Assembly (NCBI GenBank): GCA_027482185.1
Contig: JAIXWF010000022.1
Coordinates: 806,001-870,000 of the forward strand
Length of the DNA: 64,000 nucleotides
Source: Opitutaceae bacterium
Lineage (GTDB): Bacteria > Verrucomicrobiota > Verrucomicrobiia > Opitutales > Opitutaceae
Reading direction: 5' to 3'
In this document: piece by piece, positions 1 through 64,000 of the stretch
Numbering within the stretch: the stretch's first letter is position 1
Layout of the letters: every line of letters starts with the position of its first letter
Notes under the pieces: generated by a model
Told to the model about the DNA's origin: nothing
The model's input: only the letters and a program-made list of their open reading frames with translations
Databases searched by the model: none
Made by a program: the position numbers and the translations under genes

Positions 1-1235
1 AGATGGCGATGGATGCGCTGCGTTGCCCGCCGGGCGACGCCCTCGTCGACAAACTTTCCGGCGGCGAGCGCCGCCGCGTCGCTCTCGCGCGCCTGCTGTT
101 GCAGAAGCCCGCGATTCTCCTGCTCGACGAGCCGACCAACCACCTCGACGCCGAGAGCGTGCATTGGCTCGAGCAGCATCTCGCGCGCTACGAGGGCACC
201 GTCATTGCCGTGACGCACGACCGCTACTTTCTCGACAACGTCGCGCAGTGGATCCTCGAGCTCGACCGCGGCCACGGTATCCCGTGGAAGGGCAACTACT
301 CCTCGTGGCTCGAGCAGAAACAGGCCCGCGCCGCGGTGCAGCAGCGCACCGAGGACAAACGCGCGAAGGCGATGGCGCGCGAGCTGGAGTGGATCCGCTC
401 CGGCGCCAAGGCGCGGCAGGCGAAGGGCCAGGCGCGCATCAACGCGTACGAGAAGATGCTCAAGGAAAACGTCACCGAGAAGGAGCGGGAGTTCGAGATT
501 TTGATCCCGCCGGGTCCGCGGCTCGGCACGCTCGTCGTCGAGGCGCAGAAACTCGCGAAGAGCTACGGCGACCGTGTGCTCTTCGAGAACGTGGATTTCT
601 CCCTGCCGCCCGGCGGCATTGTCGGCGTCATCGGTCCCAACGGCGCCGGCAAGACGACGCTGTTCCGGCTCATGCTCGGGCTCGAACAGCCCGACAGTGG
701 GTCGCTGCGCGTCGGCGACACGGTTAAGTTCGCCCACGTCGACCAGTCGCGCGATTCGTTGCCCGACTCGGCGACCATCTGGGAAGCGATCAGCGGCGGC
801 GAGGAGATCATGCGCCTCCCGGGCCGCGAGGTGAATTCCCGCGCCTACTGCGCGCAGTTCGGTTTCACCGGCGCCGACCAGCAGAAGAAAGTCGGCGTGC
901 TCTCCGGCGGCGAACGCAACCGCGTCCACCTCGCGCGTCTGCTCAAGAGCGGCGCCAATCTCATCTTGCTCGACGAGCCGACCAACGACCTCGACGTGAA
1001 CTCCATCCGCTCCCTCGAGGAAGCGCTGGAAAATTTCGCGGGCTGCGCCGTCGTCGTCTCGCACGACCGCTGGTTCCTCGACCGCGTCGCCACCCACATC
1101 CTCGCCTTCGAGGGCGACAGCACCGTGCAATGGTTCAACGGCAACTACTCCGCGTACCTCGAGGATTACAAGAAGCGGAAGGGCAAGGAAGCCGACCAGC
1201 CGCACCGCATCAAATACCGGAAGTTGTCGCGGTAA
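1..1235 (+). CDS. ettA: Energy-dependent translational throttle protein EttA (ABC-F ATPase), 5'-truncated by window edge
   Basis: C-terminal 410 residues of an ABC-F protein. These bind the ribosomal E site and gate early elongation according to ATP/ADP state. Visible in order: first ABC signature LSGGERRRVALARLL (about residue 18 of the visible part), Walker B LLLDEPTNHLD, the charged helical linker rich in K/R/E (about 95-165), second Walker A GPNGAGKTT (about 210), second signature LSGGERNRVHLARLL (about 300) and Walker B LILLDEPTNDLD (about 322). The linker and the KYRK C-terminus fit EttA rather than Uup. EttA is usually about 555 residues, so roughly the first 145 residues, including the first Walker A, lie upstream of the window. 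The reading frame is open to base 1. The next gene starts about 140 bp downstream on the same strand. Confidence 0.93.
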   Translation, partial: MAMDALRCPPGDALVDKLSGGERRRVALARLLLQKPAILLLDEPTNHLDAESVHWLEQHLARYEGTVIAVTHDRYFLDNVAQWILELDRGHGIPWKGNYSSWLEQKQARAAVQQRTEDKRAKAMARELEWIRSGAKARQAKGQARINAYEKMLKENVTEKEREFEILIPPGPRLGTLVVEAQKLAKSYGDRVLFENVDFSLPPGGIVGVIGPNGAGKTTLFRLMLGLEQPDSGSLRVGDTVKFAHVDQSRDSLPDSATIWEAISGGEEIMRLPGREVNSRAYCAQFGFTGADQQKKVGVLSGGERNRVHLARLLKSGANLILLDEPTNDLDVNSIRSLEEALENFAGCAVVVSHDRWFLDRVATHILAFEGDSTVQWFNGNYSAYLEDYKKRKGKEADQPHRIKYRKLSR

Positions 1236-1375
1236 GCAGGGCAGGGTGGAGCGGGTAGCGTGCAACGGTCAGCTTTCGAAGCGGGCCGTTGCAGTGCCGG
1301 CAAGCGGGTCGGCCGCCCGGGCCGCGCAGATCGCTTTCGACACGCGGCGGAGTTTTTGCCGGTGTGGCGCACGGT

Positions 1376-4300
1376 ATGTTTTCGGCGACACCACGGCTAC
1401 GTCTGCGCGCTCTTCGCCTTGGCGGCGCCTTTTGTTGCGCGGTCGGAATGCTCGCGGCAGCGGAAGGGCCGCCGAATCCGCGCTACACCGGCAGTCTCTT
1501 CGTGCAGGAGTGGACCCCCGAGGAAACCGGCGGAAAGCCGCAGAGTTTTTCGGTGATCCAGCATCCCGCCACGGGCCTCATCTACGCGGGCAACGAGGCC
1601 GGTGTGCTGGAATACGACGGCGCACGTTGGCGGCGGCTACCTTTGCCGGCCGGAGCGCCGGAGGAGGGCGTTGTGGCGCGCGGAATGGATTTCGACGGGG
1701 AGGGGCGGTTGTGGGCGGCGGCGGACAACGACGTGTTGATCTATGCGCCGGACGCGCGCGGTCGGTGGCAACCCGAGTCCCTGCGATCGCGGCTGCCTGC
1801 CACGGAGCCGGCGCTGGGCGTAGTGTGGCAGGTGCTGCGCAATGGCGGTGCGATGTGCGGTGTGATCACGGACGGCGTCATTTGGGTCGACGTGCGAACG
1901 TGGGCTGTCCGACGTTGGCCGTTGGCGGGTACTTCGGCGATCGTCGGGCCCGTCGATGGAGAGACCTGGATTCATCACCGCGGCAAAGCGCTGCTGCGCG
2001 TGCGGGGGGACAAATTGGAACCGGCGCCCGTGCCGACTTTGCCCGAGGGGGTCTGGGTGCATGGCGTGTTGCGCACCGCCGCAGGGGTGCTGCAGGTGGA
2101 GCACAGCGGCGGCGTGCTGGAGTTGCGCGACGGGTCCTGGGTGCCGTTGGCGGCGGAGCTCGGCATCACATTGGCCGGTGCCGAGATTGCCTCGCGGACG
2201 ACGCGGTTGCCGGACGGCAGTCGCATCTTCAACACCCGTTCACGCACCTTGGTTTTTGCCGATGCGGCCGGACGGGTGTTGGGCCGGATCGCGGAGCCGG
2301 CGGGGGTGAATTTCGGCGTGACGCCGCAGACGCTGTGGGATCGCGACGGCGGTCTTTGGCTCGCCAACGCCTCGGGCATCCGGCGGGCGCAGATCGACCG
2401 CGCGGTCGTCCGTCACAGCGCGGGCGAGGGGCTGCGCGGCGGGGTGCGCAAGCTGCGGTTCGCGGGACCGGACTTGCTCGTCGCGTCGGCCCAAGGCCTG
2501 TTCGTGCGCGAGGCGGCCACCGGGAAATTTGAGCTGCAGGCCGGTAGTCCGTCCGACCAGCAGGATCTGTTGCCCAGCCCGGCGGGCGGCTGGCTCATGG
2601 CGGCCGGGCAGCGTTTCGGAGAGTGGCGGGACCGCACGGTGATCCGGGCGCCCGGTGCTCCGGGGGGAGGACTCTCTTTGGCGTCGGACCCGCGGGACGG
2701 GGCGCGCGTTTTTGTCGGTTCGACGAATCAAGTGGTCGTTTACCGCGGGGAGGAGGCCGGCTGGCGGAAGGAGACGGCTTTGGGCGGCATGTCGGGCGGA
2801 ATGTATTATGCGGCCTGCGATGCGGCGGGGGCGCTTTGGGCGACATCGGGATATGGGACTGGCGTTTGGCGCGCGACCGCGAGCGCGGGCGATTGGACCG
2901 CCGCGAAGGTGGAGCGGATGGACGGCGCGGGCGCGGGCGCTCCGGAGGCATCGTGGCGCGTGGCGAGCGTAGGGGGTGAGGCGGCGGTCTTCGGCGCGGC
3001 CGGGGTCTGGCGCACCGCCGCACCGGGTGGCCCGCTCGTGCCGGATCGGCGTTTCGACGGGCTGCCGCGCGGCGCGGCCACACCGATCCGGTGGATCGTG
3101 GCCGGAAGTGCGCCGAATGTAATCTATGTTGCCGGTGCGCTGGCTTGGCGCGACCGGTTTTGGCGCGGCACGCGGGAGCGCGCGGAGTCGCCGTGGACCT
3201 TCGCGGAAATGTCGCTTCCGGAGGCGCGGGTGAATCTGCGCCTGGAGGACATGCGGGAATCGCCCGACGGGCGCACGTTGTGGCTCGGAAGTCCCGAGGC
3301 GGCGTTCTCCGTCGACCTGAGTGCCCCGTCGCCGGAGTTTCGCGCGCCGGAGGCACGCTGGCGCGGGGTAAAAATCCTGGAGGGCGACGAAATCGTCTAC
3401 GCTGGAGCGGCGGAGCGGGCGGTGGTCGAACTGCCGGCCGGCCGGCGGGCGGTCGCGTTGGAATTTTCCGCGCCGGCGTTGCGCGTCCACGTGGGTGGAC
3501 GCACCGGCGTCGAATACCGCACCCGGGCCGGCGGGGTGGATCACGCCTGGACCGCGTGGTCGGCGAGTGCGGCGCGCGAGCTGACGAACCTGCCGCCGGG
3601 CGACGCGAAGGTGGAGGTGCAGGCGCGCAATCACCTCGGGGTCGCGGGCCCGGTGGCGATGATGACGCTCGTGGTGCCGCGGTTTTGGTGGGAAACGTGG
3701 TGGCTGCGGACGTGCGTGGTGCTCGCGGGAATCGCGCTGGTGGCGGCCGGAGTGAGGTGGTGGGTGCGGCGGCAGTTCCGGCTGAAGATTGCGGTGCTGG
3801 AAGCGCAGGCCGCGGTGCAGAACGAGCGGCTGCGTATCGCGCGCGATATGCACGACGATCTCGGCTCCACTCTGGCCGGGTCGTGCATCTCAGCGCCGGG
3901 GAAGGCGGGACCGGAGCGAAACCCGAGGCGACGCTGGCGCGCATCCACGAGGCCACCCGGGATCTGGTGCACCGTACGCGGGACATCGTGTGGGCGGCGA
4001 CGCCGCAGCATGATTCGCTCGAGAGTCTCATCGAGCAACTCGCCGCCCATGCCGAGCGCACGCTCGGGGATCGCGGTGTCGACGTGCGCGCGGAATTGCC
4101 GGCCCTCGTGCCGGAGGAGCCCATCGGGGCGGCCGCCCGGCATGGCTTGTTTTTGGCCTTCAAGGAAGCGGTCAACAACGCCGCGAAATACGCGCAGGCG
4201 CGCACGGCCGTCGTGCGGGTGGAGCTGACCGAGCGGGAGCTTGTGGTCACGCTCAAGGACGATGGGGTGGGTTTTGCGCCCGGTGAGCTGCAGGGCACGG

Positions 4301-4437
4301 GCCACGGACTGGGAAATCTCCGGGCGCGGTTGGCGGCGCTCGGGGGCAGTGCGGACATCGCGAGCGTGGTCGGAAAGGGGACGGCGGTCACGTTGCGGTT
4401 GCCGCGGGGCCGAAGGGGCGAGGAGCCGAAAGCGTAG
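1376..4437 (+). pseudogene. Two-component sensor histidine kinase (beta-propeller / Y_Y_Y / HisKA_3), interrupted by a frameshift
   Basis: An exported sensor kinase split between two reading frames. Frame 1 starts at ATG 1376 (an earlier in-frame ATG at 1289 is less likely, because 1376 is followed directly by a hydrophobic signal-like segment). It encodes a large ligand_gated beta-propeller-type sensor region, a Y_Y_Y domain (about 3400-3680), a transmembrane helix (TWWLRTCVVLAGIALVAAG, about 3690-3760) and the HisKA_3 phospho-acceptor motif RDMHDDLGSTLA. At about 3876-3880 the homology leaves this frame. It continues one frame over as VVHLSAGEG, then the HATPase core (FKEAVNNAAKYAQA N-box, [10 protein letters not shown]1, [12 protein letters not shown]2), ending at 4437. 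Adding one C in GGCC-GGG would restore LARVVHLS. It is followed at once by a NarL-type response regulator, its expected partner. Either a genuine recent pseudogene or a single-base sequencing or assembly error; the sequence cannot decide which. Confidence 0.85.
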
Positions 4438-4507
4438 AGGGGAGAACCGGCACCGCGCCGATCTTTTCCTTGGCGAGGTCGGTGCTTCCCGCAACGGTTT
4501 GGGCCGC

Positions 4508-5146
4508 GTGATTTCCGTCGCCATCATCGAAGACGACAGCCACTTCCGGAAGATTGCGGCGGACTTGCTGCGGGCGTCGGGCCGATGCGAGGTTGTCGGC
4601 GACTACGCGAGCGCGGAGGCGGCGCTGGCGGGAATGCCGCAGGCTTGGCCGCAGGTGCTGCTGTGCGACATCAATCTGCCGGGCGAATCGGGGATTGCGG
4701 CCATGAAAAAACTGCGGGCGCTGCGCCCGGAACTGATCGGCGTAATTCTCACGGTGTTCGATGACAGCGACAAACTCTTCGCTTCGTTGCAGGCCGGGGC
4801 GGTGGGCTACCTCCTGAAGAGCGAGTCCGGTGCCGCGATGGTGGAGGCGGTCGTGGAGGCGGCGGCCGGCGGTTCGCCGATGTCGCGCGCCATCGCGCGG
4901 AAGGTCGTGCGGCACTTTGCCGACGCGGGCGCGGCGCCCGCGGCCGTCGCTCCGCCGGTGGCGGCAGGGCTCACCTCGCGGGAGACCGAGGTCTTGCAGC
5001 GATTGGCGCAGGGCGCGCGTTACAAGGAGATCGCGGACCAGCTCGCGATCAGCATCGAGACGGTGAAAAACCATCTCCGGAAGATCTACGAGAAACTGCA
5101 GGTCTCGTCGCGCACCGAGGCGACGGCGAAGTTTTTGCGCGGCTGA
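4508..5146 (+). CDS. NarL/FixJ-family response regulator
   Basis: A 212-residue DNA-binding response regulator with an N-terminal receiver and a C-terminal LuxR-type HTH. The receiver shows the acidic pair (IIEDDSHF), the phospho-acceptor Asp in [12 protein letters not shown], the switch Thr in ILTVFDDS and the Lys in YLLKSES. The HTH reads [15 protein letters not shown]...[19 protein letters not shown], which is canonical. GTG at 4508 is chosen because the receiver strand [10 protein letters not shown] begins there; the open frame upstream is an alternative frame of the kinase gene. It lies 70 bp downstream of the frameshifted kinase and is presumably its cognate output. If the kinase is truly broken, this regulator would depend on another donor. 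Confidence 0.92.
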
Positions 5147-5271
5147 CGAAGCCCAGCCGCGGCAGCGGGTGGGGCCTGACCCGTTTGGGTCATGGTATTC
5201 CGGAAGGCTGATTTGGTAGTTTTGGGGCACGGGTTTTTCCCGGGGAACAAACTCTCCCCCGCACCTCTATC

Positions 5272-5985
5272 ATGATCTCCTTTTTTCGTTTTGCCGCCTT
5301 GTTCGGTGGTCTGATCGCGAGCCTCGCTCCGATCCAAGCCCAAACCTTGATCACGTTGACGCCGGCGAGCGTCATCGGCGGTTCGCCGATTTTTTTCCAA
5401 TCCGCCTACAACTCCGGTTCCAGCGTTTACCAGGCGGGGAACATCTTCAACCAGCAATCCGGCGCGGTGAATATGTCCACCCAGGCGGGCAACGCGTGGT
5501 TTCCCGACGATACTTACGGCCTGGGCAATCGCTTCGTCACGATCGATCTCGGCGCCAGTTACGTGCTTTCGAACGTCCAGATCTTCAACAGCAACCAGGC
5601 CGACCGGGCAACCGGAAGCTTCAGCCTCAGTGCGGGCAACTCCATCACCGCCGCCCCGACCACGTCCGGCTTTTCCCAGGGCCAGATGGTCAGTTCGCCC
5701 ACCACGCTGCTCGCGGCGACGGCGCTGACCAACAGCACATCCAATCCGGTGACGGGCCAGACGTTCCCGATCTCGGATAATACCGCTTACCGCTACCTGA
5801 CGCTTAGGCTGATCGACTTTCCCTCGTCGGGCGGCTTTGTGAACGCGGGACTGGCTGAAGTGAGATTCTACAGTGCCATCCCCGAGCCCTCGACGTATGC
5901 CGCGATCTTCGGCGCGGCCGCGCTGGGCTTCGCGGTGTGGCGGCGGCGAAAGGCGGCCGGCGCGGCGGGGATCGAGCGCACGTGA
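5272..5985 (+). CDS. PEP-CTERM sorting-domain exported protein
   Basis: A 237-residue secreted protein. It has an N-terminal signal peptide (MISFFRFAALFGGLIASLAPIQAQ). The middle is Ser/Thr/Asn-rich and resembles a discoidin (F5/8 type C)-like beta sandwich (GLGNRFVTIDLGASYVLSNV, then VQIFNSNQ). The C-terminus is a classic PEP-CTERM signal: PEPSTYA, a hydrophobic helix, then WRRRKAA. Such proteins are cleaved and anchored by an exosortase (EpsH/Xrt); no exosortase is in this window. The discoidin-like fold suggests carbohydrate or surface binding, but the substrate is unknown. It stands alone, 125 bp after the response regulator. Confidence 0.88.
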   Translation: MISFFRFAALFGGLIASLAPIQAQTLITLTPASVIGGSPIFFQSAYNSGSSVYQAGNIFNQQSGAVNMSTQAGNAWFPDDTYGLGNRFVTIDLGASYVLSNVQIFNSNQADRATGSFSLSAGNSITAAPTTSGFSQGQMVSSPTTLLAATALTNSTSNPVTGQTFPISDNTAYRYLTLRLIDFPSSGGFVNAGLAEVRFYSAIPEPSTYAAIFGAAALGFAVWRRRKAAGAAGIERT

Positions 5986-6065
5986 CGAACGGGCGGGGCG
6001 GACGGAGAGCGACACGAGGCGACTTGCGGCGGGAATAGCTTTGGGCACGGTGGGCTCTCACGCCC

Positions 6066-6671
6066 ATGAAACGTTCCGCTTGGTCAACCTTCATCCCCGC
6101 GCTGCTTCTCGCGTTCTCTCCCATGTCCTCCGCTGCCGAATCCAAACTCGCTTCCCTCGTCGTCGGCGGCGGCTGCTTCTGGTGCACGGAAGCGGCCTAC
6201 GAGATTCTGCCCGGGGTGGTGGACGTCGTCAGCGGCTACGCCGGCGGCCACGTTGCCAACCCGACCTATCAGCAGATCGGCACCAAAAAAACCGGCCATG
6301 CCGAGGTCATCAAAATCGACTACGACCCGGCGGTGATCTCGCTCGAGAAGCTGCTCGATTACTTCTGGCACGTGCACAACCCGACGCAGGTCGGCGGGCA
6401 GGGGAACGACATCGGGCCGCAGTACCGGTCCATCATTCTTTACGCGAACGCGGAGCAGAAGGCCGCGGCGGAAAAATCGAAGGCCAAGGCGGCGGCGGAA
6501 TTCCGCGATCCGATCACGACGGAGATCGTGCCCCTGGAGAAGTTCTGGGTGGCCGAGGCCTATCACCAGGATTACTTCCGCCTCAATCCCAACGCCGGTT
6601 ACTGCGCCTATGTGATCGCCCCCAAGGTCAAGAAGCTCAAAGGCCGGATCGAAGAGGAAAAGAAAAAGTGA
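6066..6671 (+). CDS. msrA: Peptide-methionine (S)-S-oxide reductase MsrA, exported form
   Basis: Reduces the S-epimer of methionine sulfoxide in proteins. The catalytic motif GGCFWC is in VVGGGCFWCTEAAYE at about residue 37, followed by the family blocks VVSGYAGG, NPTYQQIGTKKTGHAE and QYRSIIL. The 201 residues include an N-terminal signal peptide (MKRSAWSTFIPALLLAFSPMSSAAES), so it probably acts in the periplasm. The C-terminus is Lys-rich (LKGRIEEEKKK) and lacks the resolving-Cys tail (GYxCHG) of E. coli MsrA. A Cys in NAGYCAYV might serve as resolving Cys. No MsrB domain is fused or adjacent. Confidence 0.93.
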   Translation: MKRSAWSTFIPALLLAFSPMSSAAESKLASLVVGGGCFWCTEAAYEILPGVVDVVSGYAGGHVANPTYQQIGTKKTGHAEVIKIDYDPAVISLEKLLDYFWHVHNPTQVGGQGNDIGPQYRSIILYANAEQKAAAEKSKAKAAAEFRDPITTEIVPLEKFWVAEAYHQDYFRLNPNAGYCAYVIAPKVKKLKGRIEEEKKK

Positions 6672-6724
6672 ACCCGCGGCCGCGCCGCGCGGTTCCCTCC
6701 GGTCCGCTCAGCCGCGATCACGGG

Positions 6725-6840
6725 GTTGAGCGTTGAACGTTGAAGGTCGAGCGATCGATCCGTCGCGGCGCGCCAGCCGTCGGCGCAGCCCTCAACCTGC
6801 GGAACCGAGCGGTTCTGCTCTCAACTCTCAACTCTCAACC
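6725..6840. repeat. Dispersed palindromic repeat, family A, copy 1
   Basis: About 116 bp bounded by imperfect inverted ends: GTTGAGCGTTGAACGTTGAA on the left and CTCAACTCTCAACTCTCAAC on the right. Internal blocks GCGATCGATCCG and CCGAGCGGTTCTGCTCTCAAC also occur in copy 2 (60481-60602), which lies in the opposite orientation. It has no coding capacity of its own. Confidence 0.8.
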
Positions 6841-6866
6841 AAGCGCTCCCAACTGCATGAGTCCGC

Positions 6867-7061
6867 TCAGCGTTCGCCGAGTCGGACCGTGCGCAACTCG
6901 CCGACCAAGTCGGCGGGATTGAAATTGCGGAGCAACGGCTCCAGCGGCGGCGCGCGGAAGATGGGACGGTTCCAAAGGACGTCCTCGCGCGCCACGTACC
7001 GCACCTGGGCCGAAGGCTCGGCCGCGGGCGGAACTTGGAAGTGAGGAATCGACGGGTGCAT
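6867..7061 (-). CDS. Small hypothetical protein (uncertain)
   Basis: A possible 64-residue protein in an otherwise empty intergenic region. Its composition is protein-like (VAREDVLWNRPIFRAPP, NPADLVGELRTVRLGER) rather than the Arg/Pro-only shadow typical of high-GC DNA. There is no recognisable family, signal peptide or transmembrane segment, and no purine-rich ribosome binding site precedes the ATG. It may be a real small gene, or the tail of a degraded one; homologues would be needed to decide. Confidence 0.35.
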   Translation of the reverse strand: MHPSIPHFQVPPAAEPSAQVRYVAREDVLWNRPIFRAPPLEPLLRNFNPADLVGELRTVRLGER

Positions 7062-7140
7062 GGGAGCGGTGGGGTGTTGGGGGACCGTGATTCGGCCGGA
7101 AGGTGCCGGACGAAATGGCGGCGGGGTGGTTTTTTTCGCG

Positions 7141-7341
7141 TCAGCGCCGGGACGTGCGCCGCCCGACGAGCGCTTCGCTGTAGGGCACGTCGCCCAGCAA
7201 TTGATGCGGCGTCGCCACCAGCACGCGGCGACGGGCCGGGGCGCGGCGCCGCTCGGCCGTGGCGGCGGGACTCCGCACGCAGTCGGCGTACGGAAAGGCG
7301 GACTGGAAAAGGAGGCGCAGCAGGTGGTCAGACGGATTCAT
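7141..7341 (-). CDS. Small hypothetical protein (uncertain)
   Basis: A possible 66-residue basic protein (LLRLLFQSAFPYADCVRSP..., ending VGRRTSRR) upstream of the 6867-7061 frame on the same strand, 79 bp apart. No family is recognised and no ribosome binding site is evident. It may equally be a chance open frame. Kept because the surrounding 900 bp is otherwise unexplained. Confidence 0.3.
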   Translation of the reverse strand: MNPSDHLLRLLFQSAFPYADCVRSPAATAERRRAPARRRVLVATPHQLLGDVPYSEALVGRRTSRR

Positions 7342-7584
7342 GGGCGGTGGGGGGCGTGTGTGTCATCGGCACCGGGCCCGGGCGGTTGAGCGAAATTGCG
7401 CCCTTGCCGAGCGCCGAACCGCTCCCCAACGTGCTCCGGCTTGCTTCTACCCCGCGCAACGTCTCCCCGCCGTCATGCCCTGATTCGCGAACCGGGGCTT
7501 CGCTTTGCCCGGGCGGTGCGGCGCCGGAACCCCTTTCCCCTCTGTTCCTTCAGTCTCACAACCTCACGTTGATACCCTCCTCCT

Positions 7585-9177
7585 ATGACGAGTAACGCAG
7601 ATACCTCAAACGAAGCGATCGTCCCCAACGCCAAGCGGCTGTTGTGGGCCGGCTTCATGGCCATTCTTGCCGCCGGTGTGGGCTTTGCCCTCCGCGGCGG
7701 AATCTTCGGATCCTGGGCGTCCGAGTACAAATTCAGCGCGACCCAGCTCGGCTCGATCGGCGGCGCCGGTTTCTCCGGCTTCTGCTTCGGCATCATCATC
7801 GGCGGCGTGCTGGTCGACAAATTCGGCTACGGCAAACTCGTCGCCCTTGCCCTCCTCGGCCACGTCGTCTCGGCCTTCGTGACCTTCGGCGCCAGCACGC
7901 CGGAGAACGCCTACGGCTTCCTCTTCTGGGGCATGTTCATCTTCGCCTACGCCAACGGCACGCTCGAGGCGGTCGCGAATCCCCTCGTCGCCACGATCTT
8001 CCCCAAGGCGCGGACCCACTATCTCAATATCCTCCACGCCTCCTGGCCGCTCGGCATGGTCGTCGGCGCCGTCGCTTCCTACGTCCTCGGCACCGTCATG
8101 GGCCTCGGCTGGAAGGGCCAGCTCGCGTTCTACCTCGTCCCGACCGCCGTCTACGCGATCATGTTCATGGGCCAGAGCTTTCCGAAATCGGAAGCGGCCG
8201 CCAAGGGCGCCAGCTTCGCGGAAATGTTCAAGGACGTCGGCATGCTCGGCGCGCTCGTGGCCTGCGCCCTCATCATGGTGTTCCTCGGCAACACGCTCCC
8301 GCTCTTCGGCATCTCGGGCGGCGCGGCCGAAACCATCGGCTACGTCGTCGGCGGCGTCCTCGTGGTGGCGGTCGGTGTGCTGACCAAGTTTTCCATCGGT
8401 TCGGTGATCCTGTTCATCCTCTTCATTGCGCACGCGATGGTCGGCGCGGTCGAACTCGGCACCGACGGCTGGATCGAATCCATCACCGGCAACCTCTTCA
8501 CCGCCGAGCAGGGCAAGATCCTCTTCATCTGGACCTCGGCCATCATGTTCGGCCTGCGCTTCTGCGCCCACTTCATCGAGACGAAGCTCGGCCTTTCCCC
8601 GGTCGGCCTGCTGCTCGTTTCCGCGCTGCTTGCCGTCGTCGGCCTGCGCCTCGCGGCCGGCATGGAATCCTTCGCCATCGCGCTGATCGCCCTCGGCATC
8701 TACGCGCTCGGCAAAACGTTCTTCTGGCCGACCATGCTCGCCGTCGTCGGCGACCGTTTCCCGCGCTCCGGCGCCGTCGCCATGTCCATTATGGGCGGCA
8801 TCGGCATGCTCTCCGCCGGTCTGCTCGGCGGCCCCGGCCTCGGCTACGCCAAGGACCGCTTCACCTCCGAAAATCTGAAGGCCACGGCCCCGGCCGTGTA
8901 CGAGGCCAACAAGGCCGCCACGCCTTCGAAGTTCCTCTTCCTTGAGCCGGTGACCGCGGTCGACGGCGGCAAGCTCGAGGAAGCCAAGAAGGCGGGCGAC
9001 AAGCGCACGCCGGAGCAGAAGGCGATCGTCGCCGCCAATCAGGCGGGCGACCGCGCCACGCTGAAGGCCGACTCGTTCATCCCGCTGGCCATGGCCGCGA
9101 TCTACCTCGGCCTCATGCTCTACTTCAAGAGCATCGGCGGCTATCGCCCCCTGAAGCTCGAAGAGCAGAAGGCCTGA
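7585..9177 (+). CDS. MFS family transporter
   Basis: A 530-residue integral membrane protein with about 12 hydrophobic segments and an MFS-like first repeat. The segment between TM2 and TM3 reads [20 protein letters not shown], matching the MFS G-x-x-x-D-R/K-x-G-R/K-K motif. The substrate is not predictable from sequence; homologues are commonly annotated as sugar/nucleoside-type MFS. Unusual is a long hydrophilic insertion of ~75 residues ([12 protein letters not shown]... to ATLKADSF) before the final membrane helix, which makes it longer than the usual 400-450 residues. It is monocistronic and followed by a strong terminator at 9218. Confidence 0.88.
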
Positions 9178-9216
9178 GCCGGTCAGGTCGGCACCGTTCC
9201 GGTGCCCGCACTTTCA

Positions 9217-9244
9217 AGCCGCACCTTCGGGTGCGGCTTTTTTT
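9217..9244 (+). terminator. Rho-independent terminator of the MFS gene
   Basis: A perfect 8-bp GC stem (GCCGCACC at 9218-9225, GGTGCGGC at 9230-9237) with a UUCG tetraloop, then seven T residues (9238-9244). It lies 40 bp after the MFS stop. Confidence 0.93.
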
Positions 9245-9268
9245 GCGCGCGCGTGGCCGGAAGCGCGC

Positions 9269-9350
9269 AAAAAAAAGGTCCGGCGGCGAAGGGGCGATGA
9301 CCTGCGCGGCGGAAGCCGCCGGGATCACGCGTTCCTTCGCCGCCGGAACC
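9269..9350 (-). terminator. Rho-independent terminator of the hsp20 gene, minus strand
   Basis: Arms GGTCCGGCGGCGAAGG (9277-9292) and CCTTCGCCGCCGGAACC (9334-9350) pair almost perfectly. On the minus strand they are followed by eight T (A run at 9269-9276). The loop contains a second short GC hairpin. It lies 30 bp beyond the hsp20 stop, back to back with the MFS terminator. Confidence 0.88.
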
Positions 9351-9379
9351 TGAAAGGAACCGGAGGGCGGGGCGGCCGC

Positions 9380-9790
9380 TTACGCGGCGCGCCGCAGCCG
9401 GGAGGCGCTGTGGCTGTGCGGGTCGCGCTCGCGCTTCGGCAGCGTCACGGTGAGCACGCCGTTGGCGATCTCGGCCTGCATCGCGGCGAAGTCGAAACCG
9501 GTGCCGAGCCGCAGCTTCAGGCGGTAGTCGCGCTGGGCATGTTCGAGGTGCAGCGAGCCGAAATTCACGCGGACGAAGCGGGCCTTCTTGGCGGTGACCA
9601 TCAGGTCGGCGCCGCGGCCCTCGATCTCCACGCCCGAGGCGTCGACGCCGGGGACATAGACGACGAGTTTCATCGCGTCCTCGTGCTCCTGGCAGTCGTA
9701 GGCCGGTTGACGGAACGCTTCGGCGACGGAAGCGGACGTGCGGACCTTGGAGCGACTGTTGGTCGGGAGGGAGTTGATGATCGTATGCAT
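9380..9790 (-). CDS. Hsp20/alpha-crystallin family small heat-shock protein
   Basis: A 136-residue ATP-independent holdase chaperone. The alpha-crystallin domain spans about residues 38-125 (MKLVVYVPGVDASGVEIEG at the start), with the hallmark C-terminal A-x-x-x-N-G-V-L motif in AEIANGVLTVTLPKRE. The N-terminal arm is short and polar, and the C-terminal extension (RDPHSHSASRLRRAA) lacks a clear I-x-I oligomerisation motif. It is convergent with the MFS gene, with a terminator on each side. Homology supports the family; the induction signal is not visible. Confidence 0.9.
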   Translation of the reverse strand: MHTIINSLPTNSRSKVRTSASVAEAFRQPAYDCQEHEDAMKLVVYVPGVDASGVEIEGRGADLMVTAKKARFVRVNFGSLHLEHAQRDYRLKLRLGTGFDFAAMQAEIANGVLTVTLPKRERDPHSHSASRLRRAA

Positions 9791-10124
9791 GGGAGGAAAA
9801 CGGAATGGAAACGTCCCCTCGTCGGTTTGGTGACCGCCGGGCTCTCAGAGGGCTAAACGTTTCCGACTGTGCGGAAGGAGTTTAGTTCTGGTTGCCCGTG
9901 CCGGTTTTTTTGGACCAAACGGCAAAAACAACCGGACGCATCGCAACGCGACGCTGCTGGCCCTGCTGGGAGCAGGTGCCGGCGAGGCGGGCGAGATGCG
10001 GATGGGTCGCGGTCATTGCTGTGATCTGGTATCGACCGTGTTCGTTGCAGACTTTATGCCAAGCCCGAATTTTTTTGTACCGGTGAAGATTGCGTGACGC
10101 TGACCTGCCGCCGAGCCTCGGCCC
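9791..10124. other. Intergenic region between divergent hsp20 and MazG-like genes
   Basis: 334 bp presumably carrying the promoters of both divergent genes. It is slightly AT-richer than the coding DNA, with a TTTTTTT run near 9904. I see no operator palindrome, no RNA gene and no credible small ORF. Confidence 0.5.
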
Positions 10125-10499
10125 ATGGCCGCTCCGACCGATTCCACCGCGACTGTTGCCGATCTCAAAGCCCGCGTGCTCGCCTTCGTGCGCGAGCGGG
10201 ACTGGGAGCAATTCCACAACCCCAAGAATCTGAGCATGGCGCTCGCCGCCGAGACCGGGGAACTCATGGAGCACTTCCTCTGGGCCACTCCCGAGCAGTC
10301 CGTCGCGCTCGCGGCCGATCCCGCGAAACGCGCGAAGATCGCGGACGAACTGGCCGACGTCGTCGTCTACGCCCTCGAGTTCGCCAACATGACCGGCCTC
10401 GACGTCGCCGCCGCGATCGACCGCAAGATGGCCGCCAACGCCCTCAAGTACCCCGTCGACAAAGCCCGCGGCCGCTCGAACAAGTACGACGAGCTCTAG
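10125..10499 (+). CDS. MazG-like nucleotide pyrophosphohydrolase (RS21-C6/dCTPase type)
   Basis: A 124-residue all-alpha NTP pyrophosphatase. Such enzymes hydrolyse non-canonical or excess (d)NTPs to NMP and PPi. The metal-binding helices are clear: AAETGELMEHFLW (E-x-x-E) and DELADVVVYALEFANMTGLD (E-x-x-D), followed by KMAANALKYPVDKARG, typical of the single-domain RS21-C6 subfamily. It is cytosolic. It starts at ATG 10125; the following repeat at 10501 begins directly after the stop. Confidence 0.92.
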   Translation: MAAPTDSTATVADLKARVLAFVRERDWEQFHNPKNLSMALAAETGELMEHFLWATPEQSVALAADPAKRAKIADELADVVVYALEFANMTGLDVAAAIDRKMAANALKYPVDKARGRSNKYDEL

Positions 10500-10500
10500 G

Positions 10501-10626
10501 CAATTGCGGATTGCGGAATTCGGATCTTTCGAAACCGGAAACCGAAGACCGGAAACCGGAATTCCGAAATCGGAAGCGACGCAGCGGTGGAGCGGGTTTC
10601 CGGTTTCCGGTCTCCCCATTCCGCAG
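10501..10626. repeat. Dispersed palindromic CCGGAAACC repeat, family B
   Basis: A ~126-bp element made of iterated (A)CCGGAAACC units. Left arm AGACCGGAAACCGGAA is at about 10546, right arm TTTCCGGTTTCCGGTCT at about 10597. The outer ends are ATTGCGGATTGCGGAAT and ATTCCGCAGTT. The same arms occur inside the batB/batC fusion gene (20002-20112). Confidence 0.8.
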
Positions 10627-10633
10627 TTATCCT

Positions 10634-11080
10634 TCAGCCTTTCCCGCCGAAGCTCACGTAGTCGTCGAGGTCGAGCAGGTCGGCGAAGGAACGGATGTCG
10701 TCGCGGTCGCCGGCGTGCGCCTTGATCGACTCGGCGAACCATTCGTGGCCGGCGGCGCCGCCGGGCCCGTTCAACTCGAGCCATTCCGACCAGCTCCGGA
10801 TTTCGTGGGCGGCGCGCGGTGCCCGCTCGCGGACCCACGCCAACATTTCGGAATCGGATTTGCCGGTGCCGGCCGCGGCCAGCAACTCCTCGGGGTTGAT
10901 CCCGGCGAAGGCGAAGAAGTGGCGGTCGAGCGGACAATTGTACTTGTAGCCCGCCAATTTGCCCGCGGCGGAGGCCCGGGCCTTGTCGAGCAGGCGCGGC
11001 AGGTGGGCGTAGCCGCCGAGGCGGACGCGCACGCTGCGCGGGGGATGCTGGGTCAGGTCGGGAGCGGAAAAATTGAGCAT
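10634..11080 (-). CDS. DUF5069 domain-containing protein
   Basis: A 148-residue cytosolic protein of unknown function. The family pattern is visible throughout: APDLTQHPPRSVRVRLGGY, LPRLLDKARA, then YNCPLDRHFFAFAGI and a C-terminal LLDLDDYVSFGGK. DUF5069 proteins are frequent in Verrucomicrobiota and Planctomycetota, often as small paralogous sets. It lies 13 bp downstream of the FmdB-like gene on the same strand, so the two probably share a transcript. No catalytic motif can be assigned. Confidence 0.88.
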   Translation of the reverse strand: MLNFSAPDLTQHPPRSVRVRLGGYAHLPRLLDKARASAAGKLAGYKYNCPLDRHFFAFAGINPEELLAAAGTGKSDSEMLAWVRERAPRAAHEIRSWSEWLELNGPGGAAGHEWFAESIKAHAGDRDDIRSFADLLDLDDYVSFGGKG

Positions 11081-11093
11081 GGCGAACTTGAGA

Positions 11094-11315
11094 TCAGTTG
11101 TTGCCGAAGCAGCCGCATTGGGAGCCGCAGGGGCGGGCCGGCGGTTCGGCTTTTTGCGCGATGAAGCCGTAGCCGCCGGCGATCACGCGGCGCACGGGCT
11201 CGCCGGTTTCCGGGTGCTTGGTCAGCGGCTGGTCCTGCATCGATTGCCGGACTTCGAAGCGCTGCACGGGCGCGCCGGGCCGGGAGGGGATCGTTTCGTA
11301 GACGTAGGTGGTCAT
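11094..11315 (-). CDS. FmdB-like small zinc-ribbon-type protein
   Basis: A 73-residue protein beginning MTTYVYETIPSRPG, followed by VQRFEVRQSMQDQPLTKHPETGEPVRRVIAGGYGFI, the pattern of the FmdB/CxxC putative regulatory family. In typical members a CxxC pair follows the first strand; here it is absent. The only cysteines are in the C-terminal tail (PCGSQCGCFGNN), so any metal binding would differ from the family. The start at 11315 is set by this conserved N-terminus; a longer frame upstream overlaps the divergent membrane-protein region. It heads an operon with the DUF5069 gene. Confidence 0.8.
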   Translation of the reverse strand: MTTYVYETIPSRPGAPVQRFEVRQSMQDQPLTKHPETGEPVRRVIAGGYGFIAQKAEPPARPCGSQCGCFGNN

Positions 11316-11433
11316 GGCGGAGCGGGAAATCGACGCGACGACGTTGGCCGGGGCGGACCGATTTGGCAACGGCCGGCCCCGCGGGATTGCGGCGGCCGGC
11401 CGGACGTGGTTTCTCGCCGCGTCCCGCCGCGCC

Positions 11434-11799
11434 ATGAAGACCGACCACGTCGTCCGCAACTACTACGTCCTCCCGTGTTGCCTGCTCCTGCTCAACCTCT
11501 GCGTCGAGCTGGTGAGCTACAAGGCGCGGATGATCGACGACGTCATGCTCCGCACCGGCGCCATCATGGGCATGGTGCTCTTCGGCGCCTCGCTCGTGAC
11601 GTACCTCGTGGCGCCGGCGATCAGTTTCCTGATCGGCACCTTGCACCGCACAAGCCGGCAGAACGCGGGCGGGCTCGGCGAAGTTTTTTTCCTGCTCCTG
11701 CTCGGCGTGCTCGTTTTCTGGCTCTACTACCGGATCTACATTCTCGGCCCGGAATCCGTGCTGCCGGCGGAATGGCACAATCCGGCGGGCGCGAAGTGA
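11434..11799 (+). CDS. Hypothetical small membrane protein
   Basis: A 121-residue protein with about three membrane segments (YYVLPCCLLLLNLCVELVS, MGMVLFGASLVTYLVAPAIS, VFFLLLLGVLVFWLYYRIYIL). No family is recognised. ATG 11434 is preferred to an earlier frame start at 11308, because the Arg/Ala-rich stretch upstream overlaps the 5' end of the FmdB-like gene and does not look like protein. It is divergent from that gene and convergent with the M48 protease gene. Confidence 0.7.
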   Translation: MKTDHVVRNYYVLPCCLLLLNLCVELVSYKARMIDDVMLRTGAIMGMVLFGASLVTYLVAPAISFLIGTLHRTSRQNAGGLGEVFFLLLLGVLVFWLYYRIYILGPESVLPAEWHNPAGAK

Positions 11800-11812
11800 C
11801 GCGCCGGCGCGC

Positions 11813-12874
11813 TCACGGCTTGGCGGGCGGCGCGGCGGGCGCGGCCGCCGCGGCCTTGAGCAGCTTGATGCGGTCGTCCGTCGACGGATGCGTGCTGAGG
11901 TAGGTGAAATCCGGCCCCGACTTCGGCCGCATTTTCTCGAGCAGTTGCAGGGCGGCCGGCAGGGCGGTCGGATTGATGCCTGCGGCGCGCAACCAGCCCA
12001 GCGCCACCGTGTCGGCCTCCGTCTCGAATTCGCGGGCGTAGCCTTGCTGGATGAGCAAAATCGGCAGCGTCGCGGAAAACGCCGTGAGCGACGAGAGATC
12101 GCCCGTGATCACCGCCATCGCGACGAGGGCGCCGCTGTTGCGCAGAATGAGCTGCAGGCCGTGGCGGCTCTCCACGTGCGCCAATTCATGCGCGAGGATC
12201 GCGGCGAAGAGGTCTTCGCCCTGCGGTTCCTTCAGGCACGCGAGGTAAAGGCTCTCGCCGACGACGATCTTGCCGCCGGGAAACGCGAAGGCGTTCGGCA
12301 CATTGAGATTCCGGAAAATCAATTCCGCCTTCACGCGGTCGCCGCGCGCCTTGGTCAGGCGGCCGAGGATGCGCGCGGCGCGGATCTGGTCCTGCGCCGG
12401 CAAGGTCACCCCGCCGCCGACCTGCTGGGAAAACGTGTCGAACGCGAAATTCCCGGCGCGGCGCTCGAGGTCGGCCGGCACGGAGCGCGCGACGCGGGCC
12501 GCGGCCGCCGGCAAGCCGAACCAGACCGTGAGCGCCACGCCCGCCACCAGCAGCAGCGTGCACACCGCGGCGGCGACGGCCCGGGCCTCGAGCCACTCGA
12601 GCCGGCGATGCAGGCGGCCGCGGTATCCGGCCGCCCCGAGGGCGGCGTCGGCTTCGGGCGAGCGCGGGATCTCGAGCAGGGCGCGGTCCGGCAGACGCAC
12701 GAAGTACGGCACGCCCGCGAGCGGCGCCGCGGGCCGGAAGGCGGCGAGTTGCTCGGTGCGCGCAAAGGTCTCGCCGCGGATTTCGACGGTACCGTCCGCG
12801 AGGAACGTCAACGCCACGGGTTCGTCGCCGGCGCGGCGGCCGTCGCTGTAGCGGGCGGCAACGGCGGTATTCAT
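11813..12874 (-). CDS. M48 family zinc metallopeptidase
   Basis: A 353-residue membrane-anchored gluzincin related to HtpX/Oma1/BepA-type proteases. A hydrophobic segment at about residues 95-120 (AAVCTLLLVAGVALTVWFGL) anchors it. The zinc site HELAH is at about residue 229, in AILAHELAHVESRHG; the third ligand Glu is in REFETEADTVALGW. The C-terminus holds the M48 helix LPAALQLLEKM and the LSTHPSTDDRI motif, then an Ala/Pro tail. It overlaps the upstream DUF898 gene by 4 bp (ATGA). The DUF898-M48 pairing is recurrent in bacteria and suggests a joint membrane role. Confidence 0.92.
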   Translation of the reverse strand: MNTAVAARYSDGRRAGDEPVALTFLADGTVEIRGETFARTEQLAAFRPAAPLAGVPYFVRLPDRALLEIPRSPEADAALGAAGYRGRLHRRLEWLEARAVAAAVCTLLLVAGVALTVWFGLPAAAARVARSVPADLERRAGNFAFDTFSQQVGGGVTLPAQDQIRAARILGRLTKARGDRVKAELIFRNLNVPNAFAFPGGKIVVGESLYLACLKEPQGEDLFAAILAHELAHVESRHGLQLILRNSGALVAMAVITGDLSSLTAFSATLPILLIQQGYAREFETEADTVALGWLRAAGINPTALPAALQLLEKMRPKSGPDFTYLSTHPSTDDRIKLLKAAAAAPAAPPAKP

Positions 12875-14043
12875 AGGCCGAAGTCCATCCCCGCGAACTC
12901 CGCCGCGGTGTCGCCCACGGCGCTCCCGCGCCCGGCCTCGAGGCTTTCGATCGCATCGACAGGGCCGTCGGGCAGCACTTCGAGGCGGGAGAGCACGTGT
13001 TCCGTCGAGCGGACCAGGGCCCAGGGATAGGCGAGTCCGCAGGTGACGATCATGGCGCCGAGATTCACGAGCTGCAGTTTCACCCAGGGGCCGGTTTCGA
13101 GCGAGGTGCGGAAGCGGTGGCGATCCAGGCGGGCCTCGTTCCAGATCAGACGGAAGGATTCCGCGAAGATGAGCTGCTTCGCGAGGAAGGCCCCGAAACC
13201 GTAGAGTGCGAAGGCGGGCAGGAGCTGGGCGCCGGTCGGGACGTGGCCGGAGTTCGCCCAGGTCAGCGCCGCCACGATCCCGCCGCCGACGAGAGCGGCG
13301 GCGAACACGATGCCGCCGCCGGCAAGGTAGGCGCGGTAGAGCGCGCCCGCGGGCAAAGTGAGATCGAAATAGGCGGTGCCGAAGCGGTGGCGGCCGAGCA
13401 CGAATTGCTGCCGGTTGCGGGCCCAGACCGGATAATAGAAGCCGAGCGAAAGCACGATGAGCAGCGGCTGCGCGAGGTAGATCAGGGCCGCGGCGCTGAG
13501 GCTCGGGTGGAAACGGAAACGCAGGCCGCGGTAGACGGTGTGGTGGGCGTTGAACGCCAACGACCGCACGACGATCCACGGCAGGAGCACGACGAAGAGC
13601 AAAAAGGCGCCGATGCGGACGGGGACATAGACGCTGCCAACCAGCGCGTAGGCGAGGAAGAGCGTGACGACGATGAGATTGCCGACGAGCAACCGGCGGG
13701 GATCGGCGGTGTAGTCGAAGCGGCGGCCGAGCAGCTCGGTGTGGCCGCGGAGGTAGCGCCGTTTGCGCACCTTGGCCCAGGCGCTGAAGATCCCGAGGGT
13801 CAGCAGCGTGAGCAGCGTATTCACGATCCAGATGCGGAAAAATTCCCGCGCGTCGCCGTGGAACGAGAAACGGGCCACGGGGGCCGACGGCGGCAGCGGG
13901 GGCGGCTCGGTCGCGAACTCCGCGGCGACGGGCGGGAGCGGCGGAGCCTCCGCGGCGGGCGCAGCCGGAGCCGGCGAATCCGGCACGGCCGGCGGTGCGG
14001 CGGGCGGCGGGGGTGGGTTGGGCGCCGGATCGGTTGCTTCCAT
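12871..14043 (-). CDS. DUF898 (YjgN-like) integral membrane protein
   Basis: A 390-residue protein. Residues 1-65 are a Pro/Ala-rich, probably disordered cytosolic tail. The DUF898 membrane domain follows, with repeated motifs such as FFRIWIVNTLLTLLTLGIFS, AWAKVRKRRYLRGHTEL and YPVWARNRQQFVLGRHRFG. About six transmembrane helices are visible. Function is unknown. In many genomes it is encoded next to an M48 peptidase, as here (4-bp overlap), so it may be a partner or substrate-presenting factor; that is inference. Confidence 0.9.
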   Translation of the reverse strand: MEATDPAPNPPPPPAAPPAVPDSPAPAAPAAEAPPLPPVAAEFATEPPPLPPSAPVARFSFHGDAREFFRIWIVNTLLTLLTLGIFSAWAKVRKRRYLRGHTELLGRRFDYTADPRRLLVGNLIVVTLFLAYALVGSVYVPVRIGAFLLFVVLLPWIVVRSLAFNAHHTVYRGLRFRFHPSLSAAALIYLAQPLLIVLSLGFYYPVWARNRQQFVLGRHRFGTAYFDLTLPAGALYRAYLAGGGIVFAAALVGGGIVAALTWANSGHVPTGAQLLPAFALYGFGAFLAKQLIFAESFRLIWNEARLDRHRFRTSLETGPWVKLQLVNLGAMIVTCGLAYPWALVRSTEHVLSRLEVLPDGPVDAIESLEAGRGSAVGDTAAEFAGMDFGL

Positions 14044-14085
14044 GCCGATAGGCCCGAACGTGCCCGGCCCGGCGGCGCGGGCAAG

Positions 14086-14616
14086 CTAGGCTTTCGGGCG
14101 GAAGACCTTTATGACGGAGTCGTCGGCTTCGAGCCGCGGGCCGCCGATGAGGTCGATGCAATAGGGAATCGCGGGGAACACGGCTTCGAGGTTTTCGCGG
14201 ATGGCTTTGGGCCGGCCGGGCAGATTGACGATGAGGGTGCGGCCGCGGAACCCCGCGGTTTGCCGCGAGAGGATCGCGGTCGGCACATACTTCAGCGAGG
14301 TCGCGCGCATCTGTTCGCCGAAGCCGGGCAGTTCCTTGTCGATCACGTCGCGCGTCGCCTCGGGGGTGACGTCGCGCGGGGCCGGGCCGGTGCCGCCGGT
14401 GGTGACGACGAGGCAGCAGCCGGCATCGTCGGCCAGGCGCCGGAGCTCGGCGGCGATGAGGGCGCGTTCGTCGGGGATGACCTTGTACTCGGTCTCGAAT
14501 GGCGTGGTGAGCCAGCTGCGCAGGAGCGCGAGGCAGGCTTGGCCGGGTTCGTCGGCGTAGATGCCGGCGGCGGCGCGGTCGGAGATGTTGAGGACGCCGA
14601 TCTTGGGCAGGCTCAT
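14086..14616 (-). CDS. mogA: Molybdopterin adenylyltransferase (MogA/MoaB family)
   Basis: 176 residues. Activates molybdopterin by adenylylation before molybdate insertion. The MoCF_biosynth fold motifs are present: IGVLNISDRAAAGIYAD (substrate loop), VVTTGGTGPAPRDVTPEAT (signature TGGTG), GFGEQMRA and LPGRPKAIRENLEAV. The length agrees with single-domain MogA. It overlaps the 3' end of gluQRS by 4 bp, so it is translationally coupled to it. No other Mo-cofactor gene is in this window. Confidence 0.92.
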   Translation of the reverse strand: MSLPKIGVLNISDRAAAGIYADEPGQACLALLRSWLTTPFETEYKVIPDERALIAAELRRLADDAGCCLVVTTGGTGPAPRDVTPEATRDVIDKELPGFGEQMRATSLKYVPTAILSRQTAGFRGRTLIVNLPGRPKAIRENLEAVFPAIPYCIDLIGGPRLEADDSVIKVFRPKA

Positions 14617-15452
14617 GCGGAGACGGAGAAGTTCGCGAGGATCGACGCGGGAGTCACGCCCTGAGCGCGCAGGGTGCGGAGCGCGAGGGCGTCGTGGCGC
14701 TTCGCGAGCCGCACGCCGTGGTCGTCGGTCACAAGCGGCGCATGGAAAAACGCGGGGATCGTCCGCCCCAGGGCTTCGAACAGCAGAATCTGCCGGAAGG
14801 TGCTGCGGATGAGATCGGCGCCGCGCACGACTTCGGTGATGCCGAATTCGAGATCGTCGACGACGGTGGCGAGTTGGTAGCTGGGCAGGTCGTCTTTGCG
14901 CCAGACGAGGAAATCGCCGAAGTCGCGGCCGGCGACGGCGCGTTGGTCGCCCGCGCGCAAATCCCGGAAAACCAATTCGCGGCCGACGGGCACGCGGAAG
15001 CGCCAGTTGACGGATTCCGTTTCGCCGAGCGGCGGCAGCGGGGCGTCGGCGGGCGGACGGAATTCCAAGGGGTAAACGGGTTCGTCGTCCGCGCCCGGAC
15101 CTTCATGCGGCGCGCCGGCGGCTTCGAGCACATCGCGGCGGGAACGGTGGCAGGGATAGATCAGGCCCTGGGCATGCAGGCGCTGCAGGGCGAGACGGTA
15201 GCGCGGCAGGCGTTCGCTTTGCGAAAACATCGGCTCGGCCCACGTCAGCCCGAGCCAGCGCAGATCGTCCTGCATGGCGGCGACGAATTCCGGGCGGCAG
15301 CGGCCGCGGTCGAGGTCGTCGTTGCGGAAGAGCAAGGTCCCGCCCGCGGCGCCGGCCCGCACGGCCGCGATCCAGAAGGTGCGCGCGTGACCCAGATGGA
15401 GATAGCCCGTCGGGGAGGGCGCGAGCCGGCCTCGGTAGGTGGGGAACGTCAC
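14613..15452 (-). CDS. gluQRS: Glutamyl-Q tRNA(Asp) synthetase
   Basis: A truncated class-I glutamyl-tRNA synthetase paralogue (279 residues, catalytic domain only) that attaches Glu to queuosine in tRNA(Asp). The entrance motif GRLAPSPTGYLHLGHA carries HLGH (HIGH-type), the KMSKS-like loop is RLAKRHD, and VVRGADLIRSTFRQILL and DDLPSYQLATVVDD match the family. The anticodon-binding half is absent, as expected. The usual zinc-site cysteines appear reduced to one (IYPCHRS). It is divergent from the LOG-family gene, with ~59 bp between the starts. Confidence 0.92.
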   Translation of the reverse strand: MTFPTYRGRLAPSPTGYLHLGHARTFWIAAVRAGAAGGTLLFRNDDLDRGRCRPEFVAAMQDDLRWLGLTWAEPMFSQSERLPRYRLALQRLHAQGLIYPCHRSRRDVLEAAGAPHEGPGADDEPVYPLEFRPPADAPLPPLGETESVNWRFRVPVGRELVFRDLRAGDQRAVAGRDFGDFLVWRKDDLPSYQLATVVDDLEFGITEVVRGADLIRSTFRQILLFEALGRTIPAFFHAPLVTDDHGVRLAKRHDALALRTLRAQGVTPASILANFSVSA

Positions 15453-15511
15453 GGCAGCGATGGATTGCCTTGGACTCTCGTGCGCCGATGCTCGGCCCTC
15501 AATCTCTTCCC

Positions 15512-16093
15512 ATGTCCAAATTGCTCTGCGTCTACTGCGCGTCCAGCGACCGGCTCGATCCCAAGTACTACGCCGCCGCCGCCGAGCTCGGCCGCGAATT
15601 GGTCGCGCGGGGCTGGGGCCTGGTCTACGGCGGCGGCAAGACCGGCATGATGGGCGCGGTGGCGCGCAGCGTGAAGCAGAGCGGCGGCCGCGTGGTCGGC
15701 GTGATCCCGGATTTCATGAAGGCGCGGGAGCTCGCTTTCGACGAGGCGGACGAACTCGTGACCGTCGTGACGATGCGGGAGCGCAAATTGCTGATGGAGA
15801 CGCGGGCGGATGCGTTCGTCACCTTGCCCGGCGGCTGGGGCACGCTCGAGGAGATCATGGAAATCCTCACCCTGCGGCAGCTCGATGTCGTGCGTAAGCC
15901 CTGCGTGATTTTCAACCAGGACGGCTTCTACGACCCGCTGCTCGAATTGTTCCGGCGCATGCTGGCCGAGAAATTCTTCAAGCCTTCGAACATGGAGCTG
16001 TACCGCGAGGCGCGGACGGTGCCGGACGTGTTCGCGCAGATCGAGGCGGCGGCCGGGGCGCAGGCGGAGACGAAGTGGTTTGAAACCAGGTGA
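15512..16093 (+). CDS. LOG family (TIGR00730) Rossmann-fold protein, putative cytokinin-riboside phosphoribohydrolase
   Basis: 193 residues. Shows the nucleotide 5'-monophosphate phosphoribohydrolase signatures: VYGGGKTGMMGAVA, and PGGWGTLEEIMEILT with the catalytic R/E arrangement ERKLLMETRADAFVTLPGG. LOG proteins release the base from N6-modified or plain AMP, and in bacteria probably recycle nucleotides. ATG 15512 (MSKLLCVYCASS) matches the family start; an in-frame ATG at 15470 would overlap the gluQRS promoter. It precedes a NUDIX gene by 52 bp. Confidence 0.92.
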   Translation: MSKLLCVYCASSDRLDPKYYAAAAELGRELVARGWGLVYGGGKTGMMGAVARSVKQSGGRVVGVIPDFMKARELAFDEADELVTVVTMRERKLLMETRADAFVTLPGGWGTLEEIMEILTLRQLDVVRKPCVIFNQDGFYDPLLELFRRMLAEKFFKPSNMELYREARTVPDVFAQIEAAAGAQAETKWFETR

Positions 16094-16145
16094 GTGGCTG
16101 GAATCCGGGCGATAAGCGGAAAGCTGTAAGCTGAAAACGACGGAC

Positions 16146-16727
16146 ATGGATCCTACATCGGACATCGCGGCCGGGAATGAACGTGGGCCGGTGCTGGCGT
16201 TGCTTCGGGCCCATGCGGCGCGGGAGTGGGAAATGCATGAGCGCGAGATGACGGCGGCGACGCTGCGTTTTGTGGAGACCGAGCCAACGTGTTTGTGGAG
16301 GAGCTGCGCGCCGGGGCACCTCACGGGATCGGCGTGGATCGTGAGTCCGGACCGCACGCGCACCCTGCTGACGCACCATCGCAAATTGGAAAAATGGCTG
16401 CAGCTCGGCGGGCATGCCGACGGCGAACCCGATCTGCTGGCGGTGGCGCTTAAAGAAGCGCGGGAGGAGAGCGGGCTCGCGCGGATCCGCGCCGTCGAGA
16501 CGGCGATCTTCGATCTCGACCGGCATTGGATTCCGGAACGCAAAGGCGAGCCGGCGCATTGGCACTACGACCTGCGCTTCATGATCGAGGCGGATCCGGC
16601 GGAGCCGCTCACGATTTCGAGCGAATCGAAGGACCTCGCCTGGGTGGCGGTCGACGAGGTGACCGCGCTCAATCCCGAGGAATCGATGGCGCGGATGGTG
16701 CGGAAAACGCGCGCGCTCCGGCGCTGA
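16146..16727 (+). CDS. NUDIX hydrolase
   Basis: 193 residues. The Nudix box is G-x5-E-x7-R-E-U-x-E-E-x-G-U. Here it reads GGHADGEPDLLAVALKEARE, continuing with ESG, so the catalytic REEExxG helix is retained but the upstream G-x5-E is GGHADGE. The domain is preceded by a strand with LTHHRKLEKWLQLGGH, typical of the ADP-ribose/NTP subfamily seen downstream of LOG genes. The substrate is unknown. It ends in a basic tail (RKTRALRR) and is convergent with batD, only 18 bp away. Confidence 0.9.
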   Translation: MDPTSDIAAGNERGPVLALLRAHAAREWEMHEREMTAATLRFVETEPTCLWRSCAPGHLTGSAWIVSPDRTRTLLTHHRKLEKWLQLGGHADGEPDLLAVALKEAREESGLARIRAVETAIFDLDRHWIPERKGEPAHWHYDLRFMIEADPAEPLTISSESKDLAWVAVDEVTALNPEESMARMVRKTRALRR

Positions 16728-16745
16728 GGCGCCTTCCCGTCGCGC

Positions 16746-19223
16746 TCATTTCCAGAGCGCGACGATCTCTTCTTTGCGGACCCAGCCGGTCTGGCCGTTG
16801 GCGAAACTGAGGCGCGTCCAACCGAGGAAAGTCCGGTCGGCCACGGCCAGGCTGCCGGCGGCGAGGGCCGTCGTCTTCTGCGTGGTGTCGGCTTCCGTGG
16901 GAATCGAGCGCAGGGTGCCGGCGCGGGCGACGATGACGGCGTCGGGCCGAGCGGCCGTGCCATAAGTGTGGATACCGAAGGCGGCGGCCGCGGCGGAGAC
17001 CAAGCCGAGGCCGCAGACAATCGCGGCGACGATGTGGAGCCAGCCGGCACCGCCCCGGTAGGAGCGGAACAGGAGGAGGGCGCAGGCGCCCGCGACCGCA
17101 AAGGCGGCTCCAATACCCGCGTGCTGCCACTCGGCGGGCGAAGCGGCGCGCGCGAGGCGGAAGCGGAAATCGGGATTGAGAAAGCCGGCGATCTCGCGGG
17201 CGGCGAAACCGGATTTCTCGACGCTCTGGCCGAAATGCCAGCGCACGGCCGGCTCGGCCGGGGCCTGCACGAAGGCGGCCGTGGCCTGCGCGGCGGACTC
17301 GCCGATCCGTTCGAGCTGGGCGAGCGCGAGCGAGAGATTGTGGCGGGCGATCCAGTCGGTCGGATTCTGCGTCGCGGCGGTGCGCCAGGCCTTTTCGGCG
17401 GCGGCAAAGTCGCCGCTGCGATAGGCGGTCGAGGGCGCGACGGCGGCGGCGTGGAGCAGCGTGGCGGCGGAAATACCGGCCAGTGCGACGGCGGCGGCGA
17501 ACGGCATCAGATTGCGCGGGAGGAACAGCCGCAGCGGTTGGAACCCGGGAACTTTGACCGCGGCGAGCGCGGCCTGCGCGCGGACGATCCAATCGGCGGG
17601 CAGCGGGTTGCCTGCGCCGTAGAGCGCGCGGTCGGCTTCGCGCCAGAGATCGGACCACGCGGCATCGCGGAGTGCGGAGGCGGCGGGCGCGGCTTGGCGG
17701 AGTTGCCAGAGGATCGCGGCGTCGTGCTGCCAGGCGAGCAGGAGCGCGGGCCGGGCGGCGTTGTCGGCGGAGCCGAGGCGCGCCAACGTGGCGGCGAGGC
17801 GGTCGCGGGCCTCGCGCCGCGGGCGCACGGGATCGGTTTCCTGCGCGCGGCGGACGGCGAGCCAAAGCCAGAAAACGAGCAGGGCGGCGAACGGCGCCGC
17901 GAGCCAGACGGCGAGCGCCGGGAGCGTGAGCGGGACAGCGGCTGAGGCGGTGCCGGGCAGCGGATCGCGCGGGATGGCGGCGGGCGGCGGCGGAGTTTTC
18001 GGCGGGGTTGAGGCCTTGGCCGGGGCGGTGTCGCTCGCGGGCGGGGGCGTCGCCGTCGCGGTCGGCGGCATGATGTTGAATTGGGGCGCGTTCGGGGCGG
18101 TCACGGTGATCGTCGTCCGCGGCGCCTGCAGCGTCTTGTACGAACCGCTCTTCGGATCGAAGTAGGTGACCGCGACGGGACCGAGCGTGTAGGAACCGGG
18201 TTTGGTGGGGACGAGGACGACGTCCTCGGCCAGCGTCACATCGAAGAGTTTCCCTTCGACCGGCGTGCGCTTTGCTTTGGGCTGCACGACCTGGAAGTCG
18301 TTGGACACGGCGCGCGACGGGAGGCCGTCGAGGTCGGGCCAGTTGCCCGTGCCGGAAAGCTCGAGCGTCCAGGTGATCGGTTCGCCGACGGCGGCCTTTT
18401 CGGGCACGACCTTGGAAACGAGTTTGAACTGGCCGACGGCGCCGCCGAAACCGGCGGGGGCGGCGGGCAGCGGGCGCACCTCGATGATGGGTTGGTCGGA
18501 GGTGACGGAGACGGGCTCCATGCGCGGCTGAGAGATGATGCCGAAGCCGATGGTGCCGGTCTGGATGCTGAGCAGGTGGCTGGCGGCCTCGAGCTTCACC
18601 GTGTTCGGAGTTTTCGCGATGGCGCGGGCGCGGAAGGTGACGTTGACGCGGCGTTCGCCGTTGACGACGGCTTCGCGCACCTCGGGCTTGGACCAGTCTT
18701 CGGCCACGAGGGGCGCGGCGTTCCAATCGAAGGTCGGGGAGATTTGCGGGTTGTTGCGGCTCGAGGCGGTGAGTTCGTAATTGAGCCCGAAGACCTCGCC
18801 GGCCCAGACGCTCGTGCGTTCGGGAATCAGTTTCGCGCTGGCAACGGAATCGAGGGAGGCGGACGGGCCGGCGGCGTTGAAAGCGGGCACGCGGATCTGG
18901 CCTTTGTTGGTGCGGACGTTGAAGGCGGGAATCTGAACCGGGGAATTCTGCCGCGAGCGCACCATGTAGGTGAGGGCAACGGAGCGCGTCATCTGGAAGT
19001 TGACGATATTCATGCTCTCCGACTGCCCGACGAACGTGAGCGTGGCGTTGGGCAACTGGGGCAGGTCGGGTTGGCCGTCGGGCGCGCAATCCTCGAAGAT
19101 CAATTGGAGCGTGCTGCTGAGGGAGCCCTGCTCGGCAGTTTCCCAGCGCACGGATTGCGCGGCGGCGATGCCGGGCAGCAGGGCCGCGAGAACGAGAAGG
19201 AAAACGGAACGCGCGAGACGCAT
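16746..19223 (-). CDS. batD: BatD-family protein with C-terminal TPR/SH3-like extension
   Basis: 825 residues, last gene of the moxR-DUF58-bat operon, linked in Bacteroidota and spirochetes to aerotolerance and envelope stress. Residues 1-23 form a signal peptide (MRLARSVFLLVLAALLPGIAAAQ). The BatD (oxygen-tolerance) Ig-like region follows to about 340 (FVGQSESMNIVNFQMTRSV, FGLNYELTASS, EPITWTLELSGTGNWPDL). A Pro/Ala linker leads into a membrane helix and cytosolic helices. Then come a second membrane pair, a TPR-like segment (NPTDWIARHNLSLALAQL) and a final bacterial SH3-like domain ending TGWVRKEEIVALWK. That C-terminus resembles the TPR-SH3 part of BatE, suggesting a BatD-BatE fusion. It starts 2 bp after the batB stop. 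Confidence 0.88.
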   Translation of the reverse strand: MRLARSVFLLVLAALLPGIAAAQSVRWETAEQGSLSSTLQLIFEDCAPDGQPDLPQLPNATLTFVGQSESMNIVNFQMTRSVALTYMVRSRQNSPVQIPAFNVRTNKGQIRVPAFNAAGPSASLDSVASAKLIPERTSVWAGEVFGLNYELTASSRNNPQISPTFDWNAAPLVAEDWSKPEVREAVVNGERRVNVTFRARAIAKTPNTVKLEAASHLLSIQTGTIGFGIISQPRMEPVSVTSDQPIIEVRPLPAAPAGFGGAVGQFKLVSKVVPEKAAVGEPITWTLELSGTGNWPDLDGLPSRAVSNDFQVVQPKAKRTPVEGKLFDVTLAEDVVLVPTKPGSYTLGPVAVTYFDPKSGSYKTLQAPRTTITVTAPNAPQFNIMPPTATATPPPASDTAPAKASTPPKTPPPPAAIPRDPLPGTASAAVPLTLPALAVWLAAPFAALLVFWLWLAVRRAQETDPVRPRREARDRLAATLARLGSADNAARPALLLAWQHDAAILWQLRQAAPAASALRDAAWSDLWREADRALYGAGNPLPADWIVRAQAALAAVKVPGFQPLRLFLPRNLMPFAAAVALAGISAATLLHAAAVAPSTAYRSGDFAAAEKAWRTAATQNPTDWIARHNLSLALAQLERIGESAAQATAAFVQAPAEPAVRWHFGQSVEKSGFAAREIAGFLNPDFRFRLARAASPAEWQHAGIGAAFAVAGACALLLFRSYRGGAGWLHIVAAIVCGLGLVSAAAAAFGIHTYGTAARPDAVIVARAGTLRSIPTEADTTQKTTALAAGSLAVADRTFLGWTRLSFANGQTGWVRKEEIVALWK

Positions 19224-19225
19224 GG

Positions 19226-21136
19226 TTACCAATCTTTGCCGGTTTTCTTGGCGGGTTTCTTTTCGCCTTCCATCATCTGGAAAAGTTGGGCGGGGGAGTC
19301 CTGGTTGCGCAGCTGCTCGAGTTTCTGGAGCGGGAGGGCGAGGGCGGGATCCATCTGCTCCTTGGCCTCTTCCTGCTTCTTTTCGGGCGCGCCGCCGACC
19401 TGCTGGGTATTTTCCGGCGGCGGGGGCGGCGGTTCTTCCTTCGACTTCATGTCGCCGAACGCGGATTCGCCCGGTTTCGAGGGCTGGTTCTCGGGTTTGT
19501 CGTTGGGCTGGTCCTGGTTCTCCGGCTTCGAATCCTGGTCCTGCTGTTCGTCCTGCTTGCCGGATTTGTCCTGTTTCTTCTGGTCGTTCTTCTGCTGCTT
19601 TTTCTGATCCTGCTTCTGCTGGTCCTGGTTCTGTTGATCTTGGTTCTGGTCCTGCTGTTGCTGCTGATCCTTGTCCTGCTGCTGGTCGTTCTTTTGGTCT
19701 TCCTTCTTCAGCAACGCCTCGAGTTCCTCGCGCAGCTTCGGCCAATCCGCCGTCTTGGGGTCGAGCTTTTCGCCGAGGCTCGCGGCCTTGAGCGCATCGC
19801 GGACCGGGCCTTCGGGCACGGGTTGCTGCGAAGATTGGAGTTTGGAACCCCAGGTGACGGTCTCGCGGCCGAGCTCGGCCCAATCGCGGCCGGTGGGGGC
19901 GTCGGCGGCGGCGAGGCGGCCGACGATCTTGGCGAGGGACGAGGCTTCGGCTTCCGCAGCGGGCGCGGCGGCGGCCGTCGGGTTGGCGACTTTGGCGGCG
20001 GCGAAACCGGAAACCGGATACAACAGCGCGAGGCCGCACAGCAGTGCCAATGCGGAAACGGCGGCGCGGGCGGCGGCATTTCCGGCTTCCGGTTTCCGCA
20101 TTCCGGTTTCGGGAGTGATTTTCAAATCGCGGGGACGGGGACGCACGGGAAACTCATAGCAGAAACTCACGAAAAGGCACCAGAGCCCGAGGGCGAGGGG
20201 CCATTGGAAGCGCTCGACGAGGCGGATGGTGTTTTTCTCGACGAAGTCGCCCTTGCGGCCGGCCTCGACGGTTTCGCGGACGAGGCCGGCGACGTCGACC
20301 CAGGCGCTGGCGTCGCGGTAGACGCCGTCGGTGGCGCGGGCGAGTTCCTGCAGCGTGGCGCTCTCGAGTTTGGAGAGGACCACGGCGCCGCGTTCGTCCT
20401 TCACGAAGCCGCCGTTGCGGTCCGGGATCATCGCGCCGCCCGCCGTGCCGACGCCGAGGCCGATGACGCGGATGTTCTTCTTCTTCAATTCCTCCATCTT
20501 GGCGCGCCAGATGTCGTCGGTGGCTTCGCCGTCGCTGAGAATGACGAGAAAGCGGTCGGCCGAGGCCGTGGCGCTGAACGCCTGCAGCGAGGCGTCGAGC
20601 AAAGCGCCGTAGTTGGAACCGCCCTGCGGCAGGAAGTCCGGGCCGAGGGCCGGCAGGAATTCGCGCAGGATCTCGTAGTCGGCGCTGAGCGGGCTTTGCA
20701 GAAACGACGTGCCGGCGAAGACGACGAGGCCGACGCGCTCGCCCTCCAGTTTCTCGAGCAGCGACTGGATGAGCAGCTTGGCGCGGTCGAGGCGCGACGG
20801 TTTGACGTCGGGCGTTAGCATCGAACGCGACAGGTCGATCGCGAGGAGGATCTCGCGGGATTGGTCGAAGACGGGTTCCTCGATCCGGCCCCACTGCGGG
20901 CGGGCGAGGGCGACGACGGCCAGCACAAGCCCGGCGCACAGCCAAAAGCGCGGTTGCGCGTTGGCGACCGGGGCCGCGGCGAAGTCGGAAAGTTTGAGCG
21001 AGCGGATACCGGCTTCGGCGCGGAGAATCTTCGGGCGCGCGAGCGCGGCGGCGCGGCGGCGGTGCGTGAGTTCCCAGCCGAGCCAGAGGGCCGGCACGAG
21101 CAGGAGCCAAAGGAGTTGGGGCCACGCGAAACTCAT
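19226..21136 (-). CDS. batB: BatB-BatC fusion: membrane vWA protein with Q/D/K-rich tail
   Basis: 636 residues. Residues 1-80 contain two membrane helices. The vWA domain (about 90-290) keeps the MIDAS motif (LAIDLSRSM) and ends with a helix (FQWPLALGLWCLFVSF). A junction (KITPETGMRKPEAGN) follows, then a signal-peptide-like stretch (AVSALALLCGLALLYPVSGFAAA). After this comes a BatC-like helical region and a ~120-residue low-complexity segment almost entirely Q, D, K, N and E, closing with a short conserved end (QLRNQDSPAQLFQMMEGEKK). BatC is normally a separate small TPR protein with such a tail. The internal Met plus signal-like segment suggests a former batC start fused in frame. It overlaps batA by 4 bp. 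Confidence 0.88.
   Translation of the reverse strand: MSFAWPQLLWLLLVPALWLGWELTHRRRAAALARPKILRAEAGIRSLKLSDFAAAPVANAQPRFWLCAGLVLAVVALARPQWGRIEEPVFDQSREILLAIDLSRSMLTPDVKPSRLDRAKLLIQSLLEKLEGERVGLVVFAGTSFLQSPLSADYEILREFLPALGPDFLPQGGSNYGALLDASLQAFSATASADRFLVILSDGEATDDIWRAKMEELKKKNIRVIGLGVGTAGGAMIPDRNGGFVKDERGAVVLSKLESATLQELARATDGVYRDASAWVDVAGLVRETVEAGRKGDFVEKNTIRLVERFQWPLALGLWCLFVSFCYEFPVRPRPRDLKITPETGMRKPEAGNAAARAAVSALALLCGLALLYPVSGFAAAKVANPTAAAAPAAEAEASSLAKIVGRLAAADAPTGRDWAELGRETVTWGSKLQSSQQPVPEGPVRDALKAASLGEKLDPKTADWPKLREELEALLKKEDQKNDQQQDKDQQQQQDQNQDQQNQDQQKQDQKKQQKNDQKKQDKSGKQDEQQDQDSKPENQDQPNDKPENQPSKPGESAFGDMKSKEEPPPPPPENTQQVGGAPEKKQEEAKEQMDPALALPLQKLEQLRNQDSPAQLFQMMEGEKKPAKKTGKDW
20002..20112. 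repeat. Family B CCGGAAACC repeat inside the batB/batC coding sequence
   Basis: Arms CGAAACCGGAAACCGGA (20002-20018) and TTCCGGCTTCCGGTTTCCG (20080-20098) followed by CATTCCGGTTTCG (to 20111) are inverted relative to each other. They match the intergenic element at 10501-10626. In the minus-strand reading frame the right arm encodes PETGMRKPEAG and the left arm YPVSGF, bracketing the internal hydrophobic segment. Confidence 0.72.
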
Positions 21137-22203
21137 GGTTGGGCGACGGGCGCGGCGGCGGGGGAAAACTTCGGCGCGGCAGCGGTGGCCGGAACGGAGC
21201 GGCGGAACGGCGAACGGGCCAGCACCGCGGCGAGCGCGAGACAGGCGAGGCCCGGGGCGGCGAACCACCAGAACAGTTCGGTCGAGACGAGGTAGCTCTT
21301 GGCCTGGAATTCGATTTTCTGCGCGCGGTCGATGGCCTTGAAGGCGTTCTCGATCGTGCCGGTGTCGGAGACCCGGAAGAACTTGCCGCCGGTGGCGTCG
21401 GCGATCTGGCGGAGAGCGCCCTCGTCGAGATCGGACAGCATGCGGCGCGTGGCGACGCGGCGGCCGGTGTCGTCGTAGATCGGCACGGGTACGTAGCCTT
21501 CCTTGCCGGAACCGATCGTGTAGACGGGAATGCCGCGCGACTTTGCGAGCTCGGCGGCCTGCGCGGGGGCGAGGGCGCCGCGGTTGTTGGCACCGTCGGT
21601 CATGAGCACGACGTAGGCGCCGATGCGTTTGCCGCCGTTGTCGCGTTTCGCCTGTTCGAGGCGGGTGAGGGCGACGCCGAGGCCGTCGCCGATCGCGGTG
21701 CCGTCCTCGATCATGCCGATCTTCACGCGCTCGAGTTGGCGCGAGAGCCAGTCGTGGTCGAAGGTGAGCGGCGCCATCGTGTAGGCGCGGCCGGAGAACA
21801 GCACGATGCCGATGCGGTCGGTGGTCCGGCGCTCGATGAAGGCCTGGATGACGGGCTTGATGGCCTGGAGCCGGTTGACGCGTTCGCCGTCGCGTTCGAA
21901 GTCCTCGGCACGCATCGACGTCGAAAGGTCGATCGCGAGCATGATATCGTAGCCCTGCGAACGGACCTCGCGCTTGTCCTCGACTTCCTGCGGCCGGGCG
22001 AGGGCGAAGATGAGCGCGGCGAGGCCGACGAGTGCCAACGCGACGGGCCAGCGGGACGGCGCCGCGAGCGACGGCCGGTACCAGGCGGCGGCGAACGGCA
22101 CGAGCAGCACGGGCACGCGGCGGCGGCCGCGGAGCCAGACGAGCAACGGCAGCGCGAGCAGCGCGAGCAGCCAGAGCGGGTCGTGGAAAATGAAACGCGG
22201 CAT
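21133..22203 (-). CDS. batA: BatA: vWA-domain membrane protein
   Basis: 356 residues. Topology is two N-terminal membrane helices (LWLLALLALPLLVWLRG, PVALALVGLAALIFALARP), a vWA domain and a C-terminal membrane helix (FWWFAAPGLACLALAAVLA). The MIDAS is complete: LAIDLSTSM, a Thr in DRIGIVLFSGRAYTMAPLT, and the Asp of VLMTDGANNRG. The helix preceding the vWA carries the BatA/BatB-type LARPQ motif. Start is ATG 22203; the stop overlaps the batB start by 4 bp. It is thought to act with BatB and MoxR as a chaperone-like or signalling membrane complex; the exact biochemistry is unknown in the family. Confidence 0.92.
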   Translation of the reverse strand: MPRFIFHDPLWLLALLALPLLVWLRGRRRVPVLLVPFAAAWYRPSLAAPSRWPVALALVGLAALIFALARPQEVEDKREVRSQGYDIMLAIDLSTSMRAEDFERDGERVNRLQAIKPVIQAFIERRTTDRIGIVLFSGRAYTMAPLTFDHDWLSRQLERVKIGMIEDGTAIGDGLGVALTRLEQAKRDNGGKRIGAYVVLMTDGANNRGALAPAQAAELAKSRGIPVYTIGSGKEGYVPVPIYDDTGRRVATRRMLSDLDEGALRQIADATGGKFFRVSDTGTIENAFKAIDRAQKIEFQAKSYLVSTELFWWFAAPGLACLALAAVLARSPFRRSVPATAAAPKFSPAAAPVAQP

Positions 22204-22208
22204 GGCGG

Positions 22209-23132
22209 TCAGCGGCTGCCGGACTTCATCCGCGCGTGGAAGAAGCGGACGAGGGCGTCGAGGCGGTTCTGGTCCGTGCCGACGACGAGGCGGCTCATCG
22301 CGTCGGGAAACAGCGCCTGCCAGGCGGCCTCGCGTTCCTGCACCCAGGCGGCATGCGCGGCGCGTTCGGCGGCGCTGCCCTCGAGGGTCACCAGTCGGCC
22401 GGCAACGGGATCGTAGGCGGCGAAGGATTCGCCCGCGGGGAGCGTGCGTTCCCAGGGATCGTCCACGCGGAAGCCCATCGTCTGGTAGCGGCGCTGCAGC
22501 ACCGCCCAGCCCTCGGGTTGCGGCGTGCCCTTGCCGCCGCGCGCCTGCGGGGGAAAGTCGCCGAGCCAAATCAGAATGCTGTGCTTGGGCGCGGCGCGGG
22601 CGAGGAAACGCCAGGGCAATTCCGCGGGACCGTCCGTCGGCGCCGGCGCGGGCCGGGCGAGCAAGGTGGCGGCGGCGTGCATGATCTGGCCGCGCCCGCG
22701 GACGGGTTCGCGGATCAAATTGCCGGCGGGGGAGGCGTGGACGAAGCCGACGCGGTCGCGGTTGACGGCGCCGAGCAGCATGACGAGCCCTGCGAGTTCG
22801 AGCAGGGCTTCGCGTTTCGATTGGGCGCCGGAGCCGAAGTGGAGCGACGGCGAATCCTCGAACACGAGCAGGAGCGTGACCTCGCGTTCCTCGGTGAATT
22901 TTTTCCGGTACGGTTCGCCGAGGCGGGCGGTGACGTTCCAGTCGATGTCGCGGACATCGTCGCCGAACTCGTACTTCACGACCTGGTCGAACTCCATGCC
23001 GCGGCCGCGGAACGCGGAGCGGTACTCGCCGCTGAGCACGTTCTCCACCGCATGGCGCACGCGCCATTCGAGCTGGCGCAGCAGGGCCAGCGGCGAGGCG
23101 GCGGGAGGCGGGGAGACGACGGCGGAAGGCAT
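22209..23132 (-). CDS. DUF58 domain-containing protein
   Basis: 307 residues. The DUF58 hallmark is visible at about 45-75: YRSAFRGRGMEFDQVVKYEF followed by DDVRDIDWNVTARLGEPYRKKF. This is followed by a degenerate vWA-like fold (VTLLLVFEDSPSLHFGSG, ILIWLGDFPP). DUF58 proteins almost always sit between a MoxR ATPase and the vWA proteins, as here, and are proposed MoxR clients. There is no signal peptide or membrane segment, so it is probably cytosolic. It is spaced 5 bp from batA and 32 bp from moxR. Confidence 0.92.
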   Translation of the reverse strand: MPSAVVSPPPAASPLALLRQLEWRVRHAVENVLSGEYRSAFRGRGMEFDQVVKYEFGDDVRDIDWNVTARLGEPYRKKFTEEREVTLLLVFEDSPSLHFGSGAQSKREALLELAGLVMLLGAVNRDRVGFVHASPAGNLIREPVRGRGQIMHAAATLLARPAPAPTDGPAELPWRFLARAAPKHSILIWLGDFPPQARGGKGTPQPEGWAVLQRRYQTMGFRVDDPWERTLPAGESFAAYDPVAGRLVTLEGSAAERAAHAAWVQEREAAWQALFPDAMSRLVVGTDQNRLDALVRFFHARMKSGSR

Positions 23133-23164
23133 CGGAAAACGCGGGGCGCGGACGCGCCGGCGGT

Positions 23165-24127
23165 TTACTGGGCGGGGACCGGCGTGCGTTCGACGACCTG
23201 GGCGACGATCTTGTCGGCGGAGATTTCCTCGGCCTCGGCCTCGTAGGTGAGGCCGATGCGGTGGCGGAGGACGTCGGCGGCGAGATCCTGGATCAGGGCC
23301 GGCGAGACGTAGTCTTGGCCGCGGAGCCACGCGAGGGCGCGGCCGGATTGGTAGAGGGCGAGCGAGGCGCGCGGGGAAGCGCCGAAGTTGAGGTAGCGTT
23401 TCTGGGCGCCGCCGCGTTCCGCGAGGGCGCGCGTGCCGCGGACGAGCGAAAGGATGTAGCCCTGGACGGCGGGCGAGACGTGGATGGCGTCGACCTGCGT
23501 GCGCAGGCCGAGCAGTTCCTCGCCGCTGGAGGCGGGGACGAGCGACGGCTGTTTCGTGACCTGGCCCCAGCGGCTCATCATCGAGGACTCCTCCTCGGCG
23601 GTGGGGTAGTCGACGATGAGCTTGAAGAGGAAGCGGTCCGTCTGCGCTTCGGGCAACGGATACGTGCCCTCCTGCTCGACGGGATTCTGCGTGGCCATGA
23701 CGAAGAACGGCTTCGGCAGCGGATGGGTTTGCCCGCCGATCGTGACTTGGCGTTCCTGCATGCCTTCGAGGAGGGCGCTCTGCACCTTGGCGGGGGCGCG
23801 GTTGATTTCGTCGGCGAGCACGAGGTTGGCGAAGATCGGGCCGCGGTGGGCGGTGAACTCGCCGTTCTTCGGCTGGAAGATCATGGTGCCGACGACATCG
23901 CTGGGCAGCAGGTCGGGCGTGAACTGGATGCGCTCGAATTGGACGCCGAGGGCGGTGCCGAGCGACTTGATGAGGAGGGTTTTCGCGAGGCCGGGCATGC
24001 CTTCGAGGAGGACGTGGCCGTTGGCGAGGAGGGCCACGAGCAGGCGTTCGACCACGGCATCCTGGCCGATCACGGCCTTGCCAATTTCAGCGCGGAGTTT
24101 CTGGGACCAAGCGGGGCCTGTCAGCAT
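23165..24127 (-). CDS. moxR: MoxR family AAA+ ATPase
   Basis: 320 residues. AAA_3-type chaperone ATPase: IGQDAVVERLLVALLANGHVLLEG precedes the Walker A GMPGLAKTLL. Walker B is VLADEINRAPAKVQSALLEGMQE, sensor 1 is FFVMATQNPVEQEGTYPLPEAQ, and the lid domain carries GASPRASLALYQSGRALA (sensor 2 Arg). ATG 24127 (MLTGPAW) is chosen because it starts just before the conserved domain and gives the family length; an upstream in-frame ATG at 24262 would run into the divergent RF-domain gene. It is the first gene of the bat operon and presumably remodels the DUF58/BatA/BatB partners. Confidence 0.93.
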   Translation of the reverse strand: MLTGPAWSQKLRAEIGKAVIGQDAVVERLLVALLANGHVLLEGMPGLAKTLLIKSLGTALGVQFERIQFTPDLLPSDVVGTMIFQPKNGEFTAHRGPIFANLVLADEINRAPAKVQSALLEGMQERQVTIGGQTHPLPKPFFVMATQNPVEQEGTYPLPEAQTDRFLFKLIVDYPTAEEESSMMSRWGQVTKQPSLVPASSGEELLGLRTQVDAIHVSPAVQGYILSLVRGTRALAERGGAQKRYLNFGASPRASLALYQSGRALAWLRGQDYVSPALIQDLAADVLRHRIGLTYEAEAEEISADKIVAQVVERTPVPAQ

Positions 24128-24249
24128 GAGAACGGGTGGGAGGGACGTGGGTTGAAGCGGAAAAGAGAAACGCGCGGCCGGCCGCAGCGCAAGGGGTGGT
24201 TTGACTCGGGGACCGCCGATAAGTTTCCCTGCGAGGAAACGCGGCTCCC

Positions 24250-24642
24250 ATGGCATTGCCACCCCAAATCGAATCCCGTCTGGCCGCGCTCGGCACCGGT
24301 GTCCGCGACGTGGAGGAGCGCTTCGTGCGCGGCACGGGACCCGGCGGGCAGAAGATCAACAAAACGAGTTCGACCGTGGCGCTGCGGCACCGGCCGACGG
24401 GGATCGAGGTGCGTTGCCAACAGGAGCGTTCGCAGGCGGCCAACCGCTTGCAGGCGTGGCAGGAGCTGTGCGGCCGGCTCGAGGCGCAGGTGAGTTCGGC
24501 CAAGGCGGCGGTCGTCGATGAGCGCGAAGCCGAACGGCGGCGCAACCGGCAGAAGAGCCGCGGCCAGAAAGTCCGGATGATCGAGACGAAGAAGCACCGC
24601 GCGAAGCACAAGGCGCGGCGCGGGCGCGTGCAGGAGTGGTGA
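24250..24642 (+). CDS. RF-1 domain peptide-chain-release-factor-like protein (ArfB/C12orf65-like)
   Basis: 130 residues consisting of a peptidyl-tRNA hydrolysis domain plus a basic tail. The catalytic GGQ loop is in RGTGPGGQKINKTSSTVAL, and the codon-recognition domains of true release factors are missing. The C-terminal ~45 residues are helical and strongly basic (RRRNRQKSRGQKVRMIETKK, HRAKHKARRG), as in rescue factors that insert the tail into the mRNA channel of stalled ribosomes. It probably hydrolyses peptidyl-tRNA on stalled ribosomes. The 3' 84 bp of this gene are duplicated at 28084-28167. Divergent from moxR. Confidence 0.9.
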   Translation: MALPPQIESRLAALGTGVRDVEERFVRGTGPGGQKINKTSSTVALRHRPTGIEVRCQQERSQAANRLQAWQELCGRLEAQVSSAKAAVVDEREAERRRNRQKSRGQKVRMIETKKHRAKHKARRGRVQEW

Positions 24643-24720
24643 AACGGGCGCGGCGGGGCGGGTTGCGGAAGCGGCTTGGGAGAATCGGAATAGGCCCGCG
24701 CTGAAGCGCCGGGCTACGGC
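24540..24720. repeat. Direct repeat flanking the TonB receptor, copy 1 (gene 3' end plus REP-like hairpin)
   Basis: The first 84 bp (24540-24623) lie in the RF-domain gene and match 28084-28167 with two mismatches. Downstream both copies share GCGGCGGGGCGG and, after a gap, CGGAATAGGCCCG...GGGCTAC (here to about 24717), a short GC hairpin. Copies are 3,544 bp apart. Confidence 0.9.
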
Positions 24721-24745
24721 GCGCGGGGCCGCGTGGTCCGCCGGG

Positions 24746-27700
24746 TTAGAAGGTGCCTTTGATGCCGAGGGTGATTTGGACGCCGGTGGTCAGGACCTGG
24801 GAAATGCGGGCGTAGGAAGGGGTCTGCGAACCGAAGCGGAGCAACGTCTCCGGCACGTCGAAGATATTCTGGGCACTGGCGTAGACGAAGAGATTGGCGC
24901 GGAGTTGGTAGTCGACGTTCACGTCGAGGCGCGTGCGGGCTTTGGAGTATTCGTAGGCGTCGGGGCCGAAGGCGGCGACGCGACCGAGGCGTTGTTCGCC
25001 GCGGTAGTTCCATTTGAGCATCACGCTGAACGGCCGGCGGGTGTAATCGAGGCCCCAGTTGGCGCTCTCCGGAATGAAGCCGCTGAAGTCGGAGTCGCGG
25101 CCGCCTTGCAGCTTCAGTTTCGTGCCGTTGGCGAAGACGCTGAAGTGACGGCCCCAGGCGCCGAGAAGGAGCAGCGAGTGGCGGGCGTTGAACTCGATGC
25201 CGTCGACGCGCGCGGTGCCGGGAACGTTGAAGGCGGTCGTGATTTGCCAGCCGACATAGCGCGGATCGAGTTCGAGCAACTCAAGGTCGGCGACGGTGGC
25301 GACTTTCACGGCGTCGCCGAAGAAATCGCGGATTTCTTTGCGGAATGCGCCGATGCTGAACAGGCCGCCCTGCGGCGTGTAGTATTCGAGGGAGAGGTCG
25401 TAGTTGTCGCCCGTCCATGGCCGCAGGCCGGTGTTGCGCGTGGTGATGCGGCCGGGGATCTGGCCGGGGTCGGGGGTGGAGTTGCCGAAGTCGGTTTCGT
25501 CGACGGTGGTGTTGGGGACGATGCTCGAGAAATCGGGGCGGCCGTAGGTCTTGGCGTAGGCGGCGCGGGCGAGGAGGTTTTCGCGGATCTGCCAAGTGAG
25601 GTGCAGGCTCGGATAGGTGCCGTCGTAGGTGCGCGAAGCCTTGGTGCCGCGTTCCCGGCGCGTGACGGCGAGTTCTTGCAACGATCCGGCGGCCCCGGCC
25701 TCGGGGCGGCGGATGCGGGCGCCGGTGGCGGTGCGGGCGAAGGTGCCGTCGGCGTTGCGCACCCAGACGGCATTCGGGTCGTTGCGGATGCCTTCGCCGG
25801 CGGCGTCGGTGCGTTCGTAGCGGAGGCCGGTGAGAACTTTCAGGCGGTTGCGGAAGAGGCCGAGTTCGGCCTGCAGGTAGCCGGCGTTCACGTTTTCCTG
25901 CAGCCACTCGGAGTTGTTGAGGCGGAAGAGTTCCTCGGCGGTCGCCTGCGCGGCGGTCTTGGAAAAGAGATTCGGGTTGGCTTGGAACGCGCGGAGGGCG
26001 TTCGCGGTGGAGACATAGGGCAGGTTCCGGAAACCGAAGTTTTCCGGTTGGTTCACGTAGACCGAATTGCGGAAGAGCGCGGGCGAATCGGGCGTCGCGG
26101 GGTTTCCGTCGGGGCCGTTGTAGTTCCAGTTGATGCTTTCACGGCGGACATCGCGGGTCTGCTCGCGGCGCAGGCCGCCGACTTGGAGCGCGGCGGGGAA
26201 GGACAGGGCCGGCAGGGTTTTCCGCACGTCCAATTTGCCGTTGGCGAGGCCGTCACGGATGACGCGCGGGGTGGAAGTCGCGGAGTTGACCTGGTAATTG
26301 TCGAGGTTGGCAAGGTCGAAGGGCCGCCCGGCGTTGTCGAAGACTTGGATCGACTGGGGGCGGACGTCGTCGATCGCCGCGAAGCTCACGCGGACCGGCA
26401 CGCGGTTGGTGATCACGAGCGCGCGGAAACGGCCGTGGATCGTGTCCTGGTAGCCGCCGGAGGAATTCGAGAAACCGAGGGCGGCGACGACGCGCCAGTC
26501 GCCGTCGTCGTAGCGGTAGCGCAGGCCGACGGCCTCGGTGTCGAGTTGCTGGCGGACGCCGGCGCCGCCGTTGCCGATGGTGATCGCGCCGCGACCGGTG
26601 GCGCCGGAGGTGAAGTTGTCGCCGAACGTGAGCGGTACACCGTCGGCGGGGGTGGGTACGCCGTTGGTGCCGGTGGTCAGGGAGAGGGAGGCATTGGAGC
26701 GGTCGGAGACGAAGCGGCTGCGCTCCAGATTGAGGGAGAGCACGCCGTTGCGCGTCGGACGCCAGTCGGCCTTGAGGCCGACGGCATTGCGGGCGTTGGT
26801 GCGGGGCACGCTGTTGAGCTGGAAGGATTGCAGGTAGGGCCGGCTGATGGAGGCGCCGGCCACGCCGGTCGCGGCGGTGCTGAAACCGCGCGGCACCCAC
26901 TGCATCTCGATGAAGCGGTTCTGGCTTTGGCCGGTGACAACGAGGCCGAAGTTTTTCGTGACCGGCAACGTGTAGTCGAAGGTGAAACTCGGCAGGGTCT
27001 TGTAGACGCGCTCGTCGGTCGTGTGCGGCATTTTGCGGAGGCGGGCGGTGCGGTGGTTCCCGGAGATGCCGATGCTGTAGCGGAGCTGGGCGTTTTTGCG
27101 CTCGAAGGCGCTCTTGCTGACCATGTCGATCGAGCCGGCCATGGAGTCGGCGGGCGTCGAGGGCGTCGGGACCTTGGTCACCTCGAGCCGGGCGATGTTG
27201 TTGATTGAAACCTGGGTGAACTGGAACACGCGCGACGAGCCCTGCGGGTTGCCGGTATTGGCCATCTGGAGACCGTCGCCGGAGACGACGGCCTGCGCCG
27301 TCGGAAATCCCCGAACGGAAACGGAAGCGACCGAACCGCCGGACTCGCGGTCGTATTCGGCGGTGATACCCGGCATGAACTTCAGGAACTCGCCGACATT
27401 GCCGTCCATCACGTCGCCCAGGGCATCGGCCGCGACGACATTCTTGATGTTGGGCGCGAAACGCTGCTCGTTGATGGCAATGGCCGCGCCGTCGGTCTCG
27501 CGGGCGGTCGAGACCTTGAAGGCGTCGAGTTTGACCGTGCCTGAGGCATCGGTGCCATAGCGGGCGGCGCTGGTGAGGCCGATGTCCTGCTCGACGATGT
27601 CGCCGGCGCGGATCGTGACGGGGACGAGGAGCGGATCGAGGCCGGTGAAAAATACTTGGAGAACCGCCGGGCCGACCGGCAAACCGGTCAGGCGATAGCT

Positions 27701-27919
27701 GCCGCTTTGGTCGGTGAAAACAGCTCGCTCGGTGCCCTGAAGGGTGATGCGGGCGTTGTTGAGATACTGACCGGTCGCGACGTTTTGCACGCGACCGGTG
27801 ACGGCACCCGTGGTTTGCGCGACGGACGAATCCGCGGCGGCCGAGACGACGCGGGGCATGGCGCCGAGCAGAGCCAGACAGCTGGCCGCAAACAGAGACA
27901 AGCGAGATGGGGTAGGCAT
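24746..27919 (-). CDS. TonB-dependent receptor with carboxypeptidase-regulatory-like N-domain
   Basis: 1,057-residue outer-membrane active transporter. Signal peptide MPTPSRLSLFAASCLALLGA plus following residues; this ATG (27919) is preferred to 27988 because of the signal. CarboxypepD_reg-like domain at about 40-115 (GAVTGRVQNVATGQYLNNAR, FTDQSGSYRLTGLPVGPAVL). TonB-box-like VKLDAFKVST follows. The plug domain has NVGEFLKFMPGITAEYDRESG, VSVRGFPTAQ and IARLEVTKVPTPSTPADSMA. A ~22-strand barrel region ends in a terminal Phe (LGIKGTF). The type is common in Opitutaceae, probably for oligosaccharide or siderophore uptake; the substrate is not predictable. No dedicated substrate-binding lipoprotein is adjacent. 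It is flanked by 84-bp direct repeats. Confidence 0.93.
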   Translation of the reverse strand: MPTPSRLSLFAASCLALLGAMPRVVSAAADSSVAQTTGAVTGRVQNVATGQYLNNARITLQGTERAVFTDQSGSYRLTGLPVGPAVLQVFFTGLDPLLVPVTIRAGDIVEQDIGLTSAARYGTDASGTVKLDAFKVSTARETDGAAIAINEQRFAPNIKNVVAADALGDVMDGNVGEFLKFMPGITAEYDRESGGSVASVSVRGFPTAQAVVSGDGLQMANTGNPQGSSRVFQFTQVSINNIARLEVTKVPTPSTPADSMAGSIDMVSKSAFERKNAQLRYSIGISGNHRTARLRKMPHTTDERVYKTLPSFTFDYTLPVTKNFGLVVTGQSQNRFIEMQWVPRGFSTAATGVAGASISRPYLQSFQLNSVPRTNARNAVGLKADWRPTRNGVLSLNLERSRFVSDRSNASLSLTTGTNGVPTPADGVPLTFGDNFTSGATGRGAITIGNGGAGVRQQLDTEAVGLRYRYDDGDWRVVAALGFSNSSGGYQDTIHGRFRALVITNRVPVRVSFAAIDDVRPQSIQVFDNAGRPFDLANLDNYQVNSATSTPRVIRDGLANGKLDVRKTLPALSFPAALQVGGLRREQTRDVRRESINWNYNGPDGNPATPDSPALFRNSVYVNQPENFGFRNLPYVSTANALRAFQANPNLFSKTAAQATAEELFRLNNSEWLQENVNAGYLQAELGLFRNRLKVLTGLRYERTDAAGEGIRNDPNAVWVRNADGTFARTATGARIRRPEAGAAGSLQELAVTRRERGTKASRTYDGTYPSLHLTWQIRENLLARAAYAKTYGRPDFSSIVPNTTVDETDFGNSTPDPGQIPGRITTRNTGLRPWTGDNYDLSLEYYTPQGGLFSIGAFRKEIRDFFGDAVKVATVADLELLELDPRYVGWQITTAFNVPGTARVDGIEFNARHSLLLLGAWGRHFSVFANGTKLKLQGGRDSDFSGFIPESANWGLDYTRRPFSVMLKWNYRGEQRLGRVAAFGPDAYEYSKARTRLDVNVDYQLRANLFVYASAQNIFDVPETLLRFGSQTPSYARISQVLTTGVQITLGIKGTF

Positions 27920-28239
27920 GGGGAGGCTGGGGCGCACGAGGCCGAGAAAGCGGCTCCGGCGATTGGATGGGCCGAGCGTCTGGCGCACGGATGGGGTTCG
28001 TCCGGGATATGTGGCGACGGTTGGCGATCAAGGGGAAAGCAACAGCCGGATGCCTTGGCGCGAAGCGCCGGCACCGAGCGGAGGCGCAACCGGCAGAAGA
28101 GCCGCGGCCAGAAAGTCCGGATGATCGAGACAAAGAAGCACCGCGCGAAGCACAGGGCGCGGCGCGGATGCGGCGGCGGGGCGGTACGGAATAGGCCCCG
28201 GAATAGGCCCGGGGTGAAGCCCCGGGCTACGGGGGCGGG
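27920..28239. other. Intergenic region upstream of the TonB receptor
   Basis: 320 bp between the TonB receptor start and the penicillin-acylase stop (both minus strand). It should hold the receptor promoter. Most of its left part is the second copy of the RF-gene 3' end (28084-28167), followed by a GC-rich hairpin. No further gene is seen. Confidence 0.6.
28084..28232. repeat. Direct repeat flanking the TonB receptor, copy 2 (RF-domain gene remnant)
   Basis: 28084-28167 repeats the last third of the RF-domain gene (2 mismatches in 84). In the plus frame it still reads NRQKSRGQKVRMIETKKHRA, but it has no upstream GGQ domain. It ends with the hairpin TAGGCCCGGGG TGAAG CCCCGGGCTA at 28204-28229, also present after copy 1 in a diverged form. 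Confidence 0.9.
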
Positions 28240-30468
28240 CTACTGGCCCGGTTGGTAGCGGCGGACGGCGGCGCGTTCGATGTCCTCGCGGTAGTAGAGC
28301 GCGTCCTTGAATTTGCCCTGGGCGTAGAGCTCGGCCTGGTTGTTGAAATAGGGGGAGCGCGGGTCGCCGCTGACGCCGCCGGCGAGGATGGTCTTGGCTT
28401 TGACGCGGGGACCGAATTCCACGGCGGCAACGAAGCTGTTGCCGCGGTTGCCATAGATGCGCTTGGTGCCGGTGTCGGCGGCGGTGCCGAAGGCGGCGAG
28501 CGAACCCCAGGCCGAGGGGGCGAAGCCGATGGGCAGGCTGGGTTTGCTGTCGTCGTGCACGGGCTTCACGTCGCCGCTCAGGCGCTGGAAACGGTTGATC
28601 TCGCCCCACGGCGTCTGCCAGGAGCCGAAATCCCGCTCGAGCCGCGTGCGGGTCCGGTCGAGGGCGGCGAGGCGGTCGGCGGTGGTGAGACGGTCGCGCA
28701 GGAACTCGTGCACGACGGCGTCCTCGGCCTTGATCCGGTCGGCGAACGTTGCCGCCAGATCCTGCGCCCAGAGGATCGCGAGCGCGGCGGGCACGGAGCC
28801 GACGGACGTATTGAAATCCCAATTACGCAACGTCCCGACCGGCCCGGCGAGGCGGGTCCGGAGCGGATCGGCCGCGGGCAGCGCGTCGAAGGCGGCGAAA
28901 AGCGGCGGCAGCAGGAATTCGAAGGCCGCCAGCCGAGGGTCGTACGCGGCGGCGATCAGCGCATCGAGGGTGAAGGCGCGCTCGCGGTCGAGGACGCGGA
29001 CGGCGTTGAGGCCGCGGGGATTCTCGGCGCCGTAGGCGGGGTTGGTCGTGCGCCACATATAGGATGCGTAGGCCTCGCGCTTCGGGCTCGCGGCGCCGGC
29101 GGCGGCGAAGGGCCAGTTGTTTGTATTCTGGATCCAGCCGGTGGCGGGATTGCGCAGCGCGATTAGGTCGTCGAGCGCGTGCAGGCCGCGCCAATCGTTC
29201 GCCGGGACGGTGCCGTCGACCGGCCGGCGCCAGTCGAGCGCGGGGTCGCGCACGGGCACGAAGTTGCCGTGGAAGTAGGCGATGGTGCCGTCGGCGTCGG
29301 CGTAGACGGTGTTGTTGGAGGAATTCGTCCGCAGCTCCATCGTGCGGCGGAACTCGGCATAGGTGCGCGCCTTGGTGCGGAGGTACGACTGCGAGAGCGC
29401 ATCGACCGGCGAAAACATGAGGCCGACGGTGATCCATTTGCCGTTGTCCTTGCGGATGACGGGGCCGCGATGGTTGGACCAGGCGGTGACGGTGCGGACG
29501 GCCCGGCCGCCGTCGGCGGTGCGGTAGGGCAACGCGATCGTCCGCGCCGCGAAGGGGCGAAGCTCGGTGCCGTAGCGGAAATGGGGGTGGCCTTCCGGCT
29601 CGGCCACGGTCTCGGCCCATTCGTCGATGACGTCGGCGCCGCCGGACGTGTGCATCCAGCCTACGCGGTCGTTGAAACCCTGATACACGAAGAACTGGCC
29701 CCAGGTCACGGCGCCGTAGGCGTCGAGTCCGGCCGCGCTTGCGACGTGGATCTCGGGCCGGAAATAGAACGACGTGTGCGGGTTGATCATCAGGAGCGCA
29801 TGGCCGGAGGCGCTGCGGGCGGGGGAGATCGCGAAGCCGTTCGAACCGCGGGATTCGGGCAACGTAGGCCGGGCGGCGGGGGCGGGTTTCGGTGCGGCGG
29901 TCGCGGTCGGCGGCAATCCGTAGAACGCCGCGAGCGGGGGCAGCGCAAGGGATTCGATGTCGCCGCCGATGCTGCCCTCGGTGAAGGAGAGCGCCATCCA
30001 CGGCTCGAAGCGCGCGATGAGTTTCGGTTTCACTTCCGGGTGCGTGTGCAGGAAAAAGTTCAGGCCGTCGGCAAACGCCTGCATGAGTTCGCGGAGCCAA
30101 GCCGGGCTCGCGGCGTAGCGCGCCTGCAGGTCCGCGGGATCGACGAAGAGCCGCATGCGCAGGTCGGAGGCGAGGGCGGACTCGCCGTCGAGCTCCGCGC
30201 GCCGGCCGAGGGCGTCGATGTAGTTCTGCTCGATCCGGTTGAAGTCGTCTTCGGCCTGGGCGTAGAGGAGGCCGAAAACGGCGTCGGCGTCGGACTTTCC
30301 GTAAACATGCGCGATGCCCCAAGTGTCGCGGAAGATCGTGACGCGGCCCGCCTGTTCGCGCCAGCGGTCGGTTTCCGCGCGATCGGGCGCGGCGAGTGCG
30401 GCGACCGCGACGCAGAGGCAGAGGCACGCAGAGACGACGGACTTCCGGGCAGGGAGGGACAGGGACAT
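28240..30468 (-). CDS. Penicillin acylase (S45) family amidohydrolase
   Basis: 742-residue Ntn-hydrolase precursor, exported (signal peptide MSLSLPARKSVVSACLCLCVAVAALAA). The alpha-chain region shows TIFRDTWGIAHVYGKSDADA and a FGLLYAQAEDDFNRIEQNYI block. The autocatalytic cleavage site and nucleophile Ser (about residue 209) are in ESRGSNGFAISP. The beta chain shows ALLMINPHTSF, then AVTWGQFFVYQGFNDRVGWMHT, and NNTVYADADGTIAYFHGN. The family includes penicillin G, cephalosporin and acyl-homoserine-lactone acylases; this one resembles the long 'acylase' branch, so a role in cleaving N-acyl compounds is likely but the substrate is open. Same strand as the TonB receptor, 320 bp upstream of it. 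Confidence 0.9.
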   Translation of the reverse strand: MSLSLPARKSVVSACLCLCVAVAALAAPDRAETDRWREQAGRVTIFRDTWGIAHVYGKSDADAVFGLLYAQAEDDFNRIEQNYIDALGRRAELDGESALASDLRMRLFVDPADLQARYAASPAWLRELMQAFADGLNFFLHTHPEVKPKLIARFEPWMALSFTEGSIGGDIESLALPPLAAFYGLPPTATAAPKPAPAARPTLPESRGSNGFAISPARSASGHALLMINPHTSFYFRPEIHVASAAGLDAYGAVTWGQFFVYQGFNDRVGWMHTSGGADVIDEWAETVAEPEGHPHFRYGTELRPFAARTIALPYRTADGGRAVRTVTAWSNHRGPVIRKDNGKWITVGLMFSPVDALSQSYLRTKARTYAEFRRTMELRTNSSNNTVYADADGTIAYFHGNFVPVRDPALDWRRPVDGTVPANDWRGLHALDDLIALRNPATGWIQNTNNWPFAAAGAASPKREAYASYMWRTTNPAYGAENPRGLNAVRVLDRERAFTLDALIAAAYDPRLAAFEFLLPPLFAAFDALPAADPLRTRLAGPVGTLRNWDFNTSVGSVPAALAILWAQDLAATFADRIKAEDAVVHEFLRDRLTTADRLAALDRTRTRLERDFGSWQTPWGEINRFQRLSGDVKPVHDDSKPSLPIGFAPSAWGSLAAFGTAADTGTKRIYGNRGNSFVAAVEFGPRVKAKTILAGGVSGDPRSPYFNNQAELYAQGKFKDALYYREDIERAAVRRYQPGQ

Positions 30469-30540
30469 GTGAAAGAGAGAAAGAGAAGAGGGGGAGGCGG
30501 GAGACGGAAACGTCAGCGGCGGGACGGGACCGCGGTCCGG

Positions 30541-31374
30541 TCAGGCGGCGTGCACGGCGTCGCCGACAGAAATGCGGCCGTGTTTGGTTTCGTGGATCAG
30601 ATTTTGGCCGAAGTTGACGTCGGTCGGCTTGGCCGCATCGCGGCGGTAGCGAGCGAGGGTGCGCAGCGGCTCGGGGCCGCGTTCGCCGGTCTGCTGATCC
30701 GTCGTGGTCAAAATGCAGCGGGCGCAGGGGCCGCCGGCGCGGAAGACGGCGGAGCCGATCCGCAGGGTCGGCCAGGTGTCCTCGGCGAAGGCGGGGCAGC
30801 CGGAGAGGACGACGTTCGCGCGGAAGCGGTCCAACGGCACGGGTTCCTCGCCGGCGGCGACGAGCCGGTCGTTGAGGTCGGCGAGCGAAGCCTCGCCGAG
30901 GGCGAGGAGCGGGTAGGCGTCGGCGAAGGAGACGAGATCGCCGGGCCGGGCCTTGCCCGGCTTGAGGATGTGGCGGCGGAAGGCGGGGCCGATGCGGACC
31001 AGCCGGCAGACGACGCCGAGCCGGGCTTCGAGCCAGCGGGCGGGGGCGTCGCCGCAGTCCTCGGCTGCCAGGCCCTCGCTGCTCCAGACACTCACGGGCC
31101 GAAGCGGGGCGGCGGGATCGGGCGCGCGGGCGACCGCGAGCGGGGCGGCGTCGGCGTGCCGCAGGATGAGATGGTCGGGCGTGAGGGCGGTGCCGACCAA
31201 GGCCATGCGCGGGTGGGCGCGTTGGGTCAGGAAGCAACCGGCGGCATCGACGACAAGGAAGCGCCGGTCGCCGACGAGGCCTAGATCGTCGAGTTCGGCG
31301 GATGGCACGGCGAAGCCGCCGAGAGACTTGACGGGGTAAAGGAAGAGGCCGGAGACCTGCGCGACGGGAAGCAC
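30541..31374 (-). CDS. MOSC domain-containing protein (mARC-like)
   Basis: 277 residues. Residues 1-120 form the MOSC_N beta-barrel domain (VSGLFLYPVKSLGGFAVPSA, DRRFLVVDAAGCFLTQRAHP). The MOSC domain follows with the sulfur/molybdopterin-ligating Cys in GGPCARCILTTTDQQTGERG. Such proteins are Mo-dependent amidoxime-type reductases or sulfur-carrier proteins in Mo-cofactor metabolism. No ATG is available in frame near the conserved N-terminus; GTG at 31374 (VLPVAQVSGLFLYPVKS) is the best start. It is not in an operon with the penicillin acylase gene (72 bp gap) with any certainty. Confidence 0.88.
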   Translation of the reverse strand: MLPVAQVSGLFLYPVKSLGGFAVPSAELDDLGLVGDRRFLVVDAAGCFLTQRAHPRMALVGTALTPDHLILRHADAAPLAVARAPDPAAPLRPVSVWSSEGLAAEDCGDAPARWLEARLGVVCRLVRIGPAFRRHILKPGKARPGDLVSFADAYPLLALGEASLADLNDRLVAAGEEPVPLDRFRANVVLSGCPAFAEDTWPTLRIGSAVFRAGGPCARCILTTTDQQTGERGPEPLRTLARYRRDAAKPTDVNFGQNLIHETKHGRISVGDAVHAA

Positions 31375-31439
31375 GCGCCGATTGCCCGCCGGACCGCCGG
31401 CGGCGGCAAGGCGAAAGGGACGCGCGGGCGGACCGCGGC

Positions 31440-32186
31440 CTACTTGCCCGCGGCGGCGGCGGACTCCGCCGCGGCGGTGGGCTTGGTCCGGCGCCCGTGA
31501 TAGGAGGCGCGCAGCAGGCCGTAGCCGGGGCGTTCGACGCCGACCGGTGTGAAGCGGATGAACCCCTGCTGGGCGGCGACGCGGACGAGTTCGCCGCGGT
31601 GCTGGACGCCGAGCTTGCGGTGGAGGCCGCGGCGCACGGCGGAGACCGTGGCGACGGTGACGCCGAGTTCTTCCGCGGCGACGACGTCGTCGCAGCCGTC
31701 GCCGATCACGGAGAGGACGACCTGCTCGAAGTTGGTGAGCAGCGCGAAGAGCGCGTTGGCCGTGGCGCGGCTGCGCTGCATGAAGGCGAGGATGGAGGCG
31801 CTCCAATAGCATTTGCCGTCGGCCACGGCGCGGACGGCGGCGGTGAATTGTTCGGGCGACTCGGTGCTGGAATCGAAGACGGCGGGCACGCCGAGATGGC
31901 GGAGGGTGCTGAGCTCGCGGTAGTCGGAGGGGCTGGCGATCACGAGGGTGCGGCGGACCCGCGAGGCGGGGCCCTGGCAAGCCGACAGGAGATCCAGCAC
32001 ATCGCCGCCGAGCTGCGGGCCGACGCCGGTGACGAGGAGATCGTAGCGGGCCGTCGTCAGTTTTTCCTGGGCGGCGGCGACGGTGGCGACGGTTTCGATG
32101 CGGGCGGCGGGGTACACCGCGAGGAGGTGCTGCCGCAGGATCGCGGCATACAGGGTATCGGGCTTCAGGATCAGGATGGCACTCAT
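31440..32186 (-). CDS. LuxR-type regulator with degenerate receiver domain
   Basis: 248 residues. The N-terminal ~120 residues have the receiver alternation (AILILKPDTLYAAILRQHLL), but the expected phospho-acceptor strand reads YDLLVTGVGPQLGG with no Asp. The acidic pocket near the N-terminus is also lost, so it is a pseudo-receiver. The C-terminal HTH (LTNFEQVVLSVIGDGCDDVV, AAEELGVTVATVSAVRRGLH) is a divergent GerE/LuxR-type helix-turn-helix, with a ~30-residue Arg/Ala tail. It is the last gene of the left signalling operon, 169 bp after the previous gene. Control is probably by protein contact or ligand rather than aspartyl phosphorylation. Confidence 0.82.
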   Translation of the reverse strand: MSAILILKPDTLYAAILRQHLLAVYPAARIETVATVAAAQEKLTTARYDLLVTGVGPQLGGDVLDLLSACQGPASRVRRTLVIASPSDYRELSTLRHLGVPAVFDSSTESPEQFTAAVRAVADGKCYWSASILAFMQRSRATANALFALLTNFEQVVLSVIGDGCDDVVAAEELGVTVATVSAVRRGLHRKLGVQHRGELVRVAAQQGFIRFTPVGVERPGYGLLRASYHGRRTKPTAAAESAAAAGK

Positions 32187-32355
32187 GGGGAAGACAGGGG
32201 TGACGCTCGGGGGAGGGGCCGGACCGGGGCAGGTGGGAACAGGCCCAGTCGACAGGTGCATCCGGAACCGGTCCGCTGCCGCGGCCAACGGTTCGTCTGT
32301 AATTTTTCCGTATCGGCCGGCGTTGGTCCGCAGACCCGCCGGACGCCGCGCCGGG

Positions 32356-33063
32356 TCAGACGGCGGTATATCGGTAGCCGGACTTGGCGATGACCTCGAC
32401 GCGGGCGCGGAGCGGGATACCGACCGCGGCGCACGAGGCGCAGAGTTTGCCGAGCAGGACGCGCAGGTTGGCGGTTTCGCCGACGAAACGCCGGCCGAGG
32501 ATCTCGTCGAAGAGGCGGTCGTAGGTGACGACCTCGCCCGCGGATTCGGCCAACAGGCGGGCCAGCGCGAGTTCGCGCGGCGTGAGCGCGATGCGGCGCC
32601 GGCCCTTGCGCAGGAGGCGGCGGAGCGGTTCGATCGTCCCGCCGGCGAACGGAAGGTTTGCGAGCGCGGCCGGGTCGGGCCGGAGCACCGAAGGCGGGGC
32701 GGGGCGTGCGCCGAGCCGGGCGAGGTACGCGGCCAGCAGGTCGGGATGCACGGGGTCGCGCAGGACCAGGTCGGCGCCCAGCTCGACGAGCCGGGCCTCG
32801 GTCTGCGGCGGGGTGCCGGCGGCGACGATGACCACGACGAGCGCCGGTTGGCCGCCGGTCTCCTGGCGGACGGCCGCGATCACCTGGTCGGCGAAGCCGT
32901 CGTCGAGCCGGGCGCGCGTGACCACGACCCCGGGGCGATCGGCGGCGAGCCGGCGGAGGAAGACGCGCAACGAGGGGCACTCGATGGCGGGCAGTTTCCG
33001 GCTGTCGCACAGCGCGAGGAGGGCGTGGCGCTCGCTCGCGCGGGAGGCGACCAGGGCGATCAT
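32356..33063 (-). CDS. OmpR/PhoB-type winged-helix protein with pseudo-receiver domain
   Basis: 235 residues. Residues 1-115 fold like a receiver (IALVASRASERHALLALCDS, VVVIVAAGTPPQTEARLVEL, GADLVLRDPVHPDLLAAYLA). The acidic pair and phospho-Asp are replaced (GVVVTRARLDDG), and the final Lys is a Arg. The C-terminal trans_reg_C winged helix is well conserved: LTPRELALARLLAESAGEVV, YDRLFDEILGR, NLRVLLGKLC and the terminal AKSGYRYTAV (usually TVRGVGYRF). It starts 20 bp after the stop of the upstream receiver gene, so it is in the same operon. Confidence 0.83.
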   Translation of the reverse strand: MIALVASRASERHALLALCDSRKLPAIECPSLRVFLRRLAADRPGVVVTRARLDDGFADQVIAAVRQETGGQPALVVVIVAAGTPPQTEARLVELGADLVLRDPVHPDLLAAYLARLGARPAPPSVLRPDPAALANLPFAGGTIEPLRRLLRKGRRRIALTPRELALARLLAESAGEVVTYDRLFDEILGRRFVGETANLRVLLGKLCASCAAVGIPLRARVEVIAKSGYRYTAV

Positions 33064-33083
33064 GTCCGGGGCGGCAATGCGGT

Positions 33084-34304
33084 TCAGACCGGCAAGGCGA
33101 TCACAAGGCGGAAGCTCGCCGCCTGCGGGGCGGTCGCAAGACCGAGCAGGCCGCGGCTCTTTTGGATCCCGACGACGAGACCGTGGGCCGGCACGCCCTG
33201 AAGCGACGGCAATTCGCCCTGCAGCCAGGCTTCGAAGTCGGCGCGACTCATGGCCGGTGCGTCCGCGGTGATCGAAATCTGGAGTCCCGGCTGGCTGGAG
33301 AGGAGGTGTTTGCGGTTCAGCCAGGCGAAGGGACCGGTCGCGTTTTCCCGGGCGACATGCTCGAGGCGGGCGAGCGGTTCGGCCTTCAGGCCCACGGTGG
33401 AACGCGGCCGGGCCCGCCGCAGCGCGACCGCGAGCGCGCAGACCATGAGGAGCAGGAATTCGATGCCGGAGAGGCCGCGTGCCGCGGTGTGTTCGTCGAG
33501 CCCGGCGCAGTCGGTCGCCTTTTCGTCCTCGTCCGCCCGGCTGATGCGGCGCGCGATTTCGAGCGCGTGGCGGACACCCGAGCCGACGAGGGCCGGCGAG
33601 GTGTCGCGGTTGCCGTAGGCCGAATCGAAGAACCCGGCGGAAACGATCATCGCGGCGTCCGCGGTGCGCTTGGCCTGTTCGAGGTTGCGCATCAGGCCGG
33701 AGAGGACGGGGTCGCCCCGGGAGCGGCCGCCGAGGACGGTCGTGGCGGAGGCAAGGTGGGCGTGGATCGTGGTCAGCAGGTTCGCCGTCTGCTGCAGCGC
33801 ATCGCGGGCGGACTCGGAGGCGACGAACTCGATTTCCTGCGCCATCCGGGCGGAGGCGAGATCGTCGGCGAGGGTATCGGCGCGCCGGGCAAGGCCCTGG
33901 TCGCGGCGGCAGCGCCGGGTGCGTTCGATCCACTCCGGCACCTTGGCTTCGAAGCCAAGCTTGTCGGGGAGGGGTTTTCCGATGAACGCATAGACCTGCA
34001 GCGGGATCGCCCGGCGGAGATTCTCGGCGGTGTCGAAGGCGCTGATAACGACGAAGCCGAGGTGGGGATCGGCCTGCTGGGCCTCGGCGATGAACGTGAG
34101 CCCGTCCTTTCCCGGCATGTGGACGTCGACGAGGCAGAGGTCGAACCGCTCGGAACGGAGGCAGGCAAGGGCCGAGGCGGCATCGGCACGATGGCACAGA
34201 TCGTAGTCGCGGCCGAGGCGGAGCCGAATGGCGGCGAAGATCTGGCGCTCATCGTCCACGACGAGAATCCGCGGCGTCATGGCGGCGGCGGGATCGTTGG
34301 GCAT
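33084..34304 (-). CDS. Receiver protein with histidine-kinase-like C-terminus
   Basis: 406 residues. A complete receiver spans about 10-130: RILVVDDERQIF (acidic pair), LCLVDVHMPGKDGLTF (phospho-Asp), FVVISAFDTAE (Ser switch) and YAFIGKPLPDK (Lys). The rest resembles a DHp/HATPase unit that has lost its motifs: a helical region with IHAHLASATTVLGGR in the H-box position, and a terminal strand pair GLVVGIQKSRGLLGLATAP...FRLVIALP in place of the G2 region. No N-box or DxGxG is seen. It is probably a signalling adaptor or phosphate sink of the kinase encoded 40 bp upstream. Confidence 0.8.
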   Translation of the reverse strand: MPNDPAAAMTPRILVVDDERQIFAAIRLRLGRDYDLCHRADAASALACLRSERFDLCLVDVHMPGKDGLTFIAEAQQADPHLGFVVISAFDTAENLRRAIPLQVYAFIGKPLPDKLGFEAKVPEWIERTRRCRRDQGLARRADTLADDLASARMAQEIEFVASESARDALQQTANLLTTIHAHLASATTVLGGRSRGDPVLSGLMRNLEQAKRTADAAMIVSAGFFDSAYGNRDTSPALVGSGVRHALEIARRISRADEDEKATDCAGLDEHTAARGLSGIEFLLLMVCALAVALRRARPRSTVGLKAEPLARLEHVARENATGPFAWLNRKHLLSSQPGLQISITADAPAMSRADFEAWLQGELPSLQGVPAHGLVVGIQKSRGLLGLATAPQAASFRLVIALPV

Positions 34305-34344
34305 GGGTTGGGGCGGCGGGAAAATGAAAAGGCCGGCGGGTGGG

Positions 34345-36432
34345 TCAAGCCGCGGTTCGGGCCGGCTCCCGGGAGGCCGGGCCGTCGGGCGCGGCGGCGA
34401 CCGGGGGCTCCGCCGGCAGGTCCACGAAGACGGTGGTGCCGACGTCGGGCGTGCTGTCGATGCGGATCCGGCCGTGATGCAGGTGGGTGATTTTCTGGGC
34501 GATGGTGAGCCCGAGCCCGATGCCGCGCACCTCGCTGCCGAATTCTTTGGTGGTGAAGTAGGCGTCGAAGACCCGCTCGAGGTCCGCCGTGGGAATGCCG
34601 CAACCCCGGTCCGCGATCAGGAATCGGACGGCGCCCTCGCGCGGGACCGAGACGTCCAACCGGACCTCCTGGCCGGGCCGCGAGGCGTCGACGGCGTTGG
34701 CGACGAGGTTGCCGAGGAGGCGTTGGATCAGGACGGCGTCGACTTGGAGCGCGGGGGCCGGGCCGGGGTTGAAGACCAGCCCGACGTTGCGGCGCGCCGC
34801 GCGTTCCCGGATGACCTCGCGCACGCTGTCGAGCAGGTGGTCCGCCCGGGTTGGGGCGTAGTTCGGGGCAAGGCGTTCGGAGAAGAAGAGGGCTTCGCGA
34901 AGATACGCTGACATGCTGGAGATCGACTGCTTGGCGGTCGCATGGACCTCCAATTCCAAACTGCCCGCAGGAAACTTGTCCGCGGTATGAACGAGGAAGG
35001 AGTCGACCGGGGTGATGAGGTTCTTCAAGTCGTGGGCCAGCCCGCGGGACATCATGGCGAGGTGCTCCATGCGGGCCTGGAGCTCGGCTTGGGCGGCCAA
35101 CCGGGAGCGGGTGAGCAGGCTGTCGATGAGTTCGGCGGCATTCTGCAGGCGCTGCACTTCGTTGTAGGCGTAGGGCCAGTCGTTGGACTTGCGGCCGAGG
35201 GCGAGGATCAGCGACGGGTGCGGGGAACCCCGCGGGATGGCGACCACGACCCCGATCCGGTTCGCCTCAAGGTAGGCTTCCAGCTCGGCGTGGGACGGCG
35301 GACCGCCGCGGCGTTGCAGCGATTCCGGCGTCGCCCAGGCGAGTTCGACCAGCGGCGCATAGGGCGAAGGAACGGGGGGCGGCGCGGGCCGGGCGGGATT
35401 GGGTTTCCGGTCCTCCGCCGGGAAGAAGATGATGCGGGCGTCCGTGGCGGAGAACCGTTCGCAGAGGAACCGGCGGAAATCCCGGACCAGCTCGGGCTCG
35501 CTCTTGGTTGCTTCGCCAAGCTGGATGAGGCGGTCGCGCAGTCCGGCGAGCCAGATCTCGTCCGCCTTGCCGAGATGCCGGGCAATCGACCGATGCAGCA
35601 GAAGCGCGGCGGTGCCCGCGAGCAAGGTGCCCCCGCCGACGGCGGTGGGCAGCGGCAGGACGGGCGCGAGCCGCAAAGTAGTCCAGATGCCGACGATCAC
35701 CAGCGTGGCCGTGCTGAGCGCCCAATGCAGGAGCGAAACGGCGACGCGCTGGAGGTTGAAGATTTTGTAGTAATTCAGTGCCCAGGCTGATGTTCCGTAG
35801 GCCGCGAATGCAATTAATGGGCCTAGTCGAGAAATGGCGGGTACTCGCAGTGCGGCCCCGAGTGTATGCGACACAATCGTAAGCACGGCTGCGATTGAAA
35901 GATTCAGTGTGAGAAATCGTAGCTCGTGCCGTCGTGATCCGCTCAACTTTTTCAGTACATCATTTGAGTAATACAAAACATACAGCGTACCAAAAAGCAT
36001 CAAAATGGAGTAAGCCGCGTAGGCGAAGCCTCTCGTGATTTGAGGATGAGATTTTGATATTATTACAAAATCGCGGTGAAATGTCAGTGAACATACAATT
36101 ATGCTGACGGCAAAAATCGGGACGGATTTCGCGAGGAGAAATAGGCTGCCAAGACTTGGCGAAGTAATTGAACGAGCGACCAACCATTGCGCCCAAATAT
36201 GAAATGCCGCCACTGCGGCATTTGCTCGATGGAAAAAATCAGAATTGGAGTGCCCGAAAGCAGCCAATTTTTGATTCTCGTGGTACGTTTGGACGACGAG
36301 GAAAAGCCATATGCAATTTACCAAACCGCCGACGAAGAAGGCTTGATTGGTTGGCCTCTTCGGATTTGCCCAGAGCACAAAAAGCGCAACTCCACCTGTA
36401 AATATGGAAGCGCAAAGAAATATGGTGCCCAT
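34345..36432 (-). CDS. Membrane sensor histidine kinase with N-terminal 7TM-type sensor
   Basis: 695 residues. Residues 1-280 contain about eight hydrophobic segments and the N-terminal pattern FVLWANPKRPTNQAFFVGG, seen in HisKA_7TM-type sensors. A GAF-like region (about 320-450, GVVVAIPRGSPHPSLILALG) follows. The kinase core has H-box GLAHDLKNLITPVDSFLV, N-box LLGNLVANAVDASRPG, G1 IADRGCGIP, F-box YFTTKEFG and G2 GIGLGLTIAQKI, so it looks active. The first ~220 codons (35.77-36.43 kb) are markedly AT-rich (36061-36120 has 23 G/C in 60 by hand count), while the rest matches the genome. It is the first gene of the left operon. A paralogue with the same architecture lies at 40483-42492. Confidence 0.88.
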   Translation of the reverse strand: MGTIFLCASIFTGGVALFVLWANPKRPTNQAFFVGGLVNCIWLFLVVQTYHENQKLAAFGHSNSDFFHRANAAVAAFHIWAQWLVARSITSPSLGSLFLLAKSVPIFAVSIIVCSLTFHRDFVIISKSHPQITRGFAYAAYSILMLFGTLYVLYYSNDVLKKLSGSRRHELRFLTLNLSIAAVLTIVSHTLGAALRVPAISRLGPLIAFAAYGTSAWALNYYKIFNLQRVAVSLLHWALSTATLVIVGIWTTLRLAPVLPLPTAVGGGTLLAGTAALLLHRSIARHLGKADEIWLAGLRDRLIQLGEATKSEPELVRDFRRFLCERFSATDARIIFFPAEDRKPNPARPAPPPVPSPYAPLVELAWATPESLQRRGGPPSHAELEAYLEANRIGVVVAIPRGSPHPSLILALGRKSNDWPYAYNEVQRLQNAAELIDSLLTRSRLAAQAELQARMEHLAMMSRGLAHDLKNLITPVDSFLVHTADKFPAGSLELEVHATAKQSISSMSAYLREALFFSERLAPNYAPTRADHLLDSVREVIRERAARRNVGLVFNPGPAPALQVDAVLIQRLLGNLVANAVDASRPGQEVRLDVSVPREGAVRFLIADRGCGIPTADLERVFDAYFTTKEFGSEVRGIGLGLTIAQKITHLHHGRIRIDSTPDVGTTVFVDLPAEPPVAAAPDGPASREPARTAA

Positions 36433-36713
36433 TTTGGGTTTTTGCTGCCGGTCAGCTCTACTTGCTGGTACAACCCGAGTGTCTGATTCGGTCCGTTTTG
36501 TGGATCGAGGGGTTAGGCTGGAGACATCGTTTTTCGATCTGGGGCGGTGAGCAGCTCAAGAGATCGACTGGTTGATGACGATCAATACAAGTGTCCTGCG
36601 CGAAGAGGGGTGTTTACGTTGTTGACTTTCTGATAGCGGATTCCTGTGCCGCAAAGCGTAAATGCAAGCCCTGCTTGCAACTCGCGGACGATCGCCGCTG
36701 TCATTTGATGCAG
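36433..36713. other. Intergenic region, AT-richer
   Basis: 281 bp between the left-operon kinase start and the rmuC stop, both on the minus strand. G+C is about 50%, lower than the genome. It should carry the promoter of the kinase operon. I see no terminator with a T-run for rmuC and no small gene. Confidence 0.5.
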
Positions 36714-37991
36714 TTACGTCGTAGCCGTGCGCGGAGCTACTTCTGCCGGATTGGGTCCTTTCAGTTCCTTGGTGCCGCGGGCGCCGAGTTCGGCGAAACG
36801 GCGGGCTCCCGGCAGCAGCATGCTTTCGAACGACCCGACCGCGGCGTTGTAGCCTTTGCTGGCGGCTTCGAGGCCGCGGCCGACGCGGTCGAGGTTGTCG
36901 GCAAAAGTCGCGATCCGGTCGTAAAGGGTCCGGCCAAGGGCGCTGATTTCCTCCGCGTTGCGGCCGAGCGCCTCCTGGTTCCACCCGTAGGCGGCGGCTT
37001 TCAGCAGGGCGATCAGCGTGGTGGGCGTCGCCAGCAGCACCCGCCGGGTCAGGGCGCGGTCCAACAGCGTGGGATCGGCCTGCAGAGCCGCGGTCAGAAA
37101 GTGGTCGCCAGGCAGGAAAAGCACCACGAATTCGGGCGAGGGCTGGAATTGCTCCCAGTAGTTTTTCGCGCCAAGGGCGTCGATGTGCCCCCGGACTTTC
37201 CGCGCGTGTTCGTCCAACCGGGCTTGTCTGACCTCGGGGGCGTCGGCCTCCGTCGCGGCGCGGAACGATTCGATCGGGGCCTTGGCGTCGACGACGATGC
37301 GCTGGCCGCCGGGCAGGCGCAGGACGAGATCGGCGCGCAGCGGTCCGCCGGTTTCCTGTTCGGTGAAGTCGCAATACGGGAGCATGTCCGCCATCTCCAC
37401 GACCCGGCGCAGCTGCAATTCGCCCCAGCTGCCGGCGTAGGTGGTGGAGCGCAGGGCGGTCGACAGGCGGGAGGCCTCGGTCTGCAGGCGGGTTTGCGCG
37501 GTCTGCAAGGCCTGGAGCTGTTCGGACAGGGCGCCGTAGGCCCCGGCCCGCGCGCGCTCGAGCTCGGCGATCTTGGCGTCGACCTTGGCCAGCGATTCAT
37601 GGATCGGCTGCACGAGGGCGCCGACGGCCTCGGATTTCTTCGCGAGGTCGCCGGTGGCGTCCTGCCGGAGCTGCGCGAACAGCGAACCGGCCTGGGCGAG
37701 GAAATCGGCGCGCTGCGCGCTGAGGGCATCGGCGGACAGCGCGCGGAATTCAAGCGCGAGCGATTCGTGGCGATGCCGGGCGGCTTCAAGTTGCGCGGAA
37801 AGCTCGGCGTTGCGGGCCGTGAGGCGAAACAGCTCCGCCTGCTGGGTGGAATTTTCGGCGGCAAGCCGGGTGTTCTCCTCAGCCAACATCGAGTGCCGGG
37901 CGGTTTGGGCGGCAAAACGGGCACGCAGAATCGACCAAATCGCCGTTCCGGAAACCAGGGCCGCGACCAGAGCGATTACAGTGTTTTGCAC
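36714..37991 (-). CDS. rmuC: DNA recombination protein RmuC
   Basis: 425 residues. Membrane anchor at the N-terminus (TVIALVAALVSGTAIWSIL), a coiled coil over about 30-190 (EENTRLAAENSTQQAELFRL), then the RmuC nuclease-like domain. This has WGELQLRRVVEMADMLPYCD, the PD-(D/E)XK-type core LRADLVLRLPGGQRIVVDAK, and ALTRRVLLATPTTLIALLKA. RmuC limits inversions and recombination between short inverted repeats and has been linked to anti-phage defence. It sits alone between the two outward-facing signalling operons, divergent from the REC-kinase gene by 141 bp. Confidence 0.93.
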   Translation of the reverse strand: MQNTVIALVAALVSGTAIWSILRARFAAQTARHSMLAEENTRLAAENSTQQAELFRLTARNAELSAQLEAARHRHESLALEFRALSADALSAQRADFLAQAGSLFAQLRQDATGDLAKKSEAVGALVQPIHESLAKVDAKIAELERARAGAYGALSEQLQALQTAQTRLQTEASRLSTALRSTTYAGSWGELQLRRVVEMADMLPYCDFTEQETGGPLRADLVLRLPGGQRIVVDAKAPIESFRAATEADAPEVRQARLDEHARKVRGHIDALGAKNYWEQFQPSPEFVVLFLPGDHFLTAALQADPTLLDRALTRRVLLATPTTLIALLKAAAYGWNQEALGRNAEEISALGRTLYDRIATFADNLDRVGRGLEAASKGYNAAVGSFESMLLPGARRFAELGARGTKELKGPNPAEVAPRTATT

Positions 37992-38132
37992 TCGGGGAAG
38001 TGCAGCGGATGCGAATCGCGGTGCAACTCTCGATGCGCGCCTTGACAGGGGATTTCGCGGGCTGCAAACACCGGAGCGCCGCGTTTTCGCGCCCCCCGAG
38101 ACTCGGCCCGCTTCATCTCCAAACCTGTCCGC

Positions 38133-39284
38133 ATGCTGACCGAGAATCCTCCGGCCGTCGCTCCGAGCGCTGTCTCCGAAAAACCACCTGTTCTGGTGGT
38201 TGACGACGAATACGGACCGCGGGAATCGATCGCGTTCAGTCTAGCCGCCGATTTCGCGGTGGACACGGCGGAGCGGGCCAAGGAGGCGCTGGGCAAACTG
38301 CGCACGCGCTCCTACAGCGCCGTCGTCATGGATATCCGCATGCCGGAAATGGACGGGATCCGGGCGCTCGAGGAGCTGCGGAAAATCGATCCGCATGTCT
38401 CGGTGATCATGCTGACGGGCTACGGCACGCTGCACACCGCGCAGCAGGCCATGGTGGCCGGGGCCAACCAGTACCTGCGCAAACCGCCGGATATTCCCGA
38501 GTTGATCGAGGCGGTGCGGAAACAGGCGCATGCCACGCGGCTGCGGCGCGCCCAGGCCCAGGCGGCGGCGGAAGCGCTGAGCCTGAACACCGCTTTGAAG
38601 CGCGAGATCGAGCGCAACGAGCCGCAGATCTGGCAGGCCCGGGCATCCGTCGAGCTCGTGCACGATCTCAACAATCCGCTGACGGTGGTGATCGGTTACG
38701 CGGCTTTGGTGGCCGAGGAAGCGCGGACGCTGGCGCAGCGCGATCCCGATACCGCGCGCAAACTGCTCGATTATTCGGGCATGGTGGAAAAGGCGGCCGA
38801 GTATTGTCACCACCTCTCCGAAAATTGGCGGGCGGCCTCGAAGCAGGCGGCGGAGTTTACGCGGGTGGATCTGGTGAAGGTGGCCCAGGAAGTCCGGCAA
38901 GTGATCTTTTTCGACAACGCGGCGATCCAGCTGACAGGGCTCGGCGAGGCGGTTGTCCGCGGCTCGAAGTACGAGCTCATGCGGGTGTTCCAGAATCTCT
39001 TCAAGAACGCGCTCGAGGCCGGGGCGACGCGTCTCGAAGTGAAGTTCGCGCGGCGGGGTGAACAGACGGAACTCAGCGTCGCGGACAACGGTTCGGGGAT
39101 GGATGCGGAGCGGGTCAAGCGGGCCCTGCACGGCGGCTTTACCAGCAAGGCCAGCGGCACCGGACTGGGGTTGAGCATCTGCCGGCACTTGGCCGGCACG
39201 CACGGGGCCACCTTCGCGCTGGAGTCCGCCCTCGGGCGCGGCACCACGGTGCGGCTAACGTTTCCCGCCGCGCCGCAGGGATGA
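38133..39284 (+). CDS. Hybrid response regulator-histidine kinase (REC-HK)
   Basis: 383 residues, cytosolic. The N-terminal receiver (about 20-135) is complete: VLVVDDEYGPRES, VVMDIRMPEMDG (phospho-Asp), IMLTGYGTLHTA, YLRKPPD. A helical linker leads to the kinase core with H-box VELVHDLNNPLTVVIGY, N-box VFQNLFKNALEAGA, G1 VADNGSGMD and G2 SGTGLGLSICRHL. It begins the right signalling operon. Its stop overlaps the ketosynthase-like gene start by 4 bp. The input receiver suggests it is regulated by phosphotransfer from another kinase of the cluster. Confidence 0.9.
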   Translation: MLTENPPAVAPSAVSEKPPVLVVDDEYGPRESIAFSLAADFAVDTAERAKEALGKLRTRSYSAVVMDIRMPEMDGIRALEELRKIDPHVSVIMLTGYGTLHTAQQAMVAGANQYLRKPPDIPELIEAVRKQAHATRLRRAQAQAAAEALSLNTALKREIERNEPQIWQARASVELVHDLNNPLTVVIGYAALVAEEARTLAQRDPDTARKLLDYSGMVEKAAEYCHHLSENWRAASKQAAEFTRVDLVKVAQEVRQVIFFDNAAIQLTGLGEAVVRGSKYELMRVFQNLFKNALEAGATRLEVKFARRGEQTELSVADNGSGMDAERVKRALHGGFTSKASGTGLGLSICRHLAGTHGATFALESALGRGTTVRLTFPAAPQG

Positions 39285-40492
39285 AGCGGCGGCGAGTCAA
39301 AATTACCGGCATCGGGCCGGTCACTCCGGCCGGAATCGGACGCGAGGATTTTTGGCGGGGTATTCTGTCGGGGCAAAGTTTCATCCGGCCATATCGCAAG
39401 CTGGGAGAGGAGTTTGGTTCATTTTGTGCGGCATTTCTATCTATACCCGACTTTAAGAAGTATCTTGGAGAGTTCGAGGTGCCTAAGGGAACATCCCGAC
39501 AGACTTTGCTAGCGGCAGTCGGTGCCCGTTTGGCTTTGGCCGATGCCCGGCTGACAAGAGCAGAGCTTCGCGACAGTGATTGCGCGATTGTGATAGGATC
39601 TTCTTTGTTGGATTTTGGTGGTATCGGCGCTGCAATAGACAGCGTTGGAAAGCGTGGACCTAGAGCTGCCCAAGCGCGCGTTGTATACACTACTACTCTC
39701 ACTAGCATATCGGAAGTTGTCGCTGGAATGTGTGACATTACGGGCAGGAGTTTGTCGATTCAGACGTCCTGCTGCGCCGGGATGGATGCGATTGGCCAAG
39801 CGTTTCGTATGGTTTCAAGTGGTGAGGTCGATTTGGCGATTTGTGGCGGGACCGAGGCGCCGCTGCACAAATTTCCTATGCTTGAGCTTCGGGCGGCAGG
39901 ATTGACGCCGTGCAGCAATGATATGTCGGACCGAATCGCGCGACCGTTGGATCTTTGGCGGACAACTGGTGTGGTAAGTGAAGGATCGTGCATTCTTGTG
40001 TTGGAGCCGGAGGACAGTCCTCGCCGAGGTCACGCCCTAGTTGCTGGGTATGGAGTGGCTAATGATGTTCCCGATAGGTTGTGCAGTGGGCTTATCGATT
40101 CCGCGAAATCCGCTATTGCGGATGCTCTGATTCGCCCGAATTTGATCGAAGCGCTCAATGCTTGGGCCCCGGGGCATCGTCTCATTGACGAGGCTGAGGT
40201 AGAGTCCATGAGAAAAGTCTTTGGCCCCCAGTTGTCAGATGTGCTGGCGTATTCTATTAAGGGTTCGATCGGTTCGGCGCTTGGTGCTGCTCCTGCTATC
40301 CAAGTTGGAGCCTCTGCCCTCGCGCTCGCCGCGGGACTTGTTCCTGGGACGGTAAATTGGCAGTATCCTGATCCTTCGTGTCTATTGAATCTCTCATCGA
40401 GTAGTAGGCAGGTTGCCCACGACTTTGAGTTGGTGAATGCTCACGGCGTCGGAAAAGTAAATGCCTCGATAGTATTGCAAAAATGTTCGTAA
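39281..40492 (+). CDS. Beta-ketoacyl synthase-like protein with altered catalytic triad
   Basis: 403 residues, full-length thiolase-fold KS. N-terminal MKRRRVKITGIGPVTPAGIG matches FabF-type KS. The nucleophile Cys is kept (about residue 164, IQTSCCAGMDAIGQAF), and GGTEAPL and VSEGSCILVLEPED align with family blocks. Both catalytic histidines are replaced: the NAHGT motif reads NAWAPGH (Trp at about 295), and KSxxGH reads KGSIGS (Ser at about 332). It therefore cannot do standard decarboxylative Claisen condensation; acyl transfer or binding is possible. It is AT-richer than the flanking genes from about 39.39 kb on. It overlaps both neighbours (4 and 10 bp), so it is translationally coupled to histidine kinases. 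No ACP or other lipid gene is nearby. Confidence 0.85.
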   Translation: MKRRRVKITGIGPVTPAGIGREDFWRGILSGQSFIRPYRKLGEEFGSFCAAFLSIPDFKKYLGEFEVPKGTSRQTLLAAVGARLALADARLTRAELRDSDCAIVIGSSLLDFGGIGAAIDSVGKRGPRAAQARVVYTTTLTSISEVVAGMCDITGRSLSIQTSCCAGMDAIGQAFRMVSSGEVDLAICGGTEAPLHKFPMLELRAAGLTPCSNDMSDRIARPLDLWRTTGVVSEGSCILVLEPEDSPRRGHALVAGYGVANDVPDRLCSGLIDSAKSAIADALIRPNLIEALNAWAPGHRLIDEAEVESMRKVFGPQLSDVLAYSIKGSIGSALGAAPAIQVGASALALAAGLVPGTVNWQYPDPSCLLNLSSSSRQVAHDFELVNAHGVGKVNASIVLQKCS

Positions 40493-42492
40493 TCACACTC
40501 GCCCTATTGGTGACGGTTGTAGTGGCTGCTGTTGGGCTGACGATTCTTTGGTCCAATCCGAAAAGAGGGGTGAACCGAGCTGTGTTTGTCGGCGCGGTCC
40601 AGATGGCTGCGTGGCTCTTGTGCTGGCATTTCGCGGCAACTTCCAGAAATGGTCTTTATTGGATTCGATGGACTTGTGCGGTTGGCGCCCTGGCTCCGCT
40701 TACCTTTTGGATCGTTAAGGAGTGCATTTTGTATAGGCCCGGAAGGCCTTTGTTTGATTGGTTTATGCGGAGCTGCCCGTGGATAATTGTACCTGCGGTA
40801 TTTTCAATTCTGCCTTTTACCGATGCATTCATTCCGCCGGAGTCGACTCCGAAGAATCCGATCCATGGCTGGGCTTATGGCTTATATATTTGGGGACTTG
40901 TTGCAATATATATAGTTTTGTTTCGTGATACATTCTTTCGATCTAAGGAAGTTTCGGGTGTGGAAAGGGTCGAACTCCAGGTTTGGCTTGGTGGTGGTTG
41001 TGTGCTCGCGGTTACCGTCTATGCCCTGATGGGGTTGAGTGCGTTCACTGGGAATCCGATTTTTCGCAGACTTCAGCCTTTGGCTGTGCTGCTGTTTTAC
41101 GCAGGGACCGCCTATGCGGTGACAAGCTTCAGAATATTCGATGCTCGCCAGATATTTCTGGTTTCGATCCAGAGGGGGATACTAGTAGTTACGGTGGCTG
41201 TCGTTGCTTATTTTGTGCAGAGCAGTGTCGAGCTCTTTGTGCCGAAGCTCTTCTCGTTTCTGATTACAACCTCGGTGGCATTGTGGCTCGCCACATTTTT
41301 GGATTCTTTGCTGGATCGATATTTTCAGTTCTATCCGAAGGCAATGTTTGCGCGGAAGGCTGCATTCTCCGTTGCCCAAAGAGAAAGCCGCCTTGAGAAG
41401 CTGGAGTCTGCGTTTCTGGGGGTGCTTAAGGGTTGGGGACAGGCTGAAACGGCGGTAATTCTATCGGGAGGAAAAGGTTCATTCGCCGTCGACTCGTCTA
41501 TTGTTCTAGATGAAACAGGGCTTGAGTTTCAGGCGATGAGACAATTGCGCTGGGCAACCCCGGAGCGTCTTGTTCGCGAACGCGGAAGTCCTGAACGTGA
41601 TGCTTTGAGAGAATTTCTTGTTCAGAAGAAGCTCGGCGTGGTTGTCATTGTCGAGGGCACTTCGTTGACGAGCGTTGTCGGCGTGGGGATTCCGGCTTCG
41701 CGGCGGCCTTATACTTACCCGCAGGTCACGCAGCTCATGGAGCTGGCTTCCATCATGGAGAGCGCCCTCGAGCGCGCGCACTTCTCCGCCAAGGTTCAGC
41801 ACACGGAACAGCTCGCGACCGTCGGCCTGCTCGGGGCCAGTCTCGCGCACGAAATCCGCAATCCGCTCGTTTCCATCAAGACCTTCGTCCAGCTGCTGCC
41901 GACCCACCACCAGGATCCGCGTTTCCGGGAAAAGTTCTTCAAGCTGATCGGCGACGAAGTCGGCCGGATCGACCAGCTCACCGAGCAACTGCTCGATCTC
42001 GCGTCCCCGCGCACCTACGAGGCCAAGCTGATCGAGCTGCACCCGCTGCTGCGCTCAAGCCTCGACCTCGTCGCCGCCAAGGCGGCCCACCGGAACATCG
42101 AGTTTCTGACCGAGTTCCATGCCTCGCCCGATGCGGCGTTCACCGATGCGTCCGCCGCCAAGCAGGTGATGCTGAACCTCTGCTTCAACGCCATCCAGGC
42201 GGTCGACGAGGCGCGGGAGGCGCCCGCCCGCTGGGTGAAAATCGCGACCCGCAATACGCCCCAGGGCATCGAGATGGCGGTGGCCGACAGCGGTCCGGGC
42301 ATCGCGCCGGAGATCCGGCCCCGGCTGTTCCAGCCGTTCCAGACCACGAAATCCTCCGGTTTCGGTCTGGGCCTCGCGATCTGCAGCGATATTCTGGCCA
42401 ATCTCAACGCCACCATCGCCGTCGACCCGCCGGTCCCCGGCCAGGGGGCCATCTTCCGCGTCACTTTCCCATGCCAACCCTCGTTATCCTAG
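40483..42492 (+). CDS. Membrane sensor histidine kinase with N-terminal 7TM-type sensor
   Basis: 669 residues, paralogue of the kinase at 34345-36432. The N-terminal segment carries about eight membrane helices starting VVVAAVGLTILWSNPKRGVNR, a ~150-residue GAF-like region (FLVQKKLGVVVIVEGTSLTS), and a complete core. H-box SLAHEIRNPLVSIKTFVQLL, N-box LNLCFNAIQAVDEA, G1 VADSGPGIAP, F-box LFQPFQTTK, G2 GFGLGLAICSDIL. Roughly the first 405 codons (to about 41.70 kb) are AT-rich, then composition switches sharply to genome-like GC within the gene. It overlaps the KS-like gene by 10 bp and the next kinase by 22 bp. Confidence 0.9.
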   Translation: MFVITLALLVTVVVAAVGLTILWSNPKRGVNRAVFVGAVQMAAWLLCWHFAATSRNGLYWIRWTCAVGALAPLTFWIVKECILYRPGRPLFDWFMRSCPWIIVPAVFSILPFTDAFIPPESTPKNPIHGWAYGLYIWGLVAIYIVLFRDTFFRSKEVSGVERVELQVWLGGGCVLAVTVYALMGLSAFTGNPIFRRLQPLAVLLFYAGTAYAVTSFRIFDARQIFLVSIQRGILVVTVAVVAYFVQSSVELFVPKLFSFLITTSVALWLATFLDSLLDRYFQFYPKAMFARKAAFSVAQRESRLEKLESAFLGVLKGWGQAETAVILSGGKGSFAVDSSIVLDETGLEFQAMRQLRWATPERLVRERGSPERDALREFLVQKKLGVVVIVEGTSLTSVVGVGIPASRRPYTYPQVTQLMELASIMESALERAHFSAKVQHTEQLATVGLLGASLAHEIRNPLVSIKTFVQLLPTHHQDPRFREKFFKLIGDEVGRIDQLTEQLLDLASPRTYEAKLIELHPLLRSSLDLVAAKAAHRNIEFLTEFHASPDAAFTDASAAKQVMLNLCFNAIQAVDEAREAPARWVKIATRNTPQGIEMAVADSGPGIAPEIRPRLFQPFQTTKSSGFGLGLAICSDILANLNATIAVDPPVPGQGAIFRVTFPCQPSLS

Positions 42493-44249
42493 CGACCGCC
42501 GACGCCGCCCTGGCGGACGCGTGGGAGCGGCAGCTGCCCGTCGGGCGAATCTGCCTGCGGCTCGGGGCGCAGAATTTTCCCGGCGGCACGGCGCCGGGGT
42601 TCGCCGCGGTGGTCGTGCTCGACGCCGCGAGCGAACCCTCGCTGCCGCCCTCGCTCGCGCGCTGCCCGACGATTTTCGTGGGCGAGCCGCGCAGCCTGCC
42701 GTTCGAGCAGGCGCGCATGGCGGGCCGGGCCAAGGTCTATCTTTCGTACGAGGAGAGCGCGCAGCGGTTGCGCGAGCTGCTGCCGCTGGTCGAGGAGGTG
42801 GCGGAGAAGCAGTCGATGGTCGAGATGCTGGTCGAGAAGGCCCGGCGCGGCGACCTGCCCCGGCCGGCGCTGCGCAGCCCGGCGGCGGACCACGCGGAGC
42901 TGTGGGATTTCCTCGAGGGCGCGATCGAAAATCTGGATACGCGCGACCGCCTGATCGCCGAGTTCCGTCGCGCGTCGCGGCACGTGCTGCGCGCCTCGCA
43001 CACCGTGTTCTTCCTGCGGGAGGCGGACGGTTTCCGCGCCGACCGCGGGACCTCGTTTTTCCCGGCCGACGATCCGCTGGTGGCGTTTTTCGAGAACCAT
43101 CCCGCGGTGATCGACGGTACCAACTGGGACGGACCGGCCGATCCGGTGGCGGAGCTCGCCGTGCGCAACCGGCTCGCGCTCTGGGGTGCCCGGCTGCTCG
43201 TCCCGGTCCACGACAACGGCCGGCTGCTCGGTCTGATCGCCCTCGGCGTGCGCGACGACGGTCAAGCCTACGACGAAGCGGACCGCTCGCGGGGCGTCTT
43301 TTTTGCGCGGCTGTTGCGGCACTTTCTGGGGAAGTCGGCGCAGTTCAGCCGGCTGAACCATCTCTCCGAACAGGTCGGCCTCGGGGCCAAGTACCTGCCC
43401 GGCACGCTCGTGCTGGGGCCGGGCGACACGGCGCCGCGGCACGTGCCGCTCGTGGTGCGCGATGCGATCGGGCAGGCGCGCCGGACGCGGGAGATCTGCC
43501 GCGTCGCCCCGACGGCGGGGCAGCCTTTCCGCGCCAGCGCCGGGGTCATCGCGGAGACCGGCGGCATCTGGGCGTTTTGGGAAGAGGCCAGCAGCGAAGT
43601 GCACGATGCGCAGGTGCGGGCGACCGCGAGCCGGCGCGAGGTGCTGCGCGAACTGGCGCTGACGCTGAGCCATGAGCTGGGCAACGCGATCGTCTCGCTT
43701 GCGACTTTTCGCCAGGCGGGACCGGACCGGCCGCTGCCGCCGGCGCTGCTGGAAACGATGAAGACCGACGTCGGCCAGCTGGAGCAGTTGAACGACAACC
43801 TCGCGCTGATGCAGGTGCTGCACGAGGCGGAGCCCGCGGCCGTCGACGTGCGCGAGGTCGTCCAGACCGTCGGCCATGCCCTCGGCCTGCGCGTGGAGGT
43901 CGGGCCGGATCCGGTGGTGCTCATGGCGAGCCGGCGTTTGCTCGATTTCGCGCTGCGCGCGTTGGTACGGACGATCGGCGAAAACCGCCCCGAGCACGGC
44001 TTGCGCGAGCTGGCGCTGAAGGTGCGCTCGACGGGCACGGGGCCGGAGCTGACGGCGTTGCTGTCGCTGAAGGGCAAGCACCTCGAGCTCGAGGGTATCT
44101 TGCCGGAGCCCGCGGACGACGCGGTGCCGAACCAGGGCCGGCTCGGGGTGTTTCTGGCGAAGGAAATCCTGCGGCTGCACCGCGGCGAGATCCACGCCGG
44201 TCCGGGCATGGAAGGCACGGAGATCCTGATTTCGCTGCGGCACCTCTGA
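42471..44249 (+). CDS. GAF-containing histidine-kinase-like protein with degenerate ATPase
   Basis: 592 residues, no membrane segments. Residues 1-110 look like a pseudo-receiver (TLVILATADAALADAWERQL, VVVLDAASEPSLPPSLARC). A GAF-like domain follows (about 200-300, LLVPVHDNGRLLGLIALGVR). The DHp H-box is good: LALTLSHELGNAIVSLATF. The HATPase domain is reduced: the N-box lacks its Asn pair (ALRALVRTIGENRPEHG), G1 is not seen, and only the last strand-helix (GRLGVFLAKEILRLHRGEIH) remains. It may act as a phosphotransfer or dimerisation partner of the upstream kinase. The start overlaps the upstream gene by 22 bp and the stop is 2 bp before the nucleotidyltransferase. Confidence 0.8.
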   Translation: MPTLVILATADAALADAWERQLPVGRICLRLGAQNFPGGTAPGFAAVVVLDAASEPSLPPSLARCPTIFVGEPRSLPFEQARMAGRAKVYLSYEESAQRLRELLPLVEEVAEKQSMVEMLVEKARRGDLPRPALRSPAADHAELWDFLEGAIENLDTRDRLIAEFRRASRHVLRASHTVFFLREADGFRADRGTSFFPADDPLVAFFENHPAVIDGTNWDGPADPVAELAVRNRLALWGARLLVPVHDNGRLLGLIALGVRDDGQAYDEADRSRGVFFARLLRHFLGKSAQFSRLNHLSEQVGLGAKYLPGTLVLGPGDTAPRHVPLVVRDAIGQARRTREICRVAPTAGQPFRASAGVIAETGGIWAFWEEASSEVHDAQVRATASRREVLRELALTLSHELGNAIVSLATFRQAGPDRPLPPALLETMKTDVGQLEQLNDNLALMQVLHEAEPAAVDVREVVQTVGHALGLRVEVGPDPVVLMASRRLLDFALRALVRTIGENRPEHGLRELALKVRSTGTGPELTALLSLKGKHLELEGILPEPADDAVPNQGRLGVFLAKEILRLHRGEIHAGPGMEGTEILISLRHL

Positions 44250-44251
44250 CG

Positions 44252-45109
44252 ATGACGGATATCGGCCGACGGCTGGAAACCTGGGCGGAAGGCGAGCCGA
44301 CGGTGCGCGCGCTCTTTGCGATCGGCTCGCGCTCGCGGGACGCCGGCGGCCCGGGGGCCGCAGACATCTATTCGGACTGGGATTACCAGGTCATCGCGGC
44401 GGAGCCGGCATTGTTCGACCAGGCGGGTTGGTGCGAGCAGGCCGGCCTGGGCAAGCCGCTCGCCTATGTGTTGAGGAGCGGCCGGCTCGGCGGCGTGCGC
44501 AAGGTGACCGCGGTGGTCGCCGGCGGAGAGATCGACGCGGTGATCATTCCCGCGGCGCAGTTCGTGGCGGTCCGGGCGGCGGTGCAGGCGGGAACCTACC
44601 GCGAGAGCCCGTTGGTGTGGAGCGCGCTGCGGGACCAAGGCCTGGTGTTGGCGGGCGGCTTCCGGCGGATGAAGGACGAGATCGCGGCGGAGGAGCTGTT
44701 CCGCTGGGTGGAGAAAAACCTGCCGCCGCCGCGGCTCAGCGAGGCCGAGATTGTCGAACTGGCAGAGGGATTCGTCTGCGACTACGTGTCCACGATGCGG
44801 AAAATCGCGCGGGGCGAACTTGTCGCGGCGCAACGTTGGCTGCACGCGCAGTTGGCTGAGACCAACTACCGGCTGCTGCACGAACTGCGGCGCCGTCGGG
44901 GACAGGCGAGTTTTCCGGATGCGCGCCGGCTGGAACTGCTGGCGGCGGGGGCTGAACTCGGCTTGGTGCGGATCGAGGCGACCCTCGAGGCGCGGAGCCT
45001 GCGCGCGGCGGCGGGGCGGAGCGCGCAGGGTTGCGCGGCGCTGGTCCGGAGCCTGATCGGCGACGCGTGGCGCTGGCCGGAGCTGCCGTCAGGCCTGCGC
45101 GTTGAATAG
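44252..45109 (+). CDS. Nucleotidyltransferase-fold protein (DNA polymerase beta superfamily)
   Basis: 285 residues. The NTase core is visible: FAIGSRSRD..., then the metal-binding pair in YSDWDYQVI (D-x-D) and a third Asp in GGEIDAVII. The C-terminal half is helical (YVSTMRKIARGELVAAQRWL), resembling the aminoglycoside 6-adenylyltransferase/AadK-like group. Possible roles are small-molecule nucleotidylation or regulatory AMPylation; the substrate is unknown. It is the last gene of the right signalling operon (2 bp gap) and overlaps the convergent ABC ATPase gene tail to tail by 21 bp. Confidence 0.82.
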   Translation: MTDIGRRLETWAEGEPTVRALFAIGSRSRDAGGPGAADIYSDWDYQVIAAEPALFDQAGWCEQAGLGKPLAYVLRSGRLGGVRKVTAVVAGGEIDAVIIPAAQFVAVRAAVQAGTYRESPLVWSALRDQGLVLAGGFRRMKDEIAAEELFRWVEKNLPPPRLSEAEIVELAEGFVCDYVSTMRKIARGELVAAQRWLHAQLAETNYRLLHELRRRRGQASFPDARRLELLAAGAELGLVRIEATLEARSLRAAAGRSAQGCAALVRSLIGDAWRWPELPSGLRVE

Positions 45110-46072
45110 CTCGGCGATGACGTCCTCGAGCGGGACGTCCTCGATCGTGATATCGGCCACGGGGCCGGTGCGGAGGATTTCCTGGGAAACGGCCACGACG
45201 TTTTCGCCGGGCACGCAGAGGGTAAACTTGCCCTCGTCGTTGCGCGTCGTGCTGGCGGCGAAGCCGGATTGCCAGGTCTCGGGGAAGGCGCCGCCGGCCG
45301 CGGGGACGAAGGAGATGATCTTTTTCTTGGCGCCGCCGCTGGATTCGAGGCGGTCGAGGGGACCGTCGTAGATTTTGCGGCCCTTGTGGATCACGACGAC
45401 GCGTTCGCACAGTTCCTTGATGTCGGCCATGTAGTGGCTCGTGAGGAGAATGGTGACGCGATAGCGGCGGTTGTAATCGCGCAGGAACGAACGCACGGCC
45501 TTCTGGGAAACGACGTCGAGGCCGATCGTCGGTTCGTCGAGGAAGAGGACCCGCGGGCGATGGAGCAGGGCGGCGATGAGCTCCATTTTCATGCGTTCGC
45601 CGAGCGAGAGCTCGCGGACCATGACGTTGAGCTTCTTGCCGACGTCGAGCAGGGCGACGAGTTCGTCGAGGGTCGTCTTGTACTGCTCCGCCGGGATGGC
45701 GTAAATCGCGCGGAGGAGGTTGAAGGACTCGATGGCGGGGAGGTCCCACCAGAGTTGGTTCTTCTGGCCGAGGACGAGAGCGAAAAGACGGCGGTAGGCG
45801 TTCTCGCGTTTGGTGGGATCGAAACCGGCGACGCGGGCGCGGCCCGAGGTCGGGTGGATGAGCCCGGAAAGCATCTTGAGCGTCGTGGTCTTGCCCGCGC
45901 CGTTGGGGCCGAGAAAGCCGACGAACTCGCCTTCCTTGATCGTGAAGGAAATGTCCTTCGCGGCGGCGGTTTCCTCGAAGTCGCGTTTGAAGAGGCCCTT
46001 CACGCCGCCCCAGAAGCCGGGTTGCTTCTTGTAGGTGCGGAAGACGCGCGTGAGGTTTTCGACTTCGATCAT
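45089..46072 (-). CDS. ABC transporter ATP-binding protein (ABC-2 type)
   Basis: 327 residues. Walker A GPNGAGKTTTLKML, Q-loop LVLGQKNQLWW, signature LSLGERMKMELIAALL, Walker B RVLFLDEPTIGLDVVSQKAV, H-loop LTSHYMADI. A long N-terminal preamble (FRTYKKQPGFWGGVKGLFKRD) is typical of ATPases paired with two ABC-2 permeases of the Verrucomicrobiota/cyanobacterial type. The C-terminal ~70 residues form the extra regulatory domain (SFVPAAGGAFPETW...). No permease gene is adjacent, so it is an orphan in this window. It lies 53 bp downstream of the Ser/Thr kinase gene. Confidence 0.92.
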   Translation of the reverse strand: MIEVENLTRVFRTYKKQPGFWGGVKGLFKRDFEETAAAKDISFTIKEGEFVGFLGPNGAGKTTTLKMLSGLIHPTSGRARVAGFDPTKRENAYRRLFALVLGQKNQLWWDLPAIESFNLLRAIYAIPAEQYKTTLDELVALLDVGKKLNVMVRELSLGERMKMELIAALLHRPRVLFLDEPTIGLDVVSQKAVRSFLRDYNRRYRVTILLTSHYMADIKELCERVVVIHKGRKIYDGPLDRLESSGGAKKKIISFVPAAGGAFPETWQSGFAASTTRNDEGKFTLCVPGENVVAVSQEILRTGPVADITIEDVPLEDVIAELFNAQA

Positions 46073-46125
46073 GGACCGCGCAGTGAAGCGGGTCCCCGGC
46101 GCGATGCAATCGCGGCGCGGCGGCT

Positions 46126-49038
46126 TCAGGAGCCCGGCACGAGGGCAACGCGGAAGCCGATGTTGTGGTTCCGGTACCCGGGCTCGGCTTTGCCGCGCGT
46201 GGCATAGCGGATGAGACCGGGATCGATCACATAACTGCCGCCGCGGCGCACGCGCGCGTTGCCGGTGGCATTGCCCTTCGGATCGGTGACCGAACCGCCT
46301 TTGTGTTTGTCGGCGTACCAGTCGGAGCACCATTCCCAAACGTTGCCCAACAGATCGTGGAAGCCCCACGCGTTGGGCGCGCCGGAAGCGGAGGGTTGAG
46401 AGGTGCCGCGGCTGTTCTGCGCGTGCCAGATACGGACCGCGGGTTCGGCGCCGGGGCGGTCGCCGGTGTCGCCGGCGCGGCACGCGTACTCCCACTGGGC
46501 TTCGGTGGGCAGGGTATAGACGTAGCCGGCGGGGAGCCGGTCCGCGGCGCGTTCGCGTTCGGTGAGCTTGCGGCAGTACGCGGCCGCATCGAGCCAGGTC
46601 ACGTTTTCCACCGGCAGGTTGTCGCCGAGGTCGCGGGACGGGTTGCCCTCCATGAGCGCCTGCCACTCGGCCTGGGTGACCTCGGCGCGGCCGAGCCAGA
46701 ACGGTTTGGTCAGCTGCACCGCGGTACGCGGACGCTCCTCGAGATTGCCGGTGGCGCTGCCCATGGTGAACGAACCCGCGGCGACCGGCAGCAGCACGAG
46801 GCCGAGATCCGGGACGGTCCACGGCTGCCCGATTTCCGGTACCGCGATCTTCTCGAGGACGACGGCGAGAGTTTCCTTCGCGCGCGGGGCGAGGTTGAGT
46901 TCGCGCCGGGAGGTGCGGTAGCCGCGGGCTGAAATCTCCAGTGCGATCGGTTTGCCGGCGGGAACGGAGAGGAGGTTGCGGCGGGGGACGGCGGGTTTGC
47001 CGTCGACGGTGACGGCGAAGGCGGCCGGGCCGGTGACGGTGAGGGTGACCTCGGCCGGTTTCGGCACGAGGGCAACCGGCACGGTGGCGACGCCGCGATC
47101 GCTGACCACGACGTCGGTCTGCCACGGTTCGTAGTCGGGATGGACGACTTCGAGTTTGCGCGTGCCGGGGTCGACGCCGTCGATGCGGCCGCGGCGGATC
47201 GGGAAAACGTTGCCGTCGATCCGGGCCGAGGCGCGCGCGACGTCGAACGGTTTTCCGGCCGTCTGCAAATCGATGCCGCCGCTGGCGGCGACCAACGTGC
47301 CGGCGTCGAGGGTCTGGGTTTGGCCGGGCTTGAGCACGACGGTGCGGCGATCGGTGCGATGGCCGGCAAGAGCGATCTCGACGACCTGCGCTTTGTCGGT
47401 CGGGAGCGAGAGGGTGGCGGGCGTGGTGCCGACCTTCTTGCCGCCGACGAAGACATCGGCGCCGTCGGGCACCGAAAACACGCGCAGCTCGCCGGGGCGC
47501 TGCGTCTGGGCCGGCGTGAGCCGGGTCGGACGCGCGGCGACGAGCGTGGTTTCCGGCGACTCGATGTCGGCGTAGTCGGGGTGAACGAACCGGAACCGGT
47601 AGGTGCCGACGGTGAGCGCCTTGGGGGCGCGCAGCGGGCCGGTGTCGGGGACGATCCCGATGGGGCGCTCGCGGCCGCGGGCATCGACGGCGACGACCCG
47701 CGTCCCGGGGCGGGCGACGATCTCGACGGCGGCGTAAACGGGCTCGAGCGTGACGGTGGTCGTGCCGCCGGCGGCGGACATTTCGACTTTCGAGCGGGAG
47801 GTGCGGTAGCCGGAGGCCTGAACCGTGAGTTCATGTTCGCCGACCGGGACGGCGGCGAGCCGGAGTTCGCCGGAATCGGGCACGGGGCGATCCGTTTCTT
47901 TGGCCAACCAGACGCGGGCGCCGACGTCGGCCGGGAGCACGCGGACGACGAATTCCGGCACGGTCGGCGGAGGTTGGGGCGCCGGGACGGGCGCGGCCGC
48001 AACGGGGACGGGGACGGCGACGGGCGCGGGGGCAACGGGTCGGAAAAACCAGACTGCGGCGGCGACGACGGCGAGACTGGCCGCGGCGGCCGCGAGGCGG
48101 ACGGCGGAACGGCGGGCCGGCGGGGCGGCGGCGGGGACGAAGGCGCTGCCGGTTGCGCCGGCGAGGCCCAGGCGGGCGGCCACGTCCGCGGCGGAGGCGG
48201 GGCGGTCGGCGGGATTCTTCGCGAGGCAGGCGGCGATCGTTTTTTCCCAGGCGGCTGGGATGTCGCCGCGGCCGGTCACGCCGAGGGCGGCGCGGCGCGC
48301 GGCGAGCGGCGGGGCGACGACCTCGCGGACCTGGAGGACGATGTCGCCTTCGAAAAACGGCGGCTTGCCGGTGAGCAGTTCGTAGAGCGTGGCGCCGAGC
48401 GAGTAGATATCGTCGGCGACGGCGGCGGGCTCGCCGAGCAGCTGCTGCGGTCCGGCGTATCCGAGGGACAAGGACGTCGCGTGCGGGAGCGTGAGGCGGC
48501 CGGTGCCGGAGCGCAGGCTGCGGGCGATGCCGAAGTCGACGACCTTGAGGTCGCCGTCGCGGTTCACGAGCAGGTTGAGCGGCTTGAGGTCGCGGTGGAC
48601 GATGCGGGCCTTGGTGTGGGCGTAGTCGAGGGCGGCGCAGAGCTGCGCGACCCAGGGACGCAGGGCGGCGACGGTGAAGCAGCGGTGCGGTTCCTCGAGT
48701 TTGCGGGCGGCGAGGGAGGGACCGTCGACGAGCTCCATGCTGATCGCGGCGCGGCCGGCGTCCTCGACGAGATCGTGCACCCGGACGATGTGCGGGTGCG
48801 TGAGCGCGAGGCAGCGGCGGGTCTCGGCGGCGAGATCGGCCATGGCCTCGCGGTCGCGGACGACTTCGTCGGGGAGAAACTTCAGCGCGACGTCGCGCTG
48901 CAGTTTTGTGTCTTCGGCGCACCAGACGACGCCCATGCCGCCGCGGCCGAGCTCGGACTTCAGGCGGTAGCGCGCGAAGTGGGCGGGGGCGGCGGCGGGG
49001 AGGCGGACGGTTTCGTCGAACGGGGGCGTTTCGGCCAC
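46126..49038 (-). CDS. Ser/Thr protein kinase fused to PEGA domains and an SUMF1/FGE-like domain
   Basis: 970 residues, three parts. (1) Cytosolic Hanks-type kinase, about 20-290: P-loop ELGRGGMGVVW, Lys in VALKFLPDE, HRD in IVHRDLKPLNLLVN, DFG in VVDFGIARS. (2) One membrane helix (about 312-330, AAASLAVVAAAVWFF), then four or so PEGA beta domains (GEHELTVQASGYRTSRSKVE, VGTYRFRFVHPDYADIES). (3) C-terminal formylglycine-generating-enzyme-like domain (SFTMGSATGNLEERPRTAVQ, EVTQAEWQALMEGNPS, LPTEAQWEYACRAGDTGDRP, LLGNVWEWCSDW). The active FGE cysteine pair is not evident, so the last domain may bind ligand. It lies 54 bp downstream of the FHA-cyclase gene, in the same operon. Confidence 0.92.
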   Translation of the reverse strand: MAETPPFDETVRLPAAAPAHFARYRLKSELGRGGMGVVWCAEDTKLQRDVALKFLPDEVVRDREAMADLAAETRRCLALTHPHIVRVHDLVEDAGRAAISMELVDGPSLAARKLEEPHRCFTVAALRPWVAQLCAALDYAHTKARIVHRDLKPLNLLVNRDGDLKVVDFGIARSLRSGTGRLTLPHATSLSLGYAGPQQLLGEPAAVADDIYSLGATLYELLTGKPPFFEGDIVLQVREVVAPPLAARRAALGVTGRGDIPAAWEKTIAACLAKNPADRPASAADVAARLGLAGATGSAFVPAAAPPARRSAVRLAAAAASLAVVAAAVWFFRPVAPAPVAVPVPVAAAPVPAPQPPPTVPEFVVRVLPADVGARVWLAKETDRPVPDSGELRLAAVPVGEHELTVQASGYRTSRSKVEMSAAGGTTTVTLEPVYAAVEIVARPGTRVVAVDARGRERPIGIVPDTGPLRAPKALTVGTYRFRFVHPDYADIESPETTLVAARPTRLTPAQTQRPGELRVFSVPDGADVFVGGKKVGTTPATLSLPTDKAQVVEIALAGHRTDRRTVVLKPGQTQTLDAGTLVAASGGIDLQTAGKPFDVARASARIDGNVFPIRRGRIDGVDPGTRKLEVVHPDYEPWQTDVVVSDRGVATVPVALVPKPAEVTLTVTGPAAFAVTVDGKPAVPRRNLLSVPAGKPIALEISARGYRTSRRELNLAPRAKETLAVVLEKIAVPEIGQPWTVPDLGLVLLPVAAGSFTMGSATGNLEERPRTAVQLTKPFWLGRAEVTQAEWQALMEGNPSRDLGDNLPVENVTWLDAAAYCRKLTERERAADRLPAGYVYTLPTEAQWEYACRAGDTGDRPGAEPAVRIWHAQNSRGTSQPSASGAPNAWGFHDLLGNVWEWCSDWYADKHKGGSVTDPKGNATGNARVRRGGSYVIDPGLIRYATRGKAEPGYRNHNIGFRVALVPGS

Positions 49039-49092
49039 GCGGCGATTCAGCCGGCCCGGTCGGAAACCGCAAGTGCCGGTCCGGGCCGGAGA

Positions 49093-49986
49093 TTACGGAG
49101 CGGGTCCGGCGAACGGCGGCAACGAATGGAAGGGCAGGTTGCCGGGTTGGCCGTCGACCTCGGCGTGGCCGAGGATGGGGGCGCCGTCGGCGATCCCGAG
49201 GGCCCGCACGGCGGCCGAGCTGAGCAAAACGGAGGTGTTGAAGGTCTTCGCGAGTTTCTCGCTGCGGAAAAGGTAAATGGCGTCGCGGCCTGTGGCTTCC
49301 TCGCCGCGGTCGCCGTGGGCGAGGACGGCGTGGCCGAAGTGGAGGATGACGCGGAAGGCGAGGGGGCTGGAGGGGCGCCAGGTTTCGAAGGCGCGGAGCG
49401 CGTCGAGCACGACGGCGGCGGGCGTCGTGTCGGCGAGCCAGTAGGCGTAGACGGCGTCGCCGAGGTAGCCGGTGATGCGCCCGCCGCGGCTTTCGATGAG
49501 GGGTTGGACGCCGGCGATCCAGGAGCCGATGCGGACATGGGCGGCGGCGCTGCCGACCTCGCGGTTGAGGGAAGAGGAGCCCTCGATGTCGAGGAGGAGG
49601 AGCCAGCAGGCGCGTTCCTGGAGTTGGTCGAGGCGGCGGGTAGCTTCGAGGGCGGGGGCGGCGACGGGGCCGTCGAGCCGGCGGGCGCAGCCGAAACGCA
49701 GGACGACGTCGCCGAGGCGGAGTTCGTCGCCGTGGCGGAGCGGCGTGGGGCGGGAGACGGCGAGGCCGTTGACGAAGGTGCCGTTGCGGCTGTGGAGATC
49801 GGCGACGCTGTAGCCGCCGCCTTCGGGCGTGATGAGGGCGTGGCGGCGGGAGAGGGTGGGCGAGTCGAGGACGACATCGTTTTCCGGCAACCGGCCGAGG
49901 GCGCACGGACCGCCGAGGGCGTGCGTCTTGCCGCCGGGCAATTCAAGCCAGGCGAGGGCGGAGGCGGACGGGGCGGGGTCGGACAT
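49093..49986 (-). CDS. FHA domain plus class III adenylate/guanylate cyclase-like protein
   Basis: 297 residues, no membrane segment. FHA domain at about 20-105: CALGRLPENDVVLDSPTLSR, RHALI and SRNGTFVNG, the phospho-Thr binding residues. A cyclase homology domain follows at about 125-280: LLLLDIEGSSSLNREVG (first metal Asp) and GGRITGYLGDAVYAYW (second metal Asp), with ILHFGHAVLAHGDRGEEATG downstream. The catalytic Asn/Arg for transition-state stabilisation are not clear, so activity is uncertain. It heads the operon with the Ser/Thr kinase, whose phosphorylation probably controls FHA binding. Confidence 0.88.
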   Translation of the reverse strand: MSDPAPSASALAWLELPGGKTHALGGPCALGRLPENDVVLDSPTLSRRHALITPEGGGYSVADLHSRNGTFVNGLAVSRPTPLRHGDELRLGDVVLRFGCARRLDGPVAAPALEATRRLDQLQERACWLLLLDIEGSSSLNREVGSAAAHVRIGSWIAGVQPLIESRGGRITGYLGDAVYAYWLADTTPAAVVLDALRAFETWRPSSPLAFRVILHFGHAVLAHGDRGEEATGRDAIYLFRSEKLAKTFNTSVLLSSAAVRALGIADGAPILGHAEVDGQPGNLPFHSLPPFAGPAP

Positions 49987-50069
49987 GGGGTGCAGGGCTG
50001 GACGTGGCCGGAGCGTTGCGGCGAGGCAATCCGCAAAAACGGGAGGACGCCGGCGGCCGGAAAGGAAAA

Positions 50070-50091
50070 GGGCGGATCCGAAGATCCGCCC
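50070..50091 (-). terminator. Rho-independent terminator after the Gfo/Idh/MocA gene
   Basis: Stem GGGCGGATC (50070-50078) and GATCCGCCC (50083-50091), tetraloop CGAA (UUCG on the minus strand). On the minus strand it is followed by TTTTCCTTTCC. It lies 31 bp after the stop. Confidence 0.8.
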
Positions 50092-50121
50092 CGAAGAAAC
50101 GCGGTCCGTCGCGGCGGGGCG

Positions 50122-51246
50122 TCAGCCCTGGGTGAAGGCGGGGAGCTTGACGAGCTTGCCGCCGGCGAGGGCGGATTCGTGGGCGCAGAGGCCGACGCAG
50201 GTCCAGTTGGCGGACTTCACGGCGTTGACGGAGCACTCGCGGCCCTCGACGAGGGCGGTGAGGAATTCGTGCGCGAGGTGCGGGTGCGAACCGCCGTGGC
50301 CGGCGCCCTGGGTAAAGCTGAGGTGCGTCTTCTTGCCGAGATCGTAGACGCCCTTCGTGGTGAATTTCCGGATACCGGCGGGCAGGCGTTTGGCGTAGTC
50401 CGGCACCGTGATCTTCTTCGGGATCTTGTGCTCGGGGAGCTTGGCGGTGTGGAGGACGTGTTGCTCGTGCTCGATGAGCGTCCACTCGAAGGACTTCTTC
50501 GAACCGTAGACGTCGATGCTCTCGCGGTACTGGCGGGCGACGTCGAAGAGCGAACGGATGATGCGGGCGGTGAGATCCGAATCCTTGAACTTGATGTGCG
50601 CGGTCTCGACGGCGAAGGGCGAGCCGTAGTGTTTCACGAGTTCGGGGCGGATGGTGCCGGAGCCGAAGCAGGAAACGTATTCGGCAACGGCGTCGGTGAG
50701 GGCGAGCATCGGGCCGACGCAGTGGGTGGCGTACCACATCGGCGGGAGGCCGGGCCAGTAGTTGGGCCAGCCGTCCATGTCCTGCTGGTGGCTGGCCTGG
50801 AGGAACTGGATTTTGCCGAGTTCGCCGCGATCGTAGAGTTCCTTGATGTAGAGGTATTCGCGGGCGTAGACGACGGTCTCCATCATCATGTAGCGGAGGC
50901 CGGTCTTCTTCGTGAGCTCGACGATCTTTTTGCAGTCCGCGATCGAGGTCGCCATCGGCACGGTGCAGGCGACGTGTTTGCCGGCCTGCAGGGCCTTGAT
51001 GGATTGGGCGGCGTGGTCGGGGATCGGCGTGTTGATGTGGACGGCGTCGATTTCCGGATCGCGCAGGAGCTCGTCGTAATCGGTGTAGCCCTTCGGGATG
51101 CCGAAGGCCTCCTGGATGGCTTTGAGTTTCTTGGGATCGCGCTGGCAGACGGCGACGAGGTTGGCGTTGGGGTGGTTCTGGTAGATCGGGATGAACTCGG
51201 CGCCGAAGCCGAGACCGATGATGGCGACGTTGATTTTCTTGCTCAT
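50122..51246 (-). CDS. Gfo/Idh/MocA family oxidoreductase
   Basis: 374 residues. Rossmann NAD(P)-binding motif at the N-terminus (NVAIIGLGFGAEFIPIYQNH), a second block DPEIDAVHINTPIPDHAAQS, and the substrate-binding domain with METVVYAREYLYIKELYDRG and GGSHPHLAHEFLTAL. The usual E-K-P catalytic motif is altered to CTVPMATS, so the Lys is absent and the catalytic mechanism may differ. Family members oxidise sugars, inositols or amino sugars. It is 82 bp downstream of the CxxCH dehydrogenase gene on the same strand, consistent with a carbohydrate-catabolic operon. Confidence 0.92.
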   Translation of the reverse strand: MSKKINVAIIGLGFGAEFIPIYQNHPNANLVAVCQRDPKKLKAIQEAFGIPKGYTDYDELLRDPEIDAVHINTPIPDHAAQSIKALQAGKHVACTVPMATSIADCKKIVELTKKTGLRYMMMETVVYAREYLYIKELYDRGELGKIQFLQASHQQDMDGWPNYWPGLPPMWYATHCVGPMLALTDAVAEYVSCFGSGTIRPELVKHYGSPFAVETAHIKFKDSDLTARIIRSLFDVARQYRESIDVYGSKKSFEWTLIEHEQHVLHTAKLPEHKIPKKITVPDYAKRLPAGIRKFTTKGVYDLGKKTHLSFTQGAGHGGSHPHLAHEFLTALVEGRECSVNAVKSANWTCVGLCAHESALAGGKLVKLPAFTQG

Positions 51247-51317
51247 GGAGAAGTGAAAATTGGAAAGGTGGAAAATCGGGAGATCGGAAAAACGGAAATT
51301 GGAAAAACGGGAAACGC
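51247..51317. repeat. Short tandem degenerate repeat (four ~16-bp units)
   Basis: Purine-rich direct units: GAAAATTGGAAAGGTG, GAAAATCGGGAGATCG, GAAAAACGGAAATTG and GAAAAACGGGAAACG. They occupy nearly the whole gap between the CxxCH dehydrogenase stop and the downstream oxidoreductase gene start. Confidence 0.8.
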
Positions 51318-51328
51318 GCGGAGCGGGT

Positions 51329-54277
51329 TTACTTCAGGGTCTGCAGGTAGGCTTCGAGGTCGGAGATTTCCTGCGGATTGAAGATGTCGCCCATGGGCGG
51401 CATCGGGGAAACGGTGTATTGCTCGTAACCCTTCGCGATGACCTTGCTCGGTTGGAGCAGGCTCTCGCGGATGTAGGCCGGCGTGGCGCGGGAAGCGAGG
51501 CCGTCGAGGGCGGGGCCGACGGCGCTGCCCTGGCCCTTGAGGGCGTGGCAGAGGACGCAGGCGGCGGGATGTTTGTGGAAGATCTGTTCGCCGCGCTTGG
51601 CGTCGCCGGCAACGAGGACGGCGCCGTCTTCGGCGGGCAGCAGTTCGACGAGGCGGATGTCGTCGAAGAAAGCATCGCCGCGGGCGGCGTGGGCGGCGTA
51701 GACCGAGGCGGCCGTGCGTTCGCCGGAATTGAATTCGACCTCGACGGCGGTCCAGTCGGTGTCGCGGCGGCGGATGGGGTCGGCCTCGACGCGGTTGTTG
51801 TTGGCGTTGCGGGCGACGCGGAGCCACTCGCCGGCGGCGGCGATGCCGAGAGTGGCGCGGCCGGAGAAGGCGTGGGTTTTGATCCAGCCGCTGAGGCGGT
51901 ACATGGTGTTCGGTTTGACCGGGACTTCGGCGAAGACGGTCGTGTCGGCGTCCTCGCGGGAGATGATGCGGAGCGCCTTGGCGCCGCTGTGGAACTCGCG
52001 CGGGCCGCCGACGGCGGTCCATTCCGCGGTGGCGTTGCCCGGCCGGGTGCCGTTGTCGCGGCGGGTCCAGCCCTCGGGCAGACCGGTGGCGGCGAAGGTT
52101 TCGAACCCGGGGCTCGGCAGGAGGTTCGGGCCCTCGCGGAAGAGGGAGGCGCCGTGGATCTTGCCGAGGAGACGGGAGGCTTCGCGGAGCCAGTCGTCCT
52201 GCTGGTTGGCGGGATTGCGCACGAGGGCGGTGACGACGGTCTTGATCTGCGGGGTGGTGGGAAATTCGCCGAGCTTCACGAGGGCGGCGAGGCGGGTGAG
52301 GAGGTCGGCGTCGCTGACGACGGCGGAGGAGAAGAACAGCGCGACGGCGGCGGCGTCCTTGCCGAGAGCGCGGACGGCGTTGCGGCGGACGGCGGCGTCG
52401 GCGTGGCCGAGCGCGGCGCGATGGGCGGCTTCGTCGAGCAGACCGAGGCCGTGAAGGGTCCAGAGCGCGTGGAGGGCGGGAATCGGCGCGGCGGCGGCGA
52501 GGGCGGCCTTGAGGGCGGGGGCGGCGTCGGTGCGACGGCCCTCGACAAGGAGGCGTTGGGCGGTGACGCGCCAGAACTGGTTCCCGCTGGAGAGGGCGGC
52601 GACGAGTTGGGCGGTGGAGGCGCCCTTGAGGGATTTGATGGCGGCGGGTTTGGCCTGGTCCCAGACGACGCGGTAGATGCGGCCGCGGGCGTGGTCGCGG
52701 AGCGGATTTTCGTGGGCGCCGCCGACGCCGGTCTTGGCGGCGTAGCCGCCGCGCTCGAGGCTCGGGGTGGGGTTGTGCTGGATGATGTAGTTTTGCCAGT
52801 CGGAGAACCAGACGGCGCCGTCGGGCCCGACCTCGGCGAAGACCGGCGACATCCATTCGTCGCTGCTGGCGACGAGGTTGAAGGCGTCGTCGGCGACGTA
52901 GCCCGCGCCCTCGCGGCGCACGTCGAAGAGGGCGACGTTCTTCATCGTGGGCTCGCAGATCATGGCCTTGCCCTGGAGGCGGGCGGGGAGGTTGTCGGAG
53001 TGGATGAAGGCGCTGCCGGCGGCGGCGGTGTAGCCGCCGAACACGTCGACTTGGCGGAAATTCGGCGTGATCGTGTGGGTCTTGTCCTCGGTGTTGATGC
53101 GCTTGGCGGTCTGGGCGCGCGTGCCCTTGGGCACGATGGTGGCGGGGATGCCGCCGAAGAAGATGGGGGCGTTGTTGGCGGTGCCGCCGAACTGATCGCC
53201 CCACTGGTTGATGCTGTGGCCCCAGGTGTTGTTGGTGAACTGGTGGAGGAATTCGAGGGCGGAGCCGTCGGCCTTGAAGCGGTAGGTGCCTTGGGCGAAG
53301 CGCATTTCCGTGCCGCCGACGGTGCCGTTGAAACCGGAGTAGCCGACGGCGCCGTAGAGCCAGTTGTCGTAGCCGTAGTGGAGATTGTTGGCCTGGGCGT
53401 GGGTGTCGTTGATGCCCCAGCCGGTCATGATCTCGCGGCGTTCGTCGGCCTTGTCGTCGCCGTCGTTGTCTTTGAGGAACAGGAAGCGCGGCGATTGGGC
53501 GACGACGATGCCGCCTTGGGTGAAGACGAAGCCGGTCGGGATATTCAGCTTATCGGCGAAGACGGTGAACTTGTCGGCGCGGCCGTCGCCGTCGGTGTCC
53601 TCGCAGATCTTGATGCTGTCGTTGCCCATGCCGTCGGGTTTGACGTCGTGCGGGTAGTCGCGGGTTTCCGCGACCCAAAGGCGGCCGCGTTCGTCCCAGG
53701 CGAGGAAGATGGGTTTGGCGATGTCGGGTTCGGCGGCGAAGAGCTCGAGGCGCAGATCGGGAGCGACCTGGGTGCGTTCGCGGCTGCCCTTGAGTCCGAG
53801 GGGGAACTGGAACGTGACGGGCTGCGGGCGTTTCTCGTAGTTGGCGACGGTGGGGCGGGCTTCGCGCTGCTCGGGTTCGCGCTGGGCGAGGAATTTTTCC
53901 CAGGCGGCGGTGCGCACGACGCCGGCGGCGGCGAGCAGCTTGGGCTTGGCGGAGGCGGCGAGGTCGGGGGCGTCGCGTTCGCCGAGGGCGGCGACGGCGA
54001 GGCGTTTTTCGGCCGGGACGCGGGCGAGGGCGGGGAAGTTTTCCGCCGGTGCGTCGACGACGACGACATCGAAGCGCGCGACGAAGTCGGGCGTCGCGGC
54101 GGCGGGATCGGAAATGTAGTCGAACCAGATCGCGTCGCGGCCGAGGTCGCGCATCAGCACGTGCGCCGTCTGGCGGGGGCCGCGGTCGGGGGTGCCGAGG
54201 TAGAGCACGCGGAGCGGGGCGGCGGCGGCGGACAGCGCGAGCGCGAGGAAGGCGGTGAACAGCAGGGAGGTTTTCAT
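51329..54277 (-). CDS. PVC-type heme-binding CxxCH protein: ThuA-like / membrane-bound dehydrogenase domain / cytochrome c
   Basis: 982 residues, periplasmic. Signal peptide MKTSLLFTAFLALALSAAA; this start (54277) is chosen over an upstream in-frame ATG for that reason. A ThuA-like region (about 20-150, LRVLYLGTPDRGPRQTAHVL) is followed by a TIGR02604-type beta-propeller dehydrogenase domain (LAWDERGRLWVAETRDYPHD, DTDGDGRADKFTVF, NNLHYGYDNWLYGAVGYSGF). HEAT-like helices, a carbohydrate-binding-module-like sandwich, and a C-terminal TIGR02603 cytochrome c with heme motif CVLCH and axial Met (PMPPMG) complete it. It probably oxidises a sugar and passes electrons to a heme. It is divergent from the XylR-type regulator. 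Confidence 0.92.
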   Translation of the reverse strand: MKTSLLFTAFLALALSAAAAPLRVLYLGTPDRGPRQTAHVLMRDLGRDAIWFDYISDPAAATPDFVARFDVVVVDAPAENFPALARVPAEKRLAVAALGERDAPDLAASAKPKLLAAAGVVRTAAWEKFLAQREPEQREARPTVANYEKRPQPVTFQFPLGLKGSRERTQVAPDLRLELFAAEPDIAKPIFLAWDERGRLWVAETRDYPHDVKPDGMGNDSIKICEDTDGDGRADKFTVFADKLNIPTGFVFTQGGIVVAQSPRFLFLKDNDGDDKADERREIMTGWGINDTHAQANNLHYGYDNWLYGAVGYSGFNGTVGGTEMRFAQGTYRFKADGSALEFLHQFTNNTWGHSINQWGDQFGGTANNAPIFFGGIPATIVPKGTRAQTAKRINTEDKTHTITPNFRQVDVFGGYTAAAGSAFIHSDNLPARLQGKAMICEPTMKNVALFDVRREGAGYVADDAFNLVASSDEWMSPVFAEVGPDGAVWFSDWQNYIIQHNPTPSLERGGYAAKTGVGGAHENPLRDHARGRIYRVVWDQAKPAAIKSLKGASTAQLVAALSSGNQFWRVTAQRLLVEGRRTDAAPALKAALAAAAPIPALHALWTLHGLGLLDEAAHRAALGHADAAVRRNAVRALGKDAAAVALFFSSAVVSDADLLTRLAALVKLGEFPTTPQIKTVVTALVRNPANQQDDWLREASRLLGKIHGASLFREGPNLLPSPGFETFAATGLPEGWTRRDNGTRPGNATAEWTAVGGPREFHSGAKALRIISREDADTTVFAEVPVKPNTMYRLSGWIKTHAFSGRATLGIAAAGEWLRVARNANNNRVEADPIRRRDTDWTAVEVEFNSGERTAASVYAAHAARGDAFFDDIRLVELLPAEDGAVLVAGDAKRGEQIFHKHPAACVLCHALKGQGSAVGPALDGLASRATPAYIRESLLQPSKVIAKGYEQYTVSPMPPMGDIFNPQEISDLEAYLQTLK

Positions 54278-54466
54278 GCAGGGGGCGGACAAGGGGCGGA
54301 AAGGAGCGGCAGGGGGGCCGGCCGCGGAACAGGGGAGAGGTATCCTAGCCGGGAACGGGGCGGGCAACCATGAGAGTTGGCGCAATTTTCCGGAGATTTT
54401 TCACCGCCAAATCGCCGAGGTTTACGGGGAGAAGGCAGGTTTGCAGCCGGGCGGAGTTGTGTTTTT
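54278..54466. promoter_or_regulatory. Divergent promoter region between CxxCH dehydrogenase and XylR-like regulator
   Basis: 189 bp between the start codons of divergently transcribed genes, the usual place for operators bound by the adjacent regulator. A less GC-rich patch is present around 54370-54470 (ATTTTCCGGAGATTTTTCACCG). No clear palindromic operator can be proposed from one copy. Confidence 0.45.
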
Positions 54467-55678
54467 ATGCCGATCTTCCCCCGTCCCATGCCGGCTGCCG
54501 TCTCCCGTTTTCCCCGCCGTGCCCGGCGCAATGTGGCGTTGCTGATCGAGACCTCGAACGCGTACGCGCGGGGACTGCTGCAGGGGGTGGTGCACTACAT
54601 CCGCGAGCACGAGCCTTGGTCTTTCCACCTGATGGAGCAGGGGCGCGGCGACGATCCGCCGGCGTGGCTGGCCCGGTGGCGCGGCGACGGCATCATTGCG
54701 CGCATCGAGACGCCGAACATCGCGCGGGCGGTGGTGCGGGCGGGTCTGCCGGCGGTGGATCTGAGCGCGGCGCGGCTGGTGCCGCGGCTGCCGTGGGTGG
54801 AGACGGACGACGAGCAGATCGCGCGGCTGGCGGCGGAGCATTTGTTGGAGCGCGGCTTCCGGCATTTCGCGTTCTGCGGGGACGCGCGGTTCAAGTGGTC
54901 GGCGTGGCGCGAGGAGCATTTTCGTCGGCGGCTCGAAGCGGCCGGGCAGCCGGTGCAGGTGTACCGGCCGACCTCGGGGGCGGGCGATTTGGCGGGGCAG
55001 GCACGCGAGATGCGGCGGTGGCTGGAGGCGTTGCCGAAGCCGGTGGGAGTGATGGCGTGTTACGATATTCGCGGGCAGCAGGTGCTCGATGCCTGCCGCG
55101 GGGCGGGGCTGGCGGTGCCGGAGGAAGTGGCGGTCATCGGCGTGGACAACGACACCCTGCTTTGCGAGCTGGCGTCGCCGCCGCTGTCGAGCGTCGTGCC
55201 GAACGCGCACCGCACGGGGTACGAGGCCGCGGCGCTGCTGGACCGGATGATGCGCGGGGAAAAGGTGGCGGCGCGGTCGCAGTTGATCGCGCCGCTCGGG
55301 GTGGAGGCGCGGCAGTCGACGGATGTGCTGGCGGTGGACGACCGGGAGGTGGCGCGGGCGGTGCGGTTCATCCGGGAGCATGCCTGCGACGGCATCAACG
55401 TGGGCGACGTGCTGAAGGCGGTGCCGTTGTCGCGGCGCGTGCTGGAGCAGCGTTTCCAGCGGTTGCTCGGGCACACGCCGCGGGTGGAGATTCTGCACGC
55501 GCGGCTGGCGCGGGTGAAGCAGTTGCTGGGCGAGACGGATTTGCCGCTGTACCTGATCGCGGAGCGGACGGGATTCGAGCACGTCGAGTACCTGGGCGTG
55601 GTGTTCAAGCGCGAGACGGGCGCGACGCCGCGGGCGTTCCGGGCGGGGGCGGCCGGCGGGAAGGTGGCGGCGCGGTAA
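54467..55678 (+). CDS. XylR-like transcriptional regulator (periplasmic-binding-like sensor plus AraC HTH)
   Basis: 403 residues. Residues 20-275 are a LacI/GalR-type ligand-binding fold (RNVALLIETSNAYARGLLQG, VGVMACYDIRGQQVLDACRG, EVAVIGVDNDTLLCELASPP, LSSVVPNAHRTGYEAA). A C-terminal AraC double HTH follows (GINVGDVLKAVPLSRRVLEQ, RTGFEHVEYLGVVFKRETGA). This is the E. coli XylR layout and is frequent in Verrucomicrobiota and Planctomycetota next to sugar-catabolic genes. ATG 54467 is used; 54488 is an alternative. It likely controls the divergent dehydrogenase/oxidoreductase operon in response to a sugar. Confidence 0.9.
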   Translation: MPIFPRPMPAAVSRFPRRARRNVALLIETSNAYARGLLQGVVHYIREHEPWSFHLMEQGRGDDPPAWLARWRGDGIIARIETPNIARAVVRAGLPAVDLSAARLVPRLPWVETDDEQIARLAAEHLLERGFRHFAFCGDARFKWSAWREEHFRRRLEAAGQPVQVYRPTSGAGDLAGQAREMRRWLEALPKPVGVMACYDIRGQQVLDACRGAGLAVPEEVAVIGVDNDTLLCELASPPLSSVVPNAHRTGYEAAALLDRMMRGEKVAARSQLIAPLGVEARQSTDVLAVDDREVARAVRFIREHACDGINVGDVLKAVPLSRRVLEQRFQRLLGHTPRVEILHARLARVKQLLGETDLPLYLIAERTGFEHVEYLGVVFKRETGATPRAFRAGAAGGKVAAR

Positions 55679-55728
55679 ACGCGGGTGGCGGCTTTACGTC
55701 CGCGATCTTCGCAGTATGGTGGCGGCCC

Positions 55729-56301
55729 ATGAAACGGACGCACGGTTTCGCCATGGCGGGATTGCTGGCACTGGGATTGTTCACGGCCGGCTGCGGCTCG
55801 TCGCAGATGAGCCGCATCGACCGCAACCGCGACATCTACGAAACTTGGCCGATCGAGACGCGGCAGGCGGTGCTGGATGGGCGCGTCGAGGCGGGCATGA
55901 CGCCGGACATGGTCCGCGTGGCGTGGGGCGAGCCGAGCGAAGTCGTGGCGCAGTCGCGCACGGGCGACGAGATCTGGGTCTACAAAATCGGCGGCAGCGA
56001 CGGCAGTGTCTATTATCCCGGCGGCACCATGGGCACGGCCGGACCGATCGGCACGGTCGGCGGCACGGGCATCGGCATCAGCACGGGCCGCGGTGGCACG
56101 GCGATCGGCACGACCGGCGGCATCGGGATCGGCATGGGCGGCGGCGGCATCGGCGGCGGCCCGACGATCGGCGGCATGGGCGGGCTGGGCGGCGGTGCCG
56201 GCATCGGCGGACCGATCGTCACGCCGCCGACCCCGCCGGACATCCGCGAAGTGGTTTTCCGCAACGGTGTCGTCCACAAGGCGGACAAACCGACGAAGTG
56301 A
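55729..56301 (+). CDS. BamE/SmpA-like lipoprotein with Gly-rich tail
   Basis: 190 residues. Signal peptide with lipobox LFTAGC (Cys at about 23), so it is lipid-anchored. Residues 30-85 resemble a BamE/SmpA-type domain (VLDGRVEAGMTPDMVRVAWG, EPSEVV, DEIWVYKIG), a fold common in small outer-membrane lipoproteins. The C-terminal half is a ~80-residue Gly/Ile/Thr repeat (GGTGIGIST, GGIGIGMGGGGIGGG) ending in a Pro-rich spacer and DIREVVFRNGVVHKADKP. The Gly-rich section probably forms a flexible or extended surface segment. It follows the XylR-like gene by 50 bp on the same strand. Confidence 0.82.
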   Translation: MKRTHGFAMAGLLALGLFTAGCGSSQMSRIDRNRDIYETWPIETRQAVLDGRVEAGMTPDMVRVAWGEPSEVVAQSRTGDEIWVYKIGGSDGSVYYPGGTMGTAGPIGTVGGTGIGISTGRGGTAIGTTGGIGIGMGGGGIGGGPTIGGMGGLGGGAGIGGPIVTPPTPPDIREVVFRNGVVHKADKPTK

Positions 56302-56426
56302 GCGGAGCGGCCGGGGGCAGATCGGTCGGCGAGTGAGCGGACCTTCGCGGGCGCGGATCGGGGCGCTACCCGCTCACGCTCGCGGCCGCGGAAAGATTCG
56401 CGGCGGCCACCCGAGAGCGCGGCGCG

Positions 56427-57206
56427 TCACTGGCCCAGTTGCTTGTAGTCGAGGACGGTGTGGCTGATGTAGCCGGCGGCGAGGGCGGCGCGGTCGGTCA
56501 GCGGTTCCGCGGGCGAGAGATCGTCGCCGAGGCGGAAGATGAGACGGTGGGTGCCGTCGTCGCCGGCGGGGCTGAAGAGGCCGGGCACGACGACGCGGGC
56601 GGGCACGGTGCGGCGGACTTCGCTGCGCGGCGTGCAGGGGAGCGGGAAATTGACGTTGTGGACCACGAAGCTGCGCGGGGCGGTGACGGAGGCGAGGGCG
56701 GGCGCAAGGCGGGCGGCGTGGCGCGCGGAGATGCGGACGATCTCGTGCAATTCGGCGCTCGGCACGTCGCCGGCGGCCTTGAGTTCGTTGTAGAGCTCGA
56801 AGGTCAGATCTTGGGAAAACGCGACCGCGGGCAGGCCGTGGAGGGCGCCTTCGAAGGCGCCGGCGACGGTGCCGCTGGCGATGATGAAACCGAGGGACGC
56901 GTTGAGACCGACGTTGATGCCGCTGAGGACGGCGTCGAGTTGCACGTCGCGCGGCAGCAGGTGGCCGACGGCGATGTTCACGGCGTCGCTGGGCGTCCCG
57001 TCGATGATCCAGGTGGCGCAACCGAGACCGCGGTCGGCGGCGACGGCGTGAACGGGGCGGCTGCGGGATTTGGCGGCGCCGACCCAGCTTTGTTCGGTCT
57101 TGGGGGCGGCGACGTAGAGTTCGTGGCCGGCCTCGCGCAGGGCGTGGACCAATTCGTGAAGGAAAACGCTGTGGATGCCGTCGTCGTTGGTGACGAGAAA
57201 ACGCAT
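56427..57206 (-). CDS. surE: 5'/3'-nucleotidase SurE
   Basis: 259 residues. Metal-dependent nucleoside monophosphatase. N-terminal FLVTNDDGIHSVFL contains the NDDG metal motif. The other family blocks are VLSGINVGLNASLGF (SGINxGxN) and ASGTVAGAFEGAL, plus IVAAPKTEQSWVG-type loop (YVAAPKTEQSWVGAA). The C-terminus is DRAALAAGYISHTVLDYKQL. It is cytosolic. It lies downstream of pnp on the same strand but beyond its terminator (about 125 bp gap to the pnp stop). Confidence 0.93.
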   Translation of the reverse strand: MRFLVTNDDGIHSVFLHELVHALREAGHELYVAAPKTEQSWVGAAKSRSRPVHAVAADRGLGCATWIIDGTPSDAVNIAVGHLLPRDVQLDAVLSGINVGLNASLGFIIASGTVAGAFEGALHGLPAVAFSQDLTFELYNELKAAGDVPSAELHEIVRISARHAARLAPALASVTAPRSFVVHNVNFPLPCTPRSEVRRTVPARVVVPGLFSPAGDDGTHRLIFRLGDDLSPAEPLTDRAALAAGYISHTVLDYKQLGQ

Positions 57207-57276
57207 CCGGAAGCTTTCGGCGATCAGCGGTCAGCTGTCAGCTTTTTTGAGCCCGAGGTCAAATAGGTGCGGGCGC

Positions 57277-57304
57277 AAAAAAGCCGCGACCGAAGTCGCG
57301 GCTT
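57277..57304 (-). terminator. Rho-independent terminator of pnp
   Basis: Stem AAGCCGCGAC (57281-57290) and GTCGCGGCTT (57295-57304), loop CGAA. Read on the minus strand, it is a 10-bp stem with a UUCG loop followed by TTTTTT. It lies 28 bp after the pnp stop. Confidence 0.92.
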
Positions 57305-57331
57305 GAAACCGAAGCGCGGAGCGCGGGCCGG

Positions 57332-59542
57332 TTACTGGGCGGCGGGAGCGGCGGGGGCGGCGTCGCCACCCTGCTGCTTCTGCGCGTCCATTTCCTTCAT
57401 CGCGGCTTTGCGCGAGAGGCGGACCTTGCCGCTCTTCTCGTCGATGCCGACGCACTTGACCCAGATCATCTCGCCCATCTTGACGACGTCGTCGGTGCGG
57501 CGGACGCGGAAGTCGGCGAGTTCGCTGATGTGGACCAGGCCTTCCTTGCCCGGGGTGCACTCGACGAAGCAGCCGAAGTCTTTGATGCCGGTGACGCGGC
57601 CGTGGTAGAGCTTGCCGACTTCGATCGGCACGCCGCCGCCACCGCCGCCGCCGGAACCGCCGCCGCAGAGGCCGTCGATTTCCGCGATGGCGCGGGCCAT
57701 GGCGTCGCCGTTGTTCGAATAGATGAAGACCTTGCCGGAGTCGTCCTCGGCGATGTCGATCTGCGCGCCGGTCGTCTCGGTGATGCGGCGGATGGTCTTG
57801 CCGCCCGGCCCGATGAGCAGGCCGATCTTTTCGGGATCGATCTGGATCGTCTGGATGCGCGGGGCGAACTTGCTGAGGTCGGCGCGGGGCGCGGGCAGCG
57901 AGCCGAGCATGACCTTGAGGATCTCGATGCGGGCGTCGCGGGCCTGGAAGATCGCGGTCTTGGCGATCTCAAAGGGCAGGCCGTTGATCTTGAGGTCGAG
58001 CTGGAAGCCCGTGATGCCCTTGGTCGTGCCGGCGAGCTTGAAGTCCATGTCGCCGAAGTGGTCTTCCTCGCCGAGGATGTCGGTGATGGTGACCCACTTC
58101 TTGATGGAGCCGTCGTCGGCGTTTTCGGTCATGAGGCCGCAGGAGATGCCGGCGACGGGGGCGATGATGGGCACGCCGGCGTCCATGAGGGCCAGGCAAC
58201 CGCCGCAGATCGAGGCCATCGAGGTCGAGCCGTTGGAGGCCATGATCTCGGAGACGACGCGGATGGAGTAGGGGAAAGCGTCTTCCGGCGGGAGGACGGG
58301 AACGAGGGAGCGTTCGGCGAGGGCGCCGTGGCCGACTTCGCGGCGGCCCGGGGCGCCGAAGCGGCCGGTTTCACCGACGGAGAACGGGGGGAAGTTGTAG
58401 TGGAGGATGAACGACTTGGAGGTCGCGCCGCCGGTGAGGCCGTCCATTTCCTGGGCTTCCTTGGTCGGCCCGAGGGTGGTGATGGCGATGTTCTGGGTGT
58501 CGCCGCGCTGGAACGTGGCGCTGCCGTGCACGCGCGGGAGGACGCCGACCTCGGCTTGGAGGGGGCGGAGGTCCTTCTGGCCGCGGCCGTCGGCGCGGAC
58601 GCCCTTTTCGAGGACGTTCTTGCGGTAGGCTTTGTACTGGAGGTCCTCGAAGACGACGTTGAGGTCGACATCGGTGAACTTGCCTTCGCCGAGTTCGGCG
58701 AGGAGGGCGGCCTTGGCTTCTTCCTTGAGGAGCTTCACGGCGGCGCCGCGCTCGGCCTTTTCCTTGCCGAAGATGGCGGCGATGAGGCGCTCGGTGGGGA
58801 CGACGCGCTCGATGATGGCGCGGGCCTGCGGGGTGGCGCCGACGAGGGGGAAGGTGCTCTTCGGTTTGCCGGCGAGCTTCACGAGCTCCTCGATGGCGGC
58901 GATGATCGGCTGGATGGCCTGGTGGCCGAACTCGAGGGCCTTGATGAATTCGTCCTCGGGCAGCTGGTCGGCGCTGCCTTCGATCATGAGCATGTTGGCC
59001 TTGGTGCCGACATAGATCAGGTCGAGGGACGAGGTGAACATCTGCTCGATCGTCGGGTTGGCGACGAACTGGCCGTCGATCAGGGCGACGCGGACGCAGC
59101 CGATGGGCCCGTTCCACGGAATGTTGGAGATGGCGAGGGCGGCGCTGGCGCCGTTGACCATCGGGATGTCGGACTCGTTGAGCTGATCGGCCGACATGAG
59201 CTGGCCGATGATCTGGACCTCATTCAGCAGGCCCTCGGGGAAGAGGGGGCGGCAGGGACGGTCGCAGAGGCGGGACGTGAGGATTTCCTTTTCGGAAGGA
59301 CGGCCCTCGCGCTTGAAGTAACCGCCCGGGAAACGGCCGGCGGCGGCGTACTTTTCGCGGTAATCGACGGTGAGGGGGAACCAATCCTGGCCGGGCTTCG
59401 TGGTCTGGGCGATGCAGGCGGTGACGAAGACGTTGGTTTCGCCGACGTTGACGTTGACGGCGCCGTTGGCGAGGCCGGCGTAGGTGCCGGTGGAGAACGT
59501 GATCCCGAGGCCGGGCACGGTGACGGAGTATTTCTGTTTCAT
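57332..59542 (-). CDS. pnp: Polyribonucleotide nucleotidyltransferase (PNPase)
   Basis: 736 residues. 3'-to-5' phosphorolytic exoribonuclease of the RNA degradosome. Two RNase PH domains: [20 protein letters not shown] and [19 protein letters not shown] in the first; [20 protein letters not shown] with [19 protein letters not shown] in the second. The KH domain ([20 protein letters not shown]) and S1 domain ([20 protein letters not shown]) follow. The tail is short and Ala/Pro-rich. It lies downstream of rpsO in the classic rpsO-pnp order, with a 333-bp leader that contains strong hairpins. Confidence 0.97.
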
Positions 59543-59757
59543 GAACTGGACTGCTTTCTATTCGGACGGATCGGACGGAATACGGACGATTCGGCTGCGT
59601 GTCGGCGGATGGAACGTCTCGTCCCGGCGACACGCGGCCGGGAGGTGAGGCGTTTGGCTTCCGCGGGGCGGAAGCGGCGGCGGGGCGAGGGGACGCACCG
59701 CTGCGGGGTTCGGGGTGATACTATTCCCCGCTCAATCTGCTCGCTCAGACGCGAGAG

Positions 59758-59803
59758 ATTTCCGTTTGGCGCCCGGTTCTGCGAAAGAGAACCAAACGGA
59801 AAT
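59758..59803 (-). promoter_or_regulatory. Long hairpin in the rpsO-pnp leader, candidate RNase III site
   Basis: Outer stem ATTTCCGTTT (59758-59767) with AAACGGAAAT (59794-59803), inner stem GGTTCT (59775-59780) with AGAACC (59788-59793), loop GCGAAAG, and a 7-nt bulge on one side. It sits at the place where E. coli pnp mRNA has the RNase III hairpin that mediates PNPase autoregulation. The parallel is by position; no sequence homology is claimed. Confidence 0.55.
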
Positions 59804-59834
59804 GTCCCGGCCTGGATTCGAGTGTCGGAAAGAC

Positions 59835-59865
59835 AACGGGCGACCCGCGGATCGGGTCGCCCGTT
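59835..59865 (-). terminator. rpsO terminator-like hairpin
   Basis: Perfect 13-bp inverted repeat AACGGGCGACCCG / CGGGTCGCCCGTT with a 5-nt loop, 10 bp after rpsO. The T-tract on the minus strand is poor (TTGTCTTTCC), so it may attenuate rather than end rpsO-pnp transcription. Confidence 0.7.
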
Positions 59866-59875
59866 AGAAAAAGCG

Positions 59876-60145
59876 TCAGCGACGGAGGCTCAGCTTCTGC
59901 AGCAGCTCGTTATACTTGGGCAGGTTGTGCCGTTTGAGATAATCGAGGAGCTTGCGGCGGCGGGAGGCCATCTGAAGGAGACCGCGGCGCGAGTGGAAAT
60001 CCTTGCGGTGCGTGCGGAGGTGCTCGGTCAAGTGATTGATGCGGGCGGTCAGCAACGCGACCTGGACTTCGGACGAGCCGGTATCCTTGTCGTGGGTTTT
60101 GTATTCGGCGATGATTTCGGGCTTAACGACGGTGGTAGTGGACAT
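59876..60145 (-). CDS. rpsO: 30S ribosomal protein S15 (uS15)
   Basis: 89 residues, exactly the family length. Conserved blocks: [40 protein letters not shown] and [20 protein letters not shown], ending LLQKLSLRR. It binds 16S rRNA early in 30S assembly. ATG 60145 ([10 protein letters not shown]) fits; the open frame extends upstream without homology. pnp follows, the usual arrangement. Confidence 0.97.
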
Positions 60146-60616
60146 GGTTTTCTGGTTTGGTTCACGACTGTAGGGTACCTTGGCAGGCACCGTGAAATCC
60201 GCCCCGCCCGACTGGAAATCGGGTTGAGCCGACCTCACCGTTCCAATCCGGCGGAGTGCCGGACCAGTCATGGTGCGACCCCGCAACCGACGGAGTCTCA
60301 CTAACGCAAGACGCCAACTTCCCGAAAGGCCCGGAGGCGCGCAAGTGTATTTTTGGGTGGCGTCCCGGGTAATCCTACCGGGGTCGCGCCGGTCAAATTG
60401 CCGCCGCGAAAACGGTCTTGTTGCAAAAACGGACCAACAACGATGTGGCCCGACCGGCCTGACTTGGTCGGACTCAGGGAGTTGAGAGAGCTGGGTTGAG
60501 CGTTGAGAGCAAAACCGCGCGGTTTCGGACGGACCGTGCCGCGATTGCGTTTTCCGGACCTCGGCGGATCGATCGCACAACACTCAACTTTCAACCCTCA
60601 ACTGCAGGCTTGCGGC
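60146..60616. other. Intergenic region upstream of rpsO
   Basis: 471 bp between rpsO and dciA, both minus strand. The first ~150 bp upstream of rpsO is rich in small hairpins (for example CCCGACTGGAAATCGGG near 60207), as might be expected of an S15 autoregulatory leader, though no known fold is matched. The far end is a copy of repeat family A (60481-60602). No gene is seen. Confidence 0.55.
60481..60602. repeat. Dispersed palindromic repeat, family A, copy 2
   Basis: 122 bp, opposite orientation to the 6725-6840 copy. Left end GTTGAGAGAGCTGGGTTGAG..., right end CACTCAACTTTCAACCCTCAAC. Shared internal blocks are CGGATCGATCGC (matching GCGATCGATCCG) and GTTGAGAGCAAAACCGCGCGG (matching CCGAGCGGTTCTGCTCTCAAC). 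Confidence 0.8.
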
Positions 60617-61000
60617 TCAACCGGCGCGCAAGTTCAGCGACTTCACGTCGGCGCAACCGGGGAGGGCGCGGATCTTGGCGACGATGGCGTCGCGGTGATG
60701 GAAGAGCTCGTTGCGCACGACGGCGTGGGCGGCGAGGACGACGAGGCGGTTGCGCTCGATCCGGGCCGGATGCGAATAGGCGGCGGCGGCGGAACCGACG
60801 ATCTGGACCCACTGCTCGCGGATCGTTTGTTCGGGGGAACTGCGGCCGATCTGATTCTTCTGGAGCAAATCCTCGATCAGGGCGGCGAGGTTTTGGGTGG
60901 CGCGGCGTTTGGCCCGGGCCGGTTCGTCGTAGGCGACGCCGCGCAGGTCGCCGACGAGTTCCTCGGCGATCCGGCTGAACTGATGCGGCTGGTCGGGCAT
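60617..61000 (-). CDS. DciA-family (DUF721) replicative-helicase loader
   Basis: 127 residues from MPDQPHQFSR (start 61000; an in-frame ATG at 61042 is an alternative). The DUF721 core is clear: LIEDLLQKNQIGRSSPEQTI, REQWVQIVGSAAAAYSHPAR, IERNRLVVLAAHAVVRNEL. DciA is the ancestral loader/operator of DnaB in bacteria lacking DnaC/DnaI. The C-terminal VKSLNLRAG closes the domain. It is downstream of two GT2 genes on the same strand (51-bp gap). Confidence 0.85.
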   Translation of the reverse strand: MPDQPHQFSRIAEELVGDLRGVAYDEPARAKRRATQNLAALIEDLLQKNQIGRSSPEQTIREQWVQIVGSAAAAYSHPARIERNRLVVLAAHAVVRNELFHHRDAIVAKIRALPGCADVKSLNLRAG

Positions 61001-61051
61001 GGGCGAGAGCAAGAGGCCGAAGTCGGCGGAGCGCGAAAGCAAATCCGGAGT

Positions 61052-61852
61052 TTACCGGGTGCCGGGCGCGTCGGGCTCGCGGCGATGCTCGGCTTCGAAG
61101 AGGCGGCTGTAGCGGACGAAGGCGCCGAACGCGGTCGCCCAGGCAATGTAGAAACCGGGAAAACCGTCGAGAAAACCGCGGCGCAGCACGTAGGCGCGGA
61201 AGAAACGCCAGCCGGGCCGGAAGATCGCGGCGGCAAGGGAAAACTTCGTGCCGCGGGCGCGATGCTGTTGCACGAAGAGATCGGCGAAGGGGTTGATCTT
61301 GCCGACGTGCGACGCGAGCGTCGGGAACGAATAATGGTGGAGATCGCCGGCCAGGCGCACGACCGGACCTTGGCATTCGACTTTCTCGTGGACGAAGGCG
61401 TCGCCGCCCCAGCGCGCGCGGTCGCGGCGCAAGAGGCGCAGGCTGTAGTCCGGGTACCAATCGCCGTGCGTGATCCAGCGGTCGATGAACCAAACTTTGC
61501 GGGGAAACGCAGCGCCGGCGAAAGAGTCGCGGTCGGGTCGCGCGAAGAACGCGGCGAGGCTTTGCCGCAACGCGGGCGAGACCTCTTCGTCGGCATCGAG
61601 GGAAAGCACCCACGCGTGCGCTGCGAGATCGAGGCCGGCGTTCTTGGTGTCGCGGTAACCGCGCCACGGCAAATGGTGCACGACGGCGCCGTGGGCGCGT
61701 GCGATCGTCTCGCTGGCGTCGGTGGTGTCGTTGAGCACGACGACCATCTCGGCGGTCCAGCCGGCGACGCTCGCGAGGCAGCGCGGCAAGTTGAGCGCCT
61801 CGTTCTTGGCAACGACGACGACGGAGACGGGCAGCGGGGAGGGCGCGGGCAC
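61052..61852 (-). CDS. GT2 family glycosyltransferase (WaaE/KdtX-like)
   Basis: 266 residues. GT-A fold: VSVVVVAKNEALNLPRCLAS, then VVVLNDTTDASETIARAHGA, and the DxD-type metal site in VLSLDADEEVSPALRQ. The middle has WYPDYSLRLLRRDRARWGGD and VHEKVE, shared with LPS inner-core beta-1,4-glucosyltransferases. The C-terminus has hydrophobic membrane-associating helices (FRPGWRFFRAYVLRRGFLDG). There is no ATG near the domain; GTG at 61852 is the best start, 12 bp after the upstream gene's stop. It is probably in LPS/core or surface-glycan assembly. Confidence 0.86.
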   Translation of the reverse strand: MPAPSPLPVSVVVVAKNEALNLPRCLASVAGWTAEMVVVLNDTTDASETIARAHGAVVHHLPWRGYRDTKNAGLDLAAHAWVLSLDADEEVSPALRQSLAAFFARPDRDSFAGAAFPRKVWFIDRWITHGDWYPDYSLRLLRRDRARWGGDAFVHEKVECQGPVVRLAGDLHHYSFPTLASHVGKINPFADLFVQQHRARGTKFSLAAAIFRPGWRFFRAYVLRRGFLDGFPGFYIAWATAFGAFVRYSRLFEAEHRREPDAPGTR

Positions 61853-61863
61853 GGGCAGGGGCG

Positions 61864-62802
61864 TCAGATCTTGCCGAAAAGAGAACGCGGAATCTGGAAA
61901 AGATAACCGCAGGAACGCCACGCGCGGACGAGGGCTTTTTTCGCGGCGCCGCGGCGGAAAACGAGACCGTTGAGCAATGCGATGACGGCGAAGCCGAGGG
62001 TCTTGGCGATATTGCCGACGAAGCGGCCGGCGAAGTAGCCGGCGGCGCCGGGTTGGCCGGCGCGGTCGATCACGCGCGAGCGGGCGGAATCGAAGGCGTG
62101 CCGGGCCGCGTAGCGAAACGTCGTCCGGCTCGCGGGCATCTGGTGTTTCACGGCCGCATCGGGCGCGAACCAAACCTCGAGGCCGGCCTGGCGCACGCGG
62201 CGGACCATTTCGCTGTCGCCGCCGGAGAAGTAGTTGCCCGCGGCGCGATCGAGCGCGGTGTGAAACGGGCCGAGTTGTTCGAACACCCACGCGGGCAGCG
62301 CGAGGTTTGCGCCCATCGGGCAATGCTTCGCGGGCAAGGGGCCGGTGTCGGCGCGGAAGGCGAGCGGGGCGTGCCATTCGCGGACCCAATCGGGCAGGCC
62401 GTCGGGAAAAACGGGGATGACTTCGCCGCCGACGGCACCGATGCGGCGGGCGGCGGCGTCGGCGATGAGCGGGACGGCCATCTGGGCGATCCAGTCGGGC
62501 TGCACGAGGATGTCGTCGTCGCCGAAGAGAATGATTTCGCCGCGGGCCTCGGCGATGGCGCGGTTGCGGGCGTAGTCGAGGCCCTGTTTGGTCTCGAGGA
62601 CGTAGCGGGGCGCGGGGTGGCAGTCTTTGAAAGCGGCGACGATCTCGCGCGTGTGGTCGCGGGAATTGTTGTCGATCACCAGCACCTCGTAGTGGTCGCG
62701 GGGGAATTGCTGGGCGACGAGGCCGGCGAGCGTCTGGCGCAGGAAATCCGCCCGGTTGTACGTGGGGATCGCGACGGTGACTTTGAGGGACGGGACGGCC
62801 AT
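61864..62802 (-). CDS. GT2 family glycosyltransferase
   Basis: 312 residues. VTVAIPTYNRADFLRQTLAG, then EVLVIDNNSRDHTREIVAAF and the metal site IILFGDDDILVQPDWI. The acceptor region has GGDSEMVRRVRQAGLEVWFA. A hydrophobic segment near the C-terminus (GFAVIALLNGLVFRRGAAKK) suggests membrane association. ATG 62802 (MAVPSLKV) is chosen; a longer frame upstream runs through a repeat. First gene of the minus-strand GT2-GT2-dciA run, divergent from the methyltransferase. Confidence 0.9.
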   Translation of the reverse strand: MAVPSLKVTVAIPTYNRADFLRQTLAGLVAQQFPRDHYEVLVIDNNSRDHTREIVAAFKDCHPAPRYVLETKQGLDYARNRAIAEARGEIILFGDDDILVQPDWIAQMAVPLIADAAARRIGAVGGEVIPVFPDGLPDWVREWHAPLAFRADTGPLPAKHCPMGANLALPAWVFEQLGPFHTALDRAAGNYFSGGDSEMVRRVRQAGLEVWFAPDAAVKHQMPASRTTFRYAARHAFDSARSRVIDRAGQPGAAGYFAGRFVGNIAKTLGFAVIALLNGLVFRRGAAKKALVRAWRSCGYLFQIPRSLFGKI

Positions 62803-62889
62803 GCGGACCGCGGACAATGGGCGGGGCGGCGGTGCGCGGGCAATGCCGAAGCGCCCGCGACGGCGGGCCGGGCGCCTCTTCGGGTCCCG

Positions 62890-62980
62890 GTAGGGGCGTG
62901 GCTCGTCCACGCCCGACGGCAAATGCGGGTTGAACGGGCGCGCGCGAGTTTAAGCGGGCGCGCGCGAGGCGCGCCCCTAC
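62890..62980. repeat. REP-like palindromic repeat between divergent GT2 and methyltransferase genes
   Basis: Outer inverted ends GTAGGGGCG (62890-62898) and CGCCCCTAC (62972-62980). Inside are a hairpin GGGCGTGG-CTCGT-CCACGCCC (62894-62914) and two direct copies of CGGGCGCGCGCGAG. This form of short GC-rich repeat is common between genes in Verrucomicrobiota and Planctomycetota. Confidence 0.82.
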
Positions 62981-63037
62981 GGGTGCGGGGCGCAGAAAAA
63001 GCTTCCCGCGGGGGGCGGGCGCGCGTTCCTTGGCGCG

Positions 63038-63748
63038 ATGGCGTTCAAACATTGGCCCCTCGTCCGCGACGTGCGGTTCACGCAGAAATGCGGGCGCTAC
63101 CTGCGGGGCGCGCGGAAGCGCCGGCCGGATCTGAACTGGGACGAATTCCTGCGCATCGCGCGGCATTTCAAGCAGGACGACATGGGCAGCTTCCCGGAGC
63201 GCGGCTACCTGTATCAGCTGGCCTGCGACGCGCCGGCGGACGCGCAGGTGATCGAAGTCGGTTCGTGGATGGGGGCGTCGACGTGCTTCATCGCCGGCGG
63301 ACTCAAGGGGCCGAAGGCGAAGATCTTCGCGGTCGACAATTTCCAGGGCCTGTCCACCTGCGGCGAGGATGCGGCGTGGTACAACCGCCACTTCCGCCAG
63401 CTCGGGGCCAACAGCACGCTCGAGATTTTCCGCGCGAACTTCGCGGCGCTCGGCTTCGCGGCGCGGAGCGAGCCGGTGGTGAGCGATTCGCTCGCGGCGG
63501 CGGAAACGCTGGCGGCGAAGCGCGGCACGATCGATTTCGTGTTCATCGACGGCGACCATTCGTACGAGGCGTGCAAAGCGGACATCGCGGCGTGGACGCC
63601 GTTCGTGAAGCGCGGCGGCGTGATCGCGTTCCACGATTTCGGCAGCCGGGCGGACGGCGTGACGCGCGCGATTTTCGAAGCGACGAAGGCCGGTCGATTC
63701 ACGGAAATCGTCGGCGTCGCGAACACGATCATCGCGTTCCGGATGTAG
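63038..63748 (+). CDS. Class I SAM-dependent methyltransferase (Methyltransf_24-like)
   Basis: 236 residues. SAM-binding motif I is VIEVGSWMGASTCFIAGGL, motif II FAVDNFQGLS, and post-motif VFIDGDHSYEACKADIAAW matches the Methyltransf_24/macrocin-O-methyltransferase-like group. GGVIAFHDFG is the metal-binding region. It probably methylates a sugar or glycan precursor, consistent with two GT2 genes across the divergent promoter; the acceptor is not known. Confidence 0.9.
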   Translation: MAFKHWPLVRDVRFTQKCGRYLRGARKRRPDLNWDEFLRIARHFKQDDMGSFPERGYLYQLACDAPADAQVIEVGSWMGASTCFIAGGLKGPKAKIFAVDNFQGLSTCGEDAAWYNRHFRQLGANSTLEIFRANFAALGFAARSEPVVSDSLAAAETLAAKRGTIDFVFIDGDHSYEACKADIAAWTPFVKRGGVIAFHDFGSRADGVTRAIFEATKAGRFTEIVGVANTIIAFRM

Positions 63749-63955
63749 TTTCGCGGCGCCCGCCGCCGCGAGAAGTCGAATGTCGAAGGGTGAAAGGCGA
63801 AGGACCGTTGCCGTCCCCGTTGCGGTGCTGTCTGACGCCGTTGGGCGTTTCCTCGCCCGGGCCGCGCGGGCGATTTGGGTGACGGGCGGGGCACGCCCGC
63901 GACCCGTCGAGATCCCGCTCGCGCCGGCGGTTCTTTCCGGACAAAGACCGGGACC
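63749..63955. other. Intergenic region before the terminal partial gene
   Basis: 207 bp, GC-rich, with imperfect inverted sequences (TCGCGGCG...CGCCGCGA near 63752; GGGCGGGGCACGCCC near 63883) but no T-tract. It may hold the promoter of the next gene. Confidence 0.45.
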
Positions 63956-64000
63956 ATGAAATACCCCGCCCTGCGCTTCGCGACGCTGCTCGCGTTCGCT
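63956..64000 (+). CDS. 5' end of an exported protein (truncated by window edge)
   Basis: Only 15 codons are visible, reading MKYPALRFATLLAFA. A basic start followed by a hydrophobic run is typical of a signal peptide. The gene continues beyond the window and its identity is unknown. Confidence 0.6.
   Translation, partial: MKYPALRFATLLAFA

Follow-up and report, generated by a model that had tools for sequence, protein, structure and literature searches.

The ketosynthase gene and its operon

In the window, the whole 64-kb stretch of DNA analysed here, a gene for a ketosynthase-like protein starts with ATG within a run of kinase genes on the same strand (Table 1). It overlaps the gene of a soluble REC-kinase by 4 bp (39281-39284) and that of a membrane kinase by 10 bp (40483-40492), so the ORF coordinates agree with the overlaps reported in the first-pass annotation of this DNA.

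Table 1. Genes of the operon and codons of interest in the ketosynthase gene
Feature	Coordinates	Strand	Description
REC-histidine kinase (soluble), first operon gene	38133..39284	+	Pfam Response_reg, HATPase_c, weak HisKA
Ketosynthase-like protein (KAS II fold), 403 aa	39281..40492	+	Pfam, alignment and model
Cys164 codon	39770..39772	+	FabF nucleophile position (TSC-C-AG); C in 88/88 clade sequences and 26/26 FabF-like controls
Trp295 codon	40163..40165	+	NAWAPGH; replaces first catalytic His of FabF (NAHGT)
His299 codon	40175..40177	+	GPGH; invariant in the Trp lineage
Ser332 codon	40274..40276	+	KGSIGS; replaces second catalytic His of FabF (KxxxGH)
His388 codon	40442..40444	+	His specific to the clade, aligned with Phe398 of FabF
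Membrane histidine kinase	40483..42492	+	Hydrophobic N-terminal region, then HisKA and HATPase_c
GAF-containing degenerate histidine-kinase-like protein	42471..44249	+	Weak GAF and HisKA, without HATPase_c match
Fast-evolving protein, usual fifth gene in family f1	44252..45109	+	Matched in most f1 loci

Pfam detects the N- and C-terminal ketoacyl-synt domains (95.6 and 50.9 bits) and, apart from a weak thiolase match, nothing else. The protein aligns over its full length with solved FabF/KAS II chains (TIGR03150; PDB 1j3n, 4ls5 and 1kas), with which it shares the fold, the position of the Cys nucleophile and Lys327. This alignment bears out the earlier statement that the Cys around residue 164 is retained, and that Trp and Ser stand in for the two His residues around positions 295 and 332. 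With 192.5 bits the window protein stays short of the 493.75 bits required by the fabF equivalog model, as do two members from other lineages (342 and 333 bits). Its AlphaFold model has a pTM of 0.83 and a mean pLDDT of 75 and is weak in the active-site loops, with segments 195-203, 215-232 and 328-332 at pLDDT values below 50; the best Foldseek matches of the model are KAS II/FabF-type ketosynthases (TM ~0.8). Comparison with an orthologue of 78% identity gave a dN/dS of 0.06, with synonymous sites near saturation. As judged from the alignment, the window ketosynthase is a KAS II-type protein with C164/W295/S332 in place of C-H-H.

As for the neighbouring genes, the REC domain shows the highest conservation among the compared parts (median identity 0.77 over 37 loci). 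The description of the membrane kinase as a 7TM protein stands in part: hydropathy gives eight hydrophobic peaks in residues 1-267, and the counterpart in locus L131 matches Pfam HisKA_7TM (51 bits), but none of the four membrane kinases scanned in f1, the window's family, matches this Pfam entry. The L131 counterpart of the GAF protein has full HisKA/HATPase_c. The product of the fifth gene has no meaningful Pfam match; an orthologue matches Adenyl_transf below threshold (E 0.016), and we read the motif GSRSRD...SDWDYQ as nucleotidyltransferase-like. In keeping with the earlier remark that no ACP or other lipid gene lies around, the window has no FadL match across its 64 kb, and there is no lipid gene among the eight proteins scanned around the ketosynthase; relatives elsewhere in the phylum do carry FadL beside it.

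Distribution and active-site states of the clade

The genome search for the clade covered the window's phylum and identified it in 60 of the 387 Verrucomicrobiota genomes sampled. Among matches scoring under the bit-score gap of this search, the six inspected, a set without G564 (partial), G589, G456 and lower ones, comprised two members and four FabF proteins. A scan of all phyla, which finds close relatives only, yielded 15 loci labelled Opitutia/Opitutae/Opitutaceae, Opitutus, Cephaloticoccus or plain Verrucomicrobia. Residues were counted over 88 clade sequences (40 from f1, four from family f8 and 44 wider ones), after removal of the partial L067, of L052 and L057, which duplicate L008 and L011, and of L012, whose ketosynthase contains an in-frame stop and whose GAF-kinase frame is broken, probably through assembly error. 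L114 and L157 (near-copies of L014 and L039) and the partial L195 were counted for residues and left out of the tree, and the neighbour counts include L012, L067 and L114.

The clade differs from FabF in several respects. None of its 88 sequences has both catalytic His residues, whereas all 26 FabF-like controls are C-H-H. Position 388, at what we take to be Phe398 of FabF in E. coli numbering, is His in 85 of the 88 (Arg in two, a gap in one) and in none of the 26 controls. In addition, the clade genes lie in two-component operons, and the proteins form a separate clade, divided from the controls by a branch with an SH-aLRT of 100. An ordinary FabF paralogue was ruled out by score, residues, clade and context. 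Position 295 is Trp in 39 of the 40 f1 sequences (Cys in the other) and in all four f8 ones; the wider sequences have His (38), Asn (4) or Tyr (2) there. At position 299, His is found throughout f1 (40/40) and f8 (4/4) and in 12 of the 44 wider sequences, which otherwise have Asp (31) or Glu (1), and the FabF-like controls all have Thr (26/26). Ser, Asn or Thr occupies position 332 in all 40 f1 sequences, with His present in just eight of the 88. Since the substitutions are conserved across f1 orthologues, a sequence error at 295 or 332, a concern of the first-pass annotation, was dismissed.

Altogether, C-H-N, C-W-N, C-W-S, C-W-T, C-W-H, C-Y-N and C-N-H occur as active-site states in the clade. 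Outside the window's order C-H-N predominates (30/44), a state absent from f1 and f8; by sequence comparison, the window's lineage has additionally changed the remaining His to Trp. The earlier opinion that standard condensation is unlikely fits the window protein, but the C-H-N triad of most relatives makes it less sure for the whole clade. Neither this prevalence of C-H-N, nor the phylum-wide distribution, nor the larger module present in other lineages had been foreseen. In our reading of the tree, the first catalytic His appears to have been lost at least three times. Such repeated loss would be odd for a working condensing enzyme, and it counts against the main reading proposed below.

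Linkage to membrane kinases, FadL and sigma-54 regulators

The adjacency of ketosynthase and kinase genes is conserved, a membrane kinase coming next wherever the contig extends past the ketosynthase. The kinase gene lies directly 3' of the ketosynthase in 27 of 27 f1 loci with room in a first set, in 12 of 12 further f1 loci and in all four f8 loci. For the wider loci with room, a membrane-kinase match is the next same-strand gene in 42 of 42, and all 42 counterparts have at least five hydrophobic peaks. The C-H-H homologues form a separate clade, and none of the eight with flanks seen has a same-strand kinase next door, an outcome that favoured the idea of the first-pass annotation. The complete genome G030 (locus L216) has kept three kinases without the ketosynthase, which counts against the main reading.

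Distances between ketosynthases correlate with distances in the 7TM region (partial r 0.39, permutation P 0.0005), the corresponding values being -0.16 for the REC-kinase and -0.02 for the GAF protein. With fewer controls, they also correlate with the catalytic domain of the membrane kinase (0.28) and the N-terminal part of the GAF protein (0.18), and REC-kinase distances also correlate with the 7TM region (0.22, P 0.011). The divergence of the ketosynthase follows that of the membrane sensor more closely than that of the other kinases, with a modest correlation. The 7TM region also evolves faster than any other part.

A FadL-family outer-membrane channel (PF03349) is encoded at 33 of the 44 wider loci, with no match at the other 11; an FAD oxidase is present in 17 and a strong sigma-54 regulator match in 18 of the 44. 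Sigma-54-like sites with a score of at least 9 out of 12 were found upstream of 21 of the 33 fadL genes, as compared with 7.3% of 1920 random windows (binomial P 2e-16), and 12 of the 33 have no site of score 9. In the direction of the ketosynthase, sites of score 9 occur at two of the 33 loci, which is not above background. The sole site scoring at least 10 in the window sits at 4289, with none near the operon. A sigma-54 site driving the ketosynthase was rejected on both counts. No linked FadL or linked sigma-54 regulator was matched in the 46 f1 and f8 loci, and PF03349 is without a match anywhere in the window's genome; two other f1 genomes (G029 and G159) each have a FadL, unlinked to the ketosynthase.

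Possible roles of the ketosynthase in lipid sensing

Known systems offer several points of comparison. In RpfF/RpfC/RpfG (DSF) and CqsA/CqsS (CAI-1), an enzyme making a lipid-type signal works with a membrane histidine kinase, and the coupling of an enzyme gene to a membrane histidine kinase gene, as in RpfF/RpfC-like systems, was found in all loci with room. By Pfam domain content, the window ketosynthase shows no homology to RpfF or CqsA. RpfF has a crotonase fold and CqsA an aminotransferase fold, and we know of no ketosynthase, FadL or sigma-54 regulator in either module. As for ketosynthases that make signals, Photorhabdus has DarB, which makes a dialkylresorcinol signal, and PpyS, whose signal is received by a LuxR-type protein and not by a kinase. 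PpyS is described as a ketosynthase that produces a quorum-sensing signal; its triad was modelled as C-H-N, and its best solved template was OleA (PMC4578411). By alignment, this triad is shared with the 30 wider members that have C-H-N, whereas the window protein is C-W-S. Unlike PpyS/OleA-like KAS III proteins, the window ketosynthase finds its best models and structures among the KAS II type. In the KS0 domains of polyketide synthases, which have the ketosynthase fold, the condensation His is replaced (His to Ser; PMC4661987); these are megasynthase domains in biosynthesis, whereas the window protein is stand-alone and encoded in a signalling operon. The PrsK/PrsR system (PEP-CTERM/EpsH) is similar in that it pairs a membrane histidine kinase with an NtrC-like sigma-54 regulator, with -24/-12 sites upstream of its targets (PMC1569441); the word 'ketoacyl' is absent from the text of that paper. 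Membership in that system was rejected, as the window kinase scores 89.3 against a TIGR02916 cut-off of 300 and the L131 regulator 382.8 against a TIGR02915 cut-off of 502.6. Lastly, two reports describe binding of the synthase RpfF by the REC domain of RpfC (PMC13220807) and import of long-chain AHL signals by FadL (PMC9938287).

A ketosynthase with an incomplete catalytic set, in an operon with membrane sensor kinases across many Verrucomicrobiota lineages, probably supplies or carries a lipid signal sensed by the kinases. The version towards which we tentatively lean, short of being confident in it, is that it accepts acyl groups and provides the membrane kinase with a lipid input, in the way that RpfF serves RpfC. 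The ketosynthase, probably a KAS II-type dimer, would be loaded on Cys164 with an acyl group donated by acyl-ACP or acyl-CoA. The C-H-N form found outside the window's order might then join or transfer acyl groups to give a small hydrophobic signal, which the adjoining membrane kinase would read via its transmembrane domain. In many other lineages this signal may also cross the outer membrane via the FadL-type channel; the sigma-54 response regulator of the module itself probably turns on the fadL gene, giving a positive feedback. As FadL is unlinked and the remaining His is Trp in the window's lineage, the ketosynthase there would most likely only load and transfer (or display) the acyl group, and His299 and/or His388 might substitute for the lost base. 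Points against this reading, besides those named above, are that the window's lineage has neither linked FadL nor a linked sigma-54 regulator, that no sigma-54-like site is near the window's operon, that some wider loci have no FadL match and some fadL genes no site, and that the distance correlation is modest. Both roles suggested at first pass, an acyl-binding sensor or a maker of a small lipid signal, stay viable. Three observations speak for some lipid input to the kinase: the FadL channel, the sigma-54-like sites, and the way in which ketosynthase and sensor domain diverge together.

The two His positions are variable, in contrast to the invariant Cys that would take up the acyl group; this pattern could also denote a covalent acyl sensor without product. 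Acyl-ACP or acyl-CoA of the cell would charge Cys164, and the protein so acylated would contact the kinases and report the state of fatty-acid synthesis, with no diffusible signal. Several losses of the first His, as we read the tree, gene overlaps compatible with a complex and the expectation that KS0 domains with His replaced by Ser are non-elongating (PMC4661987) agree with such a sensor. We nevertheless hold it to be rather unlikely, as the probable control of FadL through sigma-54 and a divergence shared with the transmembrane sensor, not with the soluble kinases, suggest a hydrophobic membrane ligand.

Alternatively, the protein might be a specialised lipid-making enzyme, co-regulated with the kinases but not signalling to them; these would respond to something else and control FadL uptake of hydrophobic substrates. 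FadL and the FAD oxidase in many loci, sigma-54-like sites facing fadL and not the ketosynthase, and the kinases of G030 would fit, but the absence of C-H-H from all 88 sequences, the kinase pairing kept in the window's lineage without linked FadL and the co-divergence of the ketosynthase with the sensor domain make this improbable. We give very little credit to an inactive pseudoenzyme serving as a scaffold for the kinases in the manner of a chain length factor, with Cys164 as a relic. Family f1 does lack both catalytic His residues, yet Cys164 is invariant across very divergent sequences, chain length factors are known to have lost the Cys, and the conserved His388 of the clade and His299 of the Trp lineage lie in motifs that harbour the active site in FabF.

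In line with the earlier impression, no ketosynthase in a two-component operon was found described in the open-licence papers searched, subscription journals and preprints being outside the scope of the search, and no lipid-signalling module of such type was found for Verrucomicrobiota in the same literature. A more daring and doubtful idea is that a fatty-acid enzyme has given rise to a covalent lipid receptor. It would capture a specific acyl chain on Cys164 and serve as a detachable ligand-binding domain of the membrane kinase, converting acyl status into phosphorylation, and in other lineages the module would have become a full lipid-signalling circuit with an outer-membrane channel of its own under sigma-54 feedback. 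If the main reading is true, Verrucomicrobiota would gain a candidate for a signalling system in which enzyme, receptor, channel, regulator and promoter are all defined, and the KAS II fold would join the enzyme classes tied to two-component sensing. The natural active-site series of the clade also raises the question of what chemistry a ketosynthase can still perform once the catalytic histidines are gone.

Sequence, fold and extent of the kinase-linked ketosynthases

The first-pass annotation had described a ketosynthase homologue that kept its Cys nucleophile and lost both catalytic His residues. This description was accurate: Cys164 occupies the nucleophile position, and Trp295 and Ser332 stand in for the first and second His. 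The gene also overlaps its two neighbours by 4 and 10 bp, as had been claimed. With phmmer, the protein aligns end to end with FabF-type structures, and it scores 192.5 bits with the NCBIfam fabF model, against a cut-off of 493.75. An AlphaFold model computed with 15 sequences has a pTM of 0.83 and a mean pLDDT of 75.3, the active-site loops being uncertain. Its best Foldseek matches, with TM scores of about 0.8, are the ishigamide ketosynthase (6kxd chain A) and the FabF enzymes of T. thermophilus and B. subtilis. The predicted structure thus supports a ketosynthase fold, not any function. The window's genome has six other ketosynthase matches, and the five serving as controls (L002-L006) all have the C-H-H residues at positions 164, 295 and 332.

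Among 57 genomes searched, the window's included, an orthologue of at least 43% identity is present in 16 besides the window's own, one of them partial (G001); the next-best matches are FabF-like, with 27-32% identity. A close-relative scan over all phyla yielded 15 loci. When 273 genomes of the order were searched with a profile, 15 genomes of the window's family (f1, Opitutaceae) matched at 548 bits or above and four of another family, f8, at 404-425 bits, a gap in bit score separating both from FabF-like matches (at most 266 bits). Across the phylum Verrucomicrobiota, 46 of 387 genomes match at 1e-82, and a broader profile gave 58 at 453 bits or more. Loci were inspected for 57 of these, the 58th being the window itself, together with six lower-scoring matches. 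Two of the six, L195 (partial) and L196, belong to the clade, which brings membership to 60 of the 387 genomes in this single-phylum sample, with metagenome-assembled genomes as the source of many loci. The other four (L194, L197, L198, L199) were ruled out as C-H-H FabF without kinases.

Gene neighbourhoods

In the first f1 neighbour set (29 distinct loci, or 31 rows minus two duplicates), the REC-kinase gene lies directly upstream of the ketosynthase gene in all 29, and the membrane kinase and GAF-kinase genes follow in all 27 whose sequence extends past it. An RmuC gene before the operon and an ABC-transporter gene after it are both mostly conserved. A membrane-kinase match is also the next same-strand gene after the ketosynthase in 4/4 f8 loci and 12/12 further f1 loci, including L114, a near-copy of L014. 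Five f1 loci have another gene in place of the REC-kinase immediately before the ketosynthase: the nucleotidyltransferase-like gene stands between the two in L118, L119, L123 and L124, and an FAD_binding_4 oxidase is found there in L121. In f8, the oxidase lies within the operon. Beyond RmuC, the window has a second, similar kinase/REC pair, this one without a ketosynthase; several f1 loci have matches to it close to the operon.

Features of the window and of two related loci
Feature	Position	Strand	Remarks
Ketosynthase-like protein, 403 aa	39281-40492	+	Open reading frame; both Pfam ketoacyl-synthase domains
Fast-evolving protein, GSRSRD...SDWDYQ motif	44252-45109	+	Usual f1 operon neighbour; dN/dS 0.20
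Second membrane kinase with downstream REC protein	34345-36432, 33084-34304	-	Far side of RmuC
L131: methyltransferase, REC-kinase, FadL		-	FadL by similarity to the PF03349 protein of L142
L131: ketosynthase, HisKA_7TM-GAF-PAS kinase, GAF-PAS kinase, REC-sigma54-HTH regulator		+	
L012: ketosynthase with in-frame stop	8001-9209		GAF-kinase frame also broken; one metagenome-assembled genome; probably assembly error

In the wider phylum, a membrane-kinase match is the next same-strand gene in all 42 loci with room (in two others the contig ends first), and each of these 42 kinases shows at least five hydrophobic peaks within its first 310 residues. In 40 of 41 loci with room, it is followed by a second kinase; L152 has a REC-kinase at that place. 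No same-strand kinase adjoins any of the eight FabF-like controls with flanks; control L157 has an adjacent kinase match, but on the opposite strand. Among the 44 wider loci, a number of which are cut by contig ends, we found matches to FadL in 33, to REC-kinase-type proteins in 39 and to a sigma-54 regulator (>150 bits) in 18. A conserved FAD-linked oxidase of the FAD_binding_4 type, present in 17 of the 44 (L126, L127, L134, L136, L142 and others), possibly acts on the module's lipid. Neither FadL nor a sigma-54 regulator above 150 bits occurs in any of the 46 f1/f8 loci, the 64-kb window included. Genome-wide searches for PF03349 gave no match in the window's genome, G022, G070, G186, G145 (75% complete), G315 and G441; matches were obtained in G029, G159 (unlinked), G610, G354 and G336.

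Sigma-54-like sites were scored over 12 positions with GG and GC fixed, against 1920 random windows from 64 loci. Scores of at least 9 and at least 10 are reached in 21 and 14 of 33 fadL upstream regions, and in 7.3% and 1.5% of random windows, respectively (binomial P 2e-16 and 2e-17, both overstated, as these are related loci and the background windows are mostly coding). Twenty of the 21 sites sit 47-128 bp ahead of the fadL start, as extrapolated from the alignment, and 18 of 21 are at 0.05 or below in 200 shuffles per region, the exceptions being L139 (0.09), L185 (0.075) and L147 (0.055). Twelve of the 33 fadL genes have no upstream site scoring 9 or more; in the ketosynthase direction, two of 33 regions reach that score. 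The nearest described membrane-kinase/sigma-54 pair known to us is PrsK/PrsR (PMC1569441), membership of which was ruled out by scores below the model cut-offs; that source tabulates Verrucomicrobium spinosum without PrsK or PrsR.

Active-site residues and phylogeny

In an alignment of 28 rows (A2), Cys164, Cys165, Asp169, His299, Lys327, His388 and Asn394 are invariant and Trp295 nearly so. Over 88 clade rows (40 f1, 4 f8 and 44 wider), Cys164 is present in all, and position 295 is W in 43, H in 38, N in 4, Y in 2 and C in 1. His332 is found in only eight rows (f8 and L189-L192), which carry W or N at 295, so that no clade row (0/88) has both His; all 26 FabF-like controls are C-H-H. The C-H-N state accounts for 30 of the 44 wider rows. 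His388 occurs in 85/88 clade rows and 0/26 controls, and Lys327 is replaced by Arg in four rows. L189-L192 form a third active-site variant, with Asn at the first His position (NANACSD/NANAYGD), Arg for the active-site Lys and His at the second. L125 and L132 have Tyr at the first position and Arg replacing His388, with no FadL adjoining or, by PF03349, genome-wide.

A quick-search maximum-likelihood tree of 111 rows places the 86 rows of the kinase-linked clade and 25 FabF-like rows on either side of a branch with an SH-aLRT of 100. Support is weak at several inner forks, 27 of 108 inner branches being open, and long branches may meet within the control set (L003, L005 and a third row). Families f1 and f8 form one branch (SH-aLRT 100; 43 rows, all W except one C). 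The Y pair and the N group (100 each) are placed elsewhere, which indicates at least three losses of the first His from an H-bearing background, as read off the tree rather than formally counted.

Co-divergence, losses and putative function

Relative to the 78%-identical orthologue L008, the ketosynthase has a dN of 0.146, compared with 0.027-0.062 in the three kinases; its dN/dS is 0.06, at a nearly saturated dS of 2.4, and two other pairs give 0.16 and 0.054. Conservation across 37 f1 loci is lowest in the 7TM part (median identity 0.37) and highest in the REC domain (0.77). After controlling for the distances of the REC-kinase, the GAF protein and the kinase domain, ketosynthase and 7TM distances correlate (r 0.39, permutation P 0.0005); in the controlled comparison, ketosynthase distances are uncorrelated with those of the REC-kinase (-0.16) or GAF protein (-0.02), and the REC-kinase is more weakly linked to the 7TM part (0.22, P 0.011). 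When just two controls are applied, the ketosynthase shows further correlations, with the catalytic domain of the membrane kinase (0.28, P 0.0015) and the N-terminal part of the GAF protein (0.18, P 0.02). Co-divergence is modest evidence for a link between ketosynthase and sensor.

Of the catalytic residues, it is Cys164 that all rows retain, so capture of an acyl group would be the most defensible activity. The C-H-N state common in wider members resembles the triad modelled for PpyS, described as a ketosynthase making a quorum-sensing signal (PMC4578411). In Sinorhizobium, FadL is reported to import long-chain AHL signals (PMC9938287), and RpfC is reported to bind the RpfF synthase via its REC domain (PMC13220807). 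From these analogies, taken together with Cys164 retention, our best reading is that the membrane kinase receives a lipid signal or lipid input. In the window's lineage, with Trp and no linked FadL, a role as acyl carrier or sensor is more likely for the protein than one in condensation.

The loss and ESSENTIALITY survey found the GAF-kinase in 24 of 57 genomes, 17 of which, the window's own included, have the ketosynthase. Wherever flanking sequence was available, no clade ketosynthase was seen without kinases. Six of the seven kinase-only genomes are cut by a contig end on the ketosynthase side. G030 (L216), a complete genome of the family, has all three kinases (REC-kinase, membrane kinase and GAF-kinase), and no ketosynthase lies among these; it represents a natural deletion, useful for learning what the ketosynthase contributes.
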